IMG/VR virus record: IMGVR_UViG_3300046642_000521
Coordinates: 1-24,227 of that record
Length of the DNA stretch: 24,227 bases
Reading direction: 5' to 3' (one strand)
From: a virus
Shown: positions 1 through 24,227 of the stretch, piece after piece
Numbering within the stretch: position 1 is the first letter of the stretch
Layout: each line of letters opens with the position of its first letter
Translations under genes and position numbers: made by a program
Notes under the pieces: generated by a model
Databases searched by the model: none
Told to the model about the DNA's origin: nothing
What the model saw: the letters and a program-made list of their open reading frames with translations, nothing else

Positions 1-2
1 CC

Positions 3-386
3 ACTGTCGGCACCAAGAACTCTCCGATAGCGACAGGAAGCGCACTGACGGCATCGACATCGGCGTGGGATAGTGCGGCGACGGCTCGAGCCAATAGCAC
101 AGCCTATAATCTTGGCGATATCTTCAAAGTGTCATCAAGTCCCGGTCGACTGTTTCTTTGTACGACGGCAGGAACGACGGCATCATCCCAACCCGGCATA
201 CCATACACTTCTGCCGTGGATGGCGTGGCCGTTACTGATGGCACAGCAGTGTTCACCGCCATGTGGCGGTTCAAACAGACGCTGACTACTGGTACGATCC
301 AGTTTGCTGGCCCTATTTCGATCTATCCGAAAGTCGGCAAAGCATCTGCCGGCCTCTACATCGATCCTCTCGCGATCCTGAGTTAG
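3..386 (+). CDS. Fibre/decoration-like virion protein, 5' end outside window
   Basis: The reading frame is open from the first bases of the window to the TAG at 384-386, so the start lies upstream and only the last 127 residues are visible. The visible part is Ala/Ser/Thr/Gly-rich with few charges. It contains a short beta-rich module (a run like YNLGD-IFKVSSSPGRLFLCTTAGTTASSQPG followed by VDGVAVTDGTAVFTAMW) that resembles the small repeated modules found in phage head or tail fibres, in which a Thr-Gly-Gly-rich segment precedes a conserved VTDGT strand. The next gene begins 8 bases after the stop, with its Shine-Dalgarno sequence at the junction, so the two are probably co-transcribed. A fibre or capsid-decoration role is inferred from composition and neighbours; the exact function is not recognised. 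Confidence 0.7.
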   Translation, partial: TVGTKNSPIATGSALTASTSAWDSAATARANSTAYNLGDIFKVSSSPGRLFLCTTAGTTASSQPGIPYTSAVDGVAVTDGTAVFTAMWRFKQTLTTGTIQFAGPISIYPKVGKASAGLYIDPLAILS

Positions 387-394
387 GAGGTACC

Positions 395-823
395 ATGGCG
401 TACTACGACGCGCTGAAAACCAAATGGGCGTCAGCACCAGCCGGCACCACGCAATCAAAATGCGATTGGATCAACGCACAGACCGTTGTTGGTGATCCGC
501 GCTCGATGGCGAGCATACCAGCAACGGAAATTTACAATCGCACAGATCGCGCCGAGTACACTGCGCTGCAAGCCGCCAAGCAACAACCGATCCAGCGCAA
601 TCTTGCGCTCGAGCACATAGACTTTTCACCCAACGGCAGTATGCGGGCGCTGTGGCTCTCGACGTTTCCTGCCGGTTCAAAGACGCAAACAAACCTCAAG
701 CCATACACCGACAGCTTTGATGCACCATTGGTGCCGTGGGCGACTGCACCGCTTGCTAAAGGCGGTGGTGGCTTAAGCGGTCCTGTTAGTGTCAACGATG
801 CAACCGCAGCGGGGTTGGTCTAA
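395..823 (+). CDS. Small conserved phage virion-type protein (142 aa), function unknown
   Basis: The ATG at 395 follows a clear AGGAGG-like ribosome site at about 385-390. The frame is open further upstream, but those starts lie inside the preceding gene and lack such a site, so the 142-residue form is chosen. The N-terminus (YYDALKTKWASAPAGTTQSK, then DWINAQTV) resembles small phage proteins beginning with a helix followed by a 'GTT-xx-K' turn, often found beside fibre genes. The middle is charged and helical; the end is Gly/Ala-rich. The stop overlaps the next start as TAATG, indicating translational coupling. No catalytic motif, signal peptide or membrane segment is seen. A role in the virion is inferred only from position in the structural run. 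Confidence 0.75.
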   Translation: MAYYDALKTKWASAPAGTTQSKCDWINAQTVVGDPRSMASIPATEIYNRTDRAEYTALQAAKQQPIQRNLALEHIDFSPNGSMRALWLSTFPAGSKTQTNLKPYTDSFDAPLVPWATAPLAKGGGGLSGPVSVNDATAAGLV

Positions 824-1305
824 TGGCTGCAGCAAATTTCCTCTGGAACCCAGGTACAACCAACAACGGTCTGACGGCGACCGCATTCACGCTGCTCAAT
901 ACCGAATTGAATGCGATTGCTACTCTTACTGGTTTTGCGGTGTCATCAGGTTCGTTTAGCAATAGCAACTCAGCGCAAGCTGTGTGGGCGGAATTGTTTT
1001 TGACGCTGGGCACGATGTCTACGCTGGTTGCTGGAGCAAACTTTTGCGGATGGTTTGCCCAATCCTATGACGGCGGCACCACCTTTGAGCAGACCGCGTC
1101 GTTACCGCCGCCACGGCCACCTGATTTTATTGTCCCTCTGCCGGTGGCGAGCATCACTGCAGGGACGGTGTGGAAAGCTAGTGGCTTGGTGCTGCTTCCA
1201 GCTCTGAAATATAAAGTTGTGTGCCAAAACAATTCCGGTCAAACGACGGCTGGCAGTGCTGCAAATTTCTTGCGGGCAGCTCCAGTTAACATGCAGAGTT
1301 TGTAA
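823..1305 (+). CDS. Predicted beta-rich virion surface protein (160 aa)
   Basis: It starts at the ATG of a TAATG overlap with the previous gene. The protein is rich in Ala, Thr, Ser, Gly and hydrophobic residues in alternating patterns typical of a beta sandwich, with few charged residues. Segments such as GANFCGWFAQSYDGGTTFE and RPPDFIVPLP, then WKASGLVLLPALKYKVVCQN, match a pattern I associate with small conserved proteins of alphaproteobacterial podophages; this is a recollection of family appearance, not a search result. Three cysteines are present without spacing that suggests a metal site. It is probably a capsid-decoration or head-fibre component, given that it sits in a run of adhesin-like genes immediately before the scaffold and capsid genes. 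The specific role is unknown. Confidence 0.75.
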   Translation: MAAANFLWNPGTTNNGLTATAFTLLNTELNAIATLTGFAVSSGSFSNSNSAQAVWAELFLTLGTMSTLVAGANFCGWFAQSYDGGTTFEQTASLPPPRPPDFIVPLPVASITAGTVWKASGLVLLPALKYKVVCQNNSGQTTAGSAANFLRAAPVNMQSL

Positions 1306-1306
1306 T

Positions 1307-2134
1307 GTGCCGCGAATTATCACGCGCAATCGTCTTACGTTTCCAACTGGAGTAACTCCGGGTTACGATAGCAATCATATTGCAGCGTCAGCTCTTGTGC
1401 GGCTTTCCGGCGTCTATCTTGGCAACGGCAAGACGACCGGCAGCGGATATAATCAAAACGGATTTTTTGATCTTCTACATGGCGTCAACATCGCCAGTAA
1501 TCAAAGTAACATCGGCCATTTTATGGATGGCATTATAGGGCCTTGCTACGCTTGCGGGCCATACAGCCGGTTGTGTTGGTTTAATGCTGGGGGCACGTCT
1601 TCAGTGCCTTACGTCGATGATCACAAAGAAACGATGGCTTGCATCATTCGCTATGCCTCGTCGCTCGACCCTAACGGGGCAGGTTTTTATGAGTTGATGT
1701 CAAACCAAAACTCTAACGATGGTGGCTTTACTTTCGCTGTTGGCCCTGACGGAGGCATGTTTATCAACTGCCCGAATTCGTCTGCGCCGTATGGCATGAA
1801 CCCAACAACGCCGATCTATTTCAAGGCTGGCCGCGCATATTTTGCGGCGGTTGCTTTGGACAGCGACAATGGCGGAAGCGCGGGAAGTAAAACCAATTGG
1901 GTTGTGCGTGACTTGCAAGATGGAACGCTGCAAGCAGGGTCAGGCAGCGCCGCCTCATTCAGCATCCACAAACTTGCTACTCAAAAATTCTACACGCTCA
2001 ACACCGAGCAGTTCAACGCCAGCGGCAACGACACGCGCTATGCGACTTGCATGTGGTCTGGAAAGTTTCACACGCTTTCAGAATTGACGGCATGGTCAGA
2101 AGATCCTTGGTCGTTCTGGTACCCGCATGTTTAA
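1307..2134 (+). CDS. LamG/concanavalin-like adhesin of the virion (275 aa)
   Basis: The frame is open from 1217, but that part overlaps the previous gene. The best start is the GTG at 1307, directly after the preceding stop (TAATGTG); the ATG in the same junction is out of frame. No strong Shine-Dalgarno is visible, so expression probably relies on coupling. The protein is Gly/Asn/Ser-rich and beta-rich. Its C-terminal end (TAWSEDPWSFWYP) matches the ending common in phage LamG-type jelly-roll proteins, where a 'DPW' motif follows a short helix after the last strand. Such domains bind carbohydrates or form virion surface decorations. Eight or so cysteines include a CYACG cluster, unusual for a cytoplasmically assembled adhesin. 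The LamG fold is inferred from pattern only. Confidence 0.75.
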   Translation: MPRIITRNRLTFPTGVTPGYDSNHIAASALVRLSGVYLGNGKTTGSGYNQNGFFDLLHGVNIASNQSNIGHFMDGIIGPCYACGPYSRLCWFNAGGTSSVPYVDDHKETMACIIRYASSLDPNGAGFYELMSNQNSNDGGFTFAVGPDGGMFINCPNSSAPYGMNPTTPIYFKAGRAYFAAVALDSDNGGSAGSKTNWVVRDLQDGTLQAGSGSAASFSIHKLATQKFYTLNTEQFNASGNDTRYATCMWSGKFHTLSELTAWSEDPWSFWYPHV

Positions 2135-3389
2135 CGGCATCGGCTCACAGACATTCGGCATCCAAGGCTGGCAACCCCCAGTAGGTGGCGCCGCCTATGT
2201 CATGCCGGCTGCGCCAGGATCGTTTGCGCTCGCCGGTGTCGCAGTCGGGTTGACTTATAAGTCAACAACGCATGTCCAGTACGTCATAGCGACACCGATT
2301 GGCGCAGTCGCAATCAACGAGACTGCTGATCTCGAGTACGCAATTTACGGCACTCAGATCAGTGAAAAGCCTGTCCCGGTACCTCCGACCAGCGGATCCC
2401 CCTACACACTGACTGCTGCGCCGGCGGCGTTTGTTCTCGCCGGCACAACTACGGGCCTGGTCTACATCCACCACTACACGATGCCGGCCACCACGGCGGC
2501 GTTTGTGCTCACTGGTCGAGCTGCAGGGTTCATCGACGCGCACGGCATGTCGGTGACCCCCGGCACGTTTGCGCTGGCCGGCACGACAACCGGACTACGC
2601 ATCGCGCATGTGATGACGGCGGCGACAGCCGCCTTCACGCTGTCTGGCACTGCTACGGGATTACGCATCGCGCACACGTTGGCGGTGACGAAGGGCACAT
2701 TCACCCTCGCCGGCACGAGCACGGGACTGCGAGCCGCGCACACGATGCCAGCGGTGAAGGCGACGTTCACGCTCACCGGTATCTCAGCCAACCTGGTCTA
2801 CGGCCTATTCGTCAATCACTACCAGCTGATCGCGGCGCCGGCTGCGTTCACGCTCACCGGCAATGCAGTCAACCTTGTAAAGACAACGGCCTACAGGCTG
2901 GCGGTCACGGTCGGCGCATTCACCCTAAGCGGCAATGCCACCAGGCTTGCTATCGGTCGGGTGTTGCCGGCCGCCACGGGCGCGATCGTTCTCAGCGGCA
3001 AGGCTGCAAACCTTGTCCAGGTGACGGTCAGAAAGCTGGTCGCGAACACCGGCGTCTTCACCCTCACTGGCTACAATACGGGGCTTATTACCCACGCCAA
3101 CAAGACAATTCTCGCCACCCCGACGAGCTTTGTCTTCAGCGGCCAGCCGATCGTACTGAGCCGGCCGCGCGGTTTTGCTGCAGCTCCAAGCCAGTTTGTG
3201 TTGTCGGGCAAGGCGACAAACCTGCACTGGTCGCGTCCAAAGATGCCGGCTGCTGTCGGTCAATTCAGACTGACAGGATACGACACCGAACTAACTCATC
3301 GCGGCGATGAATTTCATCTTCCGATAATTGGACAACCAGGTAGACTGGAATTTGGTCGCAAGGTATTTGTCGTTCCAGGCAGATGGTGA
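2127..3389 (+). CDS. 14-repeat beta-strand virion protein (420 aa)
   Basis: The start ATG at 2127 overlaps the end of the previous gene by 8 bases. After about 25 residues the protein consists of tandem units of about 22 residues with the pattern [LM]xAxxxxFxLxGxxxxL, for example TPGTFALAGTTTGL and KGTFTLAGTSTGL. Fourteen units can be counted, the first separated from the rest by about 40 non-repeat residues and the last followed by a roughly 24-residue ending rich in Arg and Phe. The alternating hydrophobic residues suggest short beta strands and tight Gly turns, compatible with a solenoid or a string of small beta units. Similar repeats occur in other phage virion proteins, without an agreed function to my knowledge. 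An elongated head fibre or decoration protein is the most likely role. Confidence 0.8.
   Translation: MFNGIGSQTFGIQGWQPPVGGAAYVMPAAPGSFALAGVAVGLTYKSTTHVQYVIATPIGAVAINETADLEYAIYGTQISEKPVPVPPTSGSPYTLTAAPAAFVLAGTTTGLVYIHHYTMPATTAAFVLTGRAAGFIDAHGMSVTPGTFALAGTTTGLRIAHVMTAATAAFTLSGTATGLRIAHTLAVTKGTFTLAGTSTGLRAAHTMPAVKATFTLTGISANLVYGLFVNHYQLIAAPAAFTLTGNAVNLVKTTAYRLAVTVGAFTLSGNATRLAIGRVLPAATGAIVLSGKAANLVQVTVRKLVANTGVFTLTGYNTGLITHANKTILATPTSFVFSGQPIVLSRPRGFAAAPSQFVLSGKATNLHWSRPKMPAAVGQFRLTGYDTELTHRGDEFHLPIIGQPGRLEFGRKVFVVPGRW
2202..3294 (+). repeat. 14 tandem coding repeats of about 66 bp
   Basis: The repeat units lie inside the 420-aa gene, one pair of units being separated by a non-repeat stretch around 2280-2400. 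At the protein level each unit carries F, L, G and L at fixed spacing, followed by a variable turn that is often 'RIAHT'-like in units 4-6. At the DNA level the units have diverged, with much third-position variation, so this is an old expansion under protein-level selection rather than a fresh duplication. Units 4, 5 and 6 (about 2545-2750) are the most alike. Confidence 0.8.
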
Positions 3390-3410
3390 CCAAAAACAAG
3401 GGAGAGATGC

Positions 3411-3623
3411 ATGCAAGGAGATCCAGAAAAGGTGCCAGTGCCATTGCCGGTGCAGGATCCAATAGAGAGTATCAACGAGCCGCCGGGGTCAAATGTTACC
3501 GCGCTGCCTGCGAAAAAAAGGAAAAAGACGAAGAAGAAGAAAAAGGCTAAGAAGGCGGCGAAGGCAAAGCCCCGATCGAAAGCTAAAATCAAGGGTAAGA
3601 AAAAATCTAAAAAACGCAGGTAA
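3411..3623 (+). CDS. Small protein with lysine-rich, histone-like tail (70 aa)
   Basis: An AGGGAGAG ribosome site precedes the ATG at 3411. The first 33 residues are acidic to neutral and proline-rich; the last 37 are almost entirely Lys, Arg and Ala (KKRKKTKKKKKAKKAAKAK and on). Such a tail resembles the C-terminal tails of histone H1-like proteins and would bind nucleic acid or an acidic partner. The gene sits just before the 107-aa conserved gene and the scaffold. Possible roles are condensing or neutralising packaged DNA, or binding acidic scaffold or capsid surfaces; neither can be chosen from sequence. The base composition of the tail is A-rich (AAG repeats), unlike the neighbouring genes. 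Confidence 0.75.
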   Translation: MQGDPEKVPVPLPVQDPIESINEPPGSNVTALPAKKRKKTKKKKKAKKAAKAKPRSKAKIKGKKKSKKRR

Positions 3624-3624
3624 C

Positions 3625-3948
3625 GTGCCGAAGCTTATTGAGATAGAGCCTGGTCGCTGGATTGTAGACAAGGTCAGCATCGCACCGGCCGTGTCTAGCT
3701 TGCCGCGGCCTTACGTTATCTCTGATATCATGGAGCCAACAGAGCAAGTCGACGGCCGCTTTTATACGTCTAAGGCTGCCTTTCGAGCTGTTGGCCGTTC
3801 GCTTGGCCTCATCGAGGTTGGCAACGAAAAATTTCCAGAGAAAAAAAGAGCAACTGACAGCCGGCAAGAAAAAGAAAAACGGCGTCAGTCGCTGAAGAAG
3901 GCGCTCGAAAGATATAGGGCTGGTCACCGATCCAGGCATTTGACCTAG
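3625..3948 (+). CDS. Conserved small phage protein upstream of scaffold (107 aa)
   Basis: The open frame reaches back to 3493, but that part only mirrors the Lys-rich tail of the preceding gene as Arg-rich shadow translation. The GTG at 3625, one base after the preceding stop, gives a normal-looking N-terminus (PKLIEIEPGRWIVDK), so it is preferred. The central segment, VDGRFYTSKAAFRAVGRSLG followed by LIEVGNE, matches a short motif found in small proteins encoded just before the scaffold and capsid genes in many podophages. The C-terminal third is highly charged and helical (EKKRATDSRQEKEKRRQSLK). The function of this family is not established; position suggests a head-assembly role. The scaffold gene starts 20 bases later. 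Confidence 0.75.
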   Translation: MPKLIEIEPGRWIVDKVSIAPAVSSLPRPYVISDIMEPTEQVDGRFYTSKAAFRAVGRSLGLIEVGNEKFPEKKRATDSRQEKEKRRQSLKKALERYRAGHRSRHLT

Positions 3949-3967
3949 ATCAAATTCGAGGTTTGCT

Positions 3968-5218
3968 ATGTCAGACGTAAACATCGCGCCGCCGGCGCCA
4001 CCCTCTGCGCCATCAGCTCCCGCTAACGAGGTACCGATCAATCAGAACCCCGTGGCGAACCCTCAGCCGGTTGGAGATCAGGCGCCGGAAAAGCCGGTAG
4101 ACGGTCTGGATCGTGGTCATGGTCGGCCGGAAACCCGTCGCGAAAGTATTCGCAAAGCGTTTGAACGGGCAAATACCCCCGAAAAGGAGCGAACCCCAGC
4201 ACCGCGCAAAGCAGATCAGAAGGCGGCGAAGGCTGAAAGGGCTGAGAAGGCCACTGAGCCTGGGCTTGATTTGCGTAAGCCGCCACAAGATCGCTATCGC
4301 GAGGGCGGGCGTTTTGCAAAGACGCCTGCAGATACCGCATCGACGCAAGCCGATCCTGCTGCAGGTCAGCAGCCGCAGCAGACTGCGCGAAAGCCTTCGC
4401 CACCTCTTCCCGAAACCGCGCCCTATAGAGAGCCGCCAGGGCGTTGGGCCGACCACGCCAAAGCAGAGTGGTCAGCCGCGCCCGAAAGTGTGCGCGGCGA
4501 GGTCTACCGGATGGCGAAGGAGTTTGACGGGGCATACGGCAAGCTCAAGGGCGATCACGAGACGATGAATACGATACGCCATTTCCACGAGATGGCTACC
4601 CAGCATGGTACCACTCTCGACAAGGCGCTCAACAATTACGTCTCGATGGAGCAGAAGCTGCGCACCGACCTGGTCGGTGGCCTCGACGTAATCGTCAACA
4701 ATCTCAACCTACATACGTCAGACGGCCGCAAGCTTGGACTACGGGATGTTGCGTATCACATCCTCAACCAGAGCCCCGAGCAGCATAAGATCATCCAGCA
4801 GCAGAACAGTCAGCAGGCGGCCCAGAGCCAGATCGGTTCCCTCCACCGCGAGGTGGAAGACTTGAAATCCACCATACAACAGCTGCATACTGGCCTGCAG
4901 TTCAATCACACCAGGTCGCAGGTTGATCAGTTCGCTGACAGCCATCCTGGTTTTGATGAATTAGGAGATCTAATCGAACAGGAGCTGCACTTTGGTTTCA
5001 GCCTTGAAGAGGCCTACCAACGTGCCGCCCGCCTTCGACCTCCGACAACCCGCGCGGCTCAGACCCGCAACCCGCCGGCTCAGACCCGACCCGATAAGTC
5101 GATCCGTGGCGCTCCAGATACCGGCCCCTCAGACGGGCAGCGCCGCAGGAGCGATAAACCCGTTGGCCGACGCGAAGCTATTCAGCGCGCAATCCAGCGT
5201 GTGAATGGCGGCGTCTAA
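3968..5218 (+). CDS. Capsid scaffolding protein (416 aa)
   Basis: The ATG at 3968 follows a GAGG site. The protein is very hydrophilic, rich in Gln, Arg, Glu, Ala and Pro, and mostly helical, as expected of phage scaffolds. The N-terminal 150 residues are Pro/Ala-rich and disordered-looking. A central ordered segment (about 155-270) begins REPPGRWADHAKAEWSAAP, a sequence style common to scaffolds of this phage group. A coiled coil follows at roughly 275-315 (QQQNSQQ to LKSTIQQLH). The tail is basic and ends in an amphipathic helix (RREAIQRAIQRVN), the usual capsid-binding element. A near copy of that helix occurs at residues 57-69. It lies directly upstream of the major capsid gene, the normal order. 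The scaffold is expected to leave or be degraded after prohead assembly. Confidence 0.85.
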   Translation: MSDVNIAPPAPPSAPSAPANEVPINQNPVANPQPVGDQAPEKPVDGLDRGHGRPETRRESIRKAFERANTPEKERTPAPRKADQKAAKAERAEKATEPGLDLRKPPQDRYREGGRFAKTPADTASTQADPAAGQQPQQTARKPSPPLPETAPYREPPGRWADHAKAEWSAAPESVRGEVYRMAKEFDGAYGKLKGDHETMNTIRHFHEMATQHGTTLDKALNNYVSMEQKLRTDLVGGLDVIVNNLNLHTSDGRKLGLRDVAYHILNQSPEQHKIIQQQNSQQAAQSQIGSLHREVEDLKSTIQQLHTGLQFNHTRSQVDQFADSHPGFDELGDLIEQELHFGFSLEEAYQRAARLRPPTTRAAQTRNPPAQTRPDKSIRGAPDTGPSDGQRRRSDKPVGRREAIQRAIQRVNGGV

Positions 5219-5232
5219 TCTGAGGTTGGCGA

Positions 5233-6255
5233 ATGCCAAACATCAACGCTAATGCTGCTTATCAGCAGATCCTTTCTATGGCTCTGGAGGACCGGTCTGA
5301 CGGTTACCAAGACCTCGTCTCCAACAACAACGCAATGCTTGCAGTAATGCGGCGTAAGGGCTTGTGGCATACCTACTCAGGTCCGCGCATTCGCCAGACG
5401 CTGCAGATCTCCAAGCAAGTCGCCCAGTGGTACAGCGGCTATGATCAGCTGCTCAACCCCGCACTCGATCTGTTCAACGACGCCTATTTCGATCCGAAAA
5501 TGGTTGTCGTTCCGGTCATCCTGTCCATGCAGGAGATCTTGAACAACGAAGGCAGCTCACAGCTCATGGACGTGTACGACAGCTATATCGCGGCTGCCGA
5601 ACGCGCCCTCGAGGATACGATGGATGCCGGCATCTATGGTGATGGCACCGCCAACGGCGGCAAGCAGATCACTGGGCTGGCGACCGCCGTGCCGATCGTC
5701 AACACCAGCGGCACCTACGGCGGCATCGATCGCAACCTTGCGGTGATCTGGCAGACCAAGACCTATGATGCTCAGTCGATGGTGGCGGCAATCGGTACCC
5801 AGGTCAGCGCGACCACGATCCGACCGTACCTCAACTACATCATGACCAAGCAGTCTCGCGGCAAGGACTACGCCGACCTGCTGATCATGAGCCCCGAGCA
5901 TTATGCGGCTTACGATGCGGCGACGATCGCCATCCAGCGACAGACAAACTCGACCTCGTTGGGCCAGCTTGGCTTCAGCGCGATCGAGTACATCGGTGGC
6001 GGCAAGCGGGCCGAGATCGTCCTCGATGGCGGCATCGGATCCAACATGCCGGCAAACACCACGTTTGGTCTAAATACCGACAGCTTCCGCATGCGGTATC
6101 ACCCGAACAGAAACTTCGACAACCTGTTCGACGGCGATGGTCAAATGCCGATCGACAAGGACGCCGTTGCCCAGTTCATCGGATGGATGGGTGAACTCAC
6201 CCAGACCAATCCGATGTTTAACTGGCGGTTCTACGACAGCAATCCTGCTGCGTAA
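5233..6255 (+). CDS. Major capsid protein (340 aa)
   Basis: The ATG at 5233 has a GAGG site 5-9 bases upstream and lies 14 bases after the scaffold stop. Size, position right after the scaffold, and high-GC codon use of a strongly expressed gene support major capsid. The text has features of HK97-fold coats of podophages: an N-terminal helix with SNNNAMLAVMRRKG, a conserved stretch KMVVVPVILSMQEILNNEG, a long helix (LMDVYDSYIAAAERALEDTM) followed by GIYGDGT, a strand-rich P domain ending LLIMSPEHYAAYD, and a late segment FRMRYHPNRNFDNLF. No N-terminal prohead-protease delta domain is evident, matching the separate scaffold. A GC-rich hairpin follows the gene. The exact Pfam family was not determined. 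Confidence 0.9.
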   Translation: MPNINANAAYQQILSMALEDRSDGYQDLVSNNNAMLAVMRRKGLWHTYSGPRIRQTLQISKQVAQWYSGYDQLLNPALDLFNDAYFDPKMVVVPVILSMQEILNNEGSSQLMDVYDSYIAAAERALEDTMDAGIYGDGTANGGKQITGLATAVPIVNTSGTYGGIDRNLAVIWQTKTYDAQSMVAAIGTQVSATTIRPYLNYIMTKQSRGKDYADLLIMSPEHYAAYDAATIAIQRQTNSTSLGQLGFSAIEYIGGGKRAEIVLDGGIGSNMPANTTFGLNTDSFRMRYHPNRNFDNLFDGDGQMPIDKDAVAQFIGWMGELTQTNPMFNWRFYDSNPAA

Positions 6256-6270
6256 GATGTCGCGACTGCT

Positions 6271-6318
6271 GGCGCCGCCGCCCAAAGGGTGTCCCTTGCT
6301 CCCTCCCGCGGCGGCGTC
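6271..6318 (+). promoter_or_regulatory. GC-rich hairpin after the capsid gene (attenuator or RNA-stability element)
   Basis: In the 95-base gap after the capsid gene, CGCCGCCGC at 6273-6281 is perfectly complementary to GCGGCGGCG at 6308-6316 and can extend by a G-T and a G-C pair to 6271-6318. Inside its 26-base loop is a smaller hairpin, AAGGG (6285-6289), TGT, CCCTT (6293-6297). No T run follows, so it is not a standard intrinsic terminator. A partial block to polymerase or protection of the upstream capsid mRNA from 3' decay would both favour capsid expression over the downstream gene; this is inference. Confidence 0.6.
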
Positions 6319-6350
6319 AGTCAACCCACTCCCTCAGACGGAGAAACTCG

Positions 6351-7055
6351 ATGCCTACAAGAGATCCTGATGCTGCTGCTGTTGCACTGTTCAAGAACCT
6401 GGCGAAAAAGAACGAGGTTAAAAGCTTGAAAGAGGGTCGGCCGATCTTTGATGACATCGAGGTCGTTGAGATCCGCTTCCCTGGATCACGCAACGTGGCG
6501 GTGTTTCCAGCCACGGCGTTCTCACATTGGGCGGAAGATTTCACCACCGGCGAGCAGACGGCTGTGACCTATGCCGAACGCTTTTCTCGCCAGTACCAAC
6601 AGTTCAAGTCGCAGGCGGCGCAAACCAAATCCGGTACGCCACTTGCGCACGTTCCTTTTCTTACAGAGGCGCGTCGAGCGGAATTGCGCGCCCTCAATAT
6701 CTACACGCTTGAGGCGCTTGCGGTCGTTGACGGCCAGGAGCTGAAGAACCTGGGCCATGGCGGGCGCGAACTGAAGAACAAGGCGCAAGAGTACATCGCA
6801 GAGAGTAAGTCCAACGCGCCAAACCTGCAGATGGCGGCCGACCTGGAAGCACTCAAGGCGCGCAATGCAATCATCGAGGAAGATCTAAAGCGCGCACTAG
6901 CGAGCGGGCAAAAAGCCGATAATCAATTCGATGATATGTCGCTCGATCAACTGCGTGATTTCATTGCGACCAACACCGGACACGCGCCGCACGGCTCGCT
7001 GAACCGGAAAACGCTGGTGCGGATGGCAACAGAGGCCCAGCAGAAAGCCGCATGA
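6351..7055 (+). CDS. Head-associated protein with HhH-like and HeH/SAP-like segments (234 aa)
   Basis: The ATG at 6351 is preceded by ACGGAGAAA. Three parts can be seen. Residues about 25-75 (GRPIFDDIEVVEIRFPGS to FPATAFSHWA) form a beta-rich domain often encoded immediately after podophage coat genes. Residues about 110-145 contain a helix-hairpin-helix-like stretch (TLEALAVVDGQELKNLG then GGRELKNKAQEY). The C-terminus has a coiled-coil region and then SLDQLRDFIATNTGHAP with SLNRKTLVRMA, the helix-extended-loop-helix pattern (HeH/SAP-like) that usually binds nucleic acid. It may be a minor capsid or connector-associated protein touching packaged DNA. The gene is followed closely by the adaptor gene (3-base gap). 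Function is inferred from position and pattern. Confidence 0.7.
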   Translation: MPTRDPDAAAVALFKNLAKKNEVKSLKEGRPIFDDIEVVEIRFPGSRNVAVFPATAFSHWAEDFTTGEQTAVTYAERFSRQYQQFKSQAAQTKSGTPLAHVPFLTEARRAELRALNIYTLEALAVVDGQELKNLGHGGRELKNKAQEYIAESKSNAPNLQMAADLEALKARNAIIEEDLKRALASGQKADNQFDDMSLDQLRDFIATNTGHAPHGSLNRKTLVRMATEAQQKAA

Positions 7056-7058
7056 CGA

Positions 7059-7769
7059 ATGTCATTGTTGACGGTTGTTAGGGATGTTTGCACGAGTGTC
7101 GGGGCGGCAATCCCGACATCCGTGTTTTCTGCAATCACTAGCAACCGCACAATGGCGGAGATGCTTTCGCTCGCCAACGAGATGGCACAGCGCATCGCCT
7201 ACGACAGCCGCGAATGGCAGACGCTCAAGGCGGTGCAGACTTACACCGGCGATGGCGTCAAAATAGATTTCGATCTTCCGCAAAACTTTAAACGCATGCT
7301 GCTCACCGCGCAGGTGTGGCGATCGATCACCACGCAATACCCCATGCGGTTCTATCCAGATCTGAATGATTGGATGCACCGCCGCATGCGCGGTTATTTC
7401 GACAGCCACGGCGAGTGGACGATCTATGGCAATCAGATGCACATTCATCCGCCGATGCCTGCCGGCGTGACTGCGACGTTTGCCTACATGGATAAAAACT
7501 GTGTTTCGCTCGCGAGCGGCGGCGCCAACGACAGCTTCTTGACTGATAACGACAGCTTTCTGTTGGGCGATCGCCTGCTCAAGCTTGGAATGATCTGGCA
7601 ATGGAAGGCTCAGAAGGGATCTCCTTACGCCGAGGATCTGGGATCCTTTGGCGATGCCATGCTGATCGCCATGGGCAACGACAGCCCGTCGCCAATCATC
7701 GTGGACAGGCTTCCTATTTCTGCTGCTGTCGTTTCCTCTACCGTTGACTTTCCGGTGCCAGTGCCATGA
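7059..7769 (+). CDS. Head-tail adaptor-like protein, P22 gp4 / T7 gp11 type (236 aa)
   Basis: The ATG at 7059 lies 3 bases after the preceding stop. The N-terminus (SLLTVVRDVCTSVGAAIP, then SNRTMAEMLSLANEMAQRIA) is a helical bundle of the sort seen in podophage adaptor/tail-accessory proteins that ring the portal exit. After it, a repeating strand region (FDLPQNFKRMLLTAQVWRS) and then helices (DRLLKLGMIWQWKAQKG followed by PYAEDLGSFGDAM) match the layout of this family: helix, small beta domain with Trp-rich surface, long helix with WxWK. Its length fits. The gene overlaps the nozzle gene by 4 bases (ATGA), as expected for proteins assembled in sequence on the portal. Assignment is by pattern and synteny. 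Confidence 0.8.
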   Translation: MSLLTVVRDVCTSVGAAIPTSVFSAITSNRTMAEMLSLANEMAQRIAYDSREWQTLKAVQTYTGDGVKIDFDLPQNFKRMLLTAQVWRSITTQYPMRFYPDLNDWMHRRMRGYFDSHGEWTIYGNQMHIHPPMPAGVTATFAYMDKNCVSLASGGANDSFLTDNDSFLLGDRLLKLGMIWQWKAQKGSPYAEDLGSFGDAMLIAMGNDSPSPIIVDRLPISAAVVSSTVDFPVPVP

Positions 7770-9391
7770 GCATTTACCAGGCATTCAAGCGTCAACAGGT
7801 ACCGGCGCAAGCAGCGCAACAGCTGAAGACTGTGACAATCCCGGCGCCGACGCGCGGCATCATCATGAACGAAAACTATACGTTCATGCAGCCTGGTGGT
7901 GCGATTGTTTCAGACAATTGGATACCAACCATGCGCGGTGTGAAGCTGCGCGGTGGTTGCTCGCGCTGGTGTGTTTTGCCAGACGTCAGCCCGATCATCT
8001 CGGGATTTGAATACAAGAGCGCAACTGACGAACGCATGTTCGCAGCCCAGCTCGACAAATTGTATGACGTGACCAACTCAGGCGCCCCTGTGTTGGTTAA
8101 GTCTGGGCAGACATCCGGCAATTACAGCGCCGCGCCATTGTTCAATCAAGGCGGCGATTGGATGGTGGTAGTTAACGATGCCGGTGACTTTCCGCTGAGG
8201 TTTGACGGCGCAACGTGGACAACACTGAATGCCAGCCAGATCACTGGTCCGGTGGGATCGGCGGTCGAGCACGGTCGCAACCTTTCCTACGTTTGGAAAT
8301 ATCGCAATCGGCTGTTCTTCATCGAAAAAGAAAGCATGAATGCCTGGTACCTAGACATCAATGCCGTACAAGGCGCGTTACAATTAATTCCGCTATCTGG
8401 GTCCGCCACTAAAGGCGGTAAGCTTGTGTTTGGCGCCGTCTGGTCAATCGATGCCGGTGACGGTGTCGATGACAAGTGCGTGTTTTTCACCAGTGAGGGT
8501 GAAGCAATAATCTTCAGCGGCAGCAACCCATCTGACATCAGCAACTGGCGCCAGGAAGGTCGCTACAGCGTCAGCAGGCCGATGGGGATGAATGCTCACA
8601 TACCGATCGGCGGCGATCTGCTTATCGCTTGCGTCGATGGCATCATTCCGCTTTCGCAGGCCATCACCAAAACATTCGAGCAGCTCGAACTGGCTGCCGT
8701 CACGCGCACCATCAAGCCGCTATGGCGTGAGATGGCTGCCACGCGCAACACTTTCCCATGGTCAATGAAAAAATGGGACGAGTGGGGTGGCACCTATGTG
8801 ACATGGCCTGGAGGATCTCCAGGTTCTCAGTATGTCGGCGTTATCAACAGCGCCACTGGCGCGTGGGGCCGTATCGTTGGCTATGACGCGCTGTGTTTTA
8901 TGTACTGCTTCCGGCGTGTGTTCTTTGGCACCCAAAAGGGCATCGTCATGCAGGCCGAGCGCACTGGCTACGATGACGGCATTCCATACACGGCAACGCT
9001 GGTCGGTGGCTGGGAGATGTTTCAGCAAGCGCCGGCGACTGTGGTCTGGCATCAGGCGCGCGCAGCGTTTTTGTCGGCGCCAAGCGAACCGTTCCAGCCG
9101 CAGCTTGCGGCTTGTACTGACTACGTCATCAAGGTTCCTCCGGCACCGCCGGCCGGCCCAGATCCTGGTACGCCAGACGTCTGGGATCAGGGCCTGTGGG
9201 ACAGCGCCAAGTGGGATCAGGCGTCGACGCTGTTTAGTCCGGTGGTGAAAAACACTGGCTGGGTGTCGATCGGAGAGGTGGGCTTTTCTCACGCGCCGAT
9301 CTGTCAGGTGACGGTCGCGCAGCAAGGCAACCCAAATGTCGAATTGGTTTCGATCGCAGCAACATTCGAGCGCCTGGGCGTCAACGTCTGA
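7766..9391 (+). CDS. Tail nozzle / DNA-stabilisation hub protein, beta-propeller-like (541 aa)
   Basis: The start overlaps the adaptor stop as ATGA. The protein is beta-rich throughout, with tryptophan-containing repeats (NGGAxxxxNWxPTMRGVKLRGG-like start; NQGGDWMVVVNDAG; RFDGATWTTLN; WKYRNRLFFIEKES; TYVTWPGG), matching the propeller-type nozzle proteins that cap the podophage tail (P22 gp10 and T7 gp12 groups). The N-terminal 'PGGAIVSDNWIPTMRGVKLRGG' style, read in parts, is the most recognisable part. Near residue 460-485 there is a Pro-rich linker followed by WDQGLWDSAKWDQ, leading into a last strand domain. The role would be to extend the portal channel and retain packaged DNA until ejection. 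The exact subgroup cannot be fixed without structural comparison. Confidence 0.75.
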   Translation: MSIYQAFKRQQVPAQAAQQLKTVTIPAPTRGIIMNENYTFMQPGGAIVSDNWIPTMRGVKLRGGCSRWCVLPDVSPIISGFEYKSATDERMFAAQLDKLYDVTNSGAPVLVKSGQTSGNYSAAPLFNQGGDWMVVVNDAGDFPLRFDGATWTTLNASQITGPVGSAVEHGRNLSYVWKYRNRLFFIEKESMNAWYLDINAVQGALQLIPLSGSATKGGKLVFGAVWSIDAGDGVDDKCVFFTSEGEAIIFSGSNPSDISNWRQEGRYSVSRPMGMNAHIPIGGDLLIACVDGIIPLSQAITKTFEQLELAAVTRTIKPLWREMAATRNTFPWSMKKWDEWGGTYVTWPGGSPGSQYVGVINSATGAWGRIVGYDALCFMYCFRRVFFGTQKGIVMQAERTGYDDGIPYTATLVGGWEMFQQAPATVVWHQARAAFLSAPSEPFQPQLAACTDYVIKVPPAPPAGPDPGTPDVWDQGLWDSAKWDQASTLFSPVVKNTGWVSIGEVGFSHAPICQVTVAQQGNPNVELVSIAATFERLGVNV

Positions 9392-9401
9392 GGATTAGGT
9401 C

Positions 9402-9887
9402 ATGGCTGAGGAAGCGCCAACCCCCGCACCAGCGCCGCCGGCAACTGATAACGCCGCGGTGTTGGCTAGCTTGTATCAGGACTACAACCCGCAAGGCGCC
9501 ATGGGTGGCTTGTTTGCGCCCGCCTATATCCATGGGCTGAAGGCATCGGAAGATGCCGTATCGGCGTGGAATGCTCAAAACCATCCGGTGACTTACGCCA
9601 ACATCGATGAGACGCGGATGCCAAATCCGTATGCACCTCCGTCCGCCATGAGCAAGGGAGATGGTGTGTACGGTGGGCCGATCCCAATGACGCAGGCTTA
9701 TGGCGATCCAAAGGGAATGGTCGATCCACTGGCGTTGCAGTCATTGGCGCAGGGCGGAAAGTATGACTTTGCCGGAAGACGCAGTGCGATCGCAGCGAGA
9801 CTTGCGGCCAACGCACAGGCAGCAGCAAGCCAGCCGGCGCCGGCTCCGGTAGATCCAACCGGTGGCATGAGATTTATTTGGGATTGA
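9402..9887 (+). CDS. Hypothetical virion-region protein (161 aa)
   Basis: The ATG at 9402 lies 10 bases after the nozzle gene with an AGG-containing leader (GAGGATTAGG). The N-terminus is Pro/Ala-rich (EEAPTPAPAPPATD), the middle has mixed charged and aromatic residues (SLYQDYNPQGAMGG, then GLKASEDAVSAWNAQN), and the end carries an Ala-rich helix (SAIAARLAANAQAAASQ) before a Pro-rich tail ending FIWD. No known motif, membrane segment or signal peptide is seen. It lies between the nozzle gene and the GNAT-like gene, so a minor virion or ejection-complex component is likely. I do not recognise it. Confidence 0.65.
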   Translation: MAEEAPTPAPAPPATDNAAVLASLYQDYNPQGAMGGLFAPAYIHGLKASEDAVSAWNAQNHPVTYANIDETRMPNPYAPPSAMSKGDGVYGGPIPMTQAYGDPKGMVDPLALQSLAQGGKYDFAGRRSAIAARLAANAQAAASQPAPAPVDPTGGMRFIWD

Positions 9888-9888
9888 A

Positions 9889-10368
9889 ATGCTTCAGTAT
9901 CTGTACGGGCACGATGCAATGGTGGCGAAATTTGTTTCGCAGCTGGTGCCGCATTGCCATCGAGGCTTCCCCGATACGGCGCGCGGCATTGGTGTGCTCA
10001 ACGAAGACGGCATCCTGATCGGCGGCCTCGTCTATCACAACTACGACGAAGACAGCGGCCTGATCGAATTGAGTGGCGCCGCCATCGATCCACACTGGCT
10101 GATGCGCGGCACGATCGAGCGCATGTACCGCTATCCCTTCATCACATGCGGCTGCCAGATGCTCGTGCAGAGAACGCCGATCGAGAATGAGCGGCTGCTG
10201 CGTCAGCTCGCTGTGTACGATTATACGTTTATCAAAGTGCCGAGGATGTTTGGTCGCGGCAAGGACGGCGTCCTGTGCCTGCTGACCGCCGAGGCTTGGG
10301 CTGACAATCGCTTTAACAAACGGTTCAAGCATCACCTGACGCAAGATGCTCTGGAGGAAGCAGCATGA
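9889..10368 (+). CDS. GNAT-fold-like phage protein (159 aa)
   Basis: The ATG is one base after the preceding stop. The layout resembles the small GNAT-like proteins found among podophage tail/internal virion genes: an N-terminal helix, then paired strands (GIGVLNEDGILIGGLVYHN and GLIELSGAAIDP), then a helix where acetyl-CoA would bind (WLMRGTIERMYRYPF), then a strand (CQMLVQRT), an 'N-E-R-L-L' helix and a final domain. The classical Q/R-x-x-G-x-G/A acetyl-CoA loop is not visible; RGTIER at that place is a weak match, so catalytic activity is doubtful. T7 gp13, a virion protein, has been compared with this fold, but the relation here is inferred. The stop overlaps the next start as ATGA-type coupling. 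Confidence 0.7.
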   Translation: MLQYLYGHDAMVAKFVSQLVPHCHRGFPDTARGIGVLNEDGILIGGLVYHNYDEDSGLIELSGAAIDPHWLMRGTIERMYRYPFITCGCQMLVQRTPIENERLLRQLAVYDYTFIKVPRMFGRGKDGVLCLLTAEAWADNRFNKRFKHHLTQDALEEAA

Positions 10369-10838
10369 TTGATTATTCAAACCCGCAAGGCGTTGGCGCC
10401 ACTGCGATGCCAACGGGGCCTGCTACCGCCGGCGCAGATCAACAGCGTAACGCCATCACCCAAGCATTGATGCGCGTTGCTAACCCGCCACCCAACACCG
10501 GAATGCCTCAGCAGGGGCCTGGTTACGGTGGAATGCGGCCAGATCTGTCGCGGCCGCCAAATGTGTTGGGACCGACAATGCCTGGGCCACAGGATCCGCT
10601 GAATGCCGCCGGCGCTATGCCTGGTGCTCAACCTGGCGGGATCATGCAGCAAGCCGGCATGGCGCCGACAGCGTTGGCGCGCCCGCAAGTGCCGCCGCAA
10701 GTCATGCCACCCTCGCCGGCGAGCGGAATGCCGCAAGGTCCGCAGCCAAACGTGCAGCAATCACTTGGGCAGGGTCCGTTGATACAGCCGCCAAACGCCA
10801 ACCTTATGCCGCCAGGATTAAACCCAGGAAACTACTGA
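10365..10838 (+). CDS. Pro/Gly/Gln-rich small virion-type protein (157 aa)
   Basis: The start overlaps the GNAT-like gene by 4 bases, with a GGAGGAAGCAGC ribosome site just upstream. After about 25 residues comes a short helix with RNAITQALM, then a long low-complexity segment rich in Pro, Gly, Met and Gln (about 50-157) with no predicted fold. The same RNAITQAL peptide ends the 457-aa ejection protein about 6 kb downstream. Small disordered proteins in this position are often ejected or internal virion proteins. No enzymatic motif is seen. Function unknown. Confidence 0.65.
   Translation: MIDYSNPQGVGATAMPTGPATAGADQQRNAITQALMRVANPPPNTGMPQQGPGYGGMRPDLSRPPNVLGPTMPGPQDPLNAAGAMPGAQPGGIMQQAGMAPTALARPQVPPQVMPPSPASGMPQGPQPNVQQSLGQGPLIQPPNANLMPPGLNPGNY
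10445..10469 (+). repeat. 25-bp near-direct repeat, copy 1
   Basis: This stretch matches 16536-16560 at 23 of 25 bases. Both copies are read in the same phase and encode R-N-A-I-T-Q-A-L; the two differences (CAA/CAG and TTG/CTG) are silent. The pattern therefore points to a conserved peptide or a small gene-conversion or duplication event. Confidence 0.7.
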
Positions 10839-10839
10839 C

Positions 10840-12318
10840 ATGGGTAAGTCGCAGCCATCGCCGCCGCCGGCACCTAATCCCGTCGACACTGCGCGCGCCT
10901 CGACATCGACCAATGTCGCGACGGCGATCACTAATGCGTTCTTGAACAACACTAACCAGAACACGCCTGACGGATCTCTGCGCTACGACCAGACCGACAC
11001 TTACAATTGGGTGGATCCGTACACCGGCACCAACATCAGTATTCCCAGGTTTACGGCGACACAGACGCTGTCGCCAGCGCAGCAGGCAATCCAAGATCAG
11101 GGCAATACAGCCAAAGTTAACTTGGCTGGTTTGGCCGCCAACCAGAGCGACCGTTTAAGCAAGCTGCTTGGCAGTGAAATCAATTTGGGTAACGCGCCAG
11201 ATGCCGGTCAGGCCAGCAGCATTACCGGCATCCCGCAAGCAGCTACGACGTTTGGTGACGTAGGTCAGCAGCAGTCTACGTTTGATCAAAGTGGAGCTGC
11301 GTCTGCCGGCAACATTCAAAGCACATACGGACCAAGCGACAATTTCAGTGCCGATCGACAGAACGTGCAGGACGCGCTGATGGCGCGGATCAATCCGCAG
11401 CTTGCCGTTGAGAAAGACCAGCTCACGCAGCAGCTCGCTGATCAGGGCATTCGTTATGGATCGCAGGCCTATCAGTCCGCGATGGACAACTACAATCGTC
11501 AGTCCAACGACGCTCGCTTCTCAGCCATCGGTCAGGCGGGACAAGAGCAGCAGCGCATGATGGACATGGCTGCGCAGAAGGCCGGCTTCCAGAACGCGGC
11601 GCAACAACAGGCCTACACGCAATCGCAACAGACCGGCCAGTTCGCCAACCAGGCACAGCAGGAAAACTTCCGGCAAGCTGGCGCGCGCGCAGACTATTCC
11701 AACGCCGGATTGGCGCAGCAGGTCGCGCAAGCGCAGACCGGCTTCAACGCCGAAAACATGGCGCGCAATCAGTACATGAACGAGCAGTACGCGCTGCGCA
11801 ATCAACCAATCAATGAGATCAGCTCGCTGTTGTCTGGCTCGCAAATCAACAACCCGAATTTCGTGAACACGCCGAACAACCAGATCCCGACCACTGACGT
11901 CGCTGGCTTGATCAACAATCGTTTCAGCCAGGACATGAGCATCTATCAGCAGGAAAGTCAGAACTACAATCAGCAGCAAGCCGGCATGTACGGAATGATT
12001 GGCGGCATTCTGGGCGGCGGTCTTGGCCTGATGAAGTCAGACGTGCGCGAGAAAGAAAACATCACCAAGGTTGGCAGCATCTTGCGGCCACATGCGATCG
12101 ACGTGGACGCCACCGGCGGCGGCTACAAGCCAATGAAGAAAGACGCAGACGAACTGCCGATCTATTCGTACAGCTTCAAGAAAGATCCGACCGGCGCGCG
12201 GCGCCTTGGCCCGATGGCGCAGGACGTAGAGAAGATCGACCCGACCGCCGTGCTCGAGCACCGCGGCATCAAATACATCAACAAAGCAAAACTGGGTTCA
12301 GTTTTGGGGATGGCATGA
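10840..12318 (+). CDS. Gln-rich virion/ejection-type protein with C-terminal peptidase S74 autoprocessing domain (492 aa)
   Basis: The ATG follows the previous stop by one base with an AGGAAA site. Residues 1-100 are Pro/Thr/Asn-rich. Residues about 180-330 form long helices rich in Gln, Ala and Asn (QQQRMM-, NAAQQQAYTQ-like runs), as in internal virion proteins. A Gly-rich hydrophobic stretch (GMYGMIGGILGGGLGLM) precedes a domain starting at Ser400: SDVREKENI, then LPIYSYSFKKD, GPMAQDVEK and AVLEHRGIKYI. This is the intramolecular chaperone/peptidase S74 signature, with the Ser400-Lys405 dyad spacing (S-x4-K) of endosialidase and fibre chaperones. Self-cleavage before Ser400 would release a mature protein ending in the hydrophobic Gly-rich segment. 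S74 domains normally fold trimeric fibres, so the carrier could be a fibre rather than an ejection protein. Confidence 0.8.
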   Translation: MGKSQPSPPPAPNPVDTARASTSTNVATAITNAFLNNTNQNTPDGSLRYDQTDTYNWVDPYTGTNISIPRFTATQTLSPAQQAIQDQGNTAKVNLAGLAANQSDRLSKLLGSEINLGNAPDAGQASSITGIPQAATTFGDVGQQQSTFDQSGAASAGNIQSTYGPSDNFSADRQNVQDALMARINPQLAVEKDQLTQQLADQGIRYGSQAYQSAMDNYNRQSNDARFSAIGQAGQEQQRMMDMAAQKAGFQNAAQQQAYTQSQQTGQFANQAQQENFRQAGARADYSNAGLAQQVAQAQTGFNAENMARNQYMNEQYALRNQPINEISSLLSGSQINNPNFVNTPNNQIPTTDVAGLINNRFSQDMSIYQQESQNYNQQQAGMYGMIGGILGGGLGLMKSDVREKENITKVGSILRPHAIDVDATGGGYKPMKKDADELPIYSYSFKKDPTGARRLGPMAQDVEKIDPTAVLEHRGIKYINKAKLGSVLGMA

Positions 12319-12319
12319 C

Positions 12320-15214
12320 ATGGCAGACGACAACACAACAACTGACAGCTCGTTTGGTAGTCTTTTTGGTGGCGGCCAATTGCCATCGATTTTTGGCGGC
12401 AATACGCCACTGACCTATGAGGAGCTGCAGCGGCGCCGCGCGATCGCGCTGGCGTTGGCCTCGAGGCAGAAGGGCTTCCCCAAGAACAAAGGCGAGGGGA
12501 TGACGTACCTGGGCGAGAGCATAGGCAATGCTCTGCAGGGTATCGGCCTCGACATGGCGGAAAAGCGATACCTCGCCCAGCAAGCTGCCATCAGTGGCAA
12601 GCCGATCGATGCAGCTCCAATCCCTGTCGCTCCTAACGGCAAGCCAGCCGTCCTATCGGCTCCACAGAAAACAAGTCAGGCGCCAGCTGCTGTGGAGCCG
12701 GCACCAACAACGACTGCTGACGCCGCTGTTACTCCTGCCAGCATGGCGGCCGCAACCGAGCCGCAAGACGCCCCTGGCGGGGGCGTTCCAGACCTGTCGC
12801 AATTTGCAACGGCGGGATTGACTGCCGGTGATTTCGGTACGCCGGCGCCGCCACCAGCAGAGAGCCCATTTCCAGCGAGTGTGGCATCGCGTTTTTCTGC
12901 CGTTAATGACGTGCTGCCGCCAGCGCAGAGGCCGGTGCCGCCGGTATCAGTCGACCCCAACATGCGGGCGCAGCTGTCTGGCGGCAACAACGCAATCGAT
13001 CCATCGACAATGGCGCAGCCGCAGCTTGCCGCTTTTGCGCGGCCTAGTGGCTCTCCTGTGCCTGCACCTGGGACGCCAATGCCGCCACCGCGGCCGCCTA
13101 TGCCGCGTGATCTCGCTAACGCAACGCCGGAAGAGGGTGGGTTCAACGCGATCGACGCCGGCGCCGATCTGATGACTGCGCGCAAGCGGTCGATTGGCGG
13201 CATTGAAAGCGGTGGCGCTAAAGATCCGTATTCTCTGGTGACGAATACTGGGAGAGGCGACTACGTTTATGGAAAATATCAAGTCGCCGGAAAAGAAATC
13301 CCAGCTCTGACGGAAAAATATCTTGGTAAGGCGATGACGCCAAACCAATTCAAAAATAATCCAGAAGCACAAGACGCAGTCTTCACCGGTGAGTTTGGTA
13401 CGCGCCTGGTCGGCAAGTATGGCGAAGAGGGCGCCGCAAGGGCTTGGTATGCCGGCGAGCGCGGCATGCAAAATCCAAATGCTACGGACAGGTTTGGCAG
13501 GCTGACTGTTAGAGACTATGGCAGACAATATCTTGCCGGCCTGGATCCAAATGCAGCTCCTGATGGCAGCGGTGGTGGCGGGGGTGGTAGCGGAGGCGGT
13601 GTCCCGGCTGTCGCACAGGGTAGCCCTGCCGGACCAGGACCAGGACGCGACGGCATTGCCTTGGCGATGCTGGCGCAGCAGGCGCAACAGCCACAGCAGG
13701 CCTCACCAGAAGAGAATGCACCAGATGCGCGGCTGCTCGAGATTGCTGCCGGCAATACCCGCAGGCCAGGATCCCCATTCCGCGCCACAGCATCATTGGA
13801 CGCTGGCAGGGCCGGCGTTGTTAGCGATGCACCACAGCCTGGTCTAAGCCCGATGGGATCTCTGGATCCCACCGCATCAATCAATGCGCGCCGTGATGCC
13901 ATCACTGGTGCATCCATGGGTCAGCCACCTGCCACGGTACCGGGGGTGCCGCAGCCGGACCCTACTCAGTCGGGGCCAACAGCCCCGGCGACCTCTGGGG
14001 TGGATTTGACGGGGGGTTCTTCTAACCCACCGACCGTTGTGGACATGGCGCCGGCGCCGCCGATGGGCGCCACGGCGCAGGCTGGCGTTCCGTTGGGTGG
14101 CTATCCAAGCGTACCGCAAGCGCGCGCGCCGCAAGTGCCGCCAGGACAACTGGCACCTCCGCCAACGTCAACCATCGAACCACGGCCGCCAGCGCCGCAA
14201 GTTGGCGTTGAGGTAGCTCCGCGTCAGCTGAAAGAACCGGTGTACCCAACGATGATGCCCGCATCTCCAAACGAACTAGAGGCACAGAAAATACTAAGTA
14301 ACCCAGCTCTTGCGGGTACGCCTGCTCTTGCTGCTCGCGCTAAAGCCCTTGCAGACATTGGCGCTAGACAGCGTGAGCAGTACAACGCAGAGCTACTGGA
14401 TCGGTATACACGAGACAAAACTGCCTGGGATGCTCAAGAGGCCGCTAGGCGCGAAGAGGCAACACCTAAAGGTCAACGAGAAGCAGCGACCGGAAGGCTC
14501 GAGCTGCAGGGCAAGCAATACGACGCCGATGTGAAACGCTGGCTTGGCGGCCAAGATGTGAACACTGTCTATGCCGGCCTTGATGCAGACAAAGCCGAAG
14601 CAACCAAAAGCAATAGCCTGTTGCGGCAGGCTGCCATCGTCAGAGAAGCTATTAACAATGGTATCATAACCGGACTAGGTGCAGATCAAAAATTAAACAT
14701 AGCGAAGCTGCACGCATGGATGTCTAAAAATCCCGGTGCCGGAGACGAGGCTTCCAATACTGAAATGTTTAAGGCTGCAGCTGACGCAATGTTGGCTACC
14801 GGTGTTGAAACTATCCGCGGCGGTGCAGGCAAGGTGGGTCTTGGCAACAGGGTCAGCCCGACAGAACTTGATATCGCCCGCGGCGGTGTTGGTGCTGATC
14901 CAACGTATCAATTGAGCACGATCAAGAAATTGATTGCACAGAATGAACGTGATGCGCGTGAACGTCTAAATACTTACGAAGATAAAATCGGTAAGGTGCT
15001 TGACGGTCCTCTCGCTAATGCAAGGGCTCGCTATGAAATCACCAACTATGAAACGGCGCCAGCGGATGCAATCAAAAAGCTAATAGAGCTGGACAGTCAG
15101 AAATATCCTGGTGTGCGTCAGCACTTTGATAGCGTCTACGGTACTGGTGCAGCAGATCTAGAGTTGGCTCGCGCTGAACGCGCGGCGCGGCGAAGGGGAG
15201 CTACATCCCCATGA
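12320..15214 (+). CDS. Large internal virion protein with lytic transglycosylase-like domain (964 aa)
   Basis: The ATG lies one base after the previous stop. The N-terminus has a helix (ELQRRRAIALALASRQKG, then GEGMTYLGESIGNALQG) typical of podophage ejection proteins. Residues 95-280 are Pro/Ala-rich linker. Residues about 280-412 resemble an SLT-type lysozyme fold: RSIGGIESGG with candidate catalytic Glu296, then YGKYQVAG, a second helix region with FTGEFG and a late WYAGERGM segment. A Gly/Ser linker (417-430) and another long Pro-rich region lead to a charged helical C-terminal part (about 640-964). Such proteins enter the envelope at infection, open peptidoglycan and help form the DNA channel. 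The stop overlaps the next start (ATGA). The fold is inferred from motif layout. Confidence 0.8.
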   Translation: MADDNTTTDSSFGSLFGGGQLPSIFGGNTPLTYEELQRRRAIALALASRQKGFPKNKGEGMTYLGESIGNALQGIGLDMAEKRYLAQQAAISGKPIDAAPIPVAPNGKPAVLSAPQKTSQAPAAVEPAPTTTADAAVTPASMAAATEPQDAPGGGVPDLSQFATAGLTAGDFGTPAPPPAESPFPASVASRFSAVNDVLPPAQRPVPPVSVDPNMRAQLSGGNNAIDPSTMAQPQLAAFARPSGSPVPAPGTPMPPPRPPMPRDLANATPEEGGFNAIDAGADLMTARKRSIGGIESGGAKDPYSLVTNTGRGDYVYGKYQVAGKEIPALTEKYLGKAMTPNQFKNNPEAQDAVFTGEFGTRLVGKYGEEGAARAWYAGERGMQNPNATDRFGRLTVRDYGRQYLAGLDPNAAPDGSGGGGGGSGGGVPAVAQGSPAGPGPGRDGIALAMLAQQAQQPQQASPEENAPDARLLEIAAGNTRRPGSPFRATASLDAGRAGVVSDAPQPGLSPMGSLDPTASINARRDAITGASMGQPPATVPGVPQPDPTQSGPTAPATSGVDLTGGSSNPPTVVDMAPAPPMGATAQAGVPLGGYPSVPQARAPQVPPGQLAPPPTSTIEPRPPAPQVGVEVAPRQLKEPVYPTMMPASPNELEAQKILSNPALAGTPALAARAKALADIGARQREQYNAELLDRYTRDKTAWDAQEAARREEATPKGQREAATGRLELQGKQYDADVKRWLGGQDVNTVYAGLDADKAEATKSNSLLRQAAIVREAINNGIITGLGADQKLNIAKLHAWMSKNPGAGDEASNTEMFKAAADAMLATGVETIRGGAGKVGLGNRVSPTELDIARGGVGADPTYQLSTIKKLIAQNERDARERLNTYEDKIGKVLDGPLANARARYEITNYETAPADAIKKLIELDSQKYPGVRQHFDSVYGTGAADLELARAERAARRRGATSP

Positions 15215-16584
15215 GTGATACCTATTCTTTCGACAGCCCCAATCCGTTTATAAAGCCAGATGATGAGAAGCCGCCGGAACAAGCTGCTTCGCCTAATCCG
15301 TTTGTGCAGCAAGGAAAGCTCAACCAACCTTTTGGCGAACTGAAACCATACACCCCGAGCTGGTCGGAATGGGTTGGTAACAAGCTGCAAGATGCCTACA
15401 GCGCATTAGGAGCGGATCCGTATACAGCCGGAAAGTTTGGCCGAGGCACACGCGACGTGTTGGGGTTGACGCCAGCCGGCCCATTGATGGCCGGGGCCGA
15501 TGTACAGCACTACGCTAACCAGGGCGATTACGGTAAGGCGGCCATCAGCTCAATCGGTGTGATACCTGGTGCAAGCTTAGGCAAGGCCGCGTTGAGTGAA
15601 GGCGTCAATGCCGCAACCAGGATCCCGCTCAACTTTGCTGAGAACCCCGCGCGCGAGTTTCTGGCATCGCCATCAAGTGATCAGCTTAAGGCCAGCGGCA
15701 TTCAGCGGCTTAATGAGTTTGTGAAATCACCGCAGATCTGGCCGTCAGCTGATGCGACACAGCTGGCGTCAAGCATGAAGGATAGGTTTGGTCAGATAAG
15801 CCAGTTTGACATCCCTGGATCTGCGCCGTTGGCACACAAGTCTGTCGATGTCTTTGCCGAGAAAGCAAAAACTCAACCGTTCATTACACCGGAGGACATC
15901 AATCAATTGCGCTTTGGCTTAAGCCAAGCCGGCAAGAAGGGGGAAGCTGCCGGCCAAGAAGGCAAGACGATGCTCTACGATTATCTAAAGAGCACCGGAG
16001 ATCCTAGCGTAGAAAAGTTTGTTGGAGATTATGGAGCTGGCAGCCGCGGTGCGATCACAGATACCATCTTGTCGAGAGGATCTGGCGCCACCGGCGATGA
16101 AGGAAAATCTATAGCTGCACAAACGCGAGCCTTAGTTGAAAACAAAAGCAAGCGACTTCGCGGGTTTACTGACGAACAGGTTGCCGCAATAGACAAGGCG
16201 TATCACGGCACACCTCTTATCAATTCTCTTGATACAGCAGCTAACCTTGTTGGCGGTAAGACGCTGTCTGGACAGCTTATTCGCGGTACTCTCGCCGGCG
16301 GACCTGGTGCTGTTGCTGCCTTTTTTGGCGGCCCTGCTGTAGCGCCAGCGGCTGCACTAATTCCAGAAACGGTCGCCGGTGGTCTTAGATATGGATCTGG
16401 TGTAGCTCGCCGTAGTGCCGTTGAAAAAGCCGGCAATATGGTGCGCCAGGACTCACCCCTCTTTCTCGAGCGGCAAGCTGCAGACAATGCAAACCCGCTT
16501 TATTACCCAGGAACACCAGCGCAGAATTTTGTTATGCGTAACGCCATCACCCAGGCACTGGTTAATCAGAATAGGGGGCAGTAA
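15211..16584 (+). CDS. Internal virion / ejection protein (457 aa)
   Basis: The start overlaps the transglycosylase gene as ATGA. The first 45 residues contain two copies of a short motif (SPNPFIKP and SPNPFVQQ), followed by helices and a Gly/Ala-rich hydrophobic region at about 345-390 (LAGGPGAVAAFFGGPAVAPA), the kind of segment that could enter or cross the inner membrane. The middle is charged and helical (TPEDINQLRFGLSQAGKKGE). The C-terminus ends in RNAITQALVNQNRGQ, sharing RNAITQAL with the 157-aa protein upstream. Membership of the ejection apparatus is inferred from its place after the transglycosylase protein and before the fibres, and from its mixed helical/hydrophobic nature. The stop overlaps the fibre gene as TAATG. 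Confidence 0.7.
   Translation: MSDTYSFDSPNPFIKPDDEKPPEQAASPNPFVQQGKLNQPFGELKPYTPSWSEWVGNKLQDAYSALGADPYTAGKFGRGTRDVLGLTPAGPLMAGADVQHYANQGDYGKAAISSIGVIPGASLGKAALSEGVNAATRIPLNFAENPAREFLASPSSDQLKASGIQRLNEFVKSPQIWPSADATQLASSMKDRFGQISQFDIPGSAPLAHKSVDVFAEKAKTQPFITPEDINQLRFGLSQAGKKGEAAGQEGKTMLYDYLKSTGDPSVEKFVGDYGAGSRGAITDTILSRGSGATGDEGKSIAAQTRALVENKSKRLRGFTDEQVAAIDKAYHGTPLINSLDTAANLVGGKTLSGQLIRGTLAGGPGAVAAFFGGPAVAPAAALIPETVAGGLRYGSGVARRSAVEKAGNMVRQDSPLFLERQAADNANPLYYPGTPAQNFVMRNAITQALVNQNRGQ
16536..16560 (+). repeat. 25-bp near-direct repeat, copy 2
   Basis: It matches 10445-10469 at 23 of 25 bases with two silent differences, and lies a few codons before the end of the 457-aa ejection protein. Here the shared peptide is C-terminal; in the other copy it is near residue 28. 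Confidence 0.7.
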
Positions 16585-17600
16585 TGCCACGCGATGGCTC
16601 ACAAGTTTATCATATCCCGCTGGGTACAGAGGGCGCGCCCGACACAACGATCGAGAGCGCAAAGTACAATACGTTTGCGCACGATGTTGAGCAGGATCTC
16701 AATGCACCGAGGCCGGTCGTTGCCGGCGGTACTGGCGCGAGCAGTGCAGCAGGCGCGCTGGCCTCGCTAGGCGCCGAAGAGGCACTGCAGCTTGTCGACA
16801 ATTACGACAGCTTCCCTTTCGTAGCTGGCTCGTTTTATTCGGGTGCCGGCGCTACCAACGAACCAATCGATGGGCACAGCTTCATAGGCATCTGCTACCA
16901 GAGCGATAACAATAATATCGCGATCGAAGCGCGAGATATGACTGACGCCAAGCATACGGTGTATGCGCGCGTTAAGGTCGCCGGTGTGTGGGCTGCGTGG
17001 GCGATCGGAAGCGTGGCTGACTTTGTTCTCAAGGCCGGCGATACAATGACCGGACCTTTAACTTTGTCGGGAGATCCCACCGCCTTATTGCATGCCGTTC
17101 CAAAGCAATACGTCGACGCCCGCATCGCGGTGATCCCGTCAGCCACTCCTCCGCCGATAGCTGTTCCAGGCACCATGTGGTGGGAGACTGACACCGGCCT
17201 GCTTTATATGCGCTATGACGATGGCGACAGTGTGCAGTGGGTTATCGCCTGTCCACAGCCTGATTTTAATTCATTCATGTACATGGGGCCGCCGTATGGC
17301 GCAGGCACAGCAGGAACGATTACGCCGGATTTTGCTATCGGCCTTGATGTAACGTGGACGATCAGTAGCGGTGTTTCCGTGCTGAACAATCCAATCAACA
17401 TAAAGCCTGGGCAGCGCGGCACGTTTTATTTGATCCAGGACAGCGGCGGCAGCAAAACTATTACGACGTGGGGATCTAAGTACAAGTTCCCTGGTGGCGT
17501 TAAGCCGGTGTTGTCAACAGCAGGGGGCGCGATCGATACGTTCACATATTCCTGCGATGGCGCGAACCTGTATTGCGTTTTCTCAAAGGGCTTTGCGTGA
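16584..17600 (+). CDS. Tail fibre / spike protein (338 aa)
   Basis: The ATG is in a TAATG overlap behind a GGGGG site. The N-terminal part has RPVVAGGTGASSAAGALASLG, read in parts, the 'GGTGA-S-AAGA-A-LGA' module typical of phage fibres. Residues about 150-180 carry VLKAGDTMTGPLTLSGDP followed by HAVPKQYVDA, the widespread fibre repeat (GDTMTGxLTL ... A-T-K-x-Y-V-D). A small segment with PGTMWWETDTGLLYMRYDDG resembles the domain often found after it. The C-terminal 110 residues are beta-rich and end FSKGFA, probably the receptor-facing part. The N-terminus presumably attaches to the tail. It precedes a second fibre gene by 8 bases. Confidence 0.85.
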   Translation: MPRDGSQVYHIPLGTEGAPDTTIESAKYNTFAHDVEQDLNAPRPVVAGGTGASSAAGALASLGAEEALQLVDNYDSFPFVAGSFYSGAGATNEPIDGHSFIGICYQSDNNNIAIEARDMTDAKHTVYARVKVAGVWAAWAIGSVADFVLKAGDTMTGPLTLSGDPTALLHAVPKQYVDARIAVIPSATPPPIAVPGTMWWETDTGLLYMRYDDGDSVQWVIACPQPDFNSFMYMGPPYGAGTAGTITPDFAIGLDVTWTISSGVSVLNNPINIKPGQRGTFYLIQDSGGSKTITTWGSKYKFPGGVKPVLSTAGGAIDTFTYSCDGANLYCVFSKGFA

Positions 17601-17608
17601 GGTGACAA

Positions 17609-18466
17609 ATGGCGGCAATTAACTTTCCAAACTCGCCAGCACCTGGAGACAGGTGGCCAGTTCCTGCTGTGCCTGGTCTGCCTGTTTACACATGGGATGG
17701 CGAAAAATGGACAACGATCTCGAGCGGAATTGGCGGAGGTGCGCTAGCGCCACCGAGTGTGCAGTTGCCATTGATGGATGCGGGGGCCGCTGTCGGATCG
17801 GCAATTCCTTATTCGCGTGAGGATCACGTCCACCCGACTGACACCACACGCGCGCCGCTTGCTAGCCCTTTGTTTACTGGAGACGCTCGCGTTCCTACTC
17901 CGGCTGCTGGCAACGCAACAGCTTCAATACCAAACACGGCTTGGGTGTCTGGATATTATTTGCCGATCACAAATCCAAGTGTAAATGGCAGCCTGTACGC
18001 CAATGGCAACATTACCGCAGGCGGTACTTTGACGGCCGCTGCTGCCAATATCAACGGCCTCGTTAATAGCCTAAGCCTTACAAATTATTCTCCTGGTTAT
18101 ATTGGGCAGGCTGGCCCAGGCACCATGCTGATCAATGCCCCCGCCGGCAATCAGCCTATGATTTCTTTTCTTGTTGCTGGCGCGTTTGGTGCCAATCTTG
18201 GTATGGACGATCATGGAAATTTTTGGATTGGTGGCTGGTCTTGGGGAACCAACGCAAAAATTTGGACATCGCGTGATTTCCCAAATCCCGGCTCCGCTGT
18301 TATTGGCGGACGATTGGTTGCTGGCGCAGGCAATGGTTATGGTGGATCGGTTTGCACTTATGCTTATTTTGTTGCGGGCGAGGGAGCACCTTCGGCGAGT
18401 TTTGGTTTTTCTTACCTGCAACTTCAAAATTCTTATGGAACTTGGTTTACCGTTGACAGTGTATAA
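17609..18466 (+). CDS. Second tail fibre protein (285 aa)
   Basis: GAGGTG precedes the ATG at 17609. The N-terminus (INFPNSPAPGDRW then YTWDGEKWTT) and the segment SREDHVHPTDTTRAPLASP with LFTGDARVPTP and SIPNTAWV are hallmarks of fibres in which a 'DHVHP' linker joins an attachment module to repeated 'P-x-F-T-G-D' strands. The distal half is Gly/Asn/Ser/aromatic-rich (MDDHGNFWIGGWSWG, GFSYLQLQNSYG) and probably forms the receptor-binding tip. From about 18060 on, base composition becomes distinctly AT-rich compared with the virion genes upstream, suggesting exchange of the tip by recombination. No S74 domain is seen in this fibre. Confidence 0.85.
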   Translation: MAAINFPNSPAPGDRWPVPAVPGLPVYTWDGEKWTTISSGIGGGALAPPSVQLPLMDAGAAVGSAIPYSREDHVHPTDTTRAPLASPLFTGDARVPTPAAGNATASIPNTAWVSGYYLPITNPSVNGSLYANGNITAGGTLTAAAANINGLVNSLSLTNYSPGYIGQAGPGTMLINAPAGNQPMISFLVAGAFGANLGMDDHGNFWIGGWSWGTNAKIWTSRDFPNPGSAVIGGRLVAGAGNGYGGSVCTYAYFVAGEGAPSASFGFSYLQLQNSYGTWFTVDSV

Positions 18467-18477
18467 AGGATCTCATC

Positions 18478-18924
18478 ATGACCGTTATAGATCACGGGTT
18501 TTGGGTCAGTTACAAACCAGAAGAGCCAGCTCTTGGCGTTCCTAAATCAGCTTTGTTTTTTCAAAGACAAGGTGATCAGGTCGATTGGTATGTTTATTGT
18601 CACGCTACTAACGGAAATAGTAATTTTGGTTCTGGTCACGTGGTTGGAGCGGCGTATATTCAAGCAGACAGCACTTATATTGTTGGGCCTGTAGGGTATG
18701 ACCCCACAGCAGTAGTTCCTCCTAACGCGATGGTATTTGAGGTTACTGATTATACCGGCACCGATCCTGTCAAAGATTTTAGAAACAAGATTTATAATCC
18801 TGCCGATGGATCTTTTACAGATCCTCCTCCGCCGCCGCCGCCGCAAGCGACACGAATAGAAAAACAAATCATGTCTGCGCTCGACGCGATTGTCGCGCGT
18901 TTAGAAAAACTAGAAAAGAAATGA
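18478..18924 (+). CDS. Fibre-associated protein with poly-Pro linker and C-terminal coiled coil (148 aa)
   Basis: AAGGA lies 10 bases before the ATG. The first 110 residues are beta-rich with many aromatics (HGFWVSYKPEE, DWYVYCHATNG), the next are a proline run (PPPPPPP), and the last 25 form an amphipathic helix (RIEKQIMSALDAIVARLEKL) likely to oligomerise. It directly follows the AT-rich tip of the second fibre and shares its low GC (by my count 21/60 in 18541-18600 and 27/60 in 18601-18660). The order suggests a fibre-tip partner or assembly chaperone moved together with the tip. No known chaperone motif is visible, so the role is inferred. The stop overlaps the next start (ATGA). Confidence 0.7.
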   Translation: MTVIDHGFWVSYKPEEPALGVPKSALFFQRQGDQVDWYVYCHATNGNSNFGSGHVVGAAYIQADSTYIVGPVGYDPTAVVPPNAMVFEVTDYTGTDPVKDFRNKIYNPADGSFTDPPPPPPPQATRIEKQIMSALDAIVARLEKLEKK

Positions 18925-19229
18925 CACAGGCCAGGGCCATCGTGTCGCTGATCCTGCTGGTTGTTATCGGCGCCATTATTCTTGCCGCACACTCAGAACC
19001 GCCAGCGGTGCCAACCTGCGTCACTGACGAAGATCGTGTCCACATTCGCGCGCAGGTTCTCGAGGCGGTTGATACTGCGTTCAAAGATAACGTGAAGCAT
19101 CTGTTCACTGGCTGGCTCAAGGATCCGCACCAGCAGCCAGACCGAGCATCAGCTGGACTGCAGAGTTCGATCGTTGCCTATCAACGCGCGCGAGCTGATG
19201 CGCTGAAATGGTCGCCAACAAGTTGCTAG
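18921..19229 (+). CDS. Small membrane-anchored protein, possible lysis-cassette member (102 aa)
   Basis: It starts in an ATGA overlap. Residues about 6-24 form one hydrophobic helix (IVSLILLVVIGAIILAAH), followed by a soluble, charged part with two cysteines (one at about 33, one the final residue). N-in/C-out orientation is likely, placing the rest in the periplasm. This layout fits an inner-membrane-anchored spanin-like or accessory protein, but no Rz-type long coiled coil or nested Rz1 lipobox frame was found. The segment AYQRARADALKWSPTSC resembles endings I associate with small conserved rhizobial phage/prophage proteins. Position beside a DPBB-like and a holin-like gene supports, without proving, a role in lysis. 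Confidence 0.7.
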   Translation: MTQARAIVSLILLVVIGAIILAAHSEPPAVPTCVTDEDRVHIRAQVLEAVDTAFKDNVKHLFTGWLKDPHQQPDRASAGLQSSIVAYQRARADALKWSPTSC

Positions 19230-19239
19230 AGGTGATGCC

Positions 19240-19653
19240 ATGACGGTAACCGGCAAAGTAAATTCTGGAAGATGCAGCTGGTTTGGGGGATCGGACGATA
19301 CTGGAATGGCCGAAAGCGAGCCACTCGCATTTATTTTTGAGGTATCGCAGGCACCAGACCTTTTTGTCGATGGCGCCACTGAGGCGCTTGGTCGAAACCT
19401 GGATGGTGAAGAATACTACATCGCCATGCGGTGGGACTACGATGAGATCTCCAAGGAAGATCTGCTCGACACGATATGCCTGGTTCGATCGCCGGCTACT
19501 GGCAGAGCTTTCTGGGCGAGGCCAGCAGATTGGGGACCAGCCGAAAGCACGGAACGCATCTGCGACATCTCCCCAGGCCTCATGGATGCGCTGGGTGTGG
19601 ATACGGATGATGAACTAGAGATCATTGTGTTGCCGCCGCGAGTGGAAGCATGA
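19240..19653 (+). CDS. RlpA/expansin-like double-psi beta-barrel protein candidate (137 aa)
   Basis: AGAGGTG precedes the ATG at 19240. The sequence has the outline of a double-psi beta-barrel: an early Gly/Trp strand (CSWFGGSDDTG), a middle strand pair (EEYYIAMRWDYDE, then VRSPATGRAFWARP), and ADWGPAESTERICDISPGL with MDALGV and DDELEIIVLP. The last part parallels the RlpA ending 'DRGP...R-x-x-D-L-S-x-x-A-x-x-L-G...V-x-V', with the conserved Asp at residue 109. In RlpA and expansins this region forms the peptidoglycan- or glycan-facing groove. No signal peptide is seen, so if it acts on the wall it would need a holin or other export. It is a candidate for the missing endolysin, or a virion wall-binding protein. 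It overlaps the next gene by 4 bases. Confidence 0.65.
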   Translation: MTVTGKVNSGRCSWFGGSDDTGMAESEPLAFIFEVSQAPDLFVDGATEALGRNLDGEEYYIAMRWDYDEISKEDLLDTICLVRSPATGRAFWARPADWGPAESTERICDISPGLMDALGVDTDDELEIIVLPPRVEA

Positions 19654-20081
19654 GCGACGATGTCATCCAACCAACACCGGTGATGGTGCCGCTATCGACG
19701 GCCGCCTTCCCGCGCATCGGTGGCGACACGGCCGGCGACGGCACTTTTCCTCAAGGCACCGAAGTTACGATCATCGCCACGGCGTATCCCGATTACGCAT
19801 TCAGTCATTGGGCCTACGTCAACGGCCTCGAGGCGAGCACGGAGCCCTCGTACACATTCGCCCTCAACACCGCCACTGATCTGACTGCGCACTTTCGCTA
19901 CGACAAAACTGTTTTTGATCTCGTCAAGTTGACGCAATGCGACAACGAGGGGATCCAACAACGATCAGTCTGGGTTAACCCAGCTCACGTCATCTACGTC
20001 ACTGTGCGGGAGGACGGCATCACGCATGCACTCTTGCGCGACGGAAAAGAGCTTTTTGTTATCGAGCGGCCACGGGAGTAA
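19650..20081 (+). CDS. InlB-B-repeat-like protein (143 aa)
   Basis: It starts in an ATGA overlap with the DPBB-like gene. Residues about 15-80 match the divergent InlB B-repeat/bacterial-repeat pattern: GGDTAGDGTFPQGTEVTI, then ATAYPDYAFSHWAYVNG, with a closing strand TDLTAHF. This beta-grasp-like unit is common in bacterial surface adhesins, where many copies occur; here a single copy stands alone with no signal peptide. The rest (SVWVNPAHVIYVTVREDG) is a short beta domain of unknown kind. It could be a small virion decoration or a protein binding the wall. Function is not known. Confidence 0.65.
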   Translation: MSDDVIQPTPVMVPLSTAAFPRIGGDTAGDGTFPQGTEVTIIATAYPDYAFSHWAYVNGLEASTEPSYTFALNTATDLTAHFRYDKTVFDLVKLTQCDNEGIQQRSVWVNPAHVIYVTVREDGITHALLRDGKELFVIERPRE

Positions 20082-20086
20082 CGACC

Positions 20087-20311
20087 ATGATCGAGGCTAT
20101 AATCTACGCACTCATCACGATCTGCCTTCTTGCCCTGGTCATCTACCTGGTGATCTGGGTGCTTACGAGCGTTATCGGAGTACCGATACCGGCCAAGGTT
20201 ATTCAGATCCTCTGGGTGATCTTTGCTCTGGTCTGTATCCTGATACTGGTGCGGCTTCTCCTCCCCTATGGCGGGAAGATATTGGGAGCCATGCTGCCGC
20301 TGCTGGTTTGA
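20087..20311 (+). CDS. Two-helix membrane protein, holin candidate (74 aa)
   Basis: A GGGAGT site precedes the ATG at 20087. Almost the whole protein is hydrophobic: a first helix at about 4-31 (AIIYALITICLLALVIYLV and on), a short polar link (PIPAKV), a second helix at about 40-60 (ILWVIFALVCILILVRLLL), and a tail of GGKILGAMLPLLV. Two membrane segments with a small loop fit class II-type holins, and this is the last gene before the terminator, next to a possible wall-active gene. A short charged C-terminus typical of holins is not present, so another small membrane role is possible. No start-site dual motif is evident. Confidence 0.6.
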   Translation: MIEAIIYALITICLLALVIYLVIWVLTSVIGVPIPAKVIQILWVIFALVCILILVRLLLPYGGKILGAMLPLLV

Positions 20312-20378
20312 CGGACAGGCCACGCGCTGCGATACTGCACCAGCTCTGTTGTGATGGACGAGCTGCTTAGTGGCAATG

Positions 20379-20413
20379 CAAACGCCCCGGCCCTCAGCCC
20401 GCCGGGGCGTTTG
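20379..20413. terminator. Strong bidirectional intrinsic terminator between convergent units
   Basis: CAAACGCCCCGGC at 20379-20391 pairs perfectly with GCCGGGGCGTTTG at 20401-20413 (13 bp), with a 9-base loop. A T-rich stretch (TTTGTCTTTG) follows on the + strand, and on the minus strand the stem ends in A/T pairs that give a T-rich run too. It lies between the end of the rightward structural/lysis unit (20311) and the end of the leftward unit (20420), so it can serve both directions. The 108-base gap holds nothing else I can identify. Confidence 0.85.
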
Positions 20414-20419
20414 TCTTTG

Positions 20420-20599
20420 TCAGGCAGTCCCCGGTGGATCCTGCCGCGGCTCGAGAGAGAGCCGCTCCTGTTCGATCCAGTTTTCGATCGCACTCTGGAT
20501 CGTCTTCGCCAGATCATCGACCTGACGCCGGCTGTTGATGCCAGCCTCGTCCTCGAGGAACGCTTCCGCGAGGGCGTAACATTTCACGTCATAGGTCAT
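20420..20599 (-). CDS. Hypothetical 59-aa protein, last gene of the leftward unit
   Basis: On the minus strand an ATG at 20599-20597 overlaps the stop of the preceding 123-aa gene as ATGA, with AAGGAGAAGGC upstream inside that gene as its ribosome site. The protein runs 59 residues to a TGA at 20422-20420, 7 bases before the terminator stem. It is acidic and helical (MTYDVKCYALAEAFLEDEAG, then RRQVDDLAKTIQSAIENWIE). No known family is recognised. The tight coupling, good Shine-Dalgarno and terminator placement make it a real gene. It belongs with the small leftward unknowns that share the promoter at 21155-21183. Confidence 0.75.
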   Translation of the reverse strand: MTYDVKCYALAEAFLEDEAGINSRRQVDDLAKTIQSAIENWIEQERLSLEPRQDPPGTA

Positions 20600-20967
20600 G
20601 CCTTCTCCTTCACTTTTTGTATGACCTCTTCCCAGCTGTCGCCTTCCGCGGTGACGCGGAAGAAGCCCATCTCTAACGTGCCGACCGTGATCTTGTAGTG
20701 ATGCAGCACAGACAACATTCCGGCAGCACGATCGCTGGCAGCTTCGTATCTTGTACGAAGGCTTTGGTATTCTGCGTCACCAGCGAGGAGAGCCTCACAG
20801 CGTTCCCTTTTCTGCTTACCGATCCTGTCTCTTTCATCCACCGCCGGACGCAGCGCAGCTTTTGCAGCGTCACGCTCTTCCTTCGATGGCGCCTTGTCGT
20901 TGACGCGGTAGCCCAGCTTTTTGCCAAGCAGCTTGCCTAGCTTCTTAATTGCGACTGATCGTTCCAT
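20596..20967 (-). CDS. Hypothetical helical protein (123 aa)
   Basis: Two starts are possible: a GTG at 20991 and the ATG at 20967. The ATG is preferred because it forms a TAATG junction with the 52-aa gene and has GGGGA 7-8 bases upstream. The protein starts MERSVAIKKLGKLLGKKLGY, continues as a charged helical region with coiled-coil character (EERDAAKAALRPAVDERDR, QSLRTRYEAASDRA), and ends in a small alpha/beta part (HHYKITVGTLEMGFFRVTA followed by SWEEVIQKVK). It is not a recognised family. As part of a promoter-driven small-gene unit it may be an early or host-takeover protein; this is inference. Confidence 0.75.
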   Translation of the reverse strand: MERSVAIKKLGKLLGKKLGYRVNDKAPSKEERDAAKAALRPAVDERDRIGKQKRERCEALLAGDAEYQSLRTRYEAASDRAAGMLSVLHHYKITVGTLEMGFFRVTAEGDSWEEVIQKVKEKA

Positions 20968-21125
20968 TATTGGTCCCCGCAGCTGTGACACACGGGGACG
21001 AAGCGAACGTCAAACCGGTTCTCTTGGTAAACCGAGTTGAGCTGATCGGCATAGACCTGGGCGGTATTTTCCGTCAGGTATTTGCCGCGGTTCTTGCCGT
21101 CTTGGTTGTCAATGATCTCAAACAT
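20967..21125 (-). CDS. Hypothetical 52-aa protein with one CxxC pair, first gene after the leftward promoter
   Basis: On the minus strand the ATG at 21125 has a strong CAGGAGAAAACG leader, AGGAG being about 6 bases from the start. The 52 residues read MFEIIDNQDGKNRGKYLTEN and on to FVPVCHSCGDQ, stopping at TAA 20969-20967, which overlaps the next start. The C-terminal VCHSCG could bind a metal as half of a zinc ribbon, for example as a dimer. It is the first gene downstream of the consensus promoter at 21155-21183. The function is unknown, but the start, stop coupling and promoter placement make it convincing. Confidence 0.8.
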   Translation of the reverse strand: MFEIIDNQDGKNRGKYLTENTAQVYADQLNSVYQENRFDVRFVPVCHSCGDQ

Positions 21126-21154
21126 CGTTTTCTCCTGTCGTGATGAACAGGAGT

Positions 21155-21183
21155 AATATAGGACACCCTGACACGGGTGTCAA
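21155..21183 (-). promoter_or_regulatory. Consensus sigma-70 promoter of the leftward small-gene unit
   Basis: Read on the minus strand, TTGACA (21183-21178) is separated by exactly 17 bases from TATATT (21160-21155). The -35 is perfect and the -10 matches five of six. The start ATG of the 52-aa gene is 30 bases downstream of the -10. It is by far the best promoter found in the window and suggests strong transcription by host RNA polymerase early in infection, unless repressed through the palindrome it carries. Confidence 0.8.
21162..21182. promoter_or_regulatory. Operator-like palindromes within the leftward promoter
   Basis: On the + strand GACACCC (21162-21168) and GGGTGTC (21175-21181) form a 7-bp inverted repeat, and TGACAC-GG-GTGTCA (21169-21182) a second, overlapping, perfect palindrome. 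They occupy the spacer and part of the -35, where a bound repressor would block polymerase. The adjacent AP2-like protein and the GcrA-like protein are both candidate binders; neither link is shown. Confidence 0.55.
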
Positions 21184-21189
21184 GTAGGC

Positions 21190-21381
21190 CTATTTTGCGC
21201 GGTAGGACAGGCAGGCCGCACGATAAGCCGCCATGGCATCTTCCCTGCTTTTGAAATTGCCCAGCGCGCGCTGCCGGCCGTTGATCATGATGCGAGCCCG
21301 CCAATATCTATAGACCCGCTTCTCGCCCTGCTTGGTGGTGTGATGCACCACGATCCTGGTGGCGCCGGTAACGCTACTCAT
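21190..21381 (-). CDS. AP2-like DNA-binding protein (63 aa)
   Basis: The ATG at 21381 is chosen over an upstream TTG in the same frame because GGAG lies 6 bases before it. The protein is small and basic. After a beta-strand start (ATRIVVHHTTKQGEKRV) it has YRYWRARIMINGRQRALGNF, then KSREDAMAAYRAACLSY, the layout of the AP2/integrase-type DNA-binding fold: strands carrying W and R for base contact, then 'lGxFxt-xEeAxxAYxxA' in the helix. AP2-like domains in phages occur alone or with HNH nucleases; no nuclease part is present here. It probably acts as a regulator. Its stop is 7 bases upstream of the -35 of the next promoter, so it may control that promoter. Its leader contains a terminator-like hairpin. 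Confidence 0.75.
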   Translation of the reverse strand: MSSVTGATRIVVHHTTKQGEKRVYRYWRARIMINGRQRALGNFKSREDAMAAYRAACLSYRAK

Positions 21382-21391
21382 GATGATCTCC

Positions 21392-21413
21392 AAAAAAGAC
21401 CCCGCACCGGGGT
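21392..21413 (-). terminator. Terminator-like hairpin abutting the AP2-like gene's ribosome site
   Basis: On the minus strand ACCCCG (21413-21408), loop GTG, CGGGGT (21404-21399) and then CTTTTTT (to 21392) form a compact intrinsic terminator. The run of T bases leads straight into the GGAG ribosome site of the AP2-like gene, 11 bases before its ATG. It ends the transcript of the secreted-protein gene upstream, but leaves no room for a separate promoter for the AP2-like gene, which then needs read-through or attenuation. Confidence 0.7.
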
Positions 21414-21472
21414 GTGGCGTTGTCGGTCAGGGAAGCGTGGAGCCTCTCAAACTTAAACGACCCAGTGCGGGG
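21399..21472 (-). promoter_or_regulatory. Leader with alternative pairing partner for the terminator stem
   Basis: CCCCGCAC (21400-21407) is exactly complementary to GTGCGGGG (21465-21472), 57 bases apart. On the minus-strand transcript the upstream arm (from 21472) could pair with the 3' arm of the terminator (21399-21406), competing with the short ACCCCG/CGGGGT stem. Both pairings end near the same T run, so the competition could either strengthen or weaken termination. The remaining 121-base gap (21382-21502) holds no gene that I can see. Confidence 0.5.
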
Positions 21473-21502
21473 ATAACGAGGCGGTTAGTAAGGGACACCT
21501 CG

Positions 21503-22288
21503 CTATGCTTTTGCTACATCCCAAGCGGATTTCTTGCGCCGCTTGTTGGCGCCGCGCATCGCAAAGAACGCGCCGCCGATCGCACTACCAAACATAAGGA
21601 TTGCGCTTGGCAGTGGCGTAGTATCCACGAGCTGTGGCGTAACAACGAGATCATTAGAGGCCGCTGTGCCGACGAAGGCACCAGGATTTGGGCCACTGAG
21701 TTCTTCAAAGAACCCGACAATGACAGATCCTGCCGGAAGGTTCGCACCAAACAAGAACTCATTGAGCAACGTCGATCCACCACCCTGACCATCGAGCGTG
21801 ATGTTGGGAATGGTGATCTTGAAGCCTTCGTAGTTGCCGGTGAAGCCTGGATCTTGCAGCGGAGTACCAACTGACAAGTTTGCAAAGTTGTCTGTCGGTG
21901 AGTAGCTGCCGGCATTCGGCAGACCGAGATACGTTGCGATGCTGGCGCCGTCAGCGGCGTTGAGCAGGGCAGCGATCTTGAGCGCCAGTAGCAAGCTGCC
22001 GCCATTGTCGGTTAGACCTGGCAGCACGAACGTAGGCAAGTTGATCTCATTGGTTGGCACGAACACGCCAATGGTGAGATTGCCTGTTGCAGGTCCAGGT
22101 GCAATCTTCCACCCGAAACCAAGGTTCGACAGCGGCGTAAAGGTGCCGTTGTCGTTTTGAGCGCAGCCACCCGATGTGCCGGTGCAGGAATAGCTGATCA
22201 ACGGGTCGAGCGGGTCGAAGGTGTCAGCTTTCGCCACCCCCATCCCCGCTAGCAGGACTGCTCCTGCCAATAGCCAAAGTCTTCGCAT
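21503..22288 (-). CDS. Secreted protein with PEP-CTERM-like (VPLPA-type) sorting tail (261 aa)
   Basis: The ATG at 22288 has AGGAGAG upstream. A classical signal peptide is present: RRLWLLAGAVLLAGMGVAKA with cleavage likely after AKA near residue 21. The mature part is Gly/Asn/Ser/Leu-rich and beta-rich with two cysteines (SYSCTGTSGGC). The C-terminus reads TPLPSAILMFGSAIGGAFFA followed by MRGANKRRKK: a Pro-Leu-Pro motif, a hydrophobic helix and a basic cluster, the tripartite sorting signal recognised by exosortase-type systems (VPLPA variant), followed by about 10 extra residues. The substrate would be anchored or exported at the host envelope by host machinery. It is clearly not virion-like, so it looks like a 'moron' carried for host benefit or surface modification. 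The sorting signal is read by eye. Confidence 0.75.
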   Translation of the reverse strand: MRRLWLLAGAVLLAGMGVAKADTFDPLDPLISYSCTGTSGGCAQNDNGTFTPLSNLGFGWKIAPGPATGNLTIGVFVPTNEINLPTFVLPGLTDNGGSLLLALKIAALLNAADGASIATYLGLPNAGSYSPTDNFANLSVGTPLQDPGFTGNYEGFKITIPNITLDGQGGGSTLLNEFLFGANLPAGSVIVGFFEELSGPNPGAFVGTAASNDLVVTPQLVDTTPLPSAILMFGSAIGGAFFAMRGANKRRKKSAWDVAKA

Positions 22289-22315
22289 GTGGCTCTCCTG
22301 TGATGGTGCGATTTA

Positions 22316-22876
22316 TTACGGCTCGCCCCTCGCCGGTAACGACGATACCACACGCTCCTGCCACGGAATGAACGGATGTGGATCTACGTCGAAATCAAAA
22401 ACTGGCGGCCAATCCAGCATGGGATCCGGCCGTAACATATTGTCAGAGCTGCCGTTGCCCTGCATCAATGACGGGTAGGCGACAGTCGGCCCTTCCGGCA
22501 TGTCGATCGACGGCGCCGGCGGCGGCAGGCGATCGCCTTTAGGCGCCGCTGGGTGGCGCATGGTGTTCTGTCCTGGTCGATCGTCCCAGCATCGATGTGC
22601 AGTGTGCCAGTACAACCAACGGCCTGGGTAAGCAGCTCGAGCCTGCTCTTGCGTCAGGCAGCGGCGATCGACATCGGCACCGACCGCTACCTTGATCAGA
22701 GAGAACACGCCGATGATCACAGAAATAGCTAGCACCGCAAACAACAGCCGGCGCCAGATCGCAGCGGCATTGTTTTGTGCCTCTTGATAGCAGATGCAGT
22801 CGCGCGGCCATGTCCCCTTCTGGTAGGTGGGACATGGCGCGCCTGGTGGCAGACCTGCGCAAGGGCGTTTGATCAT
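22316..22876 (-). CDS. Single-pass membrane protein with Cys-rich N-terminus (186 aa)
   Basis: The ATG at 22876 follows the stop of the preceding gene directly (TGAATG). Residues 1-35 are Cys/Pro-rich (five cysteines, e.g. CICYQEAQN), residues about 42-65 are a membrane helix (LLFAVLAISVIIGVFSLIKVAV). After it comes RRCLTQEQARAAYPGRWLYW with HRCW, a short motif (C-L-T-x-x-x-A-R-A-x-x-P-G ... R-C-W) seen in many small membrane proteins of rhizobia and their phages, whose function is unknown to me. The rest is Pro-rich and disordered-looking. No lipobox is present. It lies between a coiled-coil gene and the secreted-protein gene, possibly as part of one envelope-related set. Confidence 0.7.
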   Translation of the reverse strand: MIKRPCAGLPPGAPCPTYQKGTWPRDCICYQEAQNNAAAIWRRLLFAVLAISVIIGVFSLIKVAVGADVDRRCLTQEQARAAYPGRWLYWHTAHRCWDDRPGQNTMRHPAAPKGDRLPPPAPSIDMPEGPTVAYPSLMQGNGSSDNMLRPDPMLDWPPVFDFDVDPHPFIPWQERVVSSLPARGEP

Positions 22877-23254
22877 TCAAGAACCACCAGCCTCTTTGAT
22901 CAGTGGCGCATGCTCGATGCCGAATGCGCGCAGCTGCGCCATGATCGAAATGTAGAGCGATTGATAGACCGCCAAGTTGGCGACGGCATCATCGCGCTCG
23001 TGCTGGTAAGAGGCGATGCGCGACTGCGCGGTGGATAACTCAACACGCAGACTTTCGATTTCTATCTTGTCAACCTTGGCGCCCTGCTCGAGGCGATCGA
23101 CAAACTTGCGCAGCTCGTCGCGCTCCGTCTGCAGGCGCTGGTAGCTGGCGACGTGATGTTGCACGGCATTATGCACAGCCAATTCTTCCGGCGTTGGCGG
23201 CACCACCGATGGCGGTGGGCCGTTGCTTTTTAGAGGTGCCTTAAGCGTGTTCAT
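22877..23254 (-). CDS. Coiled-coil protein (125 aa)
   Basis: The frame is open to 23317, but the ATG at 23254 has an AGGGGA site 5-6 bases before it and gives the more normal N-terminus MNTLKAPLKSNGPPPSVVPP, so it is preferred; the upstream start would add 21 residues. After a Pro-rich head, residues about 28-105 form a long coiled coil (LQTERDELRKFVDRLEQ, then KIEIESLRVELSTAQSRIAS and HERDDAVANLAVY). The end (IMAQLRAFGIEHAPLIKEA) is helical. The start overlaps the preceding 101-aa gene by 14 bases. It may scaffold or pair with the membrane protein encoded next. I do not recognise a family. Confidence 0.7.
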   Translation of the reverse strand: MNTLKAPLKSNGPPPSVVPPTPEELAVHNAVQHHVASYQRLQTERDELRKFVDRLEQGAKVDKIEIESLRVELSTAQSRIASYQHERDDAVANLAVYQSLYISIMAQLRAFGIEHAPLIKEAGGS

Positions 23255-23546
23255 TGGTATCCCCTGCGAAATCAGACAAGTTTGTGAATGTTTTGAGACT
23301 TGGATCGGCATAAGCAAAATCAGCTACACAACACAGCATTTCGCCAAGGGTTCGAGCCTCTTTCACCGACAGGCTGATATACCGAGTTTGGGCGCCAAAG
23401 GCGCCGCCTACCTTGATGGTGATCGACCGCCCTTCCTCGCAGTCTGGATCCTCTGCGTCATGCCAGACATGCACGTCCGGCCGCGACGGGGTCCGGTCCT
23501 CGATGTCACAGCTATCGGTCAATTCCAGGGTTTTATGCACTCTCAT
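23241..23546 (-). CDS. Hypothetical protein, first gene of the leftward unit (101 aa)
   Basis: Several in-frame starts exist up to 23612; the ATG at 23546 is chosen because AGGAGG lies 6 bases upstream, the best ribosome site in this unit. The N-terminal half is acidic (LELTDSCDIEDRTPSRPDVH, then DAEDPDCEEG), followed by a strand-rich part (RSITIKVGGAFGAQTRYISL) and a helix (VKEARTLGEMLCCVADFAY). Cysteines occur in a CC pair. It sits about 30 bases downstream of a possible -10 (23575-23580), so it heads the leftward operon. Function unknown. Confidence 0.7.
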   Translation of the reverse strand: MRVHKTLELTDSCDIEDRTPSRPDVHVWHDAEDPDCEEGRSITIKVGGAFGAQTRYISLSVKEARTLGEMLCCVADFAYADPSLKTFTNLSDFAGDTNEHA

Positions 23547-23568
23547 TTCAGCCTCCTGTTGTGATTTC

Positions 23569-23594
23569 ATTTGGACAATACATCTGATTTGGAC
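23569..23594. repeat. Two direct ATTTGGAC repeats in the divergent control region
   Basis: ATTTGGAC occurs at 23569-23576 and 23587-23594, 18 bases apart start to start, with flanking bases also similar (T-x-ATTTGGAC-x-A). The spacing, slightly under two helical turns, is compatible with two protein subunits binding in tandem. They cover the -35 of the possible rightward promoter and the spacer/-10 of the leftward one, so they could be an operator for both. Confidence 0.5.
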
Positions 23595-23600
23595 TAATGT
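23571..23600 (+). promoter_or_regulatory. Possible promoter for the gcrA-like gene
   Basis: TTGGAC (23571-23576), an 18-base spacer and TAATGT (23595-23600) make a moderate sigma-70-type match. Transcription would start near 23607, about 20 bases before the ATG at 23627. It faces and overlaps the leftward candidate, and the repeats lie over it. Confidence 0.4.
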
Positions 23601-23604
23601 GCAA
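23575..23604 (-). promoter_or_regulatory. Possible promoter for the leftward accessory unit
   Basis: On the minus strand TTGCAC (23604-23599), an 18-base spacer and TATTGT (23580-23575) form a moderate sigma-70-type match, placing the start about 20 bases before the ATG at 23546 and just upstream of its AGGAGG site. It overlaps the rightward candidate face to face, so only one is likely to be active at a time. Confidence 0.4.
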
Positions 23605-23626
23605 GGGCTCAATTAAGGGAGATCAC

Positions 23627-24040
23627 ATGAGTAATATCTGGACGCCCCCCGTCATCACCAGGTTTAAGGAGCTGTTGAAGCGGGGATATTACACCTATTC
23701 CGACATCGCCAAGATGCTGTCGCGTGAGTTCAGCGTTAAACTCACCAAGAACGCATGTGTCGGCAAAGGCCGGCGCCTAAGCGTGGCGCTTCGCTCGCCA
23801 CCGCGAAAGCGTGTGTACACACCACGGCGCAAGCCTGCGCCTAAGCCAGCACCACACAAACCAAAATCAAAGAAGCCCGTCGCTGGCCCCGTGCCATTGA
23901 TGGAGCTGCAGCCACATCACTGTCGTTGGCCGGTCGGTGAGCGGCCAGTATTTTTTTGCGGCGAGCAGAAAGTTGACGGCTATTCCTACTGCCCCACACA
24001 CGCAAAAATTTCCTACACCAATTGGAGGGAGCGGTTGTGA
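23627..24040 (+). CDS. gcrA: GcrA-family cell-cycle regulator homologue (137 aa)
   Basis: The ATG at 23627 with GGGAGA upstream is preferred over an in-frame ATG at 23597, which would lie in the promoter region. The N-terminus (WTPPVITRFKELLKRGY, YSDIAKMLSREF, KNACVGKGRRLSV) is the GcrA DNA-binding helical domain, parallel to the 'W-x-x-x-x-x-x-x-x-L ... S-x-x-I-A-x-x-L ... RNAVIGK-x-R-L' core. A Lys/Pro/Arg-rich linker (about 57-88) follows. The C-terminus has CRWPVGE, then FFCGE and YCPTH, the conserved C/H set (Cys99, Cys111, Cys122, His125) of GcrA. In Caulobacter GcrA binds sigma-70 RNA polymerase and prefers methylated GANTC sites. A phage copy could redirect host transcription or cell cycle. 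It overlaps the nuclease gene as GTGA. Confidence 0.85.
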   Translation: MSNIWTPPVITRFKELLKRGYYTYSDIAKMLSREFSVKLTKNACVGKGRRLSVALRSPPRKRVYTPRRKPAPKPAPHKPKSKKPVAGPVPLMELQPHHCRWPVGERPVFFCGEQKVDGYSYCPTHAKISYTNWRERL

Positions 24041-24227
24041 AGCTGCAAGAGTATCGCGACACAGTCGCTGAACACCCGATCCAGGTGCAGATCGTCAATT
24101 ACATTAAACTGCAGGGCGCGCCGAATGTGTTCGCCGTCGCCATCCCGAATGCCGGCAAGCGCAGTCCTCGACGCGGCCGCTGGATGAAAGCTGAAGGGCT
24201 CACGCCTGGTGCGGCCGACCTGTGCGT
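24037..24227 (+). CDS. VRR-NUC domain nuclease, 3' end outside window
   Basis: A GTG start at 24037 overlaps the gcrA-like stop as GTGA, with GGAGGG 7 bases upstream. The frame stays open to the window end (63 codons). Visible sequence includes EHPIQVQIVNYIKLQG, then FAVAIPNAGKRS, KAEGLTPGAADL, the pattern of small VRR-NUC (PD-(D/E)xK superfamily) phage nucleases: an E-H-x-x-Q start helix, 'aIPNgGxR', and 'lKAEGltpGxpDl' whose Asp (residue 61) is the metal-binding acid. The rest of the active site, normally a downstream E-x-K/Q, lies beyond the window. Such nucleases process DNA branches during replication or repair. Co-transcription with the regulator suggests an early/middle gene. Confidence 0.8.
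   Translation, partial: MKLQEYRDTVAEHPIQVQIVNYIKLQGAPNVFAVAIPNAGKRSPRRGRWMKAEGLTPGAADLC

Follow-up and report, generated by a model that had tools for sequence, protein, structure and literature searches.

Comparative evidence favours self-trimming of an ejection-slot phage protein that carries a minimal C-terminal S74/ICA domain

The virus record IMGVR_UViG_3300046642_000521, a record of its own whose positions 1 to 24,227 make up the stretch analysed here (the window), contains a gene for a 492-residue protein with a C-terminal S74/ICA domain, located among genes for DNA ejection. Our best reading, which we consider probable from sequence comparisons, is that this is a self-trimming ejection protein. 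The domain belongs to S74 by sequence, its Ser-Lys dyad is intact, the gene stands in the order known from other podoviruses, and S74 recurs broadly on proteins of ejection families. Cleavage is predicted, and is well supported by comparison: the dyad is invariant, in one family homologues lacking S74 often end where the cut would fall, S74 appears to have been gained and lost repeatedly, and in some proteins it is internal. S74 domains on ejection-slot proteins had already been annotated; what is new is the comparative evidence, which favours self-trimming. The gene and its neighbours are as follows.

7766..9391, + strand: nozzle protein (tubular tail B / P22 gp10-like); BLASTP phiGT1 tubeB 38%, E 5e-117
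9889..10368, + strand: acetyltransferase-like protein, IVPA homologue (T7 gp13 / P22 gp14 position); BLASTP phiGT1_16 E 1e-22, phrog_4470 E 6e-29
10840..12318, + strand: coding sequence of the ejection-slot virion protein with C-terminal S74/ICA domain, PHROG 6121, 492 aa; PF13884 E 3.3e-8, phrog_6121 E 1.2e-101
12320..15214, + strand: 964-aa protein starting 1 nt past the S74 gene, candidate second ejection protein; by position, with a weak match to a syntenic protein of Rhizobium phage Y25 (E 6e-4, 62 residues)
15211..16584, + strand: 457-aa protein, candidate third ejection protein; by position only, no family match

The order in the window is thus nozzle, acetyltransferase, S74 gene, two large proteins whose family searches were uninformative, and a tail-fibre-like protein. 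The same order is found in phiGT1, pCB2047-C, EBPR podovirus 2 and the Rhizobium phages, and also in P22 and T7. The S74 gene stands between the acetyltransferase (gp14 in P22, gp13 in T7) and the later ejection proteins, with one small ORF intervening, and its placement in the first DNA-ejection-protein slot, the position of P22 gp7 and T7 gp14, is supported. The initial annotation had put the gene in a nozzle-ejection module, and the matches to the phiGT1 nozzle and IVPA acetyltransferase support this. The slot assignment rests on gene order, because the body of the protein has no significant profile similarity to T7 gp14 or P22 gp7: hhalign comparisons of the body of the window family with these two proteins gave probabilities below 1%. 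The intervening ORF (10365-10838) encodes 157 residues rich in Pro, Gln and Gly and has no family match. Many podoviruses retain an acetyltransferase-like gene beside the ejection genes. The label 'amidase' of PHROG 5107 for 7766-9391 looks like a mis-annotation, the protein being homologous to the phiGT1 nozzle.

S74-bearing relatives that occupy this slot belong to DNA-ejection families. We compared three body families, namely that of the window protein (PHROG 6121), a phiM5-like and a P22-gp7/PAE2-like family, the latter two collected by profile. The S74-bearing protein phiM5_27 matches the DNA-ejection family phrog_4287 (E 6.5e-91), and is recorded as detected in the particle proteome. The body of PAE2_13 (PAE2 gp13) matches phrog_598, the P22 gp7 family, with E 5.7e-30. 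When P22 gp7 was left out of the model, hhalign still linked it to the PAE2-type family (94.8% probability, E 5e-8), and PHROG 598 backs this link independently. A common origin of all three bodies is not claimed; profile comparisons among the families and with T7 gp14 were not significant.

The ORF 10840-12318 is an uninterrupted translation of 492 codons on the + strand, within which the following parts can be told apart.

10840..12036, + strand: residues 1-399, predicted mature protein, cut before Ser400; from the dyad position, and the C-terminus of the S74-less ctMlz233 aligns at the cut
10972..11070, + strand: residues 45-77, conserved N-terminal two-stranded region with helices on both sides; AlphaFold model pLDDT ~72, alignment A2
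11344..11835, + strand: residues 169-332, Gln/Ala-rich body with predicted long helices; AlphaFold model, confidence ~40-80 by block
11977..12036, + strand: residues 380-399, Gly-rich, mildly hydrophobic segment before the predicted cut, G382 and G385 invariant; alignment, pLDDT <50 in the full-length model
12037..12315, + strand: residues 400-492, minimal S74/ICA domain of 93 residues; Pfam and ejection-slot S74 profile
12037..12039, + strand: codon of Ser400, predicted nucleophile, predicted cleavage immediately before it; invariant in A2 (36 rows) and A6 (68 rows)
12052..12054, + strand: codon of Lys405, predicted general base at Ser+5; invariant, same spacing as MyRF S587/K592 and endoNF S911/K916 (PMC8326128)

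A body of Gln-, Ala- and Asn-rich helices had been proposed, and the composition of residues 1-399 (Gln 14.8%, Ala 12.8%, Asn 10.3%) agrees with this, as does the predicted fold: in the full-length AlphaFold model helices predominate, an N-terminal region is two-stranded, the ICA domain is folded better, the linker ahead of Ser400 has low confidence, and the mean pLDDT is 58.9. No beta-rich or triple beta-helical body precedes S74 in this model, whose body is of low confidence; a conventional beta-rich fibre body was the outcome which the initial annotation had set against its own proposal. A direct sequence search of the full 492-residue protein against the PDB returned no match at E 10. The isolated S74 domain was modelled with a pLDDT of 71.5, and its best PDB fold matches are MyRF ICA chains with non-significant E values (0.54 and 1.2).

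These observations bear on whether the protein is an ordinary trimeric tail fibre or spike with a classical terminal S74 chaperone, as the database name 'tail fiber domain-containing protein' implies. S74 is typical of fibres, and some relatives bear the name tail fibre or tailspike. Against this, the predicted body is without a beta-helix, the relatives match DNA-ejection families, and the gene's neighbours are the nozzle and acetyltransferase genes, with separate fibre-like genes further downstream. The Bradyrhizobium prophage ppBeUSDA76-2 has both kinds of S74 protein, and in its separate fibre-like protein the domain is longer, with 108 residues to the end versus 71 in the ejection-slot protein (L103:517-1725, L103:4128-5231). 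We regard the fibre or spike explanation as very improbable. It must be added that S74 is taken as a sign of fibres or spikes and such proteins are often named so, while the evidence places many of them among the injected phage proteins. In viral structure databases similar proteins are named after the ICA domain. In a relative of the window, a further protein encoded downstream (L074:12751-14337) has a weak S74 match that is longer, with ~120 residues to the end; this protein is probably a fibre.

The Pfam family Peptidase_S74 (PF13884) matches residues 437-472 with E 3.3e-8 and 34.1 bits, above the curated cut-off of 22. This match begins at profile position 21 and the dyad lies outside the matched span. 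Ser400, Asp401 and Lys405 were located in the window protein as the motif SDxxxK, where the initial annotation had placed its Ser400-Lys405 dyad. The ejection-slot S74 profile, which itself contains the window sequence, covers the domain in full, Ser400 included, with i-E 1.5e-27; run over the whole window, it found no second S74. Solved ICA domains are matched by it too, 3GUD at E 1e-7 and MyRF 7DC3 at 1.3e-7, their Ser and Lys being in register; the 3GUD chain, from GA-1, starts precisely at the Ser-equivalent residue. Like the ICA domains of the endosialidase endoNF, the GA-1 neck appendage (3GUD) and MyRF (7DC3), the window domain has Lys at Ser+5 and shares the conserved G and A of the GxxAQ region. 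Its sequence and dyad place it in S74; the full ICA architecture is not claimed.

The dyad is strictly conserved. None of Ser400, Asp401 and Lys405 varies in 36 non-redundant close homologues, and SDxxxK is intact in 107/107 non-redundant S74 domains from the three ejection-slot body families, with Arg at +3 in 93 of the 107. The profile that detected these domains does not require the dyad for a match but was built from dyad-bearing domains.

In other respects the domain differs from the classical S74/ICA, in that there is no triple beta-helix upstream, a coiled coil is essentially absent, and the host protein is of ejection type and predicted to be helical. In MyRF, whose nucleophile is S587, the C-terminal coiled coil N670-K705 (Ser+83 to +118) is needed for trimerisation and cleavage, and in endoNF the upstream beta-helix donates an Arg to the reaction (PMC8326128). 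From Ser400 to the C-terminus the window protein has 93 residues, and the family medians are 63 and 72 in the two related families and 81 in the third; a C-terminal triple coiled coil like that at MyRF Ser+83 to +118 was not found in the window domain. A MyRF-type coiled coil is essentially absent from the ejection-slot domains because the stretch from Ser to the end is too short. The ejection-slot S74 is a minimal ICA, without the C-terminal coiled coil and the upstream beta-helix used elsewhere. By analogy with MyRF, whose ICA requires its coiled coil, this speaks against the predicted cleavage. Either the helical body supplies oligomerisation, or cleavage requires none, or no cleavage happens.

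The last possibility corresponds to an uncleaved cap: S74 would stay attached and cap the protein for folding or oligomerisation, the two would be packaged and ejected together, and the role of the dyad would be structural. The minimal domain, without the coiled coil that MyRF cleavage needs, speaks for such a cap. Invariance of Ser and Lys while neighbouring positions vary is harder to reconcile with it, and so are the repeated loss of S74, with C-termini close to the cut in a single family, and the position of S74 between the body and later segments in fused proteins, both described below. We consider the cap unlikely, though less so than the fibre.

Natural homologues without S74 were compared by the position of their C-termini. 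In the phiM5-like family 39 such proteins end at a median offset of -1 from the Ser-equivalent, 22 of them within 6 residues. The window's own family has a single S74-less homologue, ctMlz233, which ends at offset 0. P22 gp7 itself ends within six residues of the cut-equivalent, but the S74-less homologues of its family mostly extend ~35 residues beyond it (median +35), and co-termination as a general rule was therefore rejected. On the tree of phiM5-family bodies parsimony places 17 changes of S74 state, at least 8 of them on strongly supported branches; these counts are approximate, as this was a quick tree with several long branches. A stand-alone S74 gene adjoining the S74-less genes was not found, and three loci have a fibre-type S74 hit upstream.

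S74 is also found inside longer proteins. The environmental phage ct7L0027 encodes a 276-residue ejection-type body followed by S74 and then ~850 residues including an SLT transglycosylase domain. About 56 non-redundant proteins have an internal S74 with hundreds of residues after it, nine of them have two S74 domains, and the dyad is intact in 65/65 internal-type domains; some of these ORFs end at contig ends. Among the loci L264-L343 and at L101:3179-6736 there are long single-ORF proteins with an internal S74 behind an ejection-type body. The arrangement resembles MyRF, in which an internal ICA cuts one chain in two (PMC3742443). MyRF differs in being a eukaryotic membrane transcription factor that trimerises via the coiled coil missing in the window domain.

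Under the self-trimming reading the protein would be made as a precursor with a self-removing C-terminal S74/ICA domain. Since the domain no longer has a coiled coil of its own, we propose that the small ICA domains come into contact as the helical bodies oligomerise during assembly. Lys405 would then activate Ser400 for attack on the Lys399-Ser400 bond, the 93-residue ICA fragment would be released, and residues 1-399 would remain in the virion and be ejected at infection. The tail most likely serves as a temporary assembly chaperone, covering the sticky Gly-rich C-terminus until oligomerisation or packaging, and in the fused relatives an equivalent cut would part the first ejection protein from the downstream segments. 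The initial annotation had suggested a self-trimming helical virion protein; the dyad, the ends of homologues, the gains and losses and the internal domains lend this comparative support, with cleavage itself a prediction. In a broader form of the idea, to which we give about an even chance, the minimal ICA without coiled coil is a mobile self-release cassette for podovirus ejection proteins. A terminal copy would trim the first ejection protein, internal or doubled copies would divide ejection polyproteins, and cleavage would be licensed by oligomerisation of the helical cargo and not by a beta-helix or coiled coil. Confirmed cleavage would add a self-processing step to the maturation of podovirus ejection proteins, would provide an example of an ICA that works without the usual trimer supports, and would explain how fused ejection proteins could separate.

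The segment that would become the new C-terminus is Gly-rich (residues 382-399, GMYGMIGGILGGGLGLMK). A mature end of GGILGGGLGLM type had been expected; the Gly-rich segment before the cut is there, but the exact predicted C-terminus is ...GGILGGGLGLMK, with Lys399 as the last residue. Most of the protein's most hydrophobic 19-residue window falls within 382-399 (peak +1.05 on the Kyte-Doolittle scale). S74 could be a pro-domain under which a pore-forming C-terminus stays masked until release. This reading agrees with self-trimming and extends it by a membrane role, so that our confidences in the two are not exclusive. No part of the window protein is more hydrophobic than the segment before Ser, in two of the three families this segment exceeds the remaining body in hydrophobicity, and T7 gp14, which occupies the same slot, forms an outer-membrane pore (PMC8954989). 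On the other hand, the segment is short and Gly-rich, its hydrophobicity is modest, under usual transmembrane values, and homology to T7 gp14 is not detectable. The earlier suggestion of a membrane-penetrating part is thus weakly supported, the segment being only mildly hydrophobic with pLDDT <50 and the body unrelated in detectable sequence to T7 gp14. Resting on position and mild hydrophobicity, the pore idea is the weaker one; we think it doubtful, although less so than the uncleaved cap.

It is useful to compare the window protein with its nearest relatives. Sulfitobacter phage phiGT1 gp17 and the S74 structural proteins of Rhizobium phages share with it PHROG 6121, the gene order and the S74 tail, but are shorter, at about 330-340 aa against 492 in the window protein, whose S74 carries an insertion at residues about 416-437. 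The S74 tail is already annotated in the records of phiGT1 (gp17) and of the Rhizobium phages. S74 in this setting had been thought unusual; this holds relative to textbook fibres, but the domain is widespread in the ejection slot and annotated in several phages. The phiGT1 paper treats the internal virion proteins and S74 is not mentioned (PMC10386132); our literature search, which covered few subscription papers, found no discussion of the role of S74 on ejection proteins.

P22 gp7 (phrog_598) occupies the same slot and has a C-terminal Gly-rich hydrophobic stretch, IGGGIGLLGSLF. It differs in having no S74, PAE2 gp13 being the gp7 family plus S74. P22 gp7 is also processed, but at the other end: according to a note in its record (L094:1370-2059) the host's OpdA removes the first 20 residues.
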